DNA from: Macrococcoides canis
GTDB lineage: Bacteria > Bacillota > Bacilli > Staphylococcales > Staphylococcaceae
NCBI RefSeq assembly: GCF_002119805.1
Contig: NZ_CP021059.1
Span: forward strand, 1,240,001 to 1,304,000
Length of the DNA: 64,000 bases
Direction: 5' to 3'
Numbering within the stretch: the stretch's first letter is position 1; each line of letters begins with the position of its first letter. The notes beneath the pieces are model-generated. The model saw only the letters and a program-made list of their open reading frames with translations, searched no databases and was not told the origin of the DNA. Positions 1 to 64,000 of this stretch are shown here, one piece after another. A program made the translations under genes and the position numbers.

Positions 1-402
1 CGCTTCCTTAAGCGTTGAATCATAGCCTAACACCGTGATATCTGTGCCATGTAATGTTGTCACTATCTTTACATCCTTGCGTGCTATTTGTCTGGCAAGA
101 ATCCCGCAAATTGCATGGGGCACGGCATAATGCATATGAAGAACATCAAGATCATACAGATTGATGACTTCCGCTATTTTTGTAGCAAGTGTAATATCAT
201 ATGGTGGATATTGGAAGACGGAATATTGATTGACATCCACTTGGTGAACTGTAATGTTCGGCATCTGAAAATGAATTCTAAATGGTGTGTTAGACGTAAT
301 AAAATGCACGTCATGTCCTCTTTTTGCCATTTTAATTCCTAGTTCAGTAGCAATAATTCCTGAACCTCCCATTGTCGGATAACATGTAATTCCAATTTTC
401 AT
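1..402 (-). CDS. bshA: N-acetyl-alpha-D-glucosaminyl L-malate synthase BshA (partial, C-terminus outside window)
   Basis: This is the first 134 codons of a GT4-family glycosyltransferase; the rest lies beyond base 1. The translation starts [16 protein letters not shown] and continues with HMHYAVPHA and a TLHGTDITV segment, the pattern of BshA. BshA joins UDP-GlcNAc to L-malate in the first step of bacillithiol synthesis in the cytoplasm. The start ATG (400-402) has a strong GGGAGG site. That site lies in the 13-bp gap after the mazG-like gene, so the two are probably co-transcribed. In Bacillus bshA lies in the same ypjD-ypjH region. Recognition of the family is firm; function is by homology. 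Confidence 0.9.
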
Positions 403-415
403 AGTGAACCTCCCG

Positions 416-733
416 TTATTTTCTTTCGAATCTATCAAAATCTCTCGTGTTAAATTTCTCCATCGTTCTTTCAAAATAATGTGTCAGATCGATATCCATT
501 GAATTTGCAAGCGTGATAAGTACAAACAAGTTATCTGCGAGCTCCATTCCAATTTCTTTTTCCTGTTCACTGAGTTTCTTTTGCTTTGGTCCATATACAT
601 GATTAATTTCTCTTGCAAGTTCGCCTACCTCTTCAGTAAGTCGAACTATATTTTCCATCGGTGTAAAATAACCAGTCTTAAACTGGCTGATATATTTATC
701 GACCTCATGCTGCATTTCTTCTAATGTTTTCAT
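416..733 (-). CDS. MazG-like nucleotide pyrophosphohydrolase (YpjD type)
   Basis: A 105-aa protein starting [11 protein letters not shown]. The frame stays open further upstream, but the ATG at 731-733 has a good AGGAGG-type site and the family is about 100-110 aa, so the longer reading is rejected. It carries the MazG helices, with [13 protein letters not shown] and [14 protein letters not shown] supplying the acidic Mg-binding residues (EExxE and ExxD). The expected role is cleavage of non-canonical or excess NTPs to NMP and PPi in the cytosol. It lies directly upstream of bshA, as ypjD does in Bacillus. The substrate is unknown. Confidence 0.88.
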
Positions 734-791
734 TCGTTTCCTCCAAGATAACAGAATATTATGTATAATATAATTTGAAAGGAGATTAAAT
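734..791. promoter_or_regulatory. Divergent promoter region between mazG-like gene and yitT-family gene
   Basis: Only 58 bp separate two divergent starts. The region is AT-rich and holds overlapping TATAAT-like hexamers on both strands around 757-772, plus a GAAAGGAG ribosome site for the rightward gene. No operator could be identified. Confidence 0.4.
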
Positions 792-1664
792 ATGAAAATA
801 CATCTTAATTTAATCAACATCATCTTCATTTTAATTGGTGCATTTATCTTTAGTTTCGGCATCGTTAATTTCAATATGACAAACGAACTGACTGAAGGTG
901 GCTTTACCGGTATCGCGTTAATATTATATCATTTATTTGGTACAAGCCCTGCTCTTATGAACTTAATTTTTAATATTCCATTATTTTTTGTCGGGTATAA
1001 GCTTCTTGGAAAGTTATCCTTTATCTATACGCTTACAGGAACGCTAAGTGTATCATTATTCTTATGGCTTTGCGAACGCTATCCGATGCATATCGATCTC
1101 AAGGAAGACCTGTTACTCGCAAGCTTATTTGGTGGCGTATTTATAGGGGCGGGACTTGGTATAATATTTAGATTCGGGGGCACGACCGGAGGTGTAGATA
1201 TACTGGCACGTCTGATGAAGAAATACTTTGATGTCCCTATGGGGAGAACGATGTTTGCATTTGACTGTCTTGTCCTTATTGCAACTTATATTACAATCGG
1301 TGACTACATCATAACGATGTATACGTTAGTCTGCGTATTTGTTGGTGCACGCGTGATAGATATCATTCAGGATTCCGGATACTCTGCTCGTGGCGCAATG
1401 ATCATCTCAGAACGACACCATGAAATTTCAGATGAAATCAATACTTTGCTTGAACGTGGGGTAACGATTATCTCTGCACACGGTCACTACTCGAAAACTG
1501 AACGACCCATCATCTATTGTGTAGTGCCAAGAAATGAAATTACACGCTTAAAACAGATTATTAATTCAATAGATCCTCATGCATTTGTATCATTACTCGA
1601 TGTACATGATGTATTAGGAGAAGGATTTACATTGGATGAATTTAAAAAACCGATCGAAAGATAA
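792..1664 (+). CDS. YitT/YpjC-family membrane protein (DUF161 + DUF2179)
   Basis: A 290-aa integral membrane protein. The first ~190 residues hold five or six hydrophobic segments of the YitT (DUF161) type, including the conserved GGTTGGVDILARL loop. The last ~80 residues form a cytoplasmic DUF2179 domain (GVTIISAHGHYSKTERPIIY). Domain order and length match Bacillus YitT/YpjC. The molecular role of the family is not established; a transporter-like function is sometimes suggested. The ATG has a GAAAGGAG site 8 nt upstream. It is divergent from the mazG-bshA unit and ends at a bidirectional terminator. Confidence 0.85.
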   Translation: MKIHLNLINIIFILIGAFIFSFGIVNFNMTNELTEGGFTGIALILYHLFGTSPALMNLIFNIPLFFVGYKLLGKLSFIYTLTGTLSVSLFLWLCERYPMHIDLKEDLLLASLFGGVFIGAGLGIIFRFGGTTGGVDILARLMKKYFDVPMGRTMFAFDCLVLIATYITIGDYIITMYTLVCVFVGARVIDIIQDSGYSARGAMIISERHHEISDEINTLLERGVTIISAHGHYSKTERPIIYCVVPRNEITRLKQIINSIDPHAFVSLLDVHDVLGEGFTLDEFKKPIER

Positions 1665-1671
1665 ATCAAAA

Positions 1672-1712
1672 AAAGTAGAGGGTGAGACATAAGTCTCAGC
1701 CCTCTTCTACTT
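1672..1712. terminator. Bidirectional Rho-independent terminator
   Basis: The hairpin arms are AGTAGAGGGTGAGAC and GTCTCAGCCCTCTTCTACT, with a small bulge and a 4-nt loop. An A-run lies on the left and T-rich sequence on the right. It separates the convergent yitT-family and yugP-like genes and can serve both. Confidence 0.85.
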
Positions 1713-1716
1713 ATAA

Positions 1717-2415
1717 TTAATCACTATTTCTTGCCATCATGAAGAATCTCAGGAATTCTGCCACTGCTACAGCTGTTGCTGCTACATACGTCATCGCTGC
1801 TGCTGATAATACACGTTTAGCATGTTTATACTCCTCAGCATTCACAATACCTAATTTCTCTATCTGGTTCATCGCACGTTTACTCGCATCAAATTCAACA
1901 GGCAGTGTGACAATTGAAAATAATACGGCAAATGACATTAAGATGACACCTGCCCAGATTGCCATAGAACCGATTCCTCCGCCTTGCTGAGAAATGCCTG
2001 TTAATACTGCCCCGATCATAATTAACAAGTAACTAAATGTTGTTCCTAAATTTGCGAGAGGTAATAAAGAACTACGTAACTTCAGCATACTGTATCCAGT
2101 CGCATGCTGGATCGCATGTCCAACTTCATGTGCAGCAATTGCAGTCCCTGCAACACTCGGTTGTCTAAAATTAGATGGGCTCAGTACGACAAGCTTCTTC
2201 GATGGATCGTAATGATCCGATAGAAAGCCTTCACCTTCTACTACTCTCACATCTGTAATTCCATTCGCAGCGAGTATTTCTTCAGCGACCTGCTGTCCTG
2301 ATTTACCACTCGTAGATTTTACTCTGCTATACTTATTGTAAGTTGATTTAACTTTATACTGAAAATACATCGGTACTAGCATAATAATAATAAAATAAAG
2401 AATATAACTCATCAT
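1717..2415 (-). CDS. Zinc-dependent membrane metallopeptidase, YugP family
   Basis: A 232-aa protein with a hydrophobic N-terminal helix (about residues 3-18). It has a zinc-protease motif HEVGH at residues 96-100 and further transmembrane segments near 125-175 and 205-228. Sequence and length fit the YugP neutral zinc metallopeptidase family, relatives of HtpX/M48 membrane proteases. The active site is expected at the cytoplasmic membrane; substrates are unknown. Two adjacent ATG codons (2415 and 2412) follow the AAAGGAGTG site and either could be used. It precedes no obvious partner gene and ends at the bidirectional terminator. Confidence 0.82.
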   Translation of the reverse strand: MMSYILYFIIIMLVPMYFQYKVKSTYNKYSRVKSTSGKSGQQVAEEILAANGITDVRVVEGEGFLSDHYDPSKKLVVLSPSNFRQPSVAGTAIAAHEVGHAIQHATGYSMLKLRSSLLPLANLGTTFSYLLIMIGAVLTGISQQGGGIGSMAIWAGVILMSFAVLFSIVTLPVEFDASKRAMNQIEKLGIVNAEEYKHAKRVLSAAAMTYVAATAVAVAEFLRFFMMARNSD

Positions 2416-2461
2416 AACACTCCTTTATAGATTTAATTTCATTCTAATTTATTGGTCAATT

Positions 2462-3040
2462 TTAATCAAATATTTTATCTCTTTTCATGATAAATAATAA
2501 AGCAAAGCTGATCACGCTTAACCAGAATGAAAAATAACCGATATGCTGTATATAGTCAGACAGCATACTGTAAACCGGATACTGCATATATACGTAGTCG
2601 ATGACATCATTATGAAATACCCATATCGCGGCAATGACTATTGATAGTAAGCTGACTCTAAATAAGGGAACAAATAATAACGCCTGAATCGCCATAATTG
2701 CATGTGAGATTATTAGCATCATTCCCATTGCCGTTACTTCATCTAAAGTAATAAACACGAGAATATTCATAACGACAGCCCAGACACCATATTTTATCAG
2801 CGTAACGAAAGCAAGAACTTCTATCAATGGAAGATGTCTATTCCAAACTATTGCCGTTAATGCAATCACTAAAAATAATGAAGCTGTCGGACTATCGGGA
2901 ACAAACGGCATGAAATACCATTTCGTCTGCTGGAGTTGACCTAAATACCAGTAGTATCCATATATCGTACCGACAATATTACACAATATGATAAATATGA
3001 GAAATTTTTTATTTTGTATCCAGTAATAATATTGTGACAA
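2462..3040 (-). CDS. YpjA-like DUF1405 membrane protein
   Basis: A 192-aa polytopic protein with about six hydrophobic segments, including FLIFIILCNIVGTIYGYYWY near the start. It is a DUF1405 protein like Bacillus YpjA, whose gene also lies next to qcrC. The start is a TTG (3038-3040) preceded by GAGGTGAT; no in-frame ATG fits. The qcrC terminator hairpin lies just upstream, so expression may depend on read-through. The biochemical role is unknown. The neighbourhood suggests a link to the bc complex, but that is inference only. Confidence 0.8.
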   Translation of the reverse strand: MSQYYYWIQNKKFLIFIILCNIVGTIYGYYWYLGQLQQTKWYFMPFVPDSPTASLFLVIALTAIVWNRHLPLIEVLAFVTLIKYGVWAVVMNILVFITLDEVTAMGMMLIISHAIMAIQALLFVPLFRVSLLSIVIAAIWVFHNDVIDYVYMQYPVYSMLSDYIQHIGYFSFWLSVISFALLFIMKRDKIFD

Positions 3041-3053
3041 ATGATCACCTCAT

Positions 3054-3086
3054 AAAAAAAGAATCATCTAGAATAAGATGATTCTT
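3054..3086 (-). terminator. Terminator after qcrC
   Basis: The stem GAATCATCT / AGATGATTC is a perfect 9 bp with a 6-nt loop, followed on the minus strand by seven T residues (3054-3060). It sits between qcrC and ypjA and would attenuate transcription into ypjA. Confidence 0.85.
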
Positions 3087-3093
3087 TAAAATA

Positions 3094-3882
3094 TTATTTT
3101 TTCAATGGTTTTCCGTTCTCGTCAGTTTCTTCTAAACCTTCGATAAACTTACTTACTTCATCGATTTGCTCTTTTGTTAAAGTGTCTTTAAATGATGGCA
3201 TTGCGCCACTACCATTTTCGACGAAGCCTTTAACACCAGCTGCAGGTAAATTAGATTTAACTAAGTTAGGACCAGCCCCACCTGTTAATTCTCCACCATG
3301 ACATGATGTACAGTTAGATTTAATAATCTTCTCATATGTCGGGTCTTTCTTATCTAAATTCGTAAATACGATTTTACCTTGTTGCGCTTGTTTCTTCCAG
3401 TCATGGTAATTAGAAGATTCCCAAGTTGTATAGAAGATGATTGCTACTGCTAATAACATAAATCCTGAAGCTAATGGACGCTTCGTCCACTTACGTTCTG
3501 GTCCACGGTCTAACCAAGGTGCTAACATTAATGCACCGAATGCAATACCTGGCATCACAATTGCACCGAATGTATTGAATGGACCTGAAGCATACGTATA
3601 CTTTAAGATTTGATATAAGAATAAGAAGTACCAGTCAGGTAATGGCGTATATCCAGTATCTGATGGATCTGCAATACGCTCTAATGGAGAAGGATGTGCA
3701 ACCGTTAAGCATAAGTATGCTACTAAGAATACTGCACCTGTCATCCATTCTTTTAATAAGAAATCTGGCCAGAAACTTTCTGTTTTACCAGGAAACTCTG
3801 AATAATCTCGATTTAACTTTGGCTTTTCGTATGATTTAATACGAGAATCACCAACAAATTTCATCCCTTTACCGCGATGCAT
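3094..3882 (-). CDS. qcrC: Menaquinol-cytochrome c reductase, cytochrome b/c subunit QcrC
   Basis: A 262-aa fusion of a subunit-IV-like membrane part and a C-terminal cytochrome c domain, as in Bacillus QcrC. The membrane part has helices near 48-62, 85-120 and 138-152, with PDWYFLFLY at 82-90 standing for the PEWY quinol-site motif. The c domain holds the haem motif CTSCH at 191-195 and a likely axial Met in GAMPS near 228. The c domain faces outward and accepts electrons from the Rieske centre. It is the last gene of qcrABC, 30 bp after qcrB. The ResABC maturation system in this window would serve this haem. Confidence 0.95.
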   Translation of the reverse strand: MHRGKGMKFVGDSRIKSYEKPKLNRDYSEFPGKTESFWPDFLLKEWMTGAVFLVAYLCLTVAHPSPLERIADPSDTGYTPLPDWYFLFLYQILKYTYASGPFNTFGAIVMPGIAFGALMLAPWLDRGPERKWTKRPLASGFMLLAVAIIFYTTWESSNYHDWKKQAQQGKIVFTNLDKKDPTYEKIIKSNCTSCHGGELTGGAGPNLVKSNLPAAGVKGFVENGSGAMPSFKDTLTKEQIDEVSKFIEGLEETDENGKPLKK

Positions 3883-3912
3883 CTATATTACCTCCTTTTA
3901 GAATATTCGTGT

Positions 3913-4587
3913 TTATAGTGGCCCCGAAATACCTTGTTTTCTGATCATAATAAAGTGAGCTGCTAACAACGCGAATAAACATGCAGGTAAGAAGAATACA
4001 TGAATCGCGAAGAATCGCGTTAAAGTCTGTGCTCCAACAATTTGTGGGTCACCGGCTAATAATGTTTTAACCCATGGTCCAATAAATGGAACAGATTCAG
4101 CAATTTGTAAACCTACTTTAGTCGCAAATAATGCTTTCATATCCCATGGTAATAAATAACCAGTAAATGATAATCCTAACATTACGAAGAAAATTAATAC
4201 GCCGACTAACCAGTTTAATTCACGAGGTTGCTTATAACTACCTGTAAAGAATACACGTAGCGTATGTAAGAACATCATTACGACAACTAAACTTGCACCC
4301 CAGTGATGCATACCACGTACAATAACACCTGCTGCAACATCATGCTGTAAATAATAAACTGATTTCCAGGCATTTACGATATCTGGTACGTAATACATTG
4401 TTAAGAACATACCTGATAATACCTGAATTACTGTAATAAAGAATGTTAATCCACCAAAACAATAAACGAATGCAGAAAAGTGATAAGCAGGGTTAACATG
4501 CTCAGGCACCTCATGATCTGCAATATCTCGCCAAATTGGTGTGATATCGAGTCGGTCATCGACCCAATCATAGATTTTATCGATCAT
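3913..4587 (-). CDS. qcrB: Menaquinol-cytochrome c reductase, cytochrome b subunit QcrB
   Basis: A 224-aa b6-type cytochrome b, the same length as the Bacillus protein. Four core helices carry the bis-His haem ligands: H94/H95 region and H108 in one pair of helices, H196 and H211 in the other. Cys43 (VYCFGG) matches the cysteine that binds an extra haem covalently in b6-type subunits. The protein oxidises menaquinol at the membrane and passes electrons to QcrA. It lies 11 bp after qcrA. This complex is absent from Staphylococcus aureus, so it helps to place the genome outside that genus. Confidence 0.95.
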   Translation of the reverse strand: MIDKIYDWVDDRLDITPIWRDIADHEVPEHVNPAYHFSAFVYCFGGLTFFITVIQVLSGMFLTMYYVPDIVNAWKSVYYLQHDVAAGVIVRGMHHWGASLVVVMMFLHTLRVFFTGSYKQPRELNWLVGVLIFFVMLGLSFTGYLLPWDMKALFATKVGLQIAESVPFIGPWVKTLLAGDPQIVGAQTLTRFFAIHVFFLPACLFALLAAHFIMIRKQGISGPL

Positions 4588-4598
4588 TTTGTCCCCTC

Positions 4599-5102
4599 CT
4601 ATTTCACTAATTCATTTTCATGTTTTTTACCGATTGTTAACATTCCGCCTTTTTCTCCAACTTCATATTGGTCTAAAGGTCCAAGTGGTGGTGTACCCGG
4701 AATATTCTTACCATTCTTCTCGTAACGTCCATTATGACAAGGACAGAAGAATTGATTCGGATTACTTTTGTCACCATTCCAAGCTACTGTACACCCTAAA
4801 TGTTTACACACAGGTGATAATGCGATAATCTTATCTCCATCTTTATACACCCATGCAAATTCAGTAACTTCACTTGTGTACCATGCATCTTTTTGTTCGA
4901 ATTTAAAGTCAACCTTAGTCGGTTCTTCTTTAATTTCCGAAACTTTAACGCTAGTAGTGATCATATCTCCAGCTGCACCACTTTTAAATACTGGATCTAG
5001 TGCAAAACGACCTAAAGGCATAACCATACCAGCAGCCATAAATGATCCAACTCCCATTAAGGAATAGTTTAAAAATTGGCGTCGAGTGACACGTTGGCTC
5101 AT
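4599..5102 (-). CDS. qcrA: Menaquinol-cytochrome c reductase, Rieske iron-sulfur subunit QcrA
   Basis: A 167-aa Rieske protein. The N-terminus carries a twin-arginine motif (TRRQFLNYS, residues 6-14) followed by one hydrophobic helix, expected of a Tat-dependent membrane anchor. The [2Fe-2S] ligands are in CKHLGC (99-104) and CPCH (120-123), including the two disulfide cysteines. It takes electrons from menaquinol at QcrB and delivers them to the cytochrome c domain of QcrC. It is first in the qcrABC operon, behind a clear sigma-A promoter at 5158-5186 and a GAGGGGGGAAAA ribosome site. Confidence 0.96.
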   Translation of the reverse strand: MSQRVTRRQFLNYSLMGVGSFMAAGMVMPLGRFALDPVFKSGAAGDMITTSVKVSEIKEEPTKVDFKFEQKDAWYTSEVTEFAWVYKDGDKIIALSPVCKHLGCTVAWNGDKSNPNQFFCPCHNGRYEKNGKNIPGTPPLGPLDQYEVGEKGGMLTIGKKHENELVK

Positions 5103-5157
5103 TTAATTTTCCCCCCTCTAATGCGATTCTTTTTATAAAATATACTAGGACATATCA

Positions 5158-5186
5158 ATTTTAGCCTATAAATATAGCTTGGTCAA
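5158..5186 (-). promoter_or_regulatory. Sigma-A promoter of qcrABC
   Basis: Reading the minus strand, -35 TTGACC (5181-5186) and -10 TAAAAT (5158-5163) are separated by exactly 17 nt. The promoter lies 56 nt before the qcrA ATG, and TTGTGACA lies just upstream of the -35. A redox regulator such as the SrrA encoded in this window would be a logical controller, but no site is proven. Confidence 0.75.
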
Positions 5187-5219
5187 TAAGATGTCACAAT
5201 TTAAGTACTAAAATTGTCA

Positions 5220-5645
5220 TTATTTATTCCAAAGCGTAATAATAAATTTCATCAATGATTTTACATTATCCTGGATAAATTCCTGCTTCATTTCATTATC
5301 CATCGATTCTAACGGAATGATATTCACTTTATGGACATTGTCAGCATCAATTTGTAATGTCTGTGGGCATACGACAATGATATTCTTGAACCCAAATTCT
5401 TTAAGCTGTGAATCTATTAGACTTACTGGATTATAATCTCCTAAAATTTGCACTGGAGGCAATACTAGAAGTCGTCCTTTAAACTGTTGTTCAGCACCTA
5501 AAGTTACGTATTGAATCATTTCATATTGATCTGCTATATCTAGTAATCGTGATGCATAGTCCGCTGGGATCGCGGGAATGATTGCAGTATCAATATATTC
5601 TATCTGATCATTCAGCAGCATCAGGTCATTATGATTAAAAAGCAT
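5220..5645 (-). CDS. YpiF-like DUF2487 protein
   Basis: A 141-aa soluble protein of the DUF2487 type, recognised mainly by its position between ypiB and qcrA, as in Bacillus, and by its length. No signal peptide, membrane segment or catalytic motif is visible; a central alternating hydrophobic pattern (NIIVVCP) suggests an alpha/beta fold. It starts 3 nt after ypiB ends, so it is translated in the same operon. Function is unknown. The conserved link to qcrABC suggests a role in bc-complex expression or assembly, which is inference. Confidence 0.75.
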   Translation of the reverse strand: MLFNHNDLMLLNDQIEYIDTAIIPAIPADYASRLLDIADQYEMIQYVTLGAEQQFKGRLLVLPPVQILGDYNPVSLIDSQLKEFGFKNIIVVCPQTLQIDADNVHKVNIIPLESMDNEMKQEFIQDNVKSLMKFIITLWNK

Positions 5646-5647
5646 TC

Positions 5648-6178
5648 TTATTCTCCTATCATCCGTAATAAATGCGTAAGCTGATTAAATTTATCCTTAT
5701 CTTTTTTCACTAAAGTTTCTTCAATCAGCAGCTCTATGTAACGTTTAACTTCTTTCTTTATAATTTCGTTATGCTGGATATAGTGAAGCTTGTTGTTAAT
5801 TTCTCTGTATTCAAAGTTATTTAATGATGTCACCACATCGCTCAGCAGTTCTTTTAATTCAATTTCAACATATTTATTATCATGAGGTATAACATCAAGA
5901 TAGATATCATGATTTAATGAAGATAAATAATGAAAGATGACAAAGGCATCGGTGATAATGCCGTGAGCAAGTACGAGATGACATTTAAAGTCTGGATAAA
6001 TAATCAGTCGATTAATAAATGCATCAGCTCTCATAATATGTATAAAAGAGAGTATATCATCTCTATCTTTTATTAAGTTTAAGATCCACACCGTGTTCTT
6101 GTTATCAATATTATGATTGAGCAGCAGATATCTTATATAGTTTCTGCGGTCATTGACAATATTAGTATGCGTCATCAA
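5648..6178 (-). CDS. YpiB-like UPF0302 protein with IDEAL domain
   Basis: A 176-aa cytosolic protein of the UPF0302/YpiB family. The N-terminal ~120 residues hold the family core (RNYIRYLLLNH, FINRLIIYP). The C-terminal segment RYIELLIEETLVKKDKDKF resembles the short IDEAL domain found at the end of YpiB. Two tandem ATGs open the frame, which overlaps the end of the TPR gene by 17 nt. The order ypiA-ypiB-ypiF-qcrA is that of Bacillus. The molecular role is unknown. Confidence 0.82.
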   Translation of the reverse strand: MMTHTNIVNDRRNYIRYLLLNHNIDNKNTVWILNLIKDRDDILSFIHIMRADAFINRLIIYPDFKCHLVLAHGIITDAFVIFHYLSSLNHDIYLDVIPHDNKYVEIELKELLSDVVTSLNNFEYREINNKLHYIQHNEIIKKEVKRYIELLIEETLVKKDKDKFNQLTHLLRMIGE

Positions 6179-7376
6179 ACTCCGGTTCCAGACTAATAAT
6201 TATTTTGTAGAGCTGTTCACTACGTGAATGATCTGCAATTTCTCGGCTGTAATAATAATAATCTTTCAGGAAAGAGACATTTTCATGCAGACTATTATAA
6301 GCCTCCTTATAGAAATGCTTTGCTTCTTTATCCTTTTCCAGCTGTTGATAGCTATAAGCCAGATGCCATAATATTTCTGGATCAATATCATCTTCGTCAA
6401 TGACTGTAAATAACTGGATCATCTCTTCATACATTTCCTCTTTGCGGTAATAATCGGCTAATACCAAACCTGCTTCAGTGTACGATGGATCGATTGTGAG
6501 TGCCTGGATTAAATAGTCTGCACCTTTATCATTATGCATCTTAATCATAATACGTCCTGTATCTGCAAGCAGCTCTTTATAAAATTCATTTAATCGTATA
6601 CCTTGCTGACCTACTAATACTGCATCTTCATATTTGCGTTCACTTTCTAGCAGCTCAACTAACAGCAGATATGCCTGCATAAAGTCTGGATCTTTGTCCA
6701 ATAACGACTGCAGTGTTGAAATCGCTCTATCGATTAGCCCAGATTTTTGATAGCTGATCGCTTTTTTGAAATAATCATCGCTCGTATAGTCTTTCTCGTC
6801 TATCTTCTCATAGTAAGCTACTGCCTGATCATAATCACCTGTCTGTAATAAACTATCAGCAATCCTTAAATTCAAATTGATATTATTAATTTCATCAATA
6901 CCACTATTCAGTAGTGTTTCATAATTTCTGACCGCTGGTAGATACCGACCATCAAAATAATAGAGTTCCGCTAATGCAAAGCTGAGCACCGGATCTTCAC
7001 TGGATAGCGCGTATGCCTCTTTCACCTTATCGATTGCAACTTCGGGCATGTCCTGCTGCTGATAGATATCTGCTTCAAGCATCAGTCTTTCTACTGTTTT
7101 TGGAAGACCATGCAAGATCATCAATGCTTTATCCATATCGTTCGTATCGATCAAGCTTTCGATATAAAAGCTTAACACCTCTGGTTCTTCAGGGTAAAGT
7201 TCAAACAGGCGTTCAAATACAAGTTTACCTTCTTGTACAATACCAAACTGCATCAGCGTAGTACCTAGTTCAAATAGCGCATCATGATCATCTGTAAATA
7301 AAGCGCTTTTGACATTATCGTTCAGACCTTCTAGATGCTGCAGATGAATCTGATCGATTAATTGATTAATGTCCAT
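6162..7376 (-). CDS. TPR-repeat protein YpiA
   Basis: A 404-aa protein composed almost wholly of tetratricopeptide repeats (for example LFERLFELYPEEPEVLSFY and IDRAISTLQSLLDKDPDFMQA). No signal peptide or catalytic motif is visible, so it is probably a cytoplasmic protein-binding scaffold. Its ATG overlaps the aroA stop by one base (TAATG), indicating translational coupling. Length and context match Bacillus YpiA, between the aro genes and the qcr operon. Its partners are not known. Confidence 0.85.
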   Translation of the reverse strand: MDINQLIDQIHLQHLEGLNDNVKSALFTDDHDALFELGTTLMQFGIVQEGKLVFERLFELYPEEPEVLSFYIESLIDTNDMDKALMILHGLPKTVERLMLEADIYQQQDMPEVAIDKVKEAYALSSEDPVLSFALAELYYFDGRYLPAVRNYETLLNSGIDEINNINLNLRIADSLLQTGDYDQAVAYYEKIDEKDYTSDDYFKKAISYQKSGLIDRAISTLQSLLDKDPDFMQAYLLLVELLESERKYEDAVLVGQQGIRLNEFYKELLADTGRIMIKMHNDKGADYLIQALTIDPSYTEAGLVLADYYRKEEMYEEMIQLFTVIDEDDIDPEILWHLAYSYQQLEKDKEAKHFYKEAYNSLHENVSFLKDYYYYSREIADHSRSEQLYKIIISLEPEFDDAY

Positions 7377-8677
7377 TACAACTCTCCTTCTAACTGCTTA
7401 ATATGTTCTATGAAGTTCGGATATGAAATATTTACCGCTTCAAATTGATTGATTTCTATTTCTGCCGCTTCAATTAATGCTGCAACTGCAAGCATCATTC
7501 CGATACGATGATCCCCGTAAGAATCAAAAGTATGACGTGTACGTTCACCCTTTACCTTTCCGTAAACAATCATACCGTCAATTGCTGGTTCTATCTTGTA
7601 ACCTAATGCATTCAATTCAGTAACAACTGTATCAATACGATTTGTTTCTTTCACTTTCAGTTCTTCAGCATCTCTAATCTCACTGACCCCCTGTGCATGC
7701 GCTAAGAGTAATGCGATCACTGGTATCTCATCAATAAGCTTAGGGATTAATGAACCTTCAATCTTTATCGCACGCAAATCTTTCGTATATGAAACGATAA
7801 TATCACTGATACGTTCTGTATGCTGAGCTTTGTCGATAACCTGAATATTACCACCCATCATTTTGACAACTTCTAGAATACCACTTCTCGTCACGTTCGT
7901 TCCGACGTCATTCAAAGTGATCTTGCTGCCAGGGATAATCAGTGCTGCAACAATAAAAAACGCAGCCGATGATATATCTCCAGGAATGTGGATATCCTTC
8001 ATCTTTAGATTATGAATGCCATTTGGTTTTAAAATAATCGTCTTATCATCAACATCAATATTAATATCACTCTCTTTAAACATCAATTCCGTATGATTGC
8101 GCGAGATGTCCTGTTCAGTGATGCGCACTTCTCTCTCTGCATATAGACCAGCTAATAATATCGCACTTTTCACTTGCGCACTATTTACAGGCATCAAGTA
8201 ATCTATTCCCTGTACTTTCGAAATATGTCCATCATTGATAATAATCGGTGTAAACTGATTATCCCTACCTTTAATATTTACACCCATCTGTCTTAATGGC
8301 TCGATGACGCGCCCCATCGGACGTTGGCGAATAGATGCATCTCCATCTAATACAGTCTTAAATGGAAGACCCGCGAGTAAACCGCATAATAATCGTGTCG
8401 TAGTTCCTGAATTTCCGGTATAAAGAATTTCATCAGGCTCACGAAACTGCTCATAACCTGGTGAATCAACGGTAACGCTATCCTCTTCTATTGAAATATT
8501 AACGCCTAGCTTCCTGAAAATATTAATCGTTGAAATACAGTCATCTCCTAGCAATGGCTTTGAAATCATCGTCTTACCTTTATTTAGACTCGCAAGCATA
8601 ATAGCACGATGTGTTATCGATTTATCACCAGGAACAGAAACCTCTCCTGTTAATGGTCCATTATATTTTAATTTCAC
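7376..8677 (-). CDS. aroA: 3-phosphoshikimate 1-carboxyvinyltransferase (EPSP synthase)
   Basis: A 433-aa EPSP synthase that joins phosphoenolpyruvate to shikimate-3-phosphate, the sixth step to chorismate. The N-terminal substrate loop PGDKSITHRA is present, as are GNSGTTTRLL and the C-terminal SYGDHRIGMML signature. Length is normal. The start is a GTG (8677) that overlaps the aroB stop by 4 nt and has an AAGGTG site; ypiA follows with a 1-nt overlap. The order aroC-aroB-aroA is compact and probably one transcript. Confidence 0.97.
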   Translation of the reverse strand: MKLKYNGPLTGEVSVPGDKSITHRAIMLASLNKGKTMISKPLLGDDCISTINIFRKLGVNISIEEDSVTVDSPGYEQFREPDEILYTGNSGTTTRLLCGLLAGLPFKTVLDGDASIRQRPMGRVIEPLRQMGVNIKGRDNQFTPIIINDGHISKVQGIDYLMPVNSAQVKSAILLAGLYAEREVRITEQDISRNHTELMFKESDINIDVDDKTIILKPNGIHNLKMKDIHIPGDISSAAFFIVAALIIPGSKITLNDVGTNVTRSGILEVVKMMGGNIQVIDKAQHTERISDIIVSYTKDLRAIKIEGSLIPKLIDEIPVIALLLAHAQGVSEIRDAEELKVKETNRIDTVVTELNALGYKIEPAIDGMIVYGKVKGERTRHTFDSYGDHRIGMMLAVAALIEAAEIEINQFEAVNISYPNFIEHIKQLEGEL

Positions 8678-9747
8678 AATAATTCACCTTCCAGCTTTCT
8701 TAACCTCTCAAATGCTATTCTTAATCGTTTAACATCTACTTGTTCTACTTTATATCCATCATCTTCACTGTACACCACAAAATTAATGTCATTCACTTCG
8801 TTCTTCTTATCCTGTCTCATAAGCTCGTAGTATCTATCAAAGTTATCATAGGCTAATTTCTTTAACCCGAGACGGTGCATCCAGCGCAATAATGCTATAA
8901 TATCTGCTTCAGTCACATCACTTAGAAGCAACGCATAGATCATGCCATGCATGATCGCTATGCCATGCGGTAACTTATGATGAAATTCAATTGCATGACC
9001 GAAAGTGTGTCCGAAGTTTAAATACTTTCTAACCCCTGATTCAAATTCATCATCATGAACAACTTTCATCTTCGTCTGAATACCAAATGCTATCCACTTA
9101 TCAATCGCATGCAGATTATTCAGACAAGCTTCATCCTGAACATCATGCATTATTTCTAATACGGTATCACTTTTACCGATACGACCTTTAGCATTGAGAA
9201 AGACATGTTTAATAATTTCAGCAAATCCACTTAACTTTTCGCTTTGTGATAACGTATCTAGAAAATCCAGATCATAGATCACCAGATCTGGTCGTTTAAA
9301 TGCCCCGATTAAATTCTTGCCTGAGCTTGCATTGATTCCTGTTTTACCACCAATCGAGGCATCATGAGCCAATATCGTCGTCGGGACTTGAATAAAATGA
9401 ATACCGCGTAAAAGAGTGGCAGCAACAAATCCTGTAAAGTCACCTGTCGCACCCCCGCCAATTGCAAAGAGACAGCTGTTACGTGTTACATGCATCGATA
9501 GTAGCAATTCGGCTACCTTACTATAATGATGCATTGTTTTAACTTGCTCACCACCTGGTATCAGCACCTTTAATATGGAATGCTTGTTCAGGAACAGATC
9601 AATTTTTCTTTGGTGCAGCTGATAAACTGATTCATCAATCAGTGCGATACGTTTAGCATAATAATTAAAATGATAGTCTTTATTTAATGCATCGTGTTCT
9701 ACAAAAATATCATAATTATTGTCTTTATAATTTGTCGTTAACTTCAT
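8674..9747 (-). CDS. aroB: 3-dehydroquinate synthase
   Basis: A 357-aa AroB that cyclises DAHP to 3-dehydroquinate with NAD and a divalent metal. The NAD site IGGGATGDFTGFVAATLLRG is visible near residues 96-115. The metal-binding histidines lie in LNFGHTFGHAIE. The C-terminal part is a little divergent, but length is normal. It lies 9 nt after aroC, and its stop overlaps the aroA start by 4 nt. Confidence 0.96.
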   Translation of the reverse strand: MKLTTNYKDNNYDIFVEHDALNKDYHFNYYAKRIALIDESVYQLHQRKIDLFLNKHSILKVLIPGGEQVKTMHHYSKVAELLLSMHVTRNSCLFAIGGGATGDFTGFVAATLLRGIHFIQVPTTILAHDASIGGKTGINASSGKNLIGAFKRPDLVIYDLDFLDTLSQSEKLSGFAEIIKHVFLNAKGRIGKSDTVLEIMHDVQDEACLNNLHAIDKWIAFGIQTKMKVVHDDEFESGVRKYLNFGHTFGHAIEFHHKLPHGIAIMHGMIYALLLSDVTEADIIALLRWMHRLGLKKLAYDNFDRYYELMRQDKKNEVNDINFVVYSEDDGYKVEQVDVKRLRIAFERLRKLEGELL

Positions 9748-9756
9748 ATCTGCTCC

Positions 9757-10917
9757 TTAATAATCAAGGATTGTCTGGTTATGTCGTGCAATATTGTCTT
9801 TCAGCTGCTCCAGATCATTACTCTGGAATTCATTTAATATCTCTTTTGCCAGTTCAAATGCAACTGCATGTTCACAGACAACGGAAGCTGCAGGGACAGC
9901 ACAGCTATCACTGCGTTCAATCGAAGCCTGATACACTTCCTTCGTATCGATATCAACTGATTGAAGCGGCTTATACAATGTCGGAATTGGCTTCATTACA
10001 GCGTTCACTATGATCGGCATACCATTTGTCATGCCCCCTTCAAATCCTCCAAGATTATTTGTCATCCTGGAGAAGCCGTTGTCACTGTCATAGCTGATTG
10101 GATCCTGTACTCGAGATCCTGGAAGATGCTTCATTTCATACCCTGCCCCGAAACTTACAGCTTTAAATGCATTGATACTGATGACGGATTGCGCAATCTT
10201 ACCATCCAGCTTACGATCATACTGCACATAGCTGCCGAGACCGACCGGCACACCTTCAGCAATCACCTGTACTTCACCACCGATGGAGTCACCATTCGAC
10301 TTTGCCTCGTCTATTTTATCACGCATAATTTGTGCTACTGTTTCATCAATACAGCGCACATCGTTCAAATCGTTATTCGTCTTAATTTCATCTAAGGAAT
10401 ATTCACCATCATCACGAGCGCCGCCAATCTCAATCACACGTGAATAAATGCTTATTCCTAAAGATTCTAAGAGTACTTTACATACGGCACCGACCGCAAC
10501 ACGAGCAGCAGTCTCTCGCGCGCTGGAACGTTCCAGTACATTCCGTAAATCTCTATGTCGATACTTCATGCCACCAACTAAATCCGCATGACCCGGTCGC
10601 GGCTTTGTAATCTTGCGTCTATCCGGTGTCATATCTTCGGTCACTTCGACTCCCATAATCTTAAGCCAATGCTGATGATCATCGTTATTCACTTCAATCG
10701 TAATCGGACTACCGAGCGTTACACCGTGACGGACACCTGAAGTAATCACGACCGAATCCTTCTCAATCTGCATACGGCGTCCACGCCCATAACCACCTTG
10801 ACGCTTGAACATCTCTTTATTGATCATGTCACTCGTTAACTTCATATTTGACGGGATACCTTCAATAATCACGGTTAATTTCGGACCATGTGATTCTCCG
10901 GCTGTTAGAAATCTCAT
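9757..10917 (-). CDS. aroC: Chorismate synthase
   Basis: A 386-aa FMN-dependent chorismate synthase, which eliminates phosphate from EPSP to yield chorismate for aromatic amino acids and menaquinone. Signatures include GESHGP (residues 7-12), [20 protein letters not shown] and the [16 protein letters not shown] region near the C-terminus. It is the first gene of the aroCBA run and follows the ndk terminator, so a promoter should lie in 10918-10988. Bacillus has the same ndk-to-aro gene order. Confidence 0.97.
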
Positions 10918-10983
10918 ATCAAAACCTCACAATATATAATAAGTACTATTATAACGCACTTACAGTGATATTTATAATCAAAA

Positions 10984-11016
10984 AGAAAAAGGCCAAGACA
11001 AAGATGTCTTAACCTT
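10984..11016 (-). terminator. Terminator after ndk
   Basis: On the minus strand the imperfect stem AAGGTTAAGACA / TGTCTTGGCCTT surrounds a short loop and is followed by TTTTTC. It separates ndk from aroC. Confidence 0.75.
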
Positions 11017-11036
11017 AATATTAATTCATTATCGAA

Positions 11037-11483
11037 TTAGTACACCCAAGCAGATGTTACTAAGTCATACGATAAAATTTCTTCTTCTTTGAACCATAAT
11101 GCGATTTCTTTTTCAGCTGAAGCAACTGAATCTGAACCATGGATGATGTTCTTACCAACAGTCATACCAAAGTCTCCGCGAATTGTTCCTGGTGCACTTT
11201 CAGCAGGATTTGTCTTACCTACTAATGTACGTCCGATTTCAACAACGTTCTCACCTTCAAGTACCATAGCAAATACAGGTCCTGAAGTGATAAATTCAAC
11301 TAATTCAACGAAGAATGGCTTTTCGCTGTGCTCACCGTAATGTGTTTTCGCTAAGTCTTCTGATACAGTCATTAATTTAGCGCCAACAACTTTGATGCCT
11401 TTATTTTCAATACGCTTTACGATTTCTCCGATAAGGCCGCGACCTACACCGTCAGGTTTAATCATTAAAAATGTTTTTTCCAT
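11037..11483 (-). CDS. ndk: Nucleoside-diphosphate kinase
   Basis: A 148-aa NDK that balances NTP pools by gamma-phosphate transfer through a phosphohistidine. The ATG at 11481-11483 gives the family N-terminus [16 protein letters not shown]; the open frame upstream of it is ignored. The active-site histidine is in [16 protein letters not shown] near residue 115. The GAGGTAGGG sequence upstream serves as ribosome site. It lies between hepT and aroC as in Bacillus and has its own terminator. Confidence 0.96.
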
Positions 11484-11555
11484 GGTTATCCCTACCTCTT
11501 TGTAATTTAGTAAATCCTTAAATAGTTTACCATTGTAAGCGATTTCTTGCAATTG

Positions 11556-13253
<1,698 letters not shown>

Positions 13254-13261
<8 letters not shown>

Positions 13262-13685
13262 AAGCCACCACTTTCTCATCATTCATATAGGGTTGTACAA
13301 ACATATAATGAATTTCCTGATCTATTTCTGTTAATTTTTGTTGTTCAGTTACCGTTGAACGTATTTCTTTCAGTTCATTGATGCGTGTAACACATCGCGT
13401 TAATACTTTAAAATCATCTTGTAAAAACGGCTGCGATAAATAGCGATAAAATAATGCACTCAATATATCAGTAGATAGTACGAGCCTGTCTTTGTTACTA
13501 TCGTTGATCACATTTTGCATACGCATACTTGTATCAATAACAACAATTGCACTTTTCACATTATCGTCTAACTCAAGGTCACTAACAATATCGATGATTT
13601 CCTGATTAAATTGAATCATCTGAAAATAAGCATATCGATTTTTTAGTTCATTGATCTGATTTTCTAGGTTAACTAAATAATTCAT
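13254..13685 (-). CDS. hepS: Hexaprenyl/heptaprenyl diphosphate synthase, small subunit
   Basis: A 143-aa helical protein with no prenyltransferase Asp-rich motif, in the position of component I of the two-subunit synthase. The segment [18 protein letters not shown] resembles the conserved region of HepS. It is much shorter than Bacillus HepS (about 250 aa) but equals the 143-aa subunit A that I recall for the 'M. luteus' B-P 26 hexaprenyl synthase. It regulates chain length and activity of the large subunit. It is first in the hepS-menG-hepT operon. Confidence 0.85.
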
Positions 13686-13756
13686 TGCCCTACCTCAATT
13701 TTTGTCCTTTCATTATTATAACGATAATTCATAAAAAATGGTATAAGAACAAATAA

Positions 13757-13777
13757 AAAAAGCCCATAATGGGCTTT
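13757..13777 (-). terminator. Terminator after hup
   Basis: The stem AAAGCCCA / TGGGCTTT is followed on the minus strand by a T-run (TTTTTTATT). It separates hup from hepS. Confidence 0.88.
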
Positions 13778-13785
13778 AGATACAA

Positions 13786-14058
13786 TTATTTCACTGCATC
13801 TTTTAATGCTTTACCAGCTTTGAATGCTGGTACTTTGCTTGCTGGGATTTCAATCTCATCACCAGTTTGCGGATTACGTCCTTTACGTGCAGCACGTTCG
13901 CGAACTTCAAAGTTACCGAAACCAATTAATTGTACTTTCTCACCATTAGATAATGATTTTTGAATTGATTCGAAAACAGCATCAACTGCTAAACCTGCTT
14001 CTTTCTTAGTTAAGTTAGCACTTTCAGAAACCGCATTGATTAAATCTGTTTTGTTCAT
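13786..14058 (-). CDS. hup: DNA-binding protein HU
   Basis: A 90-aa HU protein, the standard nucleoid-compacting dimer. It begins [12 protein letters not shown], has the [18 protein letters not shown] arm region and the usual C-terminus ending LKDAVK. A GGGGAGGTGAATT site precedes the ATG. In Bacillus the next upstream gene is spoIVA and then yphF; here yphF follows directly across 122 bp. It has its own terminator. Confidence 0.97.
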
Positions 14059-14180
14059 GTCAATTCACCTCCCCAACATTATGTAAATGATATAAAAATA
14101 TCATTCTGTAATGACTTTAACATAACAAACGTTGTCACTGCAACGATTAATGTATATTATCGACAATTTTTTTAACTTTT
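14059..14180. other. Intergenic gap at the spoIVA position
   Basis: There are 122 bp between hup and yphF, where Bacillus carries spoIVA (~1.5 kb). The sequence is AT-rich with no ORF of note. It holds a GTTGCAGTGACAAC inverted repeat (minus strand) and presumably the hup promoter, but the hexamers are ambiguous. No remnant of spoIVA coding sequence is recognisable by eye. Confidence 0.6.
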
Positions 14181-14882
14181 TTAATGTTGTACGGTTTTAA
14201 AAACGGGTTCATTTTTGTCATCTACTGTATAAGGTACTGAATAGGCAGGTAATATTGGATTATCCTGGTAAAGAATATATCGGATATCCTCTCCTTGCTT
14301 GACCTTATGCGTCTTTAGTGCACGACCAAGATCAAGAGAATAATCTATCTTAAATTCATTTCCTCCATTGATATAAATAGGTAATGCCTCACCAGAATAC
14401 GGACTCTTTACTGTAGGATACTGTTTAAGACCATACTTCTTATAGTTGATCTTATAAAGATTCGGACCTATCTTCTTTCCTAATGCCAGTTCATTCGATT
14501 TTGTCTCGAGTCGAATTCTTAAGTTTTTTAAAGTATCTGAAGTTCTAAGATCTACCAGCATCACTTTAGGATTTTTATCTACGTCCATCATCACATACTG
14601 ATAATAACCACCCATTTCAAATGATGACCCTGGTAACTGTGAAAGATATTTTGGTTTTAACTTTCCGAAATCAACCGGATGCTTCAAATAGATTTCATAT
14701 GTCTGATCTCTGTCCTTAAGTGGCAGTAGTCCACCAGTATCTTGCTGATAACTTTCTACTGCACTTTGAACCATGTTCAGCTGATCTTGAGGTGCAACTT
14801 GATTTTGTGCGAGCTCTTCCTTAGGATACATGCACCCACCAAGAAGTAGAGCAACCAATAACAATAATAAAGATTTACGCAT
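14181..14882 (-). CDS. YphF-like lipoprotein
   Basis: A 233-aa predicted lipoprotein. The start chosen is the ATG at 14880-14882 with AGGTGG 8 nt upstream; a GTG 12 nt earlier is in frame but lacks a site. The signal peptide MRKSLLLLLVALLLGGC ends in a lipobox LGGC with Cys17 as lipidation site, so the protein should be anchored on the outer face of the membrane. The rest has no motif I recognise. It corresponds to Bacillus YphF by position (yphF-yphE-gpsA) and length. It overlaps yphE by 8 nt. Function is unknown. Confidence 0.8.
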   Translation of the reverse strand: MRKSLLLLLVALLLGGCMYPKEELAQNQVAPQDQLNMVQSAVESYQQDTGGLLPLKDRDQTYEIYLKHPVDFGKLKPKYLSQLPGSSFEMGGYYQYVMMDVDKNPKVMLVDLRTSDTLKNLRIRLETKSNELALGKKIGPNLYKINYKKYGLKQYPTVKSPYSGEALPIYINGGNEFKIDYSLDLGRALKTHKVKQGEDIRYILYQDNPILPAYSVPYTVDDKNEPVFKTVQH

Positions 14883-15081
14883 GGCTCGAACCACCTAACA
14901 CGACAAACATGAGCAATGCACTTATAAGAAGTGCCGCATATGCAAGAAAAGTAACAACCATATTCAAAGGTTTATTAGAAATCTTAAATCTTGCCAAATA
15001 AATAAGTATCATAGCCAGAAGCATCAGCCCAAGCGAATAAAATGATACCCACATCAAATCCATTCTAGAAATATTAAACAT
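14875..15081 (-). CDS. YphE-like DUF2768 small membrane protein
   Basis: A 68-aa protein made of two hydrophobic helices (about residues 8-27 and 38-64) joined by a short basic loop (ARFKISNKP). Length and position between yphF and gpsA match Bacillus YphE (DUF2768). It lies 9 nt after gpsA and overlaps yphF, so it belongs to the same transcript. Function is unknown. Confidence 0.8.
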   Translation of the reverse strand: MFNISRMDLMWVSFYSLGLMLLAMILIYLARFKISNKPLNMVVTFLAYAALLISALLMFVVLGGSSHA

Positions 15082-15090
15082 AGCCTACCT

Positions 15091-16089
15091 CTATTCGTTC
15101 GTTTTTTCTCTGTTCATCAGATTCTTAACACCTTCGTTGACATCAAGACCTTCAAACAGCAGCTTATATAATGACTGTGTAATTGGCATTTCAACATCAA
15201 ATGCTTGTGCCATTTCGTTTGCAGCTTGCGTTGTACGGACACCTTCAACGACCATACCCATTTGTGCAAGCGCTTCTTCCAATGTAGCACCTTTGCCGAG
15301 CATATTCCCGCATTTCCAGTTACGCGAATGTACCGACGTACATGTCACAATAAGATCTCCAATCCCTGCAAGACCTAGAAACGTTAATGGATCTGCTCCC
15401 ATCTTCGTTCCAAGACGTGTGATTTCAGCGAGACCACGTGTCATCAAGGCAGCTTTAGCATTATCTCCATAGCCAAGACCATCTGTTATCCCTGCTGCTA
15501 GTGCGATAATATTCTTAAGCGCACCTCCGATTTCGACACCGATCAAGTCATCATTCGTATAGATTCTAAAATACGAATTCATAAAAATATCTTGTGCAAT
15601 CTGTCTGATCTCTTTTTTATCACTTGCCACGGCAACTGTTGTCGGATGCTTAAGTGCAAGCTCTTCCGCATGACTCGGACCACTAAGTACACCAACACCT
15701 TCAAAGTGCTCAGCATCCATCTCTTCAGTTATCATTTCAGAGATTCTCTTAAATGTTTTAGGCTCTATCCCTTTAGAAACATGAATAAAGATCTTCTTTT
15801 CATTTGCAACCGCATTAATCTGCTGCATAACTGAACGAATCGCTTTTGTAGGTACGGCTATTATGATTATCTTAGCATGCAGTACTGCTTGCTGAATATT
15901 TGAAGTTGCTTTCAATGTATCATGCAGCTGAATCTCTTTAAGGTACTTTTCGTTCGTATGATGCGTGTTAATTTCATCAACCGTAGCTTGAGTCTTCCCC
16001 CACATCAAAACATCATGCTGGTTCTCTGAAAGCACATTCGCTAGTGCCGTCCCCCATGAACCTGTTCCGATTACTGAAACTTGTAGCAT
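15091..16089 (-). CDS. gpsA: NAD(P)H-dependent glycerol-3-phosphate dehydrogenase
   Basis: A 332-aa GpsA that reduces dihydroxyacetone phosphate to sn-glycerol-3-phosphate for phospholipid synthesis. The ATG at 16087-16089 has an AGGAGTG site and gives [17 protein letters not shown] with the Rossmann glycine motif; the longer open frame is not used. [18 protein letters not shown] holds the catalytic Lys, and [12 protein letters not shown] is the C-terminal signature. It lies 10 nt after der. Confidence 0.97.
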
Positions 16090-16099
16090 ACAATCACTC

Positions 16100-17407
16100 C
16101 TAATTTCTCTTTCTGGCAATTAAATGTAACGGTGTCCCTTCAAATCCAAATGCTGCACGAATTCTATTCTCTAAAAATCTTTGATAAGAGAAATGCATCA
16201 TCTCGACATCATTGACAAAGAATACAAATGTCGGTGGTTCAATCGCAACTTGTGTCGTGTAGAAGATATTTAATCGACTGCCTTTATGTGTCGGTGTAGG
16301 ATTCATTGCGACAGCATCCGTGATCACTTCATTAAGCGTACTGCTTTGCACACGTTTACGATGGTTTTCCCCTGCCATATTGATGAGTGGGAATAATGTA
16401 TTAAGTCGCTTACCTTCTTTTGCAGAAACAAAGGCTATCGGTGCATAATCTAAGAACTGGAAGTTTTCACGTACTTTATCTTCAAACTTCTTCATCGTTT
16501 TAGAGTCTTTCTCGACCGTATCCCATTTGTTCACAACGATAACAATCGCTTTCCCTGCTTCATGAGCATATCCTGCAATCTTCTTATCCTGTTCAATGAT
16601 CCCTTCTTCGGCATCGATAACAACCAACACGACATTAGAGCGTTCGATTGCCTTTAAAGCACGCAATACAGAATAACGCTCAGTAGCTTCATACACTTTC
16701 CCTCTTTTACGCATTCCGGCTGTATCGATCATCACATATTCCTGGTCTTCAAATGTGTATACAGTGTCAATTGCATCTCGCGTTGTACCAGCGACTGGTG
16801 ATACGATAACACGTTCTTCACCAAGGATTGCATTAATTAGACTTGATTTCCCTACATTTGGTCTACCTATAAGCGAGAATTTGATCACATCATCATAATC
16901 TTCTTCTTGCTGCTCAGGGAAGTGCTTAGCTGCTTCATCCAGCAAGTCTCCGATTCCCAGACCATGTGAACCAGAGATCGGAAAAGGCTCCCCAAATCCT
17001 AATGAATAGAATTCGTATATATCTGCACGCATTTCTGGATTGTCAATTTTATTAACTCCTAATACAACAGGCTTGCTTGATTTAAATAATAGTTTTGCCA
17101 CGAAATCATCTTCATTCGTAATTCCGTCACGTCCATTCACCATAAATATGATAACATCCGCTTCCTCAATTGCTATTTCTGCCTGAGCACGAATCTGCTC
17201 CTGGAAAGGTTCATCTCCGAGCTCAATCCCACCTGTATCAATGATATTGAATTCATGTGTCAGCCATTCTCCGCTCGAATAAATTCTATCTCTCGTAACT
17301 CCGGGTGTGTCTTCTACAATCGAAACACGTTCCCCGACGATTCTATTAAAAATTGTAGATTTTCCTACATTTGCACGACCTACAATCGCTATCGTTGGTT
17401 TTGTCAT
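16100..17407 (-). CDS. der: Ribosome-associated GTPase Der (EngA)
   Basis: A 435-aa protein with two tandem G domains and a C-terminal KH-like domain, needed for 50S subunit assembly. The P-loops are GRANVGKS (about residue 9) and GRPNVGKS (about residue 182). The NKID and NKWD motifs and both DTPG-type switch motifs (DTGGIE, DTAGM) are present. The ATG at 17405-17407 follows GAGAGGAAAG; the upstream extension in frame is rejected because the family starts at [10 protein letters not shown]. Confidence 0.97.
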
Positions 17408-17470
17408 TTTATCTTTCCTCTCAAATAATATCCCTATTATTTTAACATAGTTTATCATTTATTAATATTT

Positions 17471-17502
17471 AAAAAAGAGACAAGGCAAGTAGCCATGTCT
17501 CC
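17471..17502 (-). terminator. Terminator after rpsA-like gene
   Basis: On the minus strand, GGAGACATGGC / GCCTTGTCTC forms an imperfect stem followed by TTTTTT. It separates the S1 gene from der. Confidence 0.78.
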
Positions 17503-17513
17503 TAAGAACTATA

Positions 17514-18677
17514 TTACAGATTTAAATTTTTAAGTTTATCTCCAAACATATCACCAAGTGTCGGTGCATCCTGATCCTCTTGTTTAGAATCATTGCTCAA
17601 GTAAGAAGTATCAAAATCTTCTACTTGTTCTTGCGTCGCTTTAATAGAAAGACCAATACGTTTTTCTTCTTTGTTAATATCAAGAATCTTCACTTTAACC
17701 TTTTGGCCAGGTTCTAATACTTCAGATGGGTTACCGATATGGTCGTGACTAATTTGAGAAATGTGCACAAGCCCTTGTAATCCTTTATCGATTTCAACGA
17801 AAGCTCCAAAGTTTGCCAGACGCACAACTTCACCGTCAACGATGTCACCGATACTGAATTTATCTTCAATCGTTTCAAAAGGACCAGGTAAAGCAGCTTT
17901 AATTGATAACGAAACGCGTTCAGCTTCTTTATCAACGCTTAATACTTTAACCTTGACTTTATCGCCGATTGACAGCGCATCTTCAACTTTATCGATATGA
18001 TCATGCGTAATTTGAGAAATATGCACAAGACCATCTACTTCACCGATATCAACGAATGCTCCGAAGTTTGTAATGCGTAAAACTTCGCCTTCGATAACAG
18101 AACCGACTTCAATTTCATCAAGACGCTGTTCTTTTTTCACTTTATTCTCTTCAGCCTCGATTACTTTATGATTTAAAATCACTCGGTTCTTCTCCTGATC
18201 CAGTTCTTCAATCTTTAATGTCAATACTTGACCAACATAGCTCGAGAAGTCTTCGATATAATTCGTAGAGATGAGTGACGCAGGAATGAATCCTCTAAGG
18301 CCGACATCTACAACAAGACCACCTTTTACAGCTTCTTTCACTTCTGCTTCTAATGTTTCTCCATTTTCGAATTTTTCTTTTAATGATTCAAATGATTCAG
18401 ATTCATCAAGTTTACGTTTAGATAAGATGTAATGACCATCTTCTTCTTTATCTTCAATCTTTGTAACATATGCTTCAATTTCATCGCCGATCTGAACGAC
18501 TTCCTCGGCGTTTTCGATATGCAGGCTTGAAAGCTGACTGATAGGAATAATACCATCATACTTTGCGCCATCTAAGTTAAGAACGACATGCTTTTCTTCA
18601 ATCGCTTGCACTGTTCCTTTAACTTTATCTCCTTCTTGAATCTCTTTAATCATTGCTTCGTTAAATTCTTCTGTCAT
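17514..18677 (-). CDS. rpsA: S1 domain RNA-binding protein (30S ribosomal protein S1 homologue, YpfD type)
   Basis: A 387-aa protein with four S1/OB domains, each with the VxGxVxxxxxxGAFVDI pattern (for example [17 protein letters not shown]) and the VHISQI(S/T)HDHI motif in domains 3 and 4. Firmicutes S1 homologues are shorter than the six-domain Gram-negative protein, as here. A C-terminal acidic tail follows the last domain. It lies between cmk and der as in Bacillus, with 80 bp to cmk. Confidence 0.92.
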
Positions 18678-18757
18678 TATGGATTCCTCCTTGAAATTAC
18701 AACTAGTGTTATTATAAACTTCTTATAAATCGAGCTGAAAGTCAAGAAATACGCTTT

Positions 18758-19408
<651 letters not shown>

Positions 19409-19421
19409 TTATATACCTACC

Positions 19422-19450
19422 TTGTTGTTTAATCTTAATTATTTTATCAT
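19422..19450 (+). promoter_or_regulatory. Candidate promoter of ansA
   Basis: TTGTTG (19422-19427) and TATCAT (19445-19450) lie 17 nt apart, 32 nt before the ansA ATG. The match is moderate. Confidence 0.5.
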
Positions 19451-19482
19451 AGAGCTATATCAATGTATATTGGAGGACCAAA

Positions 19483-20448
19483 ATGAAAAATATTCTAGTG
19501 ATGCATACAGGCGGAACAATCAGTATGTCTGAAAATGCACAAGGTGTCGTAACAACAAACGATACGAATCCTATGTCAAATATCGAAATCATTCAGTCGA
19601 TTGCAAATATTACTGAAAAACATCCATTCCAAATTCCCTCTCCTCATATGACGCTCAAACATATGAATATATTAAGAAAATCAATTATCAATGAAATATA
19701 TGAAGAAAATTATGATGGTATTGTCATCACGCACGGCACTGACACGTTAGAGGAAACAGCATATTTTCTTGATTTGACCCTCAATGTTTCAATTCCGGTA
19801 ATCTTGACCGGCGCAATGCGTTCATCCAATGAAATTGGAGCAGACGGTCTATATAACTACATCTCAGCTGTACGTACAGCATGCCATGATGATGCAAAAA
19901 ATAAAGGCGTACTTGTTGTATTTAATGATGAGATTCATACAGCGATGAACGTTACGAAGACACACACATCAAATACAAGTACTTTCCAGAGTCCAAACTA
20001 TGGACCACTCGGTATTATCACAAAGAACAACATTTATTTCCATCATCTTCCGTTAACCCACCCTCCGCTTGTTAAAGTCAATGAGGCGATCAAAGTAGGA
20101 CTTGTAAAAGCGCATAGTGACCTGGATTCCGACTTAATTAAATGTTTCGCTGATCAGGAGTATGATGGTCTTGTTATCGAAGCGCTGGGACAAGGAAATT
20201 TACCACCTTCTTCATTAGAGGGTATACAATATTTAATCGATAAAAATATTCCGATTGTCGTCGTATCCCGATGTTTCAATGGAATTGCAAGTGGTAACTA
20301 TCAATATGAAGGCGGCGGATATGAGCTACAGAAGATGGGTCTTATATTCTCCAATGGACTTAACGGCCAGAAAGCCCGCTTAAAACTTATCGTTGCGATA
20401 AGCAATGGTCTTAATGCCGGTGCTCTTGATGATTACTTTAAACGTTAA
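19483..20448 (+). CDS. ansA: Type I L-asparaginase
   Basis: A 321-aa cytoplasmic asparaginase that hydrolyses L-asparagine to aspartate and ammonia. The first catalytic Thr motif TGGTIS lies at residues 9-14. The second, HGTDTLEETAYFLD, carries the Thr-Asp pair. A GGAGGACC site precedes the ATG. It is monocistronic, ends in a strong hairpin, and converges on ypdA, an arrangement also seen in Staphylococcus. Confidence 0.95.
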   Translation: MKNILVMHTGGTISMSENAQGVVTTNDTNPMSNIEIIQSIANITEKHPFQIPSPHMTLKHMNILRKSIINEIYEENYDGIVITHGTDTLEETAYFLDLTLNVSIPVILTGAMRSSNEIGADGLYNYISAVRTACHDDAKNKGVLVVFNDEIHTAMNVTKTHTSNTSTFQSPNYGPLGIITKNNIYFHHLPLTHPPLVKVNEAIKVGLVKAHSDLDSDLIKCFADQEYDGLVIEALGQGNLPPSSLEGIQYLIDKNIPIVVVSRCFNGIASGNYQYEGGGYELQKMGLIFSNGLNGQKARLKLIVAISNGLNAGALDDYFKR

Positions 20449-20487
20449 AACACGTGGACAAACTATTGTCCACGTGTCTCTTTTTTT
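20446..20487. terminator. Bidirectional terminator between ansA and ypdA
   Basis: A perfect 11-bp stem (ACACGTGGACA / TGTCCACGTGT) with a 6-nt loop is flanked by AAAA and TCTCTTTTTTT. The ypdA stop codon lies in the loop side, so the stem overlaps the ypdA 3' end. Confidence 0.88.
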
Positions 20488-21443
20488 GTTATATCATCTG
20501 CTATCAATCCGCCATGAAATTTTCCATTCTCGATAAAAATTGTATTGGCATCATTACCAGCTGCGATAACTCCTGCAATATATAGATTGTCTATATTGGT
20601 CTCCATCGACTCCCGACTATAGAACGGTGCTGTTCCAAATTCATTTGTTATGAGGTCTATCCCCATATCACTTAAAAACGTGTAATCAGGATGATAACCA
20701 ATCATCGCAAAAACAGTATCATTCTTAATCGTTATTTCTCCATCAGGCGTTTGAATGGTTACTTCAGACTCATTGATTGATGTTACATGACTGTTAAAAT
20801 AGAGCTTGATCTTCTCGTGATTAACAAGAGATTCATACAGCGGTAATATCCACGGTTTCACACTCTTAGAATATGTATCCCCGCGATAGACAGCTGTAAC
20901 ACGTGCTCCTGCTTTTTCGAGTTCGATAGCAGCATCAATCGCAGAGTTCTTGCCACCGATAATCATCACATCCTGGTCAAAATACGGATGTGCTTCCTTA
21001 AAATAATGATGCACCTTACTTAATTCGGCTCCAGGTACGTCAAGCGCATTCGGCTGTCCATAATAGCCTGTCGCAACTGTTACATAAGTACATTTATATT
21101 GGGCTTTAGACGTCGTGATAATAAATTCGTCTTCATGCTTTTCTACTTTTAGAACTTCTTCGTTAGCATGAATCTTCAAGTTATGATACTTCACTACACT
21201 TCTATAATAGACAAGGGCCTGATTTCGTCTCGGTTTATGTTCTTCAACAATAAATGGTATGTCACCGATACTCAATTTTTCACTCGTCGAGAAAAAGGTC
21301 TGATGTGTCGGATAATTGTAAATCGCTTCAACAACATTCCCTTTTTCGATGACAATGTTATCGATTCCTTGTTTTTTCTGCTCAATACTTGCAGATAATC
21401 CACATGGGCCAGCACCAATAATAATACTTTGTATACGTTTCAT
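20463..21443 (-). CDS. ypdA: YpdA/Bdr-family bacillithiol disulfide reductase
   Basis: A 326-aa FAD/NAD(P)H flavoprotein of the thioredoxin-reductase-like YpdA family, which reduces bacillithiol disulfide. The FAD motif GAGPCGLSAS is near the N-terminus, with a conserved Cys in it. The NAD(P)H motif GGKNSAIDA lies about the middle and a closing IAGVIAAGNDANTIFIENG motif near the end. The ATG at 21441-21443 has AAAGGTG 6 nt upstream and is preferred over an upstream GTG. It complements bshA and the brxB-like gene in this window. Confidence 0.9.
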   Translation of the reverse strand: MKRIQSIIIGAGPCGLSASIEQKKQGIDNIVIEKGNVVEAIYNYPTHQTFFSTSEKLSIGDIPFIVEEHKPRRNQALVYYRSVVKYHNLKIHANEEVLKVEKHEDEFIITTSKAQYKCTYVTVATGYYGQPNALDVPGAELSKVHHYFKEAHPYFDQDVMIIGGKNSAIDAAIELEKAGARVTAVYRGDTYSKSVKPWILPLYESLVNHEKIKLYFNSHVTSINESEVTIQTPDGEITIKNDTVFAMIGYHPDYTFLSDMGIDLITNEFGTAPFYSRESMETNIDNLYIAGVIAAGNDANTIFIENGKFHGGLIADDITKKETRGQ

Positions 21444-21462
21444 CTTATTCACCTTTCTTAAA

Positions 21463-21488
21463 TAAAAAAGGACTCAAAAAGAGCCCCT
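21463..21488 (-). terminator. Terminator after the CBS-domain gene
   Basis: On the minus strand, AGGGGCTC / GAGTCCT pairs around TTTTT and is followed by TTTTTATT. It lies between the CBS gene and ypdA. Confidence 0.75.
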
Positions 21489-21489
21489 T

Positions 21490-22137
21490 CTATATTTCAT
21501 CATGTTCTTGTATATCGAGTATCTTAAAGCCATTGTTTTTAAGATACTTTGTAAACTTCTTAATATTCTTATTATCTTCAACCTTAACGATCATTCTTCG
21601 ATGCATCTTATCTGTTTCGTCAAATGTTACAAATGAAATCGCATTTAACTTATACTTTTTCAAAGCAGAAGCAAGACGCATGATTCGTCCTTCTGCATCA
21701 ATTGATGTAATGGCTATACGCACCCCTTTTTGCTTCATACCAAAAGCAGACTTGAACTGTTCCATAACATCAAATCTTGAAACCACACCTAAAAAATCAT
21801 TGCGTTCATTGATAACACTTAAAATCGGAAAATCCTGTAAAGTTAAGAATGACTCTTCAAACAGAGTATCATCTTTAACACTATATTCATCTAGAGGAAG
21901 AATATCCTTAATCTTCGTGTTTTCAATGAACTCATCTCTTTGTTTAGGTGTCTTCATAAAGAAGAAATGTCTGAAGATACTATAACGTGTTGCTGTGCCA
22001 ATATATTTTCCTGCCTCAACAACAGGCATCCCATCAATACCATGATGTTCAAGCTTATCAATCACACTTTTAACCGTGTCATCTGGATTGGCAACATAAC
22101 ATTTTTCTTTAGGAATCATTATTGACTTTAAATACAT
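21490..22137 (-). CDS. CBS-domain protein with C-terminal ACT-like domain (AcuB-like)
   Basis: A 215-aa soluble protein. Two CBS motifs are visible: residues ~1-60 (DDTVKSVIDKLEHHGIDGMPVV) and ~85-130 (LTLQDFPILSVINERNDFLGVVS). They are followed by an ACT-like region (GVRIAITSIDAEGRIMRLASAL). CBS pairs usually bind adenosyl nucleotides, so a regulatory role is likely; the ligand and target are unknown. It lies 18 nt after ebpS and probably shares its transcript, ending at the terminator above. Confidence 0.75.
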   Translation of the reverse strand: MYLKSIMIPKEKCYVANPDDTVKSVIDKLEHHGIDGMPVVEAGKYIGTATRYSIFRHFFFMKTPKQRDEFIENTKIKDILPLDEYSVKDDTLFEESFLTLQDFPILSVINERNDFLGVVSRFDVMEQFKSAFGMKQKGVRIAITSIDAEGRIMRLASALKKYKLNAISFVTFDETDKMHRRMIVKVEDNKNIKKFTKYLKNNGFKILDIQEHDEI

Positions 22138-22155
22138 AATACCGCCCCTTTGTGT

Positions 22156-23214
22156 TTATTTCGGTATAACTAGCGTCTGCCCTTGCGAAAGATTATTGCC
22201 AGAAATACCATTGGCCTGTCTTATCTTTTCAACATTTTCTGGAGAACCACTACCATAGTATTTAATTGCTATTCGGTATAGATTCTCTTTTGCAGTCACA
22301 ACGTGTGTTGCTTGTGTTTGCTGGTTGTCAGATTGGCTATTATTTGAAGCAGATGATGATTGTGATGCATTATCTTGAGCTTTTTCTTCTGCCGCTTTCT
22401 CTTCCGCCGCTTTCTCTTCTGCTGCTTTTTGTGCCGCTAATCTTTCAGCTTCCGCTTCATCAGCAGCTTTTTGTGCTGCTAAACGTTCTTCTGCTGCTTT
22501 TTCTTCTGCTGCTTTCTCTTCTGCCGCTTTTTCTTCTGCTGCTTTCTCTTCTGCTGCTTTTTCCGCTGCTGCTTTCTCTTCTGCTGCTTTTTCTTCAGCA
22601 GCCTTGTCCTTAGCTTCGTTTGTTTTTACTTCAGTAGTTTTCTTCTTGTCGTTTGTTGCCACTTGCTCTGTATTATTGTCTTTATTATCACTTTGAGAAT
22701 TGATGTAGTTTGCAAGTAATAACATAATTGGCAGCAATATTAAAATAGCGGCAATCAACGGTATAAACTTCTTAAGTCCACTATTCTCTTTATCTTCCTG
22801 CTGTTTGCGCTCAGCAGGCTTTTCTTCTGGAGTTTGTGCATTTGCTTTATCTGTTTTTGTTGCTGCACCCGCAGCGCCAGCTACACCAGCTGCGCCTGCA
22901 GTTGCAGCTGCTTTTTTACCGTTCGAGGATTGTTTACTGCTCTTTTGATTATTGTCTCTTTTGTTATGTTTCTTAGCCCCTGCTCCAATAATTGCAGTTT
23001 CTTTGTTATCACCATTTTTTTCTTCACGTTTCTTTCTTTCTTGTGATCGATTACGACGTGAGGCTCCACGTGGCGGAAAAATATCTTCTTCAGCTTCTTT
23101 CTTTCCTTCATAAGTTTCTGAACTTACTTCTTCAGTTTCAATCGGCTCTTCTTGCTGTCTTTCAATCTTCTGCTTATTCTTTTCAAATTCATCTTTAAAA
23201 TCATTTTTTGACAC
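22156..23214 (-). CDS. ebpS: EbpS-like membrane protein with C-terminal LysM domain
   Basis: A 352-aa protein with the order of staphylococcal EbpS: charged N-terminal region, [11 protein letters not shown] motif, Ala/Gly-rich stretch, one membrane helix ([20 protein letters not shown]), a variable region and a LysM domain of about 45 residues ending GQTLVIPK. The variable region is a long Ala-Glu-Lys helix-forming repeat, unlike the Asn/Gln-rich linker of S. aureus. The GTG at 23212-23214 has GGGTGG 6 nt upstream and gives [10 protein letters not shown], like S. aureus EbpS. It also occupies the Bacillus ypbE position near recQ. Peptidoglycan binding is likely; elastin binding cannot be inferred. 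Confidence 0.85.
22378..22610 (-). repeat. In-frame 15-bp repeat array inside ebpS
   Basis: Degenerate 15-bp units encoding AAEEK/AAxEK (about 12 copies with two interspersed RLAAQKA variants) are arranged head to tail. The plus strand reads as repeated gctgctttctcttct-like units. The array would form a long charged alpha helix and is a candidate for slippage-driven length variation. Confidence 0.85.
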
Positions 23215-23290
23215 GTTAATCCACCCACTCATCAATTTATAGTCTACTCTTATTATAGACAAACAATATTACTTTAGTAAAGTATTACAG

Positions 23291-24673
23291 CTATAAAAAT
23301 AACCGTTGCAAAATTAATTCAACAGGCTCCAATTGAATGCTTTTCGTAATGTTTTTATACCTTTGTAAATGAGTCACTTGGCATTTACTGCACACTGAAC
23401 GTTCATAATATTCATCTGGTCCTTTTAAAGAGGATATCAGCATTCTGGAAAGTTCATGATGAAGGCACAGATCACTATGGGCATAAGCAATCATCTTTAA
23501 TAATAAATGCTGTTGTTCATGCTGATGTGCATTAATTTTATCCGTGATACTGCTGCCTGCAAACCTGCGATAAAAGATATCCAGCTTCTCTTTCTTTTCC
23601 TCGTCATAGATATTGTGCACACGATAGTTATGTACATCACCTGTATCAATAGCATCGAATTCCAGCAGTCTTGAAGCTTGTGCAATATCATTATCATTAT
23701 ATAGGAGTATCGACTGACATGATTGATGATCTCTACCTGCACGCCCTATTTCCTGAATGAACTGAAGGATTGATGCAGGGATATGATAGTGAATCACCGT
23801 GCGGATATTCTTCTTATTGATCCCCATCCCAAAAGCACTCGTTGCACAAATAATCTGAACTTCGTCTTGCATAAACCGATTCTGCACTTCAGTACGTTCA
23901 CTATAGCTCATATCAGCATGATATCTGTCTACTATAAATCTTTCAGAAAGCGCCTGATATACCGCATCACAAACTTTCTTTGATGAGAAGTAGATAATAG
24001 TGGGACCACTCTCCTTAAGTACGGTATGCAGCAAGGTGAGTTTTTCATCTTCACGTACTTCATACTTATACAGATACATATTGTCCTTATTTTTAAGGAA
24101 GTCATGCACCTTCAATTTTCTTCCGATAATCTCCTCAATATCATGAATAATCTTTTCTGTCGCTGTCGCAGTTAATGCTATCACCTGTGCATCATATTTA
24201 TCGATTACTTCATTCACTAGCAAATAATGAGGACGGAACTGGAATCCCCACTGAGAGATACAATGGGCTTCGTCCAGTACGATATGCGTAAAATTAATAC
24301 GAGAGAATAACACTTCTGATAATTCACTTTGCAGCCATTCAGGAGAGCAATAAATAAATTGATAGCTGTCAATATGCTCAGTAATAATCGATAGTTCTGC
24401 ACGTGATAGTCCTCCATGAATCGCTATAGCATTAATCTTGCGCATCTTCAGCTGCATCACCTGGTCTTCCATCAAAGCAATTAACGGGGTGATAACAAGC
24501 GCTCTTCCGCCAGTTAATATAACCGGCAGCTGAAACGTGATCGATTTACCACCTCCAGTAGGCATCAGTGCTAATACATCTTCATCACTCAATATACTAT
24601 CAATAATTATCTTTTGTTCCTCATGTAACTGTTTAATGCCAAAACGTTTATTCAATAAATGTTCCATCGACAT
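23291..24673 (-). CDS. recQ: RecQ-family ATP-dependent DNA helicase
   Basis: A 460-aa superfamily 2 helicase. Walker A is MPTGGGKSITFQ, Walker B is DEAH (LDEAHCISQWG), with TATAT (motif III) and the motif VI region IQEIGRAGRDHQS. The C-terminal zinc-binding cysteines are partly present (CLHHE, CSKC), but there is no HRDC domain, so it is the short RecQ/RecS form. The ATG at 24673 has AAAGGAAC upstream. It overlaps the ypbB-like gene by 26 nt, an arrangement shared with Bacillus. Confidence 0.93.
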   Translation of the reverse strand: MSMEHLLNKRFGIKQLHEEQKIIIDSILSDEDVLALMPTGGGKSITFQLPVILTGGRALVITPLIALMEDQVMQLKMRKINAIAIHGGLSRAELSIITEHIDSYQFIYCSPEWLQSELSEVLFSRINFTHIVLDEAHCISQWGFQFRPHYLLVNEVIDKYDAQVIALTATATEKIIHDIEEIIGRKLKVHDFLKNKDNMYLYKYEVREDEKLTLLHTVLKESGPTIIYFSSKKVCDAVYQALSERFIVDRYHADMSYSERTEVQNRFMQDEVQIICATSAFGMGINKKNIRTVIHYHIPASILQFIQEIGRAGRDHQSCQSILLYNDNDIAQASRLLEFDAIDTGDVHNYRVHNIYDEEKKEKLDIFYRRFAGSSITDKINAHQHEQQHLLLKMIAYAHSDLCLHHELSRMLISSLKGPDEYYERSVCSKCQVTHLQRYKNITKSIQLEPVELILQRLFL

Positions 24674-25604
24674 GTGCGTTCCTTTCCATCAAACTGGCGT
24701 ATACAATGCCAATCTTCAGTTTGAAATAATCTTTAACCTCTGAATGCTCGTAAAATGCTTTTAACTTGCCATATGTCATCTGATTATAAAGATGTACAAT
24801 ACTCTGAAGTTCTTCCTCTGAAATAAATCGTGAGATATCCACAGGATAATCTTTAATCATCATTTCGATTATGTGATCCTGAATCGTATGTTCTCTTAAA
24901 CGAAGAAAACGGGCTGTTTCATCGATGGAATTGCTGTTTATCAGCTGATGCGTTCTTGCCGTATTTCTATGTAGCGGTACCTTATAATAAAGAAGGTTTA
25001 AAAAATGGAATGATTCGTTTCGAAGTAAATGCAGTACATAATTTTTCTCTGCCAGCAGCATAAATTTCAAATGTGAAGTTTCGGTATTTAATAGTCGTGC
25101 TAATTGTTCATCATTTTTTGGTTGCACATCATGGCCCGTTATTTTATATACGAAATAACTGTGTTTAAATTTATGTTGAACTAAAGTTACGAGTTTACTT
25201 AAATCCTGCTGAAGAAGATTAATGTCTGCAGATTTCACTTGTCTTATGACTTCTTTAACTTGAGACTGTATGATCAAGTTGTTTGAGACCGGAACAAATC
25301 TATTTATACCATAGCTCATTTCAGATGAAGACTGGATAAGTAGACGAAGCGTCTCAAAACTCATCTCGGATGCAAGATGAAAATAAGGGAATAGCATGCA
25401 CTGCTGATTGTCTTTACGGCTAAGCATATTTGTGAATGCTTCAAAAGGATAATCTGGTGCAATCTCGTAAACAGGTAGCAGATGCTGCATCGCGGCGTCA
25501 AAATATGTCTGCTGCGTTCTAGCTCCAGTAACAATATTCCACAGACTTTTTATAGATTTATCTTCACGATAATGTGTACGTATGTAATTTGAAATAGAAT
25601 TCAT
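24648..25604 (-). CDS. YpbB-like helix-turn-helix protein
   Basis: A 318-aa protein of the YpbB type, recognised by position between fer and recQ and by a C-terminal HTH (SIDETARFLRLREHTIQDHI), typical of the helicase-associated HTH family. The N-terminal 230 residues are helical with no motif I recognise. The second ATG (25602-25604) lies 6 nt after AGGAG and is preferred. It may act with the RecQ helicase encoded by the overlapping gene, but that is inference. Confidence 0.75.
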   Translation of the reverse strand: MNSISNYIRTHYREDKSIKSLWNIVTGARTQQTYFDAAMQHLLPVYEIAPDYPFEAFTNMLSRKDNQQCMLFPYFHLASEMSFETLRLLIQSSSEMSYGINRFVPVSNNLIIQSQVKEVIRQVKSADINLLQQDLSKLVTLVQHKFKHSYFVYKITGHDVQPKNDEQLARLLNTETSHLKFMLLAEKNYVLHLLRNESFHFLNLLYYKVPLHRNTARTHQLINSNSIDETARFLRLREHTIQDHIIEMMIKDYPVDISRFISEEELQSIVHLYNQMTYGKLKAFYEHSEVKDYFKLKIGIVYASLMERNAHVDGTFIE

Positions 25605-25626
25605 ATGCATCTCCTGAATCTTTTTG

Positions 25627-25655
25627 TTGAAAAAGCATTAAACAATCACTAAAAT
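25627..25655 (+). promoter_or_regulatory. Promoter of fer
   Basis: -35 TTGAAA (25627-25632) and -10 TAAAAT (25650-25655) are separated by 17 nt. They lie 55 nt upstream of the fer start, in the divergent gap with the ypbB-like gene. Confidence 0.7.
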
Positions 25656-25697
25656 GGTTATGTATGTTATTTATATATTTTATCATGAAATTGTTAG

Positions 25698-25961
<264 letters not shown>

Positions 25962-25967
25962 TATATA

Positions 25968-26028
25968 ATAAACCCGTTCTTCTTCAGAATATAAGGATTA
26001 TATTCTGGAGTAGAACGGGTTATTTTTT
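25968..26028. terminator. Terminator between fer and ribU
   Basis: A long stem (AACCCGTTCT with AGAACGGGTT, plus an inner CAGAATATA / TATATTCTG arm) is followed by ATTTTTT on the plus strand. It serves fer and, in reverse, possibly ribU. Confidence 0.88.
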
Positions 26029-26036
26029 CATCTTAT

Positions 26037-26576
26037 TTATCTTATTTTAGGAAGTACTTTGAGTAGAATAATCGATAGTATCGCAAGAAGTATACCTTTG
26101 ATAATATTAAACGGAATAATACCTGCTGTAATGATAACCTTTAAGTTATTAGCGATATCACTAAAATTCATTATCATACCGTATAGTGGTAATAATACGA
26201 AATAATTCATAATACTCATCACAATCGTCATGACGATTGTTGCACATAAAAAGCCAGCAATTAATCGCTGCTTTCTCCCTTTAGTTACTGCGTATAAAGT
26301 CAAAATAAATGATGTACCTGCAAGAAAGTTCGCAGCAGGACCAATTGGATCTGCCATATTCACCAGAAAGTTCAGCAAGTTCTTGATGATCTCAACCCCA
26401 ACTGCTCCAAGCGGGCCAACAGTGAAAAGTGCGATAATCGCAGGGATATCACTTAAATCGATTGTTAGATAGGGTGGTAAAAATGGTAACGGAAACTTTA
26501 AAAACATAAGTAAAAAAGCAACCGCACTTAATAGACTCACCGTAATGAGTCGTCTTGTCTTATTAATCTGTGTCAT
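26037..26576 (-). CDS. ribU: Riboflavin ECF transporter S component RibU
   Basis: A 179-aa membrane protein with five to six helices. It opens with RRLITVSLLSAVAFLLMFL and has the family LTIDLSDIPAIIALF segment. S components bind the vitamin and work with the shared EcfA/EcfA'/EcfT energising module, which is not encoded here. The FMN riboswitch directly upstream confirms riboflavin as the substrate. An AGAAGGAGAAGG site precedes the ATG. Confidence 0.93.
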   Translation of the reverse strand: MTQINKTRRLITVSLLSAVAFLLMFLKFPLPFLPPYLTIDLSDIPAIIALFTVGPLGAVGVEIIKNLLNFLVNMADPIGPAANFLAGTSFILTLYAVTKGRKQRLIAGFLCATIVMTIVMSIMNYFVLLPLYGMIMNFSDIANNLKVIITAGIIPFNIIKGILLAILSIILLKVLPKIR

Positions 26577-26620
26577 TTCCTTCTCCTTCTATTCATCTTA
26601 CAAAGAGGAGGAAAACCTCC

Positions 26621-26730
26621 ATCTTCTCCCATCCAGACTGTACTGTCGGTACTGGAATTTCACCAGTTCAGCTGACGCATCAGGTCGCGGACTATAACCG
26701 CCGGTTCGGAATTACACCGACCCCGAAGAT
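26621..26730 (-). promoter_or_regulatory. FMN riboswitch (RFN element) controlling ribU
   Basis: On the minus strand, the element starts ATCTTCGGGG and ends GGGAGAAGAT. It contains the conserved GTGTAATTCCGAACCGGCGG, GACCTGATGC and GGTGAAATTCCAGTACCGACAG blocks (each partial) of the six-helix RFN aptamer. FMN binding should repress ribU. The downstream GGAGGTTTTCCTCC hairpin (26605-26619) and the ribosome site suggest the expression platform. Confidence 0.95.
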
Positions 26731-26755
26731 GAATGATATATTTTTTATAGTCTAT

Positions 26756-26784
26756 ATCTTACTTGTTATTCTTTGTGTCGTCAA
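26756..26784 (-). promoter_or_regulatory. Promoter of ribU riboswitch transcript
   Basis: Minus-strand TTGACG (26779-26784) and TAAGAT (26756-26761) are 17 nt apart. The -35 lies inside the last srrB codons, and the riboswitch begins about 26 nt after the -10. Confidence 0.6.
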
Positions 26785-28516
26785 CTTTTGGGATTGAAAT
26801 TACAAATGTCGTCCCTTTATCAACCTTACTGTCAACACTAATACTGCCATGATGACTTTCAACAATTGATTTGACGATAAATAAACCTAATCCAGTGCCG
26901 TGTTTACCTCTTGTTCTCGCTTGATCCACCTTGTAGAAACGTTCGAATATATTATCGATATGTTCTGGTGCGATACCGACACCCGTATCTGATATTCTGA
27001 TGATGAGGAAGTCATCATCTTCATCAGTATGAATACTGATTACATCTCCAGCTACAGTATAACGTAATGCATTATCAACAATATTAGTGATCACCTGGAT
27101 CATCTTGTCATAATCTAACAAGGCTTTAGAGTGATGACTGTAATGAATCTGCAGCTCTGTTTCATGCTTCTCTGACACATGCTTGAAATTCATAACAGTT
27201 CGTTCTATCAGCTCCTCTATGTCAACAGCTTCTAAATTCAGGTTTTGTTCACCCGCATCAATTCTAGCGACATTCAGCAGTTCATTGACAAGACGATTCA
27301 GACGTTTTGATTCATCAAGTATAATATTCAAAAATTCATCTACATCTGATTTCTCACTGACAATGCCATCTAATATTGCCTCAGTATATCCTTGAAGCAT
27401 CTGTATCGGTGTTCTTAGTTCATGAGAGACATTTGCGATAAACATCTGCTTCATTTGATCAACCTTCTTCTCTTCGGTCATATCCCTGATGATCGCAACT
27501 GCACCATTACCTTGTTTTATATCTGGGTTACTGACTGGAGAAACGATCAGCACATAATGTTTATCTTCCGTTGTAATTTCCTTGTATATCGTATCCTCAG
27601 ACTGCATCACCTGATTCACAGTATCGCTCAAAGCTTCAATCTGCTGTTGATTGATATCATCCAGAAACTTCTCTGCCATCGGATTCTGGAGCTGCTTTTC
27701 AAGATGCATATTGAAACTTAGTACGCCATCTTCCATGGCATTGATTAATCTGTCCCTTAAATTTCTTTCTGAAGATATTCGATTCATGTTTAAGGTAATG
27801 TCTTCTTCCATCTTATTAAATGCAAGTGCGAGTTCTCCAATCTCATCACGTGACTGAACCTTGATTTTCTCATTACGTTCACCACGCGCAAGTTTAAATG
27901 CTGCTTGCTTCAGATGAATTAAAGGTTTTGTGATACGTGTAGATAAGAAAAATGCAAAGATGGTTGTCAGAATAAGCAGTACAAGTGCAACTAAAAAAAT
28001 AATAATTGCGATATAATTGAAAGCATCGGATATCGTATTCGTATCCTGATAAATAAATATCGCACTACCTTTGTATTCAAATGCCTGAGAAGGGTAACCA
28101 ATCAGCAGATATTCATGTTTACTGCCCTGATAATCGACTTCAATTGACTGAACGACAGTTTCGTCTTTATTATATACATCATCAAATGCTTTGTTCGTCT
28201 GTATTTCTTTTAGCATCAAAGCTTTCAGGGGATCCTCAACGCTCATATTTTGATCCTGCTTATTTGTAATCAATATTAGACCTGCAGGATTTTCAATCAG
28301 TTCTTTCACATAGTTCATTGCATCACTTTTATCATGACGACTCATAAGGACGAGTTCAACTTTTTCTGCCTGCTGCTTTAATGTATGTGCAGATTCACTC
28401 ATCAAATAGGCATTAATGAAACTCATCAAGGCAACTGATAATATAATTAAAACTGTGGTTACTATAAACAATATAGTTAACCACAGTTTAATAACGACAC
28501 TATTGATATATTTCAT
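26759..28516 (-). CDS. srrB: Redox-responsive sensor histidine kinase SrrB/ResE
   Basis: A 585-aa membrane kinase. TM1 is about residues 9-34 and TM2 about 167-191, enclosing an extracytoplasmic sensor region. A HAMP domain (192-245), a PAS-like region (about 250-345), the phospho-acceptor His365 in FIANVSHELRTP, and the N, G1 and G2 ATP-binding motifs (NIVDNALRYT, DTGVGIAP, GTGLGLFIV) follow. It signals respiratory state to SrrA. Its ATG overlaps the srrA stop by 1 nt (TGATG). Length matches staphylococcal SrrB. Confidence 0.94.
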   Translation of the reverse strand: MKYINSVVIKLWLTILFIVTTVLIILSVALMSFINAYLMSESAHTLKQQAEKVELVLMSRHDKSDAMNYVKELIENPAGLILITNKQDQNMSVEDPLKALMLKEIQTNKAFDDVYNKDETVVQSIEVDYQGSKHEYLLIGYPSQAFEYKGSAIFIYQDTNTISDAFNYIAIIIFLVALVLLILTTIFAFFLSTRITKPLIHLKQAAFKLARGERNEKIKVQSRDEIGELALAFNKMEEDITLNMNRISSERNLRDRLINAMEDGVLSFNMHLEKQLQNPMAEKFLDDINQQQIEALSDTVNQVMQSEDTIYKEITTEDKHYVLIVSPVSNPDIKQGNGAVAIIRDMTEEKKVDQMKQMFIANVSHELRTPIQMLQGYTEAILDGIVSEKSDVDEFLNIILDESKRLNRLVNELLNVARIDAGEQNLNLEAVDIEELIERTVMNFKHVSEKHETELQIHYSHHSKALLDYDKMIQVITNIVDNALRYTVAGDVISIHTDEDDDFLIIRISDTGVGIAPEHIDNIFERFYKVDQARTRGKHGTGLGLFIVKSIVESHHGSISVDSKVDKGTTFVISIPKVDDTKNNK

Positions 28517-29223
28517 CAGTCTCTGACCTCAAACTTATATCCTACACCCCATACCGTATGAATCATGTCAGCAGCATGTGGTGATACTTTGTTCAATTTT
28601 TCTCTTAATCGCTTTACGTGTGTATCAACTGTGCGTAAATCACCATAAAACTCATAATGCCATACATCTTTCAATAGCTGCTCACGATCAAATACTTTAT
28701 CCGGACTCTTCGCTAAAAAGAGTAACAGTTCATACTCTTTCGGAGTGAGATTAACTTCCTTATTATCCGCAAGCACTCTATGCGCATCGTTATCAATCAC
28801 AAGCGAATCAAACACGATTAAATCTTTCGCATGAGCATCCTGCTGTAAGAACATTGTTGATTGTGAACGTCTTAAAATTGCCTTAACACGTAATACAACT
28901 TCTCGTGGGGAGAAAGGCTTGACGATATAATCGTCTGCACCAATTTCAAACCCTTCTACTCGATTATGCTCTTCCCCTTTTGCAGTGAGCATAATAACAG
29001 GGGTAGATTTCTCTTCACGTAATCGTTTGCATACTTGGATTCCGTCCATACCTGGCAGCATGATATCCAGTAAGATACAGTGAAAGTTTTCACTTAGCGC
29101 AAGCTCGAGCGCACGCTCTCCATCTTCCGCTTCTACAGTTTCATAACCTTCTCTTTCAAGATACATTTTAGCTAGTTTTCTAATTCTATCTTCATCATCA
29201 ACTATTAAAATCTTTTCTTTCAT
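28516..29223 (-). CDS. srrA: Response regulator SrrA/ResD
   Basis: A 235-aa OmpR-family regulator. The receiver has the D9-D10 acidic pair, Asp53 as phosphorylation site (CILLDIMLPGMDG) and Lys in VKPFSP. The winged-helix effector shows VNLTPKEYELLLFLA and TVDTHVKRLREKL. It controls respiration and fermentation genes in response to oxygen or nitric oxide in relatives. It lies 18 nt after resC, as resD does in Bacillus, so it is likely co-transcribed with resABC. Confidence 0.95.
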   Translation of the reverse strand: MKEKILIVDDEDRIRKLAKMYLEREGYETVEAEDGERALELALSENFHCILLDIMLPGMDGIQVCKRLREEKSTPVIMLTAKGEEHNRVEGFEIGADDYIVKPFSPREVVLRVKAILRRSQSTMFLQQDAHAKDLIVFDSLVIDNDAHRVLADNKEVNLTPKEYELLLFLAKSPDKVFDREQLLKDVWHYEFYGDLRTVDTHVKRLREKLNKVSPHAADMIHTVWGVGYKFEVRD

Positions 29224-29241
29224 ATCATTCTCACCCTTTCA

Positions 29242-30450
29242 TTATGCATAGGAATGAAGACCTGCAATGATTAAATTCACTGCAATCACATTAAATAAAA
29301 TGATACCGAGACCAACAACTGCAAGCCATGCTGATTTTTTTCCTTCCCATCCTTTTCCTAATCTCAGATGAAGGAAGATCGCATAGAACAAGAATGTGAT
29401 CAATGCCCAGACCTCTTTAGGGTCCCAGCCCCAGAATCTGCTCCATGCAATCTGCGCCCATATACTCGCAAACAATAATCCTCCTAGAGAGAATAACGGA
29501 AATCCGATTATAACAGAACGATAACAAATTTCATCCATTAATCTCAGTGAAACTTTATTAGTTAAAGGTTTAATCATAGAAAAAATGGTTCTGCGTGAAA
29601 TAAGTCTTATTAATCCGTAAAGAATAGAACCAATAATGATTGACCATACGACCGTATTTAATTTCTGTGCATTGATTACTGGGGGTAATTCGATTCCTGT
29701 ATCGAAACGTTTTACCTCTTTATAGCTTTCTTTCGTACCTTCAACTTTAACAACAGGTGTACTGTCCTTGAATGTAATTAATCCAGGTAAATGATATTCT
29801 GCAACCGCATTCATACCATTTTTGTCCTGATAGAAATAATCTTCTTTGTAATTCACAATACCTTTCATAACGATCGTTGTTAAGATAAATGCCAGAACTA
29901 AGACGATAAAATACATAACAACTTCTAGCCAGAAAGCATCTTTAGATTTCTCTTTGGCATCAACATAGCGAAGAAGATATATTAATCCCGCCACCGAACT
30001 CACAGAAAGAATACCATAGCTGATCGTTACAGTGATTACATGTATCGCCAGCCAGTTGCTCTGAAGCGCTGGAATGAGCGGTGATACTTCTCTAGAGAAC
30101 ATACTTGCATAAACGATAACAAGCATCGCAATAGGTAACGAGAAGAGCGCAAGTATCGGTGTATGATAAATATAATTGATCACTAAAAATCCACCGACCA
30201 TCATAATTCCGAACATCGTTAAAAATTCATACATGTTACTCACCGGTGCATGACCTGCAGCAATCCATCTCGTAATAAAATAAATGAGCTGCATCACAAA
30301 ACCGATAGTAGTCAATATAATCCCTATATTTTCATAGCGTTTAGATTTCGCTTTAATGCTTGCTGAAAATGGTAAAATTGCTATTAAATACAGAATAAAT
30401 GCTGCATATAAAGAAGTACTACTAAAGTTTAATAAAGTTTCATTATTCAT
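29242..30450 (-). CDS. resC: Cytochrome c biogenesis protein ResC (CcsA family)
   Basis: A 402-aa polytopic membrane protein with eight or more hydrophobic segments and the haem-handling signature WGWDPKEVWAL near the C-terminus, with conserved histidines. Together with ResB it forms the System II haem exporter/ligase. The ATG at 30448-30450 lies 6 nt after GGAGG and overlaps the resB stop by 8 nt; an upstream extension is rejected. Its substrate in this genome would include the QcrC haem. Confidence 0.93.
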   Translation of the reverse strand: MNNETLLNFSSTSLYAAFILYLIAILPFSASIKAKSKRYENIGIILTTIGFVMQLIYFITRWIAAGHAPVSNMYEFLTMFGIMMVGGFLVINYIYHTPILALFSLPIAMLVIVYASMFSREVSPLIPALQSNWLAIHVITVTISYGILSVSSVAGLIYLLRYVDAKEKSKDAFWLEVVMYFIVLVLAFILTTIVMKGIVNYKEDYFYQDKNGMNAVAEYHLPGLITFKDSTPVVKVEGTKESYKEVKRFDTGIELPPVINAQKLNTVVWSIIIGSILYGLIRLISRRTIFSMIKPLTNKVSLRLMDEICYRSVIIGFPLFSLGGLLFASIWAQIAWSRFWGWDPKEVWALITFLFYAIFLHLRLGKGWEGKKSAWLAVVGLGIILFNVIAVNLIIAGLHSYA

Positions 30451-32062
30451 TCTTATCCTCCATCTCATACTTGTCATTTACTGCTTGTAAATGATGTTTC
30501 TCTAACATCGTATCTATCTCACGTTTAAATCCATAATAGTTTCTATTCGTATGAGCTGCAAGTGTACCTTCGTTCGTATTTATCCAGATTCTGCGATGAT
30601 TGATATAAGAACCTATCGCAAGTCCTAATAAGAAAATTGAAAATCCGATGAATAAAATCGGAAGTGTTAAGTCCTTCTTGACTGTTAAATACGTAATCGT
30701 TTTGTTCGTTGCGCTGACAAATTTAACATCATACTGATTGTTCTTCGAAATATCTTGTGATGATCGGATTTTAAGTAAGCTGTATTCTGATTTATTCCCA
30801 TCATTCACTTCAAACACAAATGCCGGATTGTTCGGCAGAGGAGATTTTGTAGCTAGAGCTCCATTTTCCGTAATCTTATCAAAGTCAGGTGCATAGTTAC
30901 GAAGATGTACATTTAATGTATCACTGATTTTATAATCATCTTCAGGATTATCAAGCTTCACTTCAAAGCTTTTTCCAATTTGTTTACCTTGCTTATCCTG
31001 CACCTTAAAAATCATCGTCTTTAACTGCGACTGATCAAAACTATTTTGGTATAATGCAAACTGATCAAACTTTGCAGGATGATTGACACGTATACTATCA
31101 TCTTTTAATTTCACAAGTTTAGGTTCGCTGCCAATAACTGATGAATCAGACTTATTTTCAAATAACGTAATTTTTGATTCATAGTTCTTCGCAATTTTAT
31201 TCATTGCAGCATCTGCTGATTTACTGTTAGTGTTAGACATCGATTCTTCATCATACTGTTCAAAGATAAATTGATTATTTTTAATGTAGTACTGATTTTC
31301 TGTTCCCGGAATGACTTTCGTCTCTCCTTCTCCAACACCTACGAATTCATCAACATAAAACATCGGTATAAATCGCAGCATTGCTCCAGCAAGTAGAATG
31401 ATTAATCCAGTATGATTGATATAAGGACCATATCTACTGATTCTTCCTTTTTCTGCAAGGATCGAACCATTTTCTTCACGTACCTTGTATTTATTATGCT
31501 TTAATGTCTCAATTAATGACAAATCTATATTTTCATCATGTAAAGTGAGTCTTTGACGCTTAAAGAATGTCGGGTGTTTTTTTACCGTCTGTCTGGTCAA
31601 AGACTTATGCAGTGGGACTCCTCGATCGATACTTGCTGCGATAATCGAAAAGGCAACGAGCGCAAGTAGAATTAAGAACCACCAGGATGTATATAGATTA
31701 TCAAATCCTAGCTTATAATAGATAAGTCCAAGTGTCCCGTATTTATCCTGATAAAATGTGGATGGATCTTCACCTACAGGAATAAAGTATTGCTGTGGAA
31801 ACATCGTCCCAATCGCTGATGCGATAACAGTCAATACAAGAAGTATTACTCCTGTCTTTACAGAAGCAAAAAAGTTCCATACTTTATCTGCAAATGACTT
31901 GTTTTTTGTTTTACTACGAATCGCCTGTCCATCGTAGCGCATAACATCGGCAATTTTCTTCTTATCATAATTATCGTTAATTAAGCGACCACAATTTTGA
32001 CAAAGCTGTGTACCTGGTGGATTGATATGTCCACATGTACATTTAATTGATTGGTCTTTCAT
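30443..32062 (-). CDS. resB: Cytochrome c biogenesis protein ResB (CcsB family)
   Basis: A 539-aa protein. It begins with a zinc-ribbon-like CTCG...CQNCGR segment (residues 9-26), followed by membrane helices near 65-95, 120-145 and 210-230, a large extracytoplasmic domain (about 235-455) and a final helix (about 465-490). This is the ResB layout, including the N-terminal ribbon as I recall it for Bacillus. It holds apocytochrome and haem for ligation with ResC. It lies 16 nt after resA. Confidence 0.93.
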   Translation of the reverse strand: MKDQSIKCTCGHINPPGTQLCQNCGRLINDNYDKKKIADVMRYDGQAIRSKTKNKSFADKVWNFFASVKTGVILLVLTVIASAIGTMFPQQYFIPVGEDPSTFYQDKYGTLGLIYYKLGFDNLYTSWWFLILLALVAFSIIAASIDRGVPLHKSLTRQTVKKHPTFFKRQRLTLHDENIDLSLIETLKHNKYKVREENGSILAEKGRISRYGPYINHTGLIILLAGAMLRFIPMFYVDEFVGVGEGETKVIPGTENQYYIKNNQFIFEQYDEESMSNTNSKSADAAMNKIAKNYESKITLFENKSDSSVIGSEPKLVKLKDDSIRVNHPAKFDQFALYQNSFDQSQLKTMIFKVQDKQGKQIGKSFEVKLDNPEDDYKISDTLNVHLRNYAPDFDKITENGALATKSPLPNNPAFVFEVNDGNKSEYSLLKIRSSQDISKNNQYDVKFVSATNKTITYLTVKKDLTLPILFIGFSIFLLGLAIGSYINHRRIWINTNEGTLAAHTNRNYYGFKREIDTMLEKHHLQAVNDKYEMEDKNE

Positions 32063-32078
32063 TTAATACTGCACCCCT

Positions 32079-32612
32079 TTATGGTTGGACCATATCCATA
32101 TATTTTTTAATATCTGTACGTGACATCTGGCCTTTATGGTGTGCCTTGATCACTCCATCCTTGTCGATGATATATGTATTCGGCAAGTCATTTGCATTAT
32201 AGGCACTCATTACATCACCTGAACCATCAAGCGCAACCTTTAAATCAATATCTTCAGGAAGTTCACTGAAGAACTGTTTCACCTGCTGTGGTGAATCTTT
32301 CACGTGGACTGTAAGGACTTCGACACCTTTAGATTGATAGATTTTATTCATGCGGTTTAAATCCGGCATCTCTTCTTTACACGGCTCACACCATGTTCCC
32401 CAGAAATTCAGGATAACACCTTTTCCTTTATAATCACTCAAGGCTACTTTGTCACCCTCTACAGTCTTGAGTTCAAATAATGGAGCTTTATCCCCGACTT
32501 TCACAACCTTTTCTCCATCTTTAACCACGCTTACATATAATATAAAGCCGATTGCAATCAGTATAAGCAACATAATGATATACTGTATCCACTTTTTCTG
32601 TGACTTTTGCAT
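32079..32612 (-). CDS. resA: Thiol-disulfide oxidoreductase ResA
   Basis: A 177-aa membrane-anchored thioredoxin-like protein. One N-terminal helix (about residues 10-30) anchors it, and the active site is CEPC (75-78, in WGTWCEPCKEE), the ResA-specific form that reduces apocytochrome c cysteines. A cis-Pro LPNTYIID lies later. The ATG at 32610-32612 follows AAAAGGAGAAGGGG. An extended -10 promoter and the rluB terminator precede it. Confidence 0.94.
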   Translation of the reverse strand: MQKSQKKWIQYIIMLLILIAIGFILYVSVVKDGEKVVKVGDKAPLFELKTVEGDKVALSDYKGKGVILNFWGTWCEPCKEEMPDLNRMNKIYQSKGVEVLTVHVKDSPQQVKQFFSELPEDIDLKVALDGSGDVMSAYNANDLPNTYIIDKDGVIKAHHKGQMSRTDIKKYMDMVQP

Positions 32613-32646
32613 ATTAACCCCTTCTCCTTTTAGCAATATAATTTTT

Positions 32647-32655
32647 ATTATAACA
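32647..32655 (-). promoter_or_regulatory. Extended -10 promoter of resABC
   Basis: Minus-strand TGTTATAAT lies 35 nt before the resA ATG, just after the rluB terminator. No good -35 is seen, consistent with an extended -10 or an activated promoter. Confidence 0.6.
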
Positions 32656-32656
32656 T

Positions 32657-32688
32657 GCAAAAACACATAGTCTGTGGCAACTATGTGA
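32657..32688 (-). terminator. Terminator after rluB
   Basis: The minus-strand stem CACATAGT / ACTATGTG (8 bp, 8-nt loop) is followed by TTTTTGC. It immediately precedes the resA promoter. Confidence 0.8.
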
Positions 32689-32696
32689 ATTTTGGA

Positions 32697-33434
32697 TTAT
32701 GATTTATTTAATGCCATATTTCTTAATGTCTTTACTTCATGAGGGCTTAATTCTCTGGCATCACCGGCATTTAATCCTTTTAATGTCAGTGGCCCATATT
32801 CAATACGTGATAATTTAACTACTTCATGACCGAAATGAGCAAACATTCTGCGGACTTGTCGGTTTCTACCTTCATAAATCGTAATTTCAACTAATGTCGT
32901 GTTCTTCTCTTTATCTTGAGACTTCACCTTTACAATAGCAGGAGCAGTTTTACCATCTTCAAGCATAACACCTTTTTCAAGTTGCTTTACTTGTTCACGT
33001 AACAAGAACCCTTTTAGTTTAGCAACGTATTTCTTTTGCATCTTATATTTAGGATGCGTCATTTGATTGGCAAAGTCTCCATCATTCGTTAAAAGCAGTA
33101 GACCCGACGTATCATAATCCAGACGCCCCACTGGAAAGATCCTTAAATTTAGACCAGGAAAATAATCTGTAACGACCTTTCTCCCTTTTTCATCAGAAAC
33201 ACTTGTAATTACACCTGTCGGTTTATGGAAAAGAATATAAATCTTCTCTGGATTCTCTAGCGGTATGCCCTCTACTTCAATGATATCACTTGGTTTCACT
33301 TTCGTACCGAGCTCAGTCACAGTCTGTCCGTTCACTGTTACTTTGCCTTCAGTAATTAGCACCTCTGCTTTTCTTCTTGATGTAACCCCACTTTTTGCGA
33401 TTACTTTCTGCAATCTTTCTAACTGTTCATTCAT
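32697..33434 (-). CDS. rluB: 23S rRNA pseudouridine synthase RluB
   Basis: A 245-aa pseudouridine synthase with an N-terminal S4 domain (LQKVIAKSGVTSRRKAE) and the catalytic motif VGRLDYDTSGLLLLTNDG, whose Asp attacks uridine. C-terminal EGRNRQVRRMFAHFG is the family signature. It modifies helix 89/90-region residues of 23S rRNA in relatives. Its ATG overlaps the scpB stop by 4 nt. Bacillus has spmA, spmB and dacB between rluB and scpB; here they are absent. Confidence 0.94.
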   Translation of the reverse strand: MNEQLERLQKVIAKSGVTSRRKAEVLITEGKVTVNGQTVTELGTKVKPSDIIEVEGIPLENPEKIYILFHKPTGVITSVSDEKGRKVVTDYFPGLNLRIFPVGRLDYDTSGLLLLTNDGDFANQMTHPKYKMQKKYVAKLKGFLLREQVKQLEKGVMLEDGKTAPAIVKVKSQDKEKNTTLVEITIYEGRNRQVRRMFAHFGHEVVKLSRIEYGPLTLKGLNAGDARELSPHEVKTLRNMALNKS

Positions 33435-33976
33435 GATTCATCCTCCGTCTCTAAATTTTTAAAGAATCGTTCAATTTCATCTGATTCTGTGTTCCCTTCT
33501 TCATCCATCGGAAGCTCGTCAAGACTTTTTAGTCCAAATGCTCTTAAAAACTCCTGAGTTGTCACCAACACTTTAGCTCGTGCATCTTTTTGTTCATTTG
33601 CTTTAATTAGTCCTTTTTCCATGAGTGTCTTTACAGGTCCATCAGAATTTACACCACGTGCAATTTCTATGTCTTGTCTCGTTAGCGGCTGATTATATGC
33701 GATAATCGCTAAAGTTTCCATCGAAGCTTGCGTCAGCTTCTTTTCTTTCGTATGGGTAACAAGATGTTGTAAATAAGGCGTTAAACTGTCATTCGCCATA
33801 AGAAAATAACTGTCTCCTAGCTTTCTTATCTCAAGTACACTATGCTTAAAATTTCTTGTCATGTCACTTATCTGAATTGGTGTGAGCTGAACAACTTCAC
33901 ATAAAGTTGATTCATCAACACCTTCATCTCCAGCTGCATATAATAATCCCGTTATTATTTCCAGTTTATCAACCAT
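33431..33976 (-). CDS. scpB: Segregation and condensation protein B
   Basis: A 181-aa winged-helix protein of the ScpB family, which binds ScpA-SMC in chromosome condensation. The tandem winged-helix pattern with AYNQPLTRQDIEIARGVNSD is the family signature, and the C-terminus is acidic. It overlaps scpA by 8 nt and rluB by 4 nt. Confidence 0.94.
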   Translation of the reverse strand: MVDKLEIITGLLYAAGDEGVDESTLCEVVQLTPIQISDMTRNFKHSVLEIRKLGDSYFLMANDSLTPYLQHLVTHTKEKKLTQASMETLAIIAYNQPLTRQDIEIARGVNSDGPVKTLMEKGLIKANEQKDARAKVLVTTQEFLRAFGLKSLDELPMDEEGNTESDEIERFFKNLETEDES

Positions 33977-34685
33977 TAAAAAGTCTGCCCCTTTCTATTA
34001 AGATTTCGCCAAATGTATGTTCCTGATGTATTTTAATCGTCTCCATCTTCATTAATTCTAATAATGCCATAAAAAGGGTGACAATCTGCGTCTTAGTTTC
34101 CGAAAAAGTTACAAAATCAGCAAATGTGATATTTTGTTTATGCTGTAACTGTTCAACGATATTTGTAGTGGCATCTTCAATTGAATAGGTGTCCCTTACC
34201 ATCGATATGACAGGCTTTATTACATGCTGTCTTTGTTTTGCCTTATGATAGGCAGTTATCAGATCCAGTAAATCAAGTTCTAACGCCGTATCAGTCTCTT
34301 CAAATCGAGAAAGATCATTCGCACGTTTAACGAAGTATTGATCTTCTTCCTTCTTTCGTTCATTAAGGATATCTGCTAATATTCTATAGTTCTGATATTC
34401 AATAAGCTGATTCATCAAATCTTCTCTAGGATCCTCTATTTCTTCTACTGTCTCTGGACTTTCTGGTAGCAGCATTCTGCTTTTGATGCGTAATAGTTCA
34501 CTGGCCATTACGAGATAATCGCCATGCACATTGATATCTAGATCAGTAACATCTTTGATATAATTTATATATTGTTCAGTCAGAATTTTCATCGATATAT
34601 CATAAATATCGATTTCATACTGTTTTATTAGATGGAGCAATAGATCGAGTGGCCCCTGGAAGGACGCCAGTTTTACTTCATACAT
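33969..34685 (-). CDS. scpA: Segregation and condensation protein A
   Basis: A 238-aa kleisin of the SMC complex. The N-terminal SMC-neck-binding region reads VKLASFQGPLDLLLHLIKQ, with YEIDIYDISMKILTEQY next, and the C-terminal winged helix ends with FGEILIERGRLF. It joins the SMC heads with ScpB. Its start is 29 bp from the divergent DUF309 start. Confidence 0.95.
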   Translation of the reverse strand: MYEVKLASFQGPLDLLLHLIKQYEIDIYDISMKILTEQYINYIKDVTDLDINVHGDYLVMASELLRIKSRMLLPESPETVEEIEDPREDLMNQLIEYQNYRILADILNERKKEEDQYFVKRANDLSRFEETDTALELDLLDLITAYHKAKQRQHVIKPVISMVRDTYSIEDATTNIVEQLQHKQNITFADFVTFSETKTQIVTLFMALLELMKMETIKIHQEHTFGEILIERGRLFNG

Positions 34686-34714
34686 TATTTCACCTATATT
34701 CTGGAGTGGTTAAA

Positions 34715-35233
34715 TTGAAAACTATTATTGCTGAGTATGTCTATTATTTTGAATATTTAAGAGATTATTTCGAGTGTCATGAACTGCTTGAGGAATCCTG
34801 GAAAAATAAAGCTGAATTCACAAAGCAGGACTTTGAAGTCGGATTGATCCTGCTTGCAACTGGTCAATATCATATGCGCCGCGGCAATGTTGCGGGCGGA
34901 CAACGATCCTTATTGAAAGCAGAGCGAATTCTCAAACATTATATAGATTCACATTATGAACACCTTATAGATATCAGGCGATTGATCTCAGATATTGACA
35001 TGCTCATAAATTCATCCGTATATTTCCCGATCACGCTGCCAGTGAGTTCTGAAATTCGTACTTTATTAAGTGATAAAGACCCTAAAAATTCCGCGGATGT
35101 CGACGAAAATATTATTCATAAACATTTGAAACGTGATAGATCCGAAGTCCTGCTGGCCAGACACAATGCATTATACAATAAAAAGCCAGTAAACGAGTCC
35201 CCATACGACAGCCATCATCGTAATAAAGATTAG
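34715..35233 (+). CDS. DUF309 family protein (YpuF-like)
   Basis: A 172-aa helical protein with the DUF309 motif FECHELLEESW near residue 16-27 and a second conserved segment QYHMRRGNVAGGQRSL. The TTG at 34715 has GGAGTGG upstream and matches the family N-terminus; an upstream in-frame ATG would lie within the scpA coding region on the other strand. It occupies the Bacillus ypuF position beside scpA. The 3' end overlaps a small minus-strand ORF by 63 nt. Function is unknown. Confidence 0.82.
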   Translation: MKTIIAEYVYYFEYLRDYFECHELLEESWKNKAEFTKQDFEVGLILLATGQYHMRRGNVAGGQRSLLKAERILKHYIDSHYEHLIDIRRLISDIDMLINSSVYFPITLPVSSEIRTLLSDKDPKNSADVDENIIHKHLKRDRSEVLLARHNALYNKKPVNESPYDSHHRNKD

Positions 35234-35344
35234 CAGCATCATATTATTTCGGGGACTTTCTTCTCTTTGCTGAGAAATATTATTTATCTTTTGTTGTTCA
35301 GAAGGCTTGACAGCTGTTTCTTTATTGATTCTTTTTTTATTCAT
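35171..35344 (-). CDS. Small single-pass membrane protein (57 aa), hypothetical
   Basis: An ORF downstream of xerD, starting ATG at 35344 with GGAG 6 nt upstream; the site is built on the xerD stop (TAGGAGAAATGTATG). The translation has a charged N-terminal half (MNKKRINKETAVKPSEQQK) and a C-terminal hydrophobic helix (residues ~35-57, including MMAVVWGLVYWLFIV). It overlaps the 3' end of the DUF309 gene on the other strand. I do not recognise a family. The good site and basic-then-hydrophobic layout make it likely real. Confidence 0.6.
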   Translation of the reverse strand: MNKKRINKETAVKPSEQQKINNISQQREESPRNNMMLLIFITMMAVVWGLVYWLFIV

Positions 35345-35353
35345 ACATTTCTC

Positions 35354-36241
35354 CTATGCTCGCGGATGCGTATTTTTATAGACTTCGCGAATTTGTTTCG
35401 TATCGATATGAGTATATAACTGTGTTGATGAAATGTCGGCATGTCCAAGCATTTCTTGAACAGCACGTAAATCTGCACCATTTTCAAGCAGATGTGTCGC
35501 AAATGAATGTCTTAACGTATGCGGTGTAAGCTTCTTCTTTATTCCTGAATCTGCCTGAACCTGTTTCATAATCTTCCAGAATCCTTGCCTAGTCATACGC
35601 TTCCCATGAAAGTTCAGAAACAGACTATCTGTCATCTCTTTTTTGAGCATCTTATGTCGTGTGTTCGCTATATATGCATCCATCAGTTTAATCATATGTG
35701 CACCGATGGGTACAATGCGCTCCTTATTTCCTTTACCAGTGACTTTAACAAAGCCCATAACTGTATTTACATCTGCAACATCCAGATTGATCAGTTCTGA
35801 CACGCGCATACCAGTCGCGTATAACAGTTCAAGCATTGCCTGATCCCTTCTCCCAGTTACTTTAGAGGTATCAGGTGTCGATAAGAAACTGTCCACTTCA
35901 TCAACCGAAAGAATATCTGGAAGTTTTCGTTCGAATTTTGGAGGTTCAAGAATAATTGTAGGATCTTTCACTGCATATTTCTCTCTAAGTGCAAACTGAT
36001 GAAATCCTCGAACAGATGCAGTGATTCTCGCAAGTGTCTTTGATGATTTACCATCATCCTTCAACTTGCCTAGAAATAATGAAATTGTAAATTTATCTAT
36101 ATTATCTATAGAACCAATATGTGATTCTTCTAGAAATTTCTTATAGTGATTTAAATCTCTTCTGTATGCCGCAATCGTATTTTCACTCAGACCTTTTTCA
36201 ATCATAATAAAATGTAAAAATTCATCAATGATTTCCTGCAT
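35354..36241 (-). CDS. xerD: Site-specific tyrosine recombinase XerD
   Basis: A 295-aa tyrosine recombinase that resolves chromosome dimers at dif with XerC. The N-terminal SAM-like domain (IIDEFLHFIMIEKGLSENT) is followed by the catalytic domain: Arg in LYATGMRVSELI, HTLRHSFATHLL, GHADISSTQLYTH with the nucleophile Tyr near residue 276. It lies next to fur as in Bacillus. No mobile element is nearby, so this is the housekeeping enzyme. Confidence 0.95.
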   Translation of the reverse strand: MQEIIDEFLHFIMIEKGLSENTIAAYRRDLNHYKKFLEESHIGSIDNIDKFTISLFLGKLKDDGKSSKTLARITASVRGFHQFALREKYAVKDPTIILEPPKFERKLPDILSVDEVDSFLSTPDTSKVTGRRDQAMLELLYATGMRVSELINLDVADVNTVMGFVKVTGKGNKERIVPIGAHMIKLMDAYIANTRHKMLKKEMTDSLFLNFHGKRMTRQGFWKIMKQVQADSGIKKKLTPHTLRHSFATHLLENGADLRAVQEMLGHADISSTQLYTHIDTKQIREVYKNTHPRA

Positions 36242-36293
36242 ATCTTCACCTCTTTGTAGATTAAGTTTACCATAATATTTTATATGAATATAT

Positions 36294-36318
36294 AAAAAAA
36301 GAGACTGCCGTCTCTTTA
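36294..36318 (-). terminator. Terminator after fur
   Basis: The minus-strand stem AGAGAC / GTCTCT is followed by seven T residues (TTTTTTTATA). The stem begins within the fur stop codon. Confidence 0.8.
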
Positions 36319-36795
36319 TTCATTGATACGTTTATTAAGTTGATCTGCACTGAAACCTTTTTCAGTACATACTTTGCATATTCCATGAAAAGTCAGACGA
36401 TGATCCATAATCTGAAAGTGATAATCACGTTCGACCTTCTTCTCAACATCCTCAAGTAAATCTTCTTCAATCTCTTCGACCGCTCCGCAATTCATACATA
36501 CAAGATGATGATGAAAATGTTTTGCACCTTCTTTTCTCAAGTCGAAACGTGCGACACCATCACCAAAATTTATTTTATCTACAACTTTAAGTTCAGCTAA
36601 AAGTTCAAGTGTTCGATAAACAGTAGCTAGACCAATTTCAGGAGATTTTTCCTTTACCTTCAGAAATACATCTTCCGCACTTAGATGATCCGCTTCATTT
36701 TCCAATAATACAGTAACTGTCGCTTCCCTTTGAGGGGTTAGTTTATAAGAAGCTTCATGTAGCTGCTCCTTTATTCTATTAATTCTTTCCTGCAT
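36316..36795 (-). CDS. fur: Ferric uptake regulator Fur
   Basis: A 159-aa Fur-family repressor. The winged-helix N-terminus (YKLTPQREATVTVLLEN, ATVYRTLELL) is followed by the metal-binding HFHHHLVC motif and two CxxC pairs (CMNC, CKVC) for structural zinc. It is more Fur-like than PerR or Zur by its position between xerD and nudF, which matches Bacillus fur. With Fe(II) it would repress iron-uptake genes. A PerR-box-like palindrome lies upstream. Confidence 0.9.
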   Translation of the reverse strand: MQERINRIKEQLHEASYKLTPQREATVTVLLENEADHLSAEDVFLKVKEKSPEIGLATVYRTLELLAELKVVDKINFGDGVARFDLRKEGAKHFHHHLVCMNCGAVEEIEEDLLEDVEKKVERDYHFQIMDHRLTFHGICKVCTEKGFSADQLNKRINE

Positions 36796-36875
36796 ATCTT
36801 CACTCCTAAAGGTAACGATTAATATATATAAAATATCAGTAATTGAGAATTAATGCAACTAAATATATATTCAGA

Positions 36876-36890
36876 TTAGAATAATTATTA
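36876..36890. promoter_or_regulatory. Candidate Per/Fur-type box upstream of fur
   Basis: TTAGAATAATTATTA matches the 15-bp PerR consensus TTATAATNATTATAA at all but about two positions. It lies 81 nt before the fur ATG, in a very AT-rich gap, so chance is a concern. PerR control of fur is known in Staphylococcus. Confidence 0.4.
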
Positions 36891-36910
36891 AATAATAATA
36901 TATTATTTTC

Positions 36911-37447
36911 TTACTTTCTCATTTTGAGCTGATAATTTAATATTGCGATAATCGTCTTTGCATCTTCTATTCTTCCTTCGTCAATCCATTGCAACGCTTC
37001 ATCTAATGTGAGCCAGTGATGATTGACAAACTCATCTTCGTCAGGAGAAAGCATGCTGGAAGCGATTAATGTATCTGTATAATATAATGAAATGTATTCA
37101 TCACAAAAACCAGGGGATACATAAAATTCATTTAATAATGACAGCTGCTGAGTCGTATACCCTGTTTCCTCTTCAAGCTCACGCTTAGCCGTATTAATCC
37201 TTTCCTCCCCTGATTCAACCTTACCTGCCGGAATTTCAATCAGACACTTCTCCATGGCCTTACGAAACTGTTCCACAAATAGAATCTTTTTATCTTTAAC
37301 TGCAAGAATGGCAACAGCACCTGGATGCTTTACCACTTCCCTCACTGTTTCTCTGCCATTCGGTAGCGTAACAATATGCTTTTCTACTTTGATTACCTTG
37401 CCGTCCATTATCTGTTTCTTTTCAATCGTACGTTCAGTCAGATCCAT
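36911..37447 (-). CDS. nudF: ADP-ribose pyrophosphatase (Nudix hydrolase) NudF
   Basis: A 178-aa Nudix hydrolase. The Nudix box is GKVESGEERINTAKRELEEE plus TGY, with all catalytic acidic residues, and the N-terminal beta strands (IEKKQIMDGKVIKVEKHIV) are those of ADP-ribose pyrophosphatases. It hydrolyses ADP-ribose to AMP and ribose-5-phosphate. It sits between fur and the aldo/keto reductase gene, like yqkG in Bacillus; spoIIM, which follows fur there, is absent. Confidence 0.92.
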   Translation of the reverse strand: MDLTERTIEKKQIMDGKVIKVEKHIVTLPNGRETVREVVKHPGAVAILAVKDKKILFVEQFRKAMEKCLIEIPAGKVESGEERINTAKRELEEETGYTTQQLSLLNEFYVSPGFCDEYISLYYTDTLIASSMLSPDEDEFVNHHWLTLDEALQWIDEGRIEDAKTIIAILNYQLKMRK

Positions 37448-37512
37448 ATCAATTCACTCTCTTTCATTAGTCATGTTAAACTATATCTATTATAACGAAT
37501 GGAGGAATAATC

Positions 37513-38424
37513 TTGAAGACAAATCACACGAAAAGCGGACTTGCATTTTCACAGCTAGGTTTAGGCGCAATGAATCTTCCGCAAATACAAGCTGATGCCG
37601 ATAAAATATTACAGACCGCTATAGAGAACAATATCACTTACATAGACACTGCCGACTTGTACCAAAAAGGACAAAACGAGAAACTTATTGGTGAATTTCT
37701 GAGTTCAAACAAGCTCAGACATGAAGTCACACTTGCTTCTAAAGTCGGAAATGAATTCAATATGGCTAACGATGAAGTCAAATGGAATCCTTCTAGATCA
37801 CATATACAACGTAGTATTACCGACACCTTAGCACGTTTGAAGACGGATTATCTGGATCTGTATATGCTGCACGGCGGTACAATTGAAGATGATAAGGAAG
37901 AAGTCATCGATACGTTCGAAAGCTTAAAGAAGGACGGATTGATTCGGGCATATGGAATAAGCTCTATCAGACCTAACGTTATCGATTATTACCTCGAACA
38001 CAGCAATATCGACACAATAATGATGCAGTTCAGCTTAATCGATAATCGACCTGAACAGTTAATCGAAAGTATTGATGATAAAGATGTTCAAATATTAGCA
38101 AGGGGTCCTCTGATGAAAGGGCTACTGACAGACGATGCATCTCGCATACTAGATGCAAAGTTTAAGGAAGGCACATTAGATTCGAATTATGAAGAGTTGA
38201 AAAGTAGTCTTGAAGCGGCGCAAAGTACTGGTAATCTAACTGAACTTGCATATCAATATTTACTGCAGTATCCAGTAGCATCCATTGTAAATGGCGCTTC
38301 AAGCAAGGAACAGTTACTGGAAAACATCAAACATTTCGACAATGCGATTAAACAACAAGCAAGTAACATCGAACAAGTAAGAAGCTTCTTTAAAAATATT
38401 GATTATAAGGAACATATCAAATGA
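37513..38424 (+). CDS. Aldo/keto reductase (YqkF-like)
   Basis: A 303-aa AKR-superfamily enzyme, a TIM barrel using NADPH. The N-terminal strand LGLGAMNLPQ, the catalytic Asp-Tyr region DTADLYQKGQNEKLIGEFL and the Lys in VTLASKVG are present, as is an NADP-binding C-terminal segment (VNGASSKEQLLENI). The substrate is unknown. The start is TTG at 37513 with GGAGGAATAATC upstream. It overlaps the next gene by 4 nt, and Bacillus keeps the same yqkF-yqkD neighbourhood. Confidence 0.88.
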   Translation: MKTNHTKSGLAFSQLGLGAMNLPQIQADADKILQTAIENNITYIDTADLYQKGQNEKLIGEFLSSNKLRHEVTLASKVGNEFNMANDEVKWNPSRSHIQRSITDTLARLKTDYLDLYMLHGGTIEDDKEEVIDTFESLKKDGLIRAYGISSIRPNVIDYYLEHSNIDTIMMQFSLIDNRPEQLIESIDDKDVQILARGPLMKGLLTDDASRILDAKFKEGTLDSNYEELKSSLEAAQSTGNLTELAYQYLLQYPVASIVNGASSKEQLLENIKHFDNAIKQQASNIEQVRSFFKNIDYKEHIK

Positions 38425-39362
38425 AATCAAGAACGCTGATAAATACACTATTAGGTCTTTCTGTTGCAAGTGGTATTACATCCAGCATCACAGGAATTAT
38501 CGCTTCAAATTATCTGCTGAACTTTAAACTTAGGGACGTTGAAGTCATCAGGAGAAGAGAAATCAAAGCAAAACGGCTGGATGAACAAGCCTTTAAAGCA
38601 CTGAATCCAGTCGATGTCACAATCCACTCACGCAACGGCTACAATCTTAGTGGAACAGTGGTAAAACCTTATCAACATAATTACTGGATGATTTTTTGTC
38701 ATGGTGTCACTGAAAACAAGATTACAAGCATAAAATATTTAAATCTATTCATTTCACTGGGCTTTAACGGTATTATCTTTGATCATAGACGTCATGGTGA
38801 AAGTGAAGGTAGTCATTCAACATATGGATACTACGAAAAAATAGATCTGGAAAGTGTCATCACCTTCTTGAAGGAACAACATGGCTACGATATAAAGTTT
38901 GGTATTCACGGTGAGTCTATGGGTGCAGCAACTACATTGCTCTATGCAGGCGAACTCGCAAATGAAGCTGAGTTCTATATTGCGGATTGTGCTTTTAGTA
39001 ACTTTAGTCAGCTGCTGACACAGATCATCGAACAAAAGTCGAGATTAGGAAGTGGATTTCTGCTTTATTCGATGAATCAAATATTAAGACTGAGAACCCA
39101 TTTTACTTTAAATCAAGTTTCACCGATCAATGTCATACACAATGTTGAACAGCCGATACTGTTCATCCATTCAAAGCCAGATACATTTATTCCTTATACA
39201 CATTCTGTTGACCTTTATAATAAGAAGACTGGACCTAAGATGCGCTGGTACCCGGAGCATGGCGGTCACGCTGCAAGCTATAATGTCAATCCATTAACAT
39301 ATAAGAAAGTTGTACAAAACTTTCTTGAAACTTATGACCTTTTCCCTCCGGTTCAGCAATAA
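38421..39362 (+). CDS. Alpha/beta hydrolase (YqkD-like)
   Basis: A 313-aa alpha/beta hydrolase. The N-terminal hydrophobic helix (about residues 8-30) suggests membrane attachment. The oxyanion segment MIFCHGVTENK, the nucleophile elbow GIHGESMGAATTL and the terminal EHGGHAASY histidine make a Ser-Asp-His triad plausible. The substrate is unknown. It overlaps the aldo/keto reductase gene by 4 nt, and its stop abuts the stop of the convergent SDR gene with no gap. Confidence 0.88.
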   Translation: MKSRTLINTLLGLSVASGITSSITGIIASNYLLNFKLRDVEVIRRREIKAKRLDEQAFKALNPVDVTIHSRNGYNLSGTVVKPYQHNYWMIFCHGVTENKITSIKYLNLFISLGFNGIIFDHRRHGESEGSHSTYGYYEKIDLESVITFLKEQHGYDIKFGIHGESMGAATTLLYAGELANEAEFYIADCAFSNFSQLLTQIIEQKSRLGSGFLLYSMNQILRLRTHFTLNQVSPINVIHNVEQPILFIHSKPDTFIPYTHSVDLYNKKTGPKMRWYPEHGGHAASYNVNPLTYKKVVQNFLETYDLFPPVQQ

Positions 39363-40109
39363 TCATTTAACCTTTGTCATAAAAAATGGTTTGAACACCC
39401 TTTCAATAGAACGTGGAGCCAGGTTATAGATCTTTAAAGCAATATACATCCATTTCGGAAGATTAATTTCTGTTCTTGGATGGTGTATTGCTTTTATTAT
39501 TTCCTGTGCCAGCATATCGCTGCGTATCATAATCAGACGATTTAAACGGGATACATTGCCACTCGCTTTAAAGATAAATTCTGTATCAACTGGTCCTGTG
39601 TTGACTACAGTAAAGGTAGCTTCAGGCATTTCCAGTCGCAATGCATTTATCGTCTGATTAAGTGCAGCTTTAGAAGCAGAATAGATTGCCCCACCTGGAG
39701 TTGATGCATTAGCCGCTAATGAACCAAGGATAATGTAATGCGGATTGAGCTGTTTATCTACCATCGACTTGATAATATAGACCACACTCTGATAGTTGAC
39801 GAACATCATCTCATTCATTGTTTGTGGCGTCATCGACACAAGTGATTGATAATATGCAAATCCCGCACAAAATATTACAACATCAAAGTTAATATCATCT
39901 ATCTCCTCGATAAACGCCAAAGTTGACTGCTCAGATTTAAAGTCACTATATAGCAATACACATCGATCACCGAAAGATTCCTTTAAATAAGACAGTTTAC
40001 TTAATGTTCTCGCACATGCATAGACAATGTCCCCATCTTTAAGCAGCTGTTCAGCAAGTTTAATTCCAATGCCCCCTGAGGCACCTGTAATCAATATTCT
40101 TCTATTCAT
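39363..40109 (-). CDS. Short-chain dehydrogenase/reductase (YqjQ-like)
   Basis: A 248-aa SDR with cofactor motif TGASGGIG (residues 7-14) and active-site YSASK near residue 150, preceded by the expected Ser (LGSLAAN). The substrate is unknown. The ATG at 40107-40109 follows GGTGAG; an in-frame start 12 nt upstream is less likely. The C-terminus is somewhat basic and hydrophobic, as in YqjQ/DltE-type SDRs. It is divergent from the proline gene, as yqjQ-yqjO are close in Bacillus. Confidence 0.88.
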   Translation of the reverse strand: MNRRILITGASGGIGIKLAEQLLKDGDIVYACARTLSKLSYLKESFGDRCVLLYSDFKSEQSTLAFIEEIDDINFDVVIFCAGFAYYQSLVSMTPQTMNEMMFVNYQSVVYIIKSMVDKQLNPHYIILGSLAANASTPGGAIYSASKAALNQTINALRLEMPEATFTVVNTGPVDTEFIFKASGNVSRLNRLIMIRSDMLAQEIIKAIHHPRTEINLPKWMYIALKIYNLAPRSIERVFKPFFMTKVK

Positions 40110-40126
40110 ATTTCTCACCATCGCAA

Positions 40127-40156
40127 TTGTAATTTATATATAGTTTACACTATAAT
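40127..40156 (+). promoter_or_regulatory. Promoter of the pyrroline-5-carboxylate reductase gene
   Basis: TTGTAA (40127-40132) and TATAAT (40151-40156) are 18 nt apart, 31 nt before the ATG. Confidence 0.6.
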
Positions 40157-40186
40157 AAATGCTATAAACAGTTTTGGGGGGATAAC

Positions 40187-40990
40187 ATGAAAATCGTGTT
40201 CTTTGGTTCAGGTAATATGGCAAGCGCCGTTTTTATCGGACTTGTCGAAAGCAAAACGATTCAAGGTAAAGATATTTTTATTACGAACCGTTCTAATGAA
40301 GAAGAATTAAAGCGTTTTAATCAACTTTATCAAATAAATTACAGCTATGATGACGAAGCTTTACTTAAAGATGCTGATTTTGTCTTTCTTGCGGTTAAAC
40401 CGTATGACTTTGATTCAGTTGCTGAGAGAATTAAACCATATCAATTTAAAGAAAACCATTTCGTGTCGATGATGGCAGGTATACCTATTGATCAAATCAA
40501 GAATAAATTAAATACGCAGAACCCAGTTGCACGTATAATGCCGAATACGAATGCACACGTTCAGCAATCTGTGACTGGAATATCATATTCTGATAATTTT
40601 GAAGCAGAAGCTAAATCAAATCTTAACGCATTACTAGAGGCATTCGGTACGTCTATTGAAGTTAAAGAAGAATCTCTACATGATGTGACTGCGATAACAG
40701 GAAGCGGACCTGCATTTCTTTACTATGTATATGAAGAATATATTAAAGCAGCAAAGCACCTTGGACTATCTCCAGACGATACAGATATCGCCGTAAGAAA
40801 CTTAATCATAGGTACTGGAAGAATGCTGGAGAACTCAGAACTATCGATCGATCAGCTACGTGAAAATATTACTTCAAAAGGTGGTACGACTAAAGCTGGC
40901 TTAGATGCTCTGCGCAAACATCCGATAGAAGAAATGTTTATCGATTGTCTAGAACACGCCTTGAACAGAAGCAAAGAACTAAGTGAATAA
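40187..40990 (+). CDS. proC: Pyrroline-5-carboxylate reductase
   Basis: A 267-aa P5C reductase, last step of proline synthesis. The NAD(P)H motif FFGSGNMASAVFIGL opens the protein. The C-terminal signature SKGGTTKAGLDALR lies near residue 233. A strong TTTTGGGGGGATAAC ribosome site precedes the ATG. Position next to yqjQ and rnz corresponds to Bacillus proI. The repeat-hairpin region follows. Confidence 0.95.
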   Translation: MKIVFFGSGNMASAVFIGLVESKTIQGKDIFITNRSNEEELKRFNQLYQINYSYDDEALLKDADFVFLAVKPYDFDSVAERIKPYQFKENHFVSMMAGIPIDQIKNKLNTQNPVARIMPNTNAHVQQSVTGISYSDNFEAEAKSNLNALLEAFGTSIEVKEESLHDVTAITGSGPAFLYYVYEEYIKAAKHLGLSPDDTDIAVRNLIIGTGRMLENSELSIDQLRENITSKGGTTKAGLDALRKHPIEEMFIDCLEHALNRSKELSE

Positions 40991-41183
40991 AAGGACGTGA
41001 CACGAGCGTTCAGACACGAATAAAATCAAAAAGACGACAAAAAAACGGTTTTTGTTTTGAGTCGTCTTTTTGATTTTATGGAAGTGTCTGCTCGTGGAAC
41101 GCCGTAAATGAAGGACGGGACACGAGCGTTCAGACACGAATAAAATCACGAAAAGACGAAACGAAATGGTCTTTTCGTGATTT
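40991..41183. repeat. Tandem 120-bp-offset repeat with two different hairpins
   Basis: A 37-bp unit (begins AAGGACG, ends AAAATCA) occurs at 40991-41027 and 41111-41147 with one mismatch. Copy 1 runs into a perfect 18-bp stem (41021-41038 with 41061-41078) enclosed by an outer imperfect stem (CACGAGC and AGACAC with 41084-41096). Copy 2 runs into a perfect 15-bp stem of different sequence (41143-41157 with 41169-41183). The structure is kept while the arm sequence differs. It may act as a terminator for proC and rnz. Confidence 0.9.
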
Positions 41184-41187
41184 ATAT

Positions 41188-42108
41188 TTATTCCAAGCTA
41201 TACTCAGAAAAATCATCCGCAATAGAGACTTCACAATCTGTTCTAGCCTTAATATCGACAAGCAATCGACTGATATCATCACTAGTGTAGCGGTTGCTGA
41301 CATGATTGATAATGAGTTTTTTTACATTACTTTCACTAACGAAAGATAAGACATCATCAATATGGCTGTGATAGTATTTATGACTCAATTCAACATCCCC
41401 ATCCAGATATGTACATTCATGTACAACAACATCCGCATTTTCTGCTAAGGAAATTTCGTTGTCACAAGGCATCGTATCTCCGAAAAATACGAGCGTCTTC
41501 CCTTTTTTTCCGGGCGTCTTATAATCCGCAGTGTTATATATTTTACCATTTATTGTCACTTGTTCATGCAACTTGAACGCTTTATAGACAGGTCCTGGCT
41601 CGATACCTTCAGCCATCAGTTTTTCTTTAATCAAGTTACCAGCAGCATCGGGCATCACTATTCTGTATCCGAATGAAGGTATTCCATGCTTTAGTTCTCC
41701 TACTGTTATTCCTATATCATAGATTAAAAATTTATCACCATGATTAATTTCGATAATTTCAAGAGGATAGTTAAGATGTGAACCGGATACTTCAAGTACG
41801 GTGTCAACAAACTTTCTTAACCCTGATGGACCATATAACGTCAGCTTTCTGTCCTGACCTCCTTGAAAACTTCTTGAAGTTAATAGACCTGGCAGTCCAA
41901 AGATATGGTCTCCATGCAGATGAGAGATAAATATATGTGTGAGCTTTCCAAGTTTAATATTCGTATGTAATATTTGATGTTGTGCTGCCTCTCCGCAATC
42001 AAACATCCAGTATTCATTATAGAGTGGATTTAAAGAAAGGATTGTCGTCTGTGTATTTCTTTCTTTTGTAGGTAATCCGGCGCTCGTTCCTAAACAAATA
42101 ATCTTCAA
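41188..42108 (-). CDS. rnz: Ribonuclease Z
   Basis: A 306-aa metallo-beta-lactamase-fold enzyme that removes tRNA 3' trailers. The zinc motif SHLHGDHIFGLPGLL is present near residue 62. HECTYL and SNRYT-type motifs and further histidines follow in the C-terminal half. A TTG at 42106-42108 with AAAAGGTGG is preferred and gives the family start MKIICLGTSAGLPT; an in-frame GTG 12 nt upstream is possible. The order rnz-zwf matches Bacillus. Confidence 0.93.
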   Translation of the reverse strand: MKIICLGTSAGLPTKERNTQTTILSLNPLYNEYWMFDCGEAAQHQILHTNIKLGKLTHIFISHLHGDHIFGLPGLLTSRSFQGGQDRKLTLYGPSGLRKFVDTVLEVSGSHLNYPLEIIEINHGDKFLIYDIGITVGELKHGIPSFGYRIVMPDAAGNLIKEKLMAEGIEPGPVYKAFKLHEQVTINGKIYNTADYKTPGKKGKTLVFFGDTMPCDNEISLAENADVVVHECTYLDGDVELSHKYYHSHIDDVLSFVSESNVKKLIINHVSNRYTSDDISRLLVDIKARTDCEVSIADDFSEYSLE

Positions 42109-42215
42109 ATTAAAAACCACCTTTTCATCACGTAATTATAGCATGTTTTAATTGTATTTTTATGTGTTCTATGAAAAAATATAAAAGAATAATAATAGAA
42201 TCGAGGTTAGTTATC

Positions 42216-43694
42216 TTGGATATAGAAAAGCAAAATATTCCCTGCTTAATTACCATTTTTGGTGCAACAGGCGACTTAAGTCATCGTAAATTATTTCCAT
42301 CCCTGTTCCATCTTTTTCAACAGGGAAATCTCAATGACCAAATTGCAATCATCGGAATTGGCCGACGTGCATGGTCAAATGATAAATTCAGAGCTGAAAT
42401 CAGAGCTTCTATCGAGAAGTTTGTAGCTGATACGCATAAAATCGACGCCTTTATGGAACACGTATTTTATCAGCCGCATGATGTAAATGATGCTGCAAGC
42501 TATGCATCGCTTAAATCACTTTCAGAAACTTTAGATGCTGAATTTAACCTGCAAGGTAACCGCCTATTTTATTTAGCAATGGCTCCAGAATTCTTTGGTA
42601 CTGTTACCGATCATTTGAAATTAAGTGGTCTTACTAAGACAGATGGTTTCAAACGTCTAATAATCGAAAAACCATTTGGTAAGGATTTAAAATCTGCAGA
42701 GCAGTTAAATCAGCAGATTCGAAAATCATTCAAAGAAGAAGAAATATATCGTATCGATCATTATCTTGGAAAAGATATGGTACAAAATATTGAGGTCATT
42801 CGTTTTAGCAATGCCATGTTTGAACCTTTATGGAATAATAAATATATCTCAAATATTCAGGTCACGTCATCTGAAATTCTTGGTGTTGAAGATCGAGGTG
42901 GCTATTATGATAAGAGCGGCGCTTTAAAAGATATGGTACAGAATCATATGCTACAAATCGTTTCTCTACTGGCAATGGAGCCTCCAATCTCCCTGTCATC
43001 AGAAGATATTAGAAACGAAAAGGTTAAAGCTTTACGTTCTATTCGCAAGATTAAACCCGAACATGTCAGAAGCTATTTTGTTCGCGGACAGTATGATGCT
43101 GGTGAAATTAATGGTGAGAAGGTACAAAAATATCGTGACGAAGATAATGTCGCACCAGATAGTAACACTCCCACTTTCGTTGCAGCAAAAGTTATGCTTG
43201 ATAACTTCAGATGGGCTGGCGTTCCATTCTATATCAGAACCGGTAAACGTATGAAAGAAAAAGAAATCAGAGTAGTTGTAGAATTCAAAGAAATGCCGAT
43301 GAACCTATACTATCAGAAAGATAAAGAACTCGATTCAAATCTGCTGATCATCAATATTCAGCCAAATGAAGGAATTGAACTACATTTAAATGCACGTAAA
43401 TATATAGAAGGAATCGATACAGAGCCTGTAAAGCTTTCTTATGCGATGACTGCACAAGATAAGATGAACACCGTTGATGCATATGAAGGATTAATCTATG
43501 ACTGTTTACGTGGTGATGCAACAAACTTCACCCATTGGGAAGAACTGAAAGCGACCTGGTCATATGTTGATACTGTTGCGGAATACTGGGATAATAATCC
43601 AGCACCATTCCCTAACTATCCGGCAGGCAGCAATGGACCGATTAAGAGCGAATTACTGCTTAGTCGTGATAATTTCCATTGGTGGGATTTCTAA
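42216..43694 (+). CDS. zwf: Glucose-6-phosphate 1-dehydrogenase
   Basis: A 492-aa enzyme opening the oxidative pentose phosphate pathway with NADP. The dinucleotide motif IFGATGDLSHRKLFP is near residue 13, and the active-site RIDHYLGKDMVQN near residue 180. The TTG at 42216 with GAGG 9 nt upstream gives the family start; the frame is open 54 nt further upstream, but that extension is unlike other Zwf. It ends in a strong terminator and is divergent from rnz. Confidence 0.95.
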   Translation: MDIEKQNIPCLITIFGATGDLSHRKLFPSLFHLFQQGNLNDQIAIIGIGRRAWSNDKFRAEIRASIEKFVADTHKIDAFMEHVFYQPHDVNDAASYASLKSLSETLDAEFNLQGNRLFYLAMAPEFFGTVTDHLKLSGLTKTDGFKRLIIEKPFGKDLKSAEQLNQQIRKSFKEEEIYRIDHYLGKDMVQNIEVIRFSNAMFEPLWNNKYISNIQVTSSEILGVEDRGGYYDKSGALKDMVQNHMLQIVSLLAMEPPISLSSEDIRNEKVKALRSIRKIKPEHVRSYFVRGQYDAGEINGEKVQKYRDEDNVAPDSNTPTFVAAKVMLDNFRWAGVPFYIRTGKRMKEKEIRVVVEFKEMPMNLYYQKDKELDSNLLIINIQPNEGIELHLNARKYIEGIDTEPVKLSYAMTAQDKMNTVDAYEGLIYDCLRGDATNFTHWEELKATWSYVDTVAEYWDNNPAPFPNYPAGSNGPIKSELLLSRDNFHWWDF

Positions 43695-43715
43695 ACATAA
43701 ATAACTTTATCATTA

Positions 43716-43752
43716 GATATCACCTGAACAAATGGCTGTTCAGGTGTTATTT
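43716..43752 (+). terminator. Terminator after zwf
   Basis: A perfect 10-bp stem (CACCTGAACA / TGTTCAGGTG, 6-nt loop) is extended by weaker pairs and followed by TTATTTAAT. Confidence 0.8.
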
Positions 43753-43837
43753 AATAGGATTTAATCTAATATTCGAAGTAATAATTTTATTTTCTATTTA
43801 TTTGTGTTATCTTAATCATAAAAAAGGAAATAACTTT

Positions 43838-44446
43838 ATGAACGATGCATACTATGATCACCAGCTCAATATTCAGACAGAAATTTATTATGAGTCATAT
43901 TCTCGTGGCGCAATTCATCGCTATGAACCGACAGAATATATGCATCTCGAAAAACTATTTCTTAAGATTAAACCTTATATATGTGATGATGATGTTCTTG
44001 TCGATATCGGCTCAGGGATGCATCGCGTTCCTATTTTTGCTGCCAATCAGCTACGAATACAGACGAAAGGCATAGAAATCAACAAGCAGCTTTATTTGCA
44101 TGCATTAAAGAATATTAAAGCTTATTCACATATTAATGAAGGCCATATCGAAGCAATCAACTGTGATATATTGAATTATGAAATCAAAGCGCAGGATAGC
44201 ATTTTCTTCCTATTCAATCCTTTTTCGGTTCATATCTTCACAAAGTTTATCGATTCGCTACTTTCCAGTATAGAATCGCAAAGAAAACTACTCATCTTGT
44301 ATTATCCTGATGCTAGTTATATCAATTATTTGCAATATATAGATGAAATCTCACTGCTTCATACTATCAAGCTGGAAGACTATGATAACGACAAGCAGGA
44401 GATGATACATATATATACTATTAACTACGAGAATAAGAAAGTGTGA
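43838..44446 (+). CDS. SAM-dependent methyltransferase-like protein
   Basis: A 202-aa protein with a Rossmann methyltransferase core: motif I DIGSGMHRVP (about residue 52), followed by KGIEINKQLY for ribose binding, and a motif IV-like FLFNPFS. The substrate is unknown. The ATG at 43838 follows AAGGAAATAAC; an open frame runs further upstream but has no site. The preceding zwf terminator makes it a separate unit with the AraC-type gene, which starts one base later. Bacillus has no such pair between zwf and gnd. Confidence 0.75.
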   Translation: MNDAYYDHQLNIQTEIYYESYSRGAIHRYEPTEYMHLEKLFLKIKPYICDDDVLVDIGSGMHRVPIFAANQLRIQTKGIEINKQLYLHALKNIKAYSHINEGHIEAINCDILNYEIKAQDSIFFLFNPFSVHIFTKFIDSLLSSIESQRKLLILYYPDASYINYLQYIDEISLLHTIKLEDYDNDKQEMIHIYTINYENKKV

Positions 44447-44447
44447 A

Positions 44448-45290
44448 ATGATGAAATCAATTGAAACCGTCCAAAAAACAATCGTATATCTTGAAGATCA
44501 TCTATTACAGCCCTTTACACTTGATGAGCTTAGTAATTATCTTGAAGAGAGTGCATTCCATATTACACAGTCCTTTACTATGATCACAGGAATGTCTGTA
44601 GAAGAATATGTTCATAGCAGGAAGATGACAGAAGCTGCGAATTATTTATTGAACGGAAACTATAGACTTGTCGATGTTGCAGAAAAATATGGCTATTCAA
44701 GTGCACATGAATTTAGTACAGCATTTAGTGAATTTCACGGGATTTCACCAATACAAGCACGTGCTAATCCAGAGAAGCTTCATATGGTTCATCGACTTTA
44801 TCTGCAGCTCTCAGTAACTACGAAGGCGCCTGCACATTATAGTATAAGACGTACTGATTATACAGAATTGATCGGAAAGTCCGTTAGAATCGATAATCAG
44901 CAGCTGTCCAATCAATTTTTAATTCCTGATCTTATCTATGATGAAAATAAAGATGGATTTATCGATGAGCTATTGCACTTGAGTCATGATGGAAAATTAT
45001 ATGTAACACTTCATCCAGATATAACAGGTGTTCATATATTTATCGGTGTACAGTCAGAGCGATCTTACCAATATGAAACAGCTAGTATAGCTCGTGCTCA
45101 ATATGCTGTATTTCATGCTAGAGGACATCTGGATTATATATTCAGCGAAATTTGGCATTCTATAGAAAAACAGGTCGATCTGCAGCTGCACTATTTAAGA
45201 AATGAGCAGTTTGTCTATGTTCTTCCTTCTGATTATGCTTTTGATAACGACTTCAATAAAGTTGAGCTTTGGATTCCTGTAGAGAAATAA
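44448..45290 (+). CDS. AraC-family regulator with GyrI-like effector-binding domain
   Basis: A 280-aa regulator. The N-terminal ~105 residues form the paired HTH of AraC (LDELSNYLEESAFHITQ, VAEKYGYSSAHEFSTAF, GISPIQAR). Residues ~130-280 form a GyrI-like ligand domain, as in Rob and SoxS-type multidrug sensors. Such proteins often sense hydrophobic or cationic small molecules. The target is unknown; the partner methyltransferase lies 1 nt upstream. Two ATG codons open the frame. A bidirectional terminator follows. Confidence 0.85.
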   Translation: MMKSIETVQKTIVYLEDHLLQPFTLDELSNYLEESAFHITQSFTMITGMSVEEYVHSRKMTEAANYLLNGNYRLVDVAEKYGYSSAHEFSTAFSEFHGISPIQARANPEKLHMVHRLYLQLSVTTKAPAHYSIRRTDYTELIGKSVRIDNQQLSNQFLIPDLIYDENKDGFIDELLHLSHDGKLYVTLHPDITGVHIFIGVQSERSYQYETASIARAQYAVFHARGHLDYIFSEIWHSIEKQVDLQLHYLRNEQFVYVLPSDYAFDNDFNKVELWIPVEK

Positions 45291-45331
45291 TTCTATCGAT
45301 AATATGTTTCAAACTATCATTTAGAGTAAAT

Positions 45332-45380
45332 AAACCCGCACACTACTGTCAATATGCAGTAGTGTGCGGGTTTTTTATTA
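45332..45380. terminator. Bidirectional terminator between AraC-type gene and gnd
   Basis: A long perfect stem (AAACCCGCACACTACTG with CAGTAGTGTGCGGGTTT, ~17 bp) is followed by TTTTATT on the plus strand. It serves both convergent genes. Confidence 0.92.
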
Positions 45381-45411
45381 GTTACTGATTATGTCTTCTA
45401 ATAAAGATGTG

Positions 45412-46815
45412 TTATTTCCAATCTGTATGGAATGTACCTGCTCTATCTTTTCTTTCATATGTGTGTGCTCCAAAATAATCACGCTGCGCCTGAATAAGGT
45501 TCGCAGGAAGATCTTTCGCAGTGTATGAATCAAAATAGTTGATTGCTGAAGCAAAGGTCGGTACTGGTGTACCTGTCATAATTGCAGTAGATGCTACTTT
45601 TCTTAAACTCTGCTGGTATTTTTCAACAATCCCTTTAAAGTATGGATCAAGCAATAAATTCTGAAGATTATTATCGAGATCATACGCATCTTTTATCTTT
45701 TGTAAGAACTGCGCACGTATAATACATCCTTCACGCCAGATCATTGCAAGATCACCAAGCTGCAAGTTCCAGTTATAGCTCGTAGAAGCTTCTTTCATCT
45801 GAGCAAATCCTTGTGCATAACAGCAGATTTTACTCATATATAATGCTTCACGAATAGCCTCAAGGAATTCTTCCTTATTTCCTTCAAAGTTATTTTTTTC
45901 ATTTCGAATCGCTTCATGTGCTATTACGCGTTCATCTTTTTGGCTTGATATCGTTCTGGCAAATACAGATTCCGTAATAATCGTCAACGGAACACCTAAG
46001 TCAAGCGCATTGATCGAAGTCCATTTGCCTGTGCCTTTTTGTCCTGCTTTGTCTAGTACTTTCTCTACAAGCGGAGTACCATCTTCGTCAAGCTTATTAA
46101 AGATATCGGCTGTAATTTCGATAAGGTAGCTATCCAGCTCCCCTTCATTCCATGTTTTAAAAGTGTCTGCAATTTCTTGATGTGACATGTGCAGTACGTT
46201 CTTCATCAGATCATAGCTTTCTGCAATAAGCTGCATATCCGCATATTCAATACCGTTATGCACCATTTTCACGTAATGTCCTGCGCCATCTGGACCGATA
46301 TAAGCGACACATGGCTTACCGTCCTTTGCTTTTGCTGCGATAGATTCTAGAATTGGTCTAACGAGTTCATAAGCTTCCTTCTGACCACCAGGCATGATAG
46401 AAGGGCCATGTAACGCACCTTCTTCACCACCAGACACACCCGTTCCGATAAAGTTGATGCCTTTTTCTGAAAGATAGACATTACGACGAATCGTATCGTT
46501 ATAATTCGTATTTCCACCATCAATCAAGATGTCACCTTCATCTAATAATGGCAATAGACTTTCAATTGTTGCGTCTGTTGCTTCACCTGCTTTAACCATC
46601 ATCATGATCTTACGTGGACTTTCAAGACTATTCACGAATTCTTCTAAAGTATATGTCGGATGAATATTCTTACCATCTGATTCCTTCATCATCAAGTCTG
46701 TTTTATCACTTGAACGATTATAGACAGAAACAGAATTACCTCTTGATTCAATGTTCCATGCAAGATTCTTACCCATTACTGCAAGACCAATAACACCTAT
46801 TTGTTGTTTATTCAT
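45412..46815 (-). CDS. gnd: 6-phosphogluconate dehydrogenase (decarboxylating)
   Basis: A 467-aa enzyme giving ribulose-5-phosphate, CO2 and NADPH. The Rossmann motif [13 protein letters not shown] is at the start. The catalytic segment is [17 protein letters not shown], and C-terminal [16 protein letters not shown] is the signature. It belongs with zwf in the oxidative pentose phosphate branch and is convergent with it across the two inserted genes. It has an extended -10 promoter at 46847-46855. Confidence 0.97.
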
Positions 46816-46846
46816 ACTCTACCTCTTTCAATAATTATTCCATCTT

Positions 46847-46855
46847 ATTATAACA
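46847..46855 (-). promoter_or_regulatory. Extended -10 promoter of gnd
   Basis: Minus-strand TGTTATAAT lies 32 nt before the gnd ATG. No clear -35 was found. Confidence 0.55.
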
Positions 46856-46874
46856 TATCGCAATGTTCGTTTGA

Positions 46875-47981
46875 TTAAACAAGCTTAATGATTTCAAGGA
46901 CTTGTTCTGTCAATTTCTCCATTTCTGTTATTGCAATTCTTTCATTCACTGTATGGATCTTCTCATAACCCACTGCAAGAACTACTGTAGGCACACCGTA
47001 GCTATTGATAAAGTTAGCGTCACTACCTCCACCATTGGATACAATTTCAGGCGTTCTGCCAATATTAAGTGCTGCCTGCTGGGCTATCTTTATGACTTCA
47101 CTTTCTTCAGATACATAAAATGATGGATATTTCACAGTAACTTCTACATCTGCTGAACCTCCAAGTTCAGCAGCAGCTGTTAAAAATGCTTCTTTCATGT
47201 GCTGTACTTGTTGATGCATCTTTTCTTCATCCAGACTTCTTGCTTCAGCAAGTACATAGCAGCTATCAGCTACAATATTTGTCTTTTCTCCACCTTCAAT
47301 ACGTCCGATATTTGCAGTCGTTTCACTATCTATTCTTCCGAGCTTCATGTTACTGATTGCACGAGCAGCAATATTAATTGCACTTACGCCTTTTTCAGGT
47401 TCAACACCGGCATGGGCAGTCACACCCTTAATATTGACGCTAATGGATGCATTATTAGGCGCCCTATGGACGATTGTACCGACTTTATTACCTGCATCCG
47501 GTGCAAATCCATAACCCTCAACTAATTTGCTGCCATCTAAAGCTCCAGCTCCAACGAGTGAAGATTCCTCCCCAACAGTGATCACGATCTGTATATCACC
47601 ATGGTCACGCTGCTCTTCCTGCAGTGTCTGAATCGTTTCGATAATTGCCGCAATACCTGCTTTATCATCTGCACCAAGAATTGTACTGCCATCAGTATGG
47701 ATGATACCATCTGTTACAATCGGTTCTATTCCTTGACCTGGTGTCACAGTATCCATATGACATGATAACAGGATTGGTTTTTGATTCGTATTACCTTTTA
47801 ACGTAATAAAAAGATTGCCCGCACCAAAACCTGTCTTTTCTTGTGTGTCATCTTCTTCTACTTGTAGTCCGAGTTCTGTAAATACATTTTTAAGGTGGTC
47901 AGCAATCGCTCTTTCATGACCGGTTTCGCTATCAATCTTGACAAGACTTTTAAAAGTTTCGACTAATCGTTCTGTATTCAT
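46875..47981 (-). CDS. M20-family peptidase (YqjE/PepT-like)
   Basis: A 368-aa zinc peptidase. The metal-site motifs HMDTV (about residue 77), GADDKAGIAA (about 108) and GEESSLVGA (about 143) are intact, with a central dimerisation domain. It resembles the PepT-like YqjE group, so a di- or tripeptidase activity is likely but not certain. Length is normal. Position between gnd and yqjA matches Bacillus. Confidence 0.85.
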   Translation of the reverse strand: MNTERLVETFKSLVKIDSETGHERAIADHLKNVFTELGLQVEEDDTQEKTGFGAGNLFITLKGNTNQKPILLSCHMDTVTPGQGIEPIVTDGIIHTDGSTILGADDKAGIAAIIETIQTLQEEQRDHGDIQIVITVGEESSLVGAGALDGSKLVEGYGFAPDAGNKVGTIVHRAPNNASISVNIKGVTAHAGVEPEKGVSAINIAARAISNMKLGRIDSETTANIGRIEGGEKTNIVADSCYVLAEARSLDEEKMHQQVQHMKEAFLTAAAELGGSADVEVTVKYPSFYVSEESEVIKIAQQAALNIGRTPEIVSNGGGSDANFINSYGVPTVVLAVGYEKIHTVNERIAITEMEKLTEQVLEIIKLV

Positions 47982-48063
47982 ATTATCTCTCCTTTTTTAT
48001 CGTTACTACTAATGTACCAAAGGATGAATAAACATAAAAGTATAAGCATTACACGGATACATT

Positions 48064-48072
48064 TGTTATAAT
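48064..48072 (+). promoter_or_regulatory. Extended -10 promoter of the 32-aa membrane peptide gene
   Basis: TGTTATAAT (48064-48072) lies 34 nt before the TTG start. No good -35 is evident. Confidence 0.55.
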
Positions 48073-48105
48073 ATTTTTATTACTATTTATGAAAGGATGG
48101 TTTCC

Positions 48106-48204
48106 TTGAACAAAAATTTTTTACGTATTACAATCATCATCTTACTTGTACTTATCGTATCTGCACTTATTTTAAGCAGTGTACTACCCTATTTAATGAA
48201 CTAA
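48106..48204 (+). CDS. Small membrane protein, candidate Prli42 homologue (32 aa)
   Basis: A short ORF starting TTG (48106) with AAAGGATGG 5 nt upstream. The translation is a basic N-terminus MNKNFLR, a single hydrophobic helix rich in Ile and Leu, and a tail ending SSVLPYLMN. Length and layout resemble Prli42, the stressosome-associated membrane miniprotein of Listeria and other Firmicutes, which I recall lies in similar gene neighbourhoods. It has its own promoter and a terminator that overlaps its stop codon. The Prli42 call is tentative. Confidence 0.55.
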   Translation: MNKNFLRITIIILLVLIVSALILSSVLPYLMN

Positions 48205-48234
48205 AAAAATCAGGACTGAGTCCTGATTTTTTTA
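48203..48234. terminator. Bidirectional terminator between the 32-aa gene and yqjA-like gene
   Basis: The stem ATCAGGA / TCCTGAT (7 bp, 5-nt loop) is flanked by AAAAAA and TTTTTTT. It overlaps the yqjA stop codon. Confidence 0.88.
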
Positions 48235-49200
48235 ATAGAGTTTCAGTGAACCAAAATTTGATTTAATCTCTAGATACTGCTCAATCTCATTTAAAAGCTG
48301 GATTAGAGCTGCTCTTGATTTCAACTGTTTATTATTTATCGGCAAAGGATATTTTTCAACATCCAGCATGATCGCATAGAGATCATGTAATCGGATCGCT
48401 GTGAAATTGTTGCTGGATATATTGCTGGATAAGTCCTGTAAGAGCTGACTACAATTGACATGAAGCTTATCACTATGGTCCATCTGGTTGATCAGATCGA
48501 CCATACGTGACAGCAGTTCAAGCTGTGCTTCACGCATATCGAAATAATGATAATATGAGTTTTCATTTCTTGTAAAATGATTTTCAACTTCCGTATATGC
48601 CACAGATTTAGCACGTTCAATCGTATCATGCAGTTTAACAACCTGTTGTTTATCCAGTGCTATTTCTGGATAGATAAGCGCATCACTCAACTTTGAAACG
48701 ATAACCTGAAACTCTGTTTCAATCTCCTTCTTATACTCATTCAATTTTCTGGACAAGTCCGGCATATATAAGTTGAGCAACAAGGCAATGCCAAGACCAA
48801 CGATGATCAAAGTTATTTCATTGATAATCACATGCCAGTTAACATAGCCAAAATTAAAACAATGTAAAATGATGACGCAGCTCGTAACCACACCTTCTTC
48901 TATACCGAACATAACAGTGACTGGAATAAAGACAAGGACCAGCAGACCGAGCACGACTGGATTAAAACCTAGATGTTCAAAGAACAGATAAGAAAACAGC
49001 AGTCCTAAAGAACAAGAAAAAAATCTGGCACTTGCTGCCTGCAAAGATTTCACACGTGTATTCTTTACACATAAAACAACGAGGATGGCTGCTGATGCAT
49101 AATTATCCAGCCCTAACAACTTACAGATAATTACACCCAGCGCCATCCCTAATGCCGTCTTTATCGTCCTGAATCCGATACGATAAGGCTTAATCTTCAT
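48232..49200 (-). CDS. YqjA-like aromatic acid exporter family membrane protein (DUF939)
   Basis: A 322-aa protein with five or six hydrophobic segments in the first ~150 residues, then a long helical soluble region of about 170 residues. This matches the DUF939/YqjA half of the aromatic acid exporter (FUSC-like) family, and the length equals Bacillus YqjA as I recall it. Transport of aromatic compounds is suggested by homology only. It starts 3 nt after the brxB-like gene and is probably co-transcribed with it. Confidence 0.8.
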   Translation of the reverse strand: MKIKPYRIGFRTIKTALGMALGVIICKLLGLDNYASAAILVVLCVKNTRVKSLQAASARFFSCSLGLLFSYLFFEHLGFNPVVLGLLVLVFIPVTVMFGIEEGVVTSCVIILHCFNFGYVNWHVIINEITLIIVGLGIALLLNLYMPDLSRKLNEYKKEIETEFQVIVSKLSDALIYPEIALDKQQVVKLHDTIERAKSVAYTEVENHFTRNENSYYHYFDMREAQLELLSRMVDLINQMDHSDKLHVNCSQLLQDLSSNISSNNFTAIRLHDLYAIMLDVEKYPLPINNKQLKSRAALIQLLNEIEQYLEIKSNFGSLKLY

Positions 49201-49203
49201 CTA

Positions 49204-49641
49204 TTAACGCTCTTCGCAATGCTCTTCGAACAGTGCCTGAATATTTGTAATGACACTCATTGGATCATGACCTTCGATTTCATGTCTTTCGATCATAGAA
49301 ATAATCTTGCCATCTTTAAGTAATGCAAATGATGGACTGCTTGGTGGATACCCTTCGAAATATTCACGCGCAGTAGCTGTCGCTTCTTTATCCTGACCTG
49401 CAAATACAGTAACAAGCTGATCTGGTACTTTATCGTAGTGAACCGCATGTGCTGCAGCTGGACGCGCAATGCCACCCGCACACCCACATACTGAATTAAT
49501 CATAACAAAAGTTGTACCAGGCTTATCAAATGTTTCCTTTACCGCTTCAGACGTCGTTAATTGCTTATATCCTGCATTTTCAATCTCTTGACGTGCTGTG
49601 TTAATAAAATCTTCCATATACATATTAAAATTCATATCCAT
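49204..49641 (-). CDS. brxB: Bacilliredoxin BrxA/BrxB family
   Basis: A 145-aa thioredoxin-fold protein with the CGC redox motif (residues 52-54, SVCGCAGG) of bacilliredoxins, which remove bacillithiol from proteins. The N-terminus [17 protein letters not shown] and C-terminal [12 protein letters not shown] are typical of the family. The ATG at 49639-49641 lies 8 nt after GAGGTG. YqiW (BrxB) lies next to the bkd-bcd region in Bacillus, as here. With BshA and YpdA this completes a debacillithiolation path in the window. Confidence 0.92.
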
Positions 49642-49827
49642 TGATATAACACCTCTTCTAAATTGATACAACTATCATAACGAATAAATCTTCTTAAATC
49701 TAGTGATTAATCCGTGAAATTATAAAAGATATAAATAATATATAAGTTAGGCTGTCACTCATGCTTAGCCGAAAAGAAGATACGAACTGAAAGATATTTT
49801 TTGTCACTTATTACACTCTGACTAAAT

Positions 49828-49862
49828 GAAAAGCACCTACAAAATCTTTTGCAGGTGCTCAT
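49828..49862 (-). terminator. Terminator after bcd
   Basis: The minus-strand stem AGCACCTGCAAAA / TTTTGTAGGTGCT has one mismatch and is followed by TTTCATTTAG. It separates bcd from brxB. Confidence 0.75.
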
Positions 49863-49868
49863 CATTTA

Positions 49869-50969
49869 TTATCCTCTACGTCTAGAAATTAAAGAATGTT
49901 CATTTAAACTAAATGTACTACGTACACGCATCATCTGATCAATACGTTCTTCAGCTAAACGTTCAGCTGCTAAAGCTGTAGAAATGTTATCACGTTTCGC
50001 GATTTCAAATACTTTATCCATCTGGTCATAAATTTCATTTACTTTTTTCGTAGCACGATCTTGGTTATAGCCATTTAACTCATCAGCTACATTTATAACT
50101 CCACCAGAGTTTACTACAAAGTCAGGTGCATAGATAATGTCTCTTTCTTTGAGCATTGCTGCGTGTCTTTCCATGTCTTTTAACTGGTTATTAGATGATC
50201 CACATACTGCTTTAACTTTCAATTGTGGAATTGTGTCATCATTAAGAATCGCTCCTAATGCACATGGTGCAAAGATATCTGCTTCTACACCGTAAATTTC
50301 ATCCGGCTTCACTGCTGTTGCACCAAAGTCATTCACTGCGCGATCAATTGATTCCTGGAAGATATCCGTAACGATTAATTTCGCACCTTCTTCATGTAAA
50401 TATTTACATAGCGTATACGACACATTCCCTACCCCTTGTACAGAAATCGTCTTACCTGCTAAACTATCATCACCAAATGCTTCTTTCGCCGTACGTTTCA
50501 TCGCACGATATACGCCTAATGCTGTCATCGGACTTGGATTACCGCTTGATCCATAACTTTCTGATAATCCTACGACATAGTCAGTTTCTGCAAATATCGT
50601 ATCCATATCTGTAACTGATGTACCAACATCTTCTGCAGTAATATAACGTCCGTTTAGACTTTGAATATAACGTCCTAATGCTCTGAACAATGCTTCAGAC
50701 TTATCTTTCTTAGGGTCTCCGATGACAACCGTCTTCGCACCACCTAAGTTTAGTCCGGCTGCTGCGTTCTTATACGTCATCCCTCGTGCTAATCGAAGAG
50801 CATCTTCAACTGCTTCTTCTTCACTGTTATATGGCCACATTCTGCAACCTCCGAGCGCTGGCCCTAACGTAGTATCATGAATCGCAATGATTGCTTTTAG
50901 CCCGCTCGCCTTATCCTGACAGAACACTACCTGTTCATAATCATATTGCTCTAATGTTTCAAATATCAT
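49869..50969 (-). CDS. bcd: Leucine dehydrogenase (Glu/Leu/Phe/Val dehydrogenase family)
   Basis: A 366-aa NAD-dependent branched-chain amino acid dehydrogenase. The substrate loop is LGGCRMWPY, the catalytic Lys lies in [18 protein letters not shown] and the NAD motif [15 protein letters not shown] follows. It deaminates leucine, isoleucine or valine to the oxo acids. In Bacillus bcd sits inside ptb-bcd-buk-lpdV-bkd; here none of those neighbours is present, so bcd is an orphan of that cluster. It has its own sigma-A promoter. Confidence 0.94.
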
Positions 50970-51015
50970 TATTATTCCCCTTTTCCAATAAAGATATGTA
51001 ACTGCTTACATTTTT

Positions 51016-51044
51016 ATTATAGTATTAATAAGTAAATATTTCAA
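51016..51044 (-). promoter_or_regulatory. Sigma-A promoter of bcd
   Basis: -35 TTGAAA (51039-51044) and -10 TATAAT (51016-51021) are 17 nt apart on the minus strand, 46 nt before the ATG. This is one of the best consensus matches in the window. Confidence 0.8.
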
Positions 51045-51101
51045 TTTACGAAGTTTTATTAAATTACAGCATTTTTTCCGTCTATCAAATTAATGCAATC
51101 A

Positions 51102-51110
51102 TGTTATAAT
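51102..51110 (+). promoter_or_regulatory. Extended -10 promoter of the DUF2627 gene
   Basis: TGTTATAAT lies 32 nt before the TTG start; the -35 is poor. Confidence 0.5.
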
Positions 51111-51141
51111 AACGATATATAAAAATGAAATTGGTGATGTT

Positions 51142-51375
51142 TTGAAAAAGATTATTGCATTGATGGTACTTGTTATTCCAATCTATTTAGCTGGATTAGG
51201 CATCAAATGGATGAGAGATGCACTTTTTGGTGTACTTGTACCTGAGCTCCATTTTATTTGGTTACAATTTGTTATCGGATTTGTCTTGATGGTGCTCGGT
51301 GTCAGTTTTGTTGGTGGATACATTCTGCATATCGAGAAGAAAAGTAAACGCGCACAACAGAAGTTTCGTAAATAA
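51142..51375 (+). CDS. DUF2627 small membrane protein (YqzF-like)
   Basis: A 77-aa protein with two hydrophobic helices (about residues 4-22 and 34-60) and a basic C-terminal tail (KKSKRAQQKFRK). It matches DUF2627/YqzF in length and in position next to the glpQ-like gene, upstream of the bkd/bcd region in Bacillus. The TTG at 51142 with GGTGATG upstream is the start. Function is unknown. It is convergent with glpQ across a shared hairpin. Confidence 0.78.
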   Translation: MKKIIALMVLVIPIYLAGLGIKWMRDALFGVLVPELHFIWLQFVIGFVLMVLGVSFVGGYILHIEKKSKRAQQKFRK

Positions 51376-51383
51376 CTGAACAT

Positions 51384-51423
51384 AAAAAATCGAGATGCTG
51401 TCATTTCAGCTCTCGATTTTTTT
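51384..51423. terminator. Bidirectional terminator between DUF2627 gene and glpQ
   Basis: The stem ATCGAGATGCTG / CAGCTCTCGAT (one bulge) is flanked by AAAAA and TTTTTTT. The last glpQ codons lie within the stem. Confidence 0.85.
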
Positions 51424-52131
51424 CATTCGTTTTAAATGGACGGCACGTTCAACTTCATCTGTTATAATTCCGGTAACGCTGCTACTCATCCATGTTGTCA
51501 AATCTTTTTCTTTGTTTACAGTATATACTCTCGCAGGGAGTTCATTATGTTCCAGTTCAACAAGATGATCTACCGTAATATGTTTTGCATTCGGGTGTAC
51601 GCTCTTAATATTATGACTTGTCTTATAGTCCCATGGTGACTTATGATATCTATCAAACAACAAAGCAGTTTCGTATGATGGATCCAGCGCTTCCATCTTG
51701 ACCAAACTTTCAATATAAAAGCTCGAGATGATAATCTGATCATTAATATCATATTGTATTAATAATTCGTGTAATTTAGATTCTATCTTACCTGTTTCAG
51801 CTTTAATTTCGATATTTAATAGCTTATTATGTGCTTTAACGATATTTAAGACATCTGTGAGCAGCGGTACTTTTTCATTAGTCGCATTAAAGAGACCTTT
51901 CTTAATGTTAAACTGCTGTATTTCATCAAATGTCATTTCTGCAACTTTACCTCGTCCAGTTGTCGTTCGATTAATCGTATGATCATGAATGACAACTATC
52001 TGATCATCTTTCGTGAGATGGATATCGAGTTCGAAGCCATCTGCACCGTATTCCACTGCCTTATTAAAGGCAAGTAAAGTGTTTTCTGGGTATTTAGCGG
52101 AATATCCGCGATGTGCAAATATCAGTACCAC
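51406..52131 (-). CDS. glpQ: Glycerophosphodiester phosphodiesterase
   Basis: A 241-aa GDPD TIM-barrel enzyme that frees sn-glycerol-3-phosphate from deacylated phospholipids. The catalytic motifs are HRGYSAKYPENT (residues 7-18), FELDIHLTKD and VVIHDHTINRTT. There is no signal peptide, so it is cytosolic (UgpQ/YqiK type). The GTG start at 52131 has AAGGATGG 6 nt upstream and lies 2 nt after the Spo0A-like stop, so the two are co-translated. Bacillus has a similar gene (yqiK) near spo0A. Confidence 0.92.
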   Translation of the reverse strand: MVLIFAHRGYSAKYPENTLLAFNKAVEYGADGFELDIHLTKDDQIVVIHDHTINRTTTGRGKVAEMTFDEIQQFNIKKGLFNATNEKVPLLTDVLNIVKAHNKLLNIEIKAETGKIESKLHELLIQYDINDQIIISSFYIESLVKMEALDPSYETALLFDRYHKSPWDYKTSHNIKSVHPNAKHITVDHLVELEHNELPARVYTVNKEKDLTTWMSSSVTGIITDEVERAVHLKRMKKIES

Positions 52132-52133
52132 AA

Positions 52134-52805
52134 CTAACCATCCTTCAAAAATTTAATAAGTTCACCAATTGTCGGCTTTACGTATCTGCCATTTTCCTTA
52201 TACACTTGCTCTAATCCATTGCTCCATGCTTTTTCTATCGCATGGCGTATAGACCTTTCAACATTCGCTGGTTTAACTTGATGCAGTTCTGCAATTTCAG
52301 GATAAAGCATGATCGTCAGCTGAATCTTCTCATTTGGATGTTTGCTCACAATATCTAATGCATCCTTTAAATATCTTGTTCCTTTATGTTTGTCATTAAA
52401 GCCTAAGTTATTCAATAGCTGATCTGTATGATTAACAAAATCCATATTACAGATTTGATAAATTCTACTGATGAAATTATCAAAATTGATCGGCTTAAGT
52501 ATAAAATAATCGACTCCTAACGACATCGCCTCGCTCAAGATAGAGTCCTTTCCAAATGCACTTAAACAGATTATCTTATATTCATGAGATTTAGGAATAT
52601 ACTTTTCAAGCAAGCCAATACCATCTATATACGGGAGAATCAGATCAAGTAGAAGTAAATCAAACTCACACGTTTCAATCATATGTACTGCATCTTTCCC
52701 ATTATGACACATGCCTACTACCTTCATGTCATATTGTTCCAGATGTGCCTTGATTGAAAGTGCTAATTCCCTTGAATCTTCAATTATTGCGACTTTAAGT
52801 ACCAT
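52134..52805 (-). CDS. spo0A: Spo0A-like response regulator in a non-sporulating context
   Basis: A 223-aa two-domain regulator. The receiver (residues 1-119) has the acidic pair E9-D10, phospho-acceptor D54 (LLLLDLILPYIDG), switch S82 and K104. The effector (about 126-223) is of the Spo0A C-terminal type: HKGTRYLKDALDIV, LTIMLYPEIAELH and the recognition-helix segment VERSIRHAIEKAWSNG (182-197), nearly the Bacillus VERAIRHAIEVAWSRG. The hinge is very short and the C-terminus truncated compared with the ~267-aa Bacillus protein. It lies between recN and glpQ, exactly the spo0A position with spoIVB missing. The ATG has AGAGGG 5 nt upstream. DNA binding at TGTCGAA-type boxes is expected; its targets and kinases are unknown. 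Confidence 0.88.
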   Translation of the reverse strand: MVLKVAIIEDSRELALSIKAHLEQYDMKVVGMCHNGKDAVHMIETCEFDLLLLDLILPYIDGIGLLEKYIPKSHEYKIICLSAFGKDSILSEAMSLGVDYFILKPINFDNFISRIYQICNMDFVNHTDQLLNNLGFNDKHKGTRYLKDALDIVSKHPNEKIQLTIMLYPEIAELHQVKPANVERSIRHAIEKAWSNGLEQVYKENGRYVKPTIGELIKFLKDG

Positions 52806-52817
52806 ATTATCCCTCTT

Positions 52818-54485
52818 CTACTTAGTGTTTTGAGCAATTAGTTCTGCTGCATGATCCAGTGTTAACGGTGTGACTTCTACTCCCGATATCATTCTTGCAA
52901 CTTCATGAATCCTCATTTCTCCATCAAGTTCTGTAATTTGCGTAATCGTGCGATCATCCTGCTCAATTTTCTCTATATAAAGATGATGATCACTGATTGC
53001 TGCAACTTGTGGCAAATGTGATATACATATCACTTGTATATACTCAGAAATATCATGCATCTTTTCTGCCATCTTCTGTGCTACTTTACCTGAAACACCG
53101 GTGTCCACTTCATCAAATAAGATTGCAGTCTTTCCTTTTGATTCTGCAAAGATACTTTTAAGTGCTAACATAATACGAGAAAGCTCTCCACCTGAAGCAA
53201 TTTTATATAATGGCTTCAATGGTTCACCTTTGTTCGGACTTATCATAAACTCCAATGACTCGATACCTTCACTCGTCGGTTCAGTTTTCTGGAAAGCCAT
53301 TTCAAAGTTTGCACTTTTCATCTCAAGATGGTGAATTTCATCTAAGATGTTTTCTCTCAGACTTTGTGCAACGCGTCGTCTTGCTTTACTGAGTTGTAGA
53401 CCTGAGGCCATAACTTTGTCGTAAAGTTGTGCAATTGTCTGTTGAAGCTGAGTCGTCGATTCTTCAATATTTTCTATTTTATTGATTTCCGCTTCTAGCT
53501 GTTCAATAAATGGAATCAAATCGTTAAGTGGTTTACCATATTTTCGTTCTAAAAACTGAATATCATTCAAACGAGCCTGTAAATTATTCAGTTCCTGCTC
53601 ATCATAATCATTATTTGAAAGTTCATCATGTAATAAATGCTTCGTATCATCTAAAATATAGTAAAGCCCTTCTGCTTCTTCTTTTGTCTTATCAAATTTG
53701 CCTGGAATAATGGTACTTACTTCTGCCAGCTGTTCTTTGAAATCAAACAGTAATTCAAGTAATTTACCTTCATCATTAAGCAGCGTAATCGATTTAGATA
53801 GTGCATCATTTAATTTTTCAAAGTTTTCAAGTCGGTTAATCTCTTCTTCTAAACGTTCTTTTTCATTCACTACAAGATTTTTGTCGGATAACTCTTTATA
53901 TTGATATTTTATCAGATCAAGTCTTTGAAGTAGCGCCTCATCCTTTTGCTGGAGCTGTTCGAGTTCCTTCTGTTTTTCTTTATAATCAAAATAATATGCT
54001 CTGTATTCTTCATATAACTTCTGATACGACTGCTCTGAATATTCATCAAGCAGCATAATATGATATTTCGGTTTTAGTAGATGCTGTGTTTCATGTTGTC
54101 CATGAATATCAAGAAGTTCCTGCATAACTTCGCGAAGTTCTGTTAGTGTTATCAGATGGTTATTTATTCTACAGAGACTTTTGCCACTTTTATAAATTTC
54201 ACGCTTAACAAGCATAAAGTCATCAAGTGGTATCTCTTTTTGTTCAAGCAGATGTATTACTTTATCATTGTTCTCAATATCAAATACACCTTCTACAACT
54301 GCTTTTTGTTCTCCATGACGAACCATCGTCTGACTCGCACGCATCCCAATCAACTGTCCGATCGCATCAATAATTATTGACTTTCCTGCTCCAGTTTCTC
54401 CGCTTAATACTGTTAAGCCATTTTTAAGTTCAATCTCTAAAGATTCAATAATTGCAAACTGCTGAATAGATAATGAAACAAGCAT
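52818..54485 (-). CDS. recN: DNA repair protein RecN
   Basis: A 555-aa SMC-like ATPase of double-strand break repair. Walker A is SGETGAGKSIIIDAIG (about residues 29-44), Walker B is in AILFDEVDTGVSG, and the middle ~300 residues are a coiled coil with many Glu, Gln and Leu. The C-terminal ABC signature PLYKIASGGELSRIMLAL is present. It lies 12 nt after argR and 12 nt before the Spo0A-like gene, an operon-like run. Length is normal. Confidence 0.97.
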   Translation of the reverse strand: MLVSLSIQQFAIIESLEIELKNGLTVLSGETGAGKSIIIDAIGQLIGMRASQTMVRHGEQKAVVEGVFDIENNDKVIHLLEQKEIPLDDFMLVKREIYKSGKSLCRINNHLITLTELREVMQELLDIHGQHETQHLLKPKYHIMLLDEYSEQSYQKLYEEYRAYYFDYKEKQKELEQLQQKDEALLQRLDLIKYQYKELSDKNLVVNEKERLEEEINRLENFEKLNDALSKSITLLNDEGKLLELLFDFKEQLAEVSTIIPGKFDKTKEEAEGLYYILDDTKHLLHDELSNNDYDEQELNNLQARLNDIQFLERKYGKPLNDLIPFIEQLEAEINKIENIEESTTQLQQTIAQLYDKVMASGLQLSKARRRVAQSLRENILDEIHHLEMKSANFEMAFQKTEPTSEGIESLEFMISPNKGEPLKPLYKIASGGELSRIMLALKSIFAESKGKTAILFDEVDTGVSGKVAQKMAEKMHDISEYIQVICISHLPQVAAISDHHLYIEKIEQDDRTITQITELDGEMRIHEVARMISGVEVTPLTLDHAAELIAQNTK

Positions 54486-54497
54486 CTAATACCCCCA

Positions 54498-54950
54498 TTA
54501 TAACATGTTAAAAATACGTTCAGCAATCTGCTCTGCAGCAGATTTATCTCTACATATTAATAGACATGTATCATCTCCACAAATTGTACCGATTACTTCA
54601 TCCCATTCAAGCTGATCGATAATCGCACCTATGGACTGCGCATTACCTGGTAATGTCTTTAAGACGAGTAGGTTCTCTGTACCATCCAGCTTCACAAATG
54701 AATCCATCAAATATCTTCCGAGTTTATCTATCGGATGATACTTGCGATCTCTCGGTAAAGAATAAACATACTGACCATCCTTCGTCGGTACTTTAATCAG
54801 CTGTAATTCTTTAATATCTCTTGAAATCGTCGCCTGCGTCACATTCAGGTTGAATTCATTTAATTTTTCTACTAGCTCTTCCTGTGTTTCAATATGCTGA
54901 TTAGAAATAATTTCTCTAATTTTAATTTGTCGCATCGTCTTGTTGGCCAT
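54498..54950 (-). CDS. argR: Arginine repressor ArgR/AhrC
   Basis: A 150-aa arginine-dependent regulator. The N-terminal winged helix ([37 protein letters not shown]) binds ARG boxes. The C-terminal domain with [16 protein letters not shown] binds arginine and forms the hexamer. It lies upstream of recN as in Bacillus. An ARG-box-like palindrome (54965-54978) in its promoter suggests autoregulation that would also affect recN, the Spo0A-like gene and glpQ. Confidence 0.95.
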
Positions 54951-54964
54951 CGCGCACCTCCATG

Positions 54965-54978
54965 TGCATATTTATACA
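54965..54978. promoter_or_regulatory. ARG-box-like operator upstream of argR
   Basis: TGCATATTTATACA is a near-perfect palindrome (one mismatch) of the TGNATA-type ArgR half-site. It lies just downstream of the predicted -10, so bound ArgR would block initiation. Confidence 0.5.
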
Positions 54979-54986
54979 TTCATTCT

Positions 54987-55014
54987 ATCATAGACATGTA
55001 TCATTGTATATCAA
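54987..55014 (-). promoter_or_regulatory. Promoter of argR-recN-spo0A-glpQ
   Basis: -35 TTGATA (55009-55014) and -10 TATGAT (54987-54992) are 16 nt apart on the minus strand. The promoter follows the tlyA terminator directly. Confidence 0.55.
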
Positions 55015-55041
55015 AAAAACCACTGCTCTAACAGTGGTTTA
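55012..55041 (-). terminator. Terminator after tlyA-like gene
   Basis: The minus-strand stem AACCACTG / CAGTGGTT (8 bp, 6-nt loop) is followed by TTTTT. It overlaps the tlyA stop codon. Confidence 0.85.
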
Positions 55042-55864
55042 AAGTATTAAAAGCTTCATTAATGATAGATATAATATATGTATCATTAATGATTTGCTGA
55101 TCAACTGATGAATGATTATCCATCTTCTCTGACTTAAATTTAAGATGCAATAAATATTCAATATTACCTTTAGTCCCTGATATTGGAGAATACGTAAGGT
55201 TTTGTGGATGTAAGCCATAATCAGTTGCATAATTTAACACTTTTTGGATAACATCTATATGTGTGTCCTTTGACTTGACAATCCCTTTATCAACCGCTTC
55301 TTTATGCGCTTCAAACTGTGGTTTAATCAGCGCAATGACATCACTGTCATCTTCAATGACATTGACAAGCGTCTTAAAAATAAGCGATAAAGAGATAAAG
55401 CTGACATCGATGCTTACAAAGTCAGGAGTCGGATCAAATACCTCACGCGATACATATCTAAAATTCGTCTGTTCCATTACGGTAACTTTCGGATGAATAC
55501 GAAGACGATAATCCAGCTGGTTCGTCCCGACGTCAAGCGCATATACATGTTTCGCTCCATTTTGAAGTGCACAATCCGTGAAGCCGCCTGTCGAGGATCC
55601 GATATCGAGATGCACACGATCCTTTATTTCGAGTTCAAACTGCTGAAGTGCTTTCTCTAATTTAAGTCCGCCTCTGCTTACATATTTTTTACGTCGATCC
55701 TTAACTCGTATTCTTACCTTTAATGGATCAATCTTTTCACCAGCAGTATCAATACGAATATTATCATCAAAAACGAGTCCAGCCATTATTGCACGCATTG
55801 CAGCATCTTTCGTCTGATAATAATCCTGTGCCACGAGATATTCGTCTATCCTAACTTTCTTCAT
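55028..55864 (-). CDS. tlyA: TlyA-family rRNA (cytidine-2'-O)-methyltransferase (YqxC)
   Basis: A 278-aa protein with an N-terminal S4 RNA-binding domain ([21 protein letters not shown]) and an FtsJ-type Rossmann methyltransferase ([16 protein letters not shown]). The family methylates rRNA and is sometimes labelled hemolysin A, though haemolysis is not its accepted role. It overlaps dxs by 14 nt and precedes argR, exactly the yqxC position in Bacillus. Confidence 0.92.
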
Positions 55865-57734
55865 GAGGTCTCGCCAATTGCTTTATCTCATGAATAAGAT
55901 TTGCTTTATTGATGCCAATATCATCAAGCAGCATCGAAACATCACCATGCTCTATATACTCATCATCTATACCGATACGCTTAACGTGCACATCCGATTG
56001 CAGATCAGCATAATAATTGCTGACAGCAGCGCCAAAGCCCCCGCTTAGCATCGCTTCTTCTACAGTCATTACAGGGATATGACGTTTAGCGGCAGCATCT
56101 AGATAACGATGATCTAACGGTTTAATGAAGCGTGCATTTACAACTTCAATGCTGATTCCTTCTTTCAGAAGTTCTTCTCTAACCGATTCTATAAGCTTTA
56201 AAGTCGGACCGAAACTAAGAACGATGACTTCTGTGCCTTCGTGAAGCACTTCCCAGTCACCACGTTCAATATTTTTTGGTGTAGAATCAATTTCAACGCC
56301 GTAACCGTTACCACGCGGATAACGAATTGCTATAGGACCTTCATATTCGTAAAATGCATTATACAGAAGGTGATAAGCTTCATTTTCGTCTCTTGGCATC
56401 GCAACTGTAATGTTCGGCATATGCGTCAAGAATGAAATATCAAAGACTCCTTGATGCGTTTCTCCATCGGCACCTACGAGTCCAGAACGATCGATGCCAA
56501 AAACGACATGTAAGTTCTGTCGATCAACATCATGCAGCATCTGGTCATATGCACGCTGCAAAAATGTTGAATAAATCGCAACGTAAGGTTTCATTCCGTT
56601 CGCTGCCATACCAGCAGCCATTGTCACAGCATGTTGTTCAGCGATTCCGACATCAAAGAACTGCTCTGGAAGTTCTTTTTGAAACTTTGTAAGTTTGCTA
56701 CCAACAGGCATTGCAGGTGTAATAGCTGCAATGGTCTTATCTTTTTCGGCAAATGACTGTACAGTATCACTAAAAAACTGGCTCCAAGATGGCCCCTTCA
56801 CACTTCCTTTTAAGACTTCACCGGTCTCAAGCTTATATGGACCTAAGCCATGCCATGTACCGATCTTATCATTTTCTGCAGGATGATAGCCTTTTCCTTT
56901 TTTCGTGATGACATGAACAATTACTGGACCGTCAATGCGTTTTGAAGTCAGTAAAGCCTCCTCCAGCTCCTTATAATTATGGCCGTCTACAGGTCCAATA
57001 TATTTAATACCTAATTCTTCAAAGAAGATACCGTTGACGACAAGATATTTTAAGCTGTCTTTAACGCGATCTGCCGAGTCTCTAAGTTTATGTCCTCCAG
57101 GCAGTTTGCTCAAGAAGAAATCAATATCATTTTTGGCACGGTTATAGTTCGAGTTCGTTCTTAATCGTCCGAACATATTATGCATTGCTCCGACATTCGG
57201 TGCGATGCTCATTTCGTTATCATTTAAGATAATCGTCATATTCGTTTTATCATGACCGATATGATTCAATGCTTCTAATGCCATACCACCTGTTAAAGCA
57301 CCATCACCGATGATGGGTACGACTTCATAGTGTTGCTCGTGAATATCACGTGCTTTCGCCATTCCCATCGCTGCTGATAAAGAAGTAGAACTATGTCCAG
57401 CCTCCCATACGTCATGCTCGCTCTCACTCAGTTTAGGAAAACCACTTAATCCTTTATATTGACGTAATGTGTCGAACTGCTCAGCTCGACCTGTCAAGAT
57501 CTTATGGATGTATGCCTGATGACCGACATCAAATATCAACTTGTCCTGTGGACTATTAAATACTTTATGCAGCGCAATTGTCAATTCAACGACGCCTAGA
57601 TTAGCTCCAATATGCCCACCTGTTACTGCACATTTCTCTATTAGAAAGGTTCTTATATCCTGGCTTAATCTGTCTAATTCTTCATATGATAAATCCTTTA
57701 AAAAGGAAGGATCTTTAATCTTTGTAACGTCCAT
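55851..57734 (-). CDS. dxs: 1-deoxy-D-xylulose-5-phosphate synthase
   Basis: A 627-aa thiamine-diphosphate enzyme that starts the MEP isoprenoid pathway from pyruvate and glyceraldehyde-3-phosphate. TPP/Mg motif [15 protein letters not shown], phosphate-binding [13 protein letters not shown] and the transketolase-C segment [15 protein letters not shown] are all present. Staphylococcus aureus uses the mevalonate pathway instead, so Dxs also separates this genome from that species. It is downstream of ispA, with an own extended -10 promoter at 57772-57780, and overlaps tlyA. Confidence 0.96.
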
Positions 57735-57771
57735 TACTTCCCCACCTACAGTCTATACTTTAGTAATCCTT

Positions 57772-57780
57772 ATTATAACA
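57772..57780 (-). promoter_or_regulatory. Extended -10 promoter of dxs-tlyA
   Basis: Minus-strand TGTTATAAT lies 37 nt before the dxs ATG, just after the ispA terminator. A convincing -35 is missing. Confidence 0.55.
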
Positions 57781-57802
57781 CTCTTTACTTCGTCATGAAA
57801 AA

Positions 57803-57826
57803 TAAAAAAAGCCTTCACAGGCTTTA
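57803..57826 (-). terminator. Terminator after ispA
   Basis: The minus-strand stem AAAGCCTG / AGGCTTT (short loop) is followed by TTTTATT. Confidence 0.85.
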
Positions 57827-57827
57827 A

Positions 57828-58682
57828 TTATTTGTTTCTTTCGATAATAAATCTTATAAGCTGGAGCAGCCCATCGTTTATCGGACTTAACGTTTGAACC
57901 AATTTTTCTGTATGATTAAACTTCTCTTTTAATAATGCCTTAGATTGCTCAAGACCGAGTATAGAAACATAGGTACTTTTATCATTTGCAATATCACTTC
58001 CGACAGGTTTACCAATTTCTTCAAAGGAGCCTTCAACATCTAGAATATCGTCCTGAATTTGAAACATCAGACCGACATTTCGACCAATCTGATCGAGCAG
58101 CTTAATTTTTTCTTCAGTTAGCTTCATGATAGTTCCAGATGCAACGAACGCGGCTCTTATCAGTTCACCTGTTTTATAGCTATGCACTTGTTCCATCTGA
58201 TCAAGTTCAAGTGACTGATGTTCGCCAGCCATATCGAGCATTTGACCGTAGACCATCCCTTTAGAACCAGCTGCTTCACTTAAGAGACTTATAAGCGATA
58301 GCTTGATATCCGTATCCAGCTGACTGTCTGTAATCATACGAAAGCTATCTGTCAGCAATGCATCCCCAGCTAATATCGCAGTCGCTTCATCAAACTGTTT
58401 GTGGTTCGTTAATTTGCCACGTCTGTAATCATCATCATCCATCGCAGGCAGATCATCGTGAATAAGCGAATACGTATGAATCATCTCAAGCGCTACACCG
58501 AAAGGAAGGCCATCATCGACACTACCCCCTAGACTATCGATTGTAGTTAAGACAAATAACGGTCGTATTCTTTTACCACCAGCACTTAATGAATATTGCA
58601 TGGATTCAAATAATCGATTGTCCTTTTCTTTGTATAATCCAGCAATCACATCTTCAATATTCTGGAGGAACTGCTTATTCAT
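57828..58682 (-). CDS. ispA: Farnesyl diphosphate synthase
   Basis: A 284-aa short-chain trans-prenyltransferase. The first Asp-rich motif DDLPAMDDDDYRRG contains the two extra residues of bacterial FPP synthases, and the second is QIQDDILD. GGKRIRP binds diphosphate. It makes farnesyl diphosphate for the HepS/HepT synthase and for undecaprenyl diphosphate. It overlaps xseB by 8 nt and ends at a terminator. Confidence 0.95.
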   Translation of the reverse strand: MNKQFLQNIEDVIAGLYKEKDNRLFESMQYSLSAGGKRIRPLFVLTTIDSLGGSVDDGLPFGVALEMIHTYSLIHDDLPAMDDDDYRRGKLTNHKQFDEATAILAGDALLTDSFRMITDSQLDTDIKLSLISLLSEAAGSKGMVYGQMLDMAGEHQSLELDQMEQVHSYKTGELIRAAFVASGTIMKLTEEKIKLLDQIGRNVGLMFQIQDDILDVEGSFEEIGKPVGSDIANDKSTYVSILGLEQSKALLKEKFNHTEKLVQTLSPINDGLLQLIRFIIERNK

Positions 58683-58875
58683 TTGTAGTTTCCTCGGTGC
58701 TGTTCAGCTTAGTGATCTTCTCTTCTGCTTCCGTCAGTTTCACTTGACAGGCCTGTGATAATTTCACACCTTGCTCATACAATTCTATCGATTTTTCTAA
58801 ACTTACTTGTTCATCGTCAAGCGCTTTAACGATTGATTCAAGCTGCTGCATCATTTCTTCAAATGTCTTAGCCAT
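58675..58875 (-). CDS. xseB: Exodeoxyribonuclease VII small subunit
   Basis: A 66-aa XseB, a small helical partner of XseA. It begins MAKTFEEMMQQLESIVKAL and has LEKSIELYEQGVKLSQ, the family core. The ATG at 58873-58875 lies 5 nt after GAGGTGG; an upstream GTG in frame is not needed. It follows xseA by 12 nt and overlaps ispA. Confidence 0.94.
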   Translation of the reverse strand: MAKTFEEMMQQLESIVKALDDEQVSLEKSIELYEQGVKLSQACQVKLTEAEEKITKLNSTEETTNE

Positions 58876-58887
58876 AGTGTCCACCTC

Positions 58888-60216
58888 TTATTTATTAATA
58901 TGCTTTACTTGTGCCTCTATTTGTCCATCGTTGAGCTGAATGTGTACATAATCCTGCTCTTTCACATCATCTACTGATTTAATAATCTTGTCTTCACTTC
59001 TTACGATCGCATAGCCTCTTAGTAATGTTTCAGCTGGACTTAACGACGAAAGCAAAGCAATACGATGCTTGAGCTGCTGATGATAGTTTGACAGCTTATA
59101 AGACAAAGTACGATGCATGACATTCTGCATCGAATGAATTTGTTCATGCTGATACTTTAATTTCGTATTTAGTTTCTGTGCATCAAGCTTATTCGACATA
59201 AATTGAAAATTCATCTTGTTCTGGTTGAACAGATTAAATGACGACTGCTTTATTCTTTGCTCGAATTCATCTAGTTTCTGCATCTTCTGTTCAATCAGCA
59301 TATGTGGATTTTTAAAAATATAATATGAAGAAAGGTAATTTAAGCGTTCATTGCTATGCTTCAATCTTAAATTCATCGTACGCATCATTGTGATATCTAC
59401 CTGCTTCAACCCGAGCAACAGTTCCTTACTATCCGGAGTTGCCATAACAGCAGCCGCTGTTGGAGTTGGCGCTCTGTGATCCGCTACCAGGTCACTAAGT
59501 GTCGTATCAGTTTCATGACCTACTGCAGAGATGACAGGTGTGTTACAAGCATATATCGCCTCTACGACGACTTCCTCGTTGAACGCCCAGAGATCTTCGA
59601 TTGAACCACCACCACGTCCAACGATGATAACATCAGCATCTAACTGATCTGCTGTTCTCAAATTTTTAACGATATCGTCTTTTGCTGCTTCTCCTTGAAC
59701 GATTGTTGAAATATACGTAACTTCTGCTAAAGGATAGCGTCTGGATAATGTCGTTCTGATATCTTGTACAGCAGCTCCGGTACTGGCAGTTAGGACCGCA
59801 ATATGTTCTGGATATTTTGGCAGTTGTTTCTTATGTCCTGCATCAAAATAGCCCTTATCGAAATAAGCTTTCTTCAATGCTTCTAATCGCTCATACAATA
59901 TACCAATTCCATCTAGTCGAATGTCATTAGCATAAAGCTGATAGTTTCCTCTGCTTTCATATACACTGATACGTCCCGTAATAAGAACGCTGTCTCCTTC
60001 CTTTGGAGAGAAAGTAAGCTGTGCTGCATCACGCTTAAACATCATACAGCTGATAACACCGTCATTATCTTTTAGAGCAAAATAAAGATGGCCACTTGAA
60101 TGACGCTTAAAATTTGACAGTTCACCTTTTATATAGACATTTGATAAATACGGATCCTTATCAAACTTCGTCTTAATATATTTCGTTAATGCACTGACAC
60201 TTAAATACTTCTCCAT
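58888..60216 (-). CDS. xseA: Exodeoxyribonuclease VII large subunit
   Basis: A 442-aa nuclease subunit degrading single-stranded DNA. The N-terminal OB fold (YIKGELSNFKRHSSGHLYF) is followed by the catalytic core (VLTASTGAAVQDI, VIIVGRGGGSIEDLWAFNEE, SAVGHETDTTLSDLVADHRA) and a C-terminal coiled coil. The ATG at 60214-60216 matches the family start; a GTG 9 nt upstream overlaps the nusB stop and is an alternative. FolD, which lies between xseA and nusB in Bacillus, is not here. Confidence 0.95.
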   Translation of the reverse strand: MEKYLSVSALTKYIKTKFDKDPYLSNVYIKGELSNFKRHSSGHLYFALKDNDGVISCMMFKRDAAQLTFSPKEGDSVLITGRISVYESRGNYQLYANDIRLDGIGILYERLEALKKAYFDKGYFDAGHKKQLPKYPEHIAVLTASTGAAVQDIRTTLSRRYPLAEVTYISTIVQGEAAKDDIVKNLRTADQLDADVIIVGRGGGSIEDLWAFNEEVVVEAIYACNTPVISAVGHETDTTLSDLVADHRAPTPTAAAVMATPDSKELLLGLKQVDITMMRTMNLRLKHSNERLNYLSSYYIFKNPHMLIEQKMQKLDEFEQRIKQSSFNLFNQNKMNFQFMSNKLDAQKLNTKLKYQHEQIHSMQNVMHRTLSYKLSNYHQQLKHRIALLSSLSPAETLLRGYAIVRSEDKIIKSVDDVKEQDYVHIQLNDGQIEAQVKHINK

Positions 60217-60224
60217 AATTATCA

Positions 60225-60617
60225 CTACGCCTTATTTTTAATAATTTCGCTCAAAACTCCGTTGATAAATTTATAGCTCTCATCATCGCTAAACTTCTTC
60301 GCCAAGTTTACAGCTTCGTTGACAATCACCTTTTCTGGTGCATCTGTATACAGTAATTCAAACGTGCTTAATCTCAAGATAATACGGTCAATTTTATTGA
60401 GTCTGTCTAATGTCCATGATTTCAAATGCGGCGAAATCTTATCATCCAGTTCATTTTGCTTTGAAGTAACGCCAATGACTAATTCATCAGCAAACACATC
60501 TTTCTTCGGGGGTTCCACGATAAAACGCGTTGCATCTTCTACTGATATTTCGTGCGCTTCATTTTCTATCTGAAATAATATTTGTATTGCATGTTCTCTT
60601 GATTCTGTTCTTGACAT
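60225..60617 (-). CDS. nusB: Transcription antitermination factor NusB
   Basis: A 130-aa all-helical RNA-binding protein that works with NusE in rRNA antitermination. It begins MSRTESREHAIQILFQIE, a typical NusB start, and ends with KFSDDESYKFINGVLSEI, the C-terminal signature. A GAAGGAG site precedes the ATG. A terminator hairpin lies 17 nt upstream of the start, so read-through or a local promoter is required. Confidence 0.95.
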   Translation of the reverse strand: MSRTESREHAIQILFQIENEAHEISVEDATRFIVEPPKKDVFADELVIGVTSKQNELDDKISPHLKSWTLDRLNKIDRIILRLSTFELLYTDAPEKVIVNEAVNLAKKFSDDESYKFINGVLSEIIKNKA

Positions 60618-60633
60618 AAAGTTTCTCCTTCAA

Positions 60634-60657
60634 ATAAAAAGGGATGCAAGCATCCCA
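60634..60657 (-). terminator. Terminator after yqhY-like gene
   Basis: The minus-strand stem GGGATG / CATCCC with a 4-nt loop (CTTG) is followed by TTTTTATTT. It lies between yqhY and nusB. Confidence 0.85.
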
Positions 60658-60659
60658 GA

Positions 60660-61007
60660 TTAATTCTCTTTAAATTTTACATTTACAATATGAATATTAA
60701 TTTGTGACGGTTCAATCGCAGTCATATTCCCTAATGCATTCTTGATTGCTTTTTGTACAAGTGTAGCAGTCTTGGCAATCTTTGTTCCATAGTCAAATGC
60801 ACAGTATGCATCTAAAACTATCGCGTCATCCTTCGTATCAACTTGTACACCGCGTTGATTTTTTACACCAAGTTTTTCTAAAGATTTACTTTTTTGAACA
60901 AGTGACACACCTTTCACTTCTGAAACTGCAATTGAGGCAATGAGTTCAATAACACTTGGTGCAATTTCTACTGTCCCAAGATTACCTTTTTTATTTGTTT
61001 CGATCAT
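60660..61007 (-). CDS. Asp23/Gls24 family protein (YqhY-like)
   Basis: A 115-aa DUF322 (Asp23/Gls24) protein. The family pattern GTVEIAPSVIELIASIAVSE and VDTKDDAIVLDAYCAFDYG is clear. Bacillus YqhY lies in the same place, after accC, and has been linked to control of acetyl-CoA carboxylase activity; such a role here is inference from the position. It ends at a terminator, with 43 bp to nusB. Confidence 0.88.
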   Translation of the reverse strand: MIETNKKGNLGTVEIAPSVIELIASIAVSEVKGVSLVQKSKSLEKLGVKNQRGVQVDTKDDAIVLDAYCAFDYGTKIAKTATLVQKAIKNALGNMTAIEPSQINIHIVNVKFKEN

Positions 61008-61070
61008 GACATAACCTCCTGTCTATAACAATAACTATACCATGATTTTATTATAAAATAAAAACAGAAA

Positions 61071-61097
61071 TAAAAAAACGCTTAACGCGTTTTTTTC
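61071..61097 (-). terminator. Terminator after accC
   Basis: On the minus strand, the run AAAAAAACGC / GCGTTTTTTT flanks a GTTAA-type loop and continues into TATTT. It overlaps the last base of accC. Confidence 0.75.
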
Positions 61098-62442
61098 ATG
61101 ACATAATATCATGTTCTTCAAGAAATTTAGTATTGTATTGATTCGATCGGAATATCTCATTCCCAATAAGTGCCATATGAAAGGGAATAGTCGTTTCAAT
61201 CCCTAAAATGATAAATTCATTTAACGCACGATATGCAGTATTTAATGCTGTTTCACGATCTTTATCATGAACAATCAGTTTCGCGACCATCGAATCATAA
61301 AATGGAGGAATCTTATAATTCGTATAACATGCAGAATCTATTCTCACACCATAACCACCAGGTGCAATATACTGCGTAATTAATCCAGGAGACGGCATAA
61401 AGTTGTGATACGGGTCTTCTGCGTTAATTCTAAATTCAATGGCATGGCCGTTAACCTTTATTTCATCTTGTGTCATCGTAAGTCTTTCACCGCCAGCAAT
61501 TTTTATCTGCCATCTGACAAGATCTGTCGCTGTCACCATCTCTGTAACTGGATGCTCAACTTGAATACGCGTGTTCATCTCCATGAAATAAAATTGCTTC
61601 GTATCAATATCATATATAAATTCTACAGTTCCTGCACCTTCATAATTTACAGCCTTCGCGGCATTAATTGCTGCCTGTCCCATCGCTTCACGTGTTTCGT
61701 CATCAATATACGGTGACGGACTTTCTTCTACCAGTTTCTGCATACGGCGCTGAATTGTACAGTCACGCTCACCAAAATGTAAGGTAGTACCGTATCGATC
61801 AGCCAGCACTTGAATTTCAATATGTCGGAAGTTTTCAATAAACTTTTCTAAATATAAACCTTTATTCCCGAATGCAGTTTCTGCCTCTTGTTCCGTCATA
61901 CGATAGCCATCTCGTAGCTCCTGCTCATTTCTGGCAACACGTATACCTTTGCCTCCCCCGCCAGCAGTCGCTTTAATAATGACGGGATAACTCATAGCTT
62001 CAGCAAGTTTCACCGCACTTTCAATATCTTCCAGTAATCCATCGCTACCGGGCACCACTGGCACACCAGCTTTTATCATCTCTTTTTTAGCAACGTCCTT
62101 AATCCCCATCTTACTGATAGATTGATGACTCGGACCGATAAACTTAATTTGACATGCCTCACACATTTCAGCAAATCGTGCATTCTCTGCTAGAAATCCA
62201 TATCCAGGATGAATTCCATCACATCCTGTACTACTGGCGATCATCAATATGTTCGGGATATTCAAATACGAATCTTTAGATTGTTTCGGACCTACACAAT
62301 ATGCTTCATCAGCAATCTGTGTATGCAGCGCATCTCTATCAGCTTCCGAATAGATGGCTACAGATTGTATACCCAGATCTTTAAGTGCTCGAATGATACG
62401 TACCGCTATCTCTCCTCGATTTGCTACTAATACCTTCTTCAT
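61096..62442 (-). CDS. accC: Biotin carboxylase subunit of acetyl-CoA carboxylase
   Basis: A 448-aa ATP-grasp biotin carboxylase. MKKVLVANRGEIAVRIIRAL starts the protein; the glycine-rich loop KATAGGGGKGIRVARNE and the catalytic MEMNTRIQVEHPVTEM are intact. It carboxylates the biotin on AccB, the first half of malonyl-CoA synthesis. It lies 1 nt after accB and ends at a terminator. Confidence 0.96.
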   Translation of the reverse strand: MKKVLVANRGEIAVRIIRALKDLGIQSVAIYSEADRDALHTQIADEAYCVGPKQSKDSYLNIPNILMIASSTGCDGIHPGYGFLAENARFAEMCEACQIKFIGPSHQSISKMGIKDVAKKEMIKAGVPVVPGSDGLLEDIESAVKLAEAMSYPVIIKATAGGGGKGIRVARNEQELRDGYRMTEQEAETAFGNKGLYLEKFIENFRHIEIQVLADRYGTTLHFGERDCTIQRRMQKLVEESPSPYIDDETREAMGQAAINAAKAVNYEGAGTVEFIYDIDTKQFYFMEMNTRIQVEHPVTEMVTATDLVRWQIKIAGGERLTMTQDEIKVNGHAIEFRINAEDPYHNFMPSPGLITQYIAPGGYGVRIDSACYTNYKIPPFYDSMVAKLIVHDKDRETALNTAYRALNEFIILGIETTIPFHMALIGNEIFRSNQYNTKFLEEHDIMS

Positions 62443-62443
62443 A

Positions 62444-62878
62444 TTACTTCACCTTGAACAGAGGCTGACCATATTCTACGAGCTGACCATCCTCTACTAG
62501 AATCTCAATAATTTCACCACTTACTTCTGCCTGGATTTCATTAAACAGTTTCATTGCTTCTAATATACACACAATACTATCATTCTTAACTTTATCCCCT
62601 ACTTTTACATAAGGATCTGCTTCAGGAGAAGGAGATTTGTAGAATGTTCCGACCATCGGTGCGTTTATCGTCATTGTATCCTCAGTATGTTCTGTCGTTA
62701 CTGGCTCTTTAACTTGAATTTGCTCGTGCGTCACATGTTTTACAGGCAATGTTACGCTTTCTCTAATTTCTTTCTCTTTCTTCAGCACGACTTTCAGTTC
62801 TTTATCTTCATAATTAAATTCAGTAATGTCTGATGCATCGATCAGATCAATCAATGCTTTTATATGTTCAAGATTCAT
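62444..62878 (-). CDS. accB: Biotin carboxyl carrier protein of acetyl-CoA carboxylase
   Basis: A 144-aa BCCP. The C-terminal ~75 residues are the biotinyl domain with the modified Lys in CILEAMKLFNEI. APMVGTFYKSPSPEADPYV precedes it and is the thumb-containing segment. The N-terminal half has the usual linker. It is first in accBC. Two operator-like palindromes upstream (62903-62919 and 62935-62945) may regulate it. Confidence 0.95.
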   Translation of the reverse strand: MNLEHIKALIDLIDASDITEFNYEDKELKVVLKKEKEIRESVTLPVKHVTHEQIQVKEPVTTEHTEDTMTINAPMVGTFYKSPSPEADPYVKVGDKVKNDSIVCILEAMKLFNEIQAEVSGEIIEILVEDGQLVEYGQPLFKVK

Positions 62879-62902
62879 AAGTTGCTCCTTTTATACATAG
62901 TT

Positions 62903-62919
62903 TTAAGACTAGCTACTAA
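62903..62919 (-). promoter_or_regulatory. FapR-box-like site upstream of accBC
   Basis: Minus-strand TTAGTAGCTAGTCTTAA differs at one position from the FapR operator TTAGTACCTAGTCTTAA as I recall it. It overlaps the likely promoter spacer (TTGATT at 62918-62923, TATGTA at 62894-62899). FapR represses lipid synthesis genes and is released by malonyl-CoA, the product of this pathway. Confidence 0.5.
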
Positions 62920-62934
62920 TCAATTGTAAACTAG

Positions 62935-62945
62935 TGGTCTGACCA
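62935..62945. promoter_or_regulatory. TGGTCTGACCA palindrome upstream of accBC
   Basis: A perfect 11-bp palindrome of the TGGTC-N-GACCA type, typical of GntR/FadR-subfamily operators. It lies 57-67 nt before accB. The cognate regulator is not in the window. Confidence 0.4.
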
Positions 62946-62960
62946 ATTCAACAATAAAAA

Positions 62961-62992
62961 TAAAAAAAGACATGTAAAAAACATGCCTTTAA
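62961..62992 (-). terminator. Terminator after efp
   Basis: The minus-strand stem GGCATGT / ACATGTC with a T-rich loop is followed by TTTTTTTATT. It separates efp from accB, where Bacillus holds the spoIIIA operon. Confidence 0.8.
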
Positions 62993-62998
62993 TAATGA

Positions 62999-63556
62999 TT
63001 ATCCACGCGATACGTAAGAACCATCAGTCGTATTGATAATTAATAAGTCTCCTTCATTAACAAATAAAGGAACGTTTAATGTGTATCCAGTTTCAACAGT
63101 TGCTGCTTTCGTTGCACCTTGGGCTGTATCACCTTTAATACCTGGTTCAGTCTCAGTAACTTGAAGTGTCACTGTATTCGGAAGTTCTACCCCTAACGTT
63201 TCACCTTCGTACATCTGAATATGAACTTCCATATTTTCTTTTAAGAACTTTAATTCGTACTCAATCGTGCTTTCTGGCAATTCAAGCTGTTCGTAAGATT
63301 CATTATCCATAAATACATGCTGATCACCTGAAGCATATAAATACTGCATGCGTTTGTTGTCAATCTGTGCTTTTCCAACTTTTTCACCAGCACGGAATGT
63401 CTTTTCCTGAATTGCACCTGTTCTTAAGTTTCTTAGTTTAGAACGTACAAATGCAGCACCTTTTCCTGGTTTAACGTGCTGGAATTCTATAACACGCCAT
63501 ATACCATTATCTACTTCGATTGTTAATCCTGTCTTAAAATCATTTACTGAAATCAT
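62999..63556 (-). CDS. efp: Elongation factor P
   Basis: A 185-aa EF-P with three beta-barrel domains that rescues ribosomes stalled at polyproline. The domain I loop [12 protein letters not shown] holds the modifiable Lys32, and [18 protein letters not shown] and [19 protein letters not shown] mark domains II and III. It lies 24 nt downstream of the M24 peptidase gene, as in Bacillus (yqhT-efp). It ends at a terminator. Confidence 0.97.
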
Positions 63557-63580
63557 GAATTTTCCTCCTCAATATACCTA

Positions 63581-64000
63581 CTATAAAATAATAAGGTCTT
63601 TTGTGGATTGTGTAAAGCGCTTTAGTCCATTTTTAGTGACTAAAACATCATCTTCTATACGAACCCCGCCTAAACCTGGCACATAGATTCCAGGTTCAAG
63701 CGTTACACACATATTTTCTTCCAGTATATGTGTAGAACGTTGTGAAAGCATCGGATTTTCATGGACTTCAAGCCCGATGCCATGCCCAAGACTATGTCCA
63801 AATGCATCTCCATAACCATATCCTGCAATGACATCTCTCGCAATTTTATCCGCTTCGACACCCGTCATTCCTGGTTTGATTTCATCCAATGCTTTAAGCT
63901 GCGATTCCAAAACAATATTATAGATTTTAACCATCTCTTCTTGCGGTGTTCCAACTGCAATTGTTCGTGTAATATCCGAAACATACCCTTCGTATAATGC
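63581..64000 (-). CDS. M24-family aminopeptidase P-like peptidase (partial, N-terminus outside window)
   Basis: The last 139 codons of an M24 metallopeptidase (YqhT/PapA type). Visible motifs are ALYEGYVSDITRTIAVG, with one of the metal Asp residues, GHSLGHGIGLEVHE with the metal His, LEPGIYVPG with Glu and the final RIEDDVLV. The frame is open to base 64000 so the start is outside. Such enzymes cut N-terminal X-Pro bonds. It lies directly upstream of efp, which rescues polyproline stalls, a conserved association. Confidence 0.9.
   Translation of the reverse strand, partial: ALYEGYVSDITRTIAVGTPQEEMVKIYNIVLESQLKALDEIKPGMTGVEADKIARDVIAGYGYGDAFGHSLGHGIGLEVHENPMLSQRSTHILEENMCVTLEPGIYVPGLGGVRIEDDVLVTKNGLKRFTQSTKDLIIL

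Follow-up and report, generated by a model that had tools for sequence, protein, structure and literature searches.

Why should a coccus from a group not known to sporulate carry a regulator of the Spo0A type, and does this regulator stand alone? The question is raised by a gene in the window, the whole stretch of 64,000 nucleotides of Macrococcoides canis DNA that was analysed. The original prediction regarded the Staphylococcaceae as lacking Spo0A and described the gene as occurring without any other sporulation gene. The first statement is at odds with the Spo0A of Macrococcus caseolyticus, published in 2012 (PMC3533761), and the second with the presence of spo0F, spo0B and a kinD-like kinase gene elsewhere in the genome. 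According to Galperin 2012 (PMC3533761), M. caseolyticus possesses Spo0A and misses the core sporulation genes (Table 5 there), only Spo0M, SpoVB, SpoVG and Jag being present besides Spo0A, and it stands with Exiguobacterium and Bacillus selenitireducens among the non-spore-formers that have Spo0A. That report thus concerns the same gene and genus as the present analysis, with core sporulation genes reported absent, but its passages on these organisms name no Spo0F, Spo0B or KinD for Macrococcus and do not speak of Mammaliicoccus. In the available text of Davidson 2018 (PMC6136694), 15 of 68 genomes with Spo0A are from apparent non-spore-formers, for which an alternate role is suggested.

Spo0A without core sporulation genes in M. 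caseolyticus is already known (PMC3533761). New here are the presence of a full relay and its occurrence in four genera, together with the empty sites, the signs of selection and the modified DNA-binding end of Spo0A. From the sequences it is quite probable that these cocci, which are not known to sporulate, harbor a complete Spo0-type phosphorelay which was inherited vertically and rewired to a non-spore programme.

The spo0A locus and its occurrence

The features of the locus, in positions of the window, are as follows.

52134..52805, minus strand: spo0A, encoding a divergent Spo0A orthologue of 223 amino acids (open reading frame and Pfam)
52461..52793, minus strand: receiver domain, residues 5-115 (Pfam PF00072, E 3.8e-21, invariant residues)
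52644-52646, minus strand: Spo0A phosphoacceptor D54 (receiver alignment)
52143..52421, minus strand: Spo0A_C DNA-binding domain, residues 129-221, with the FGYT loop missing (PF08769, E 7.4e-21, alignment)
52215..52265, minus strand: recognition segment 182-197 with the preceding N181 (alignment with class relatives and family)
52818..54485, minus strand: recN, 12 bp upstream of spo0A, with no spoIVB between
54498..54950, minus strand: presumably argR/ahrC, named from gene order, likely in the same transcription unit as spo0A
51406..52131, minus strand: presumably a glpQ-like glycerophosphodiester phosphodiesterase gene, 2 bp downstream of spo0A

The predicted 223-codon Spo0A-type gene is a single minus-strand open reading frame, of which the receiver (75.8 bits, cut-off 30.2) and the Spo0A_C domain (74.6 bits, cut-off 25) both score over the curated Pfam thresholds, and in a profile search of the whole genome of 2,363,414 bp it was the single Spo0A_C match. 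The NCBIfam equivalog model spore_0_A gave 170.5 bits, under its cut-off of 200, so the protein is filed as a divergent orthologue and not as a sporulation equivalog. A Foldseek search with the Spo0A model was unspecific: it matched receivers as well as further two-domain regulators, among which Spo0A did not stand out. The receiver, described as intact, indeed has E9, D10, D54, S82 and K104; across the family 23 rows cover position 9, of which 22 have E and one has D, while D10, D54 and S82 are conserved in 23/23 and K104 in 24/24. The recognition segment, said to be almost that of Bacillus, is identical to B. subtilis at 13 of its 16 positions, and the alignment likewise bears out the shortened hinge and trimmed end, the hinge and the C-terminal part both being shorter than in class relatives.

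Genomes of the GTDB family were searched with the Spo0A_C profile, as the original prediction had proposed, and 24 of 108 carry the domain. The distribution follows genera.

g1, Macrococcus/Macrococcoides (e.g. caseolyticum DSM 20597, goetzii, bohemicum): Spo0A in 9/9
g2, Macrococcus bovicus, lamae, hajekii and others: Spo0A in 6/6
g3, with Mammaliicoccus sciuri, lentus, fleurettii and stepanovicii among its members: Spo0A in 8/8
g4, Macrococcus sp. DPC7161: Spo0A in 1/1

The fifth genus, g5, has 0/84 and would be Staphylococcus, judging from the genera listed in the family. Across the order Spo0A occurs in 24/157 genomes, identical to the 24 of the family, and in a sample of the class in 325/398. 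The 30 class relatives used for comparison below are the best-scoring loci of these 325 matching genomes and no random sample.

The gene order in the window is argR-recN-spo0A-glpQ, where argR/ahrC is named from gene order and glpQ from the first reading of the sequence together with its motifs. Because the gap to recN is 12 bp and that to glpQ 2 bp, spo0A probably shares a transcript with argR and recN. In 23 of the 24 Spo0A-positive family genomes recN precedes spo0A, the 24th locus being interrupted by a contig end. The original prediction considered this setting, between recN and glpQ, to be that of Bacillus. Its recN part holds here, but in 28 of the 30 class relatives what we take to be a SpoIVB-type motif lies just upstream of spo0A instead, recN being directly adjacent in one of the other two. 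The glpQ part holds in one of the two class relatives viewed, which has a glpQ-like gene downstream, and not in the other, which has a transporter gene. In the eight Mammaliicoccus genomes, one of whose stretches ends at a contig end, glpQ was not seen beside spo0A in any, and nothing found here favours glpQ or lipids in particular as a target of spo0A.

Candidate relay partners

The original prediction had also suggested looking through the genome for kinases with Spo0F- or Spo0B-like partners, and this search yielded an orphan KinD-like kinase, a Spo0F and a Spo0B.

G000:C1:804295-805761, minus strand: KinD-like membrane kinase of 489 amino acids, with NCBIfam KinD as best match
2081128-2081475, minus strand: Spo0F of 116 amino acids, a lone short receiver beside fba
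about 1502612-1503100, minus strand: Spo0B of 162 amino acids, a short SPOB_a protein between rpmA and obg

A domain search of the genome gave 20 HATPase and 18 receiver matches. The KinD-like protein is the only HisKA-type kinase without a receiver gene in its cluster; the remaining kinases are each paired with a regulator by position (the kinase at 1984513 via a four-gene cluster), and the other ATPase matches were read as GyrB, ParE, MutL, RsbW or a non-HisKA protein. Its best NCBIfam match is KinD over the full length (1.4e-74), at 251 bits as compared to a model cut-off of 775, and with E up to 1 the PDB matches of its sensor half are solely chains named 'Sporulation kinase D' (2e-7 and 1.4e-6). 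The phosphorylatable histidine is conserved in 24/24 genomes and the N-box asparagine, by column count, in 23/24, the exception being G018 with K; otherwise the kinase has diverged down to 33% identity within the family. Near 1966480 (L042:163-3105) a 552-amino-acid HATPase_c protein without HisKA is encoded together with an HNH-type protein and one of 214 amino acids that matches no Pfam family; this three-gene cluster could be a defence island.

In the available text of Davidson 2018 (PMC6136694), Spo0F and Spo0B were identified by neighbourhood and not by sequence score: Spo0F as a stand-alone receiver immediately upstream of fba and near CTP synthase, Spo0B as a SPOB_a domain protein between rplU-rpmA and obg. 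The two together are considered strong evidence of a phosphorelay, and according to the same text no role of Spo0F or Spo0B outside the Spo0 pathway had been reported by 2018.

The candidate Spo0F is the only short stand-alone receiver among the 18 receiver matches of the genome. It lies between DUF2529 and fba in all 24 Spo0A-positive genomes, with pyrG also within the stretch in 19 of them; in the M. canis genome we take the names fba, DUF2529-like and pyrG from gene order and sequence. Among PDB entries a solved Spo0F (3.1e-15) came second to a chain named 'Response regulator' (1.9e-15). A short Spo0F was found in 24/24 Spo0A-positive genomes at E 2.4e-26 or better, whereas the best match in any g5 genome reached 1.5e-18, and the g5 matches among those listed lie in frames of at least 221 amino acids. 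D52 and K101 are conserved in 24/24, the acidic pair in 23/24 and a KPF motif in 24/24. In the draft assembly of Mammaliicoccus stepanovicii (G021, L140) the start of spo0F is out of frame with the remainder, which is either an assembly error or a real lesion.

A short SPOB_a protein between rpmA and obg is likewise present in 24/24 Spo0A-positive genomes. The SPOB_ab model (PF14682) gave no match in the M. canis Spo0B at E <= 0.1; since this model was judged too specific for use in the available text of Davidson 2018 (PMC6136694), its absence is not taken as defining for Spo0B. The sequence matched a solved Spo0B only weakly (E 0.24), and the fold was therefore compared through a predicted structure (pLDDT 87.9, from a 24-row alignment). 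The best PDB match of this model in Foldseek is B. subtilis Spo0B (1ixm, E 1e-8, TM 0.78/0.73), and the four top matches are B. subtilis Spo0B chains, whereas the rest of the 50 listed matches, mostly kinases, have TM < 0.5 by query length. The residues H12, D13, N16, Q17 and Q19 are conserved in 24/24. In four of the six g2 genomes (L150, L151, L152, L153) the protein is shortened to 133-137 amino acids, with the C-terminal domain partly gone. SPOB_a matches also occur in 19 of the 84 g5 genomes, in frames of at least 437 amino acids bar one 27-amino-acid antisense match; the long frames were set aside as other kinases, on length alone, and the antisense match, a weak one in G085, was rejected as a Spo0B remnant because it lies on the opposite strand of a murA-like gene.

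Descent, loss and selection

All four relay proteins occur in 24/24 Spo0A-positive genomes of the family (Macrococcus, Macrococcoides and Mammaliicoccus). The kinase was found in each of the 24 and in 0/84 g5 genomes at 1e-30, and across the order at 1e-25 in the same 24/157 genomes as Spo0A. The 84 g5 genomes also have neither Spo0A nor the short Spo0B, nor, among the matches listed, a Spo0F-like match, and a retained subset of the relay was seen in none of them (for Spo0F among the matches listed). Because the presence of the relay follows genera, one or two losses may account for the pattern, which is thus weak proof of functional linkage.

The corresponding sites in g5 are empty. In all 14 g5 genomes examined (of 84, chosen for long contigs) spo0A is missing after recN, and the next same-strand frame of at least 90 amino acids, at most 380 bp on, is what we assigned by eye as a ptb-like (eight genomes) or dihydrolipoamide-dehydrogenase-like gene (six). 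No Spo0A match at E 0.01 was found in the 20-kb stretches of these 14 genomes. The genes argR and recN are adjacent in 13 of the 14 stretches, the 14th ending before argR. A ptb-like gene follows spo0A in two of the three Mammaliicoccus loci viewed, and the third has a transposase-like frame of opposite orientation. For spo0F a single g5 genome was viewed, and there fba and DUF2529 are 218 bp apart without Spo0F between them.

The three bacillar neighbourhoods together with the empty g5 sites point to vertical descent and clean loss, and the vertical descent of spo0A proposed in the original prediction is thereby upheld. If the family had instead lost its own genes and acquired the relay horizontally, this would fit the tree, in which the family Spo0A is one clade on a long stem, and also the other families of the order, whose 49 genomes have neither Spo0A nor the relay kinase. 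Such an acquisition is barely credible, however: it would have to place Spo0A, Spo0F and Spo0B in three separate neighbourhoods of bacillar type, and the empty g5 sites match for spo0A (14/14) and for spo0F (the one examined).

Ratios of dN/dS were calculated by the Nei-Gojobori method with our own script, undefined pairs being left out; G004, whose spo0A is interrupted by a contig end, was excluded from the Spo0A alignment, tree and dN/dS. The values are 0.025-0.068 for Spo0A (7 of 9 pairs defined), 0.058-0.117 for the kinase (9 of 11 pairs defined), 0.067-0.166 for Spo0F (11 pairs) and 0.107-0.522 for Spo0B (11 pairs). As judged from these ratios, the relay is under purifying selection with conserved phosphosites. 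A relay that is intact, does little and is being lost as in Staphylococcus would be an evolutionary leftover, for which one might cite the Spo0A DNA-binding domain, among the weakest matches of the class sample, and the failure of 0A-box searches to reveal a regulon (see below). We consider a leftover very unlikely in view of the low Spo0A ratios in all seven computable pairs and of the retention of the relay in 24/24 genomes of four genera despite a kinase at 33% identity, which is hardly free drift.

The altered output half and the proposed phosphorelay

The arginine that precedes the Spo0A recognition segment lies near DNA, and the FGYT loop belongs to the region where Spo0A contacts sigma-A. 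Immediately in front of the recognition segment, 30/30 of the best class relatives have R, but 24/24 of the family have N, T or S, while E183, R184 and R187 are conserved in 24/24. In the alignment with the 30 class relatives, 23/23 family rows show a gap in place of the F of the FGYT loop, and the G is lost. At 2.9e-17 to 6.9e-23, the Spo0A_C scores of the family are among the weakest of the class sample, most of which scores about 1e-45. One class relative (G158, L275) has recN directly beside spo0A, yet shows the usual recognition segment and FGYT loop; loss of spoIVB there alone thus does not cause the DNA-binding changes.

A search for boxes of the TGTCGAA type, also put forward in the original prediction, gave no enrichment of B. 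subtilis-type 0A boxes. The sequence TTTGTCRAA, a B. subtilis-type consensus, occurs 46 times in the M. canis genome versus 104 times for the reversed control, and 25 of 30 examined sites (30 of the 46) are inside open reading frames of at least 80 amino acids. A TTTGTCRAA site upstream of an spx-like gene was dropped as a candidate, being present in 3 of the 15 genomes having that gene (16 stretches). Tandem 0A boxes with at most two mismatches were not over control in eight of the nine genus genomes; in the ninth, G001, 27 were counted versus 17 in the control, a number swollen by a repeat array. In the 96 stretches taken upstream of relay genes, 95 of them 250 bp and one 88 bp long, there are four TGTCRAA sites. 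The B. subtilis-type boxes being not enriched, they provide no regulon backing for the relay output. Near-identical sites of the TGTCGAAC-ATGTAGAA type form short arrays with a spacing of about 61-62 bp at G001:C1:287232-287619 and 1425806-1426070, at G008:C1:1392212-1392350 and in G004:C82 and C54; these arrays are apparently a dispersed Macrococcus repeat family and not Spo0A boxes.

In the proposed chain the membrane KinD-like kinase, with its KinD-like sensor, would autophosphorylate on H284, presumably upon a signal, and the phosphate would pass to D52 of Spo0F, from there to H12 of Spo0B and finally to D54 of Spo0A. Spo0A~P may then bind DNA via its changed recognition surface, without the loop common to spore-former relatives, and drive a non-spore programme, perhaps by repression more than by activation. 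The relay genes would be a vertical inheritance from the sporulation relay of bacilli and would have been lost in Staphylococcus. The four-protein chain, by which bacilli decide on sporulation, is intact by sequence in a group without known spore-formers and probably controls something else, and the altered recognition surface and missing loop of Spo0A suggest that this is a non-spore programme; the combination of a conserved input half and an altered output half suggests that the relay has acquired a new regulon, which it may mainly repress. The original claim that Spo0A now controls something else is accordingly well placed, a new role being likely for a relay kept under selection with an altered output half. 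We lean only slightly towards the broader proposal that a full Spo0 relay can outlive sporulation and serve, in the macrococcus and mammaliicoccus lineages, a vegetative programme by way of a Spo0A with a new DNA code and no FGYT loop, the whole relay having been lost at the origin of Staphylococcus.

Similar to the B. subtilis Spo0 relay (KinA-E, Spo0F, Spo0B, Spo0A), the system described here has the phosphosites, a Spo0A_C family regulator and the spo0F and spo0B neighbourhoods; its architecture would likewise be of four steps, and its sensor resembles that of KinD. It differs from that relay in that one orphan KinD-like kinase was found, no spoIVB lies beside spo0A, Spo0A has lost the FGYT loop and the Arg preceding its recognition segment, B. 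subtilis-type 0A boxes are nearly absent upstream of relay genes, and the host group is not known to sporulate. With the clostridial pathways of direct Spo0A phosphorylation it would share an orphan kinase feeding Spo0A, but where such phosphorylation was verified in clostridia Spo0F and Spo0B were not found, as given in the available text of Davidson 2018 (PMC6136694), and both are kept here.

A kinase acting directly on Spo0A, as in some clostridia, would leave Spo0F and Spo0B with another role or drifting. The fast evolution of Spo0B, the fastest of the four with its dN/dS of 0.107-0.522 and its shortening in four of six g2 genomes, is what one would expect of such a change. The residue after K104-P105 of Spo0A is in line with it as well, being I or V in the family and F in 30/30 class relatives, which gives Spo0A another partner surface than Spo0F, where KPF is found in 24/24. 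Direct phosphorylation is nevertheless unlikely, as the phosphosite of Spo0F and the five Spo0B residues from H12 to Q19 named above are kept in 24/24 and the relay parts are kept together, with no g5 genome seen to have a subset. The four-step relay thus remains the preferred reading.

For Macrococcus or Mammaliicoccus, no description of Spo0F, Spo0B or KinD was found in the open-access literature, supplements and most subscription journals aside. If the proposal is true, this would be, to our knowledge, the first Spo0F-Spo0B relay shown with a purely non-spore job. Since sporulation is reported gone in these cocci, a relay kept there by purifying selection would allow its non-spore duties to be studied without spores, and the loss of a global signalling relay sets Staphylococcus apart from its nearest relatives in a way that can be tested. 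The changes in Spo0A also suggest a division of its features, the FGYT loop and the Arg that precedes the recognition segment serving sporulation and others serving signalling at large.

Two observations concern other lineages. Auricoccus indicus S3, a member of an otherwise non-sporulating group near the Staphylococcaceae, was predicted to have SpoIIIAB (PMC7924749, available text). In the class sample, weak Spo0A_C scores of 1e-20 to 1e-39, as compared to about 1e-45, were also obtained for families f19 and f6 (genus g72) and for G309 and G197; these bacilli are possibly further lineages with an altered Spo0A.
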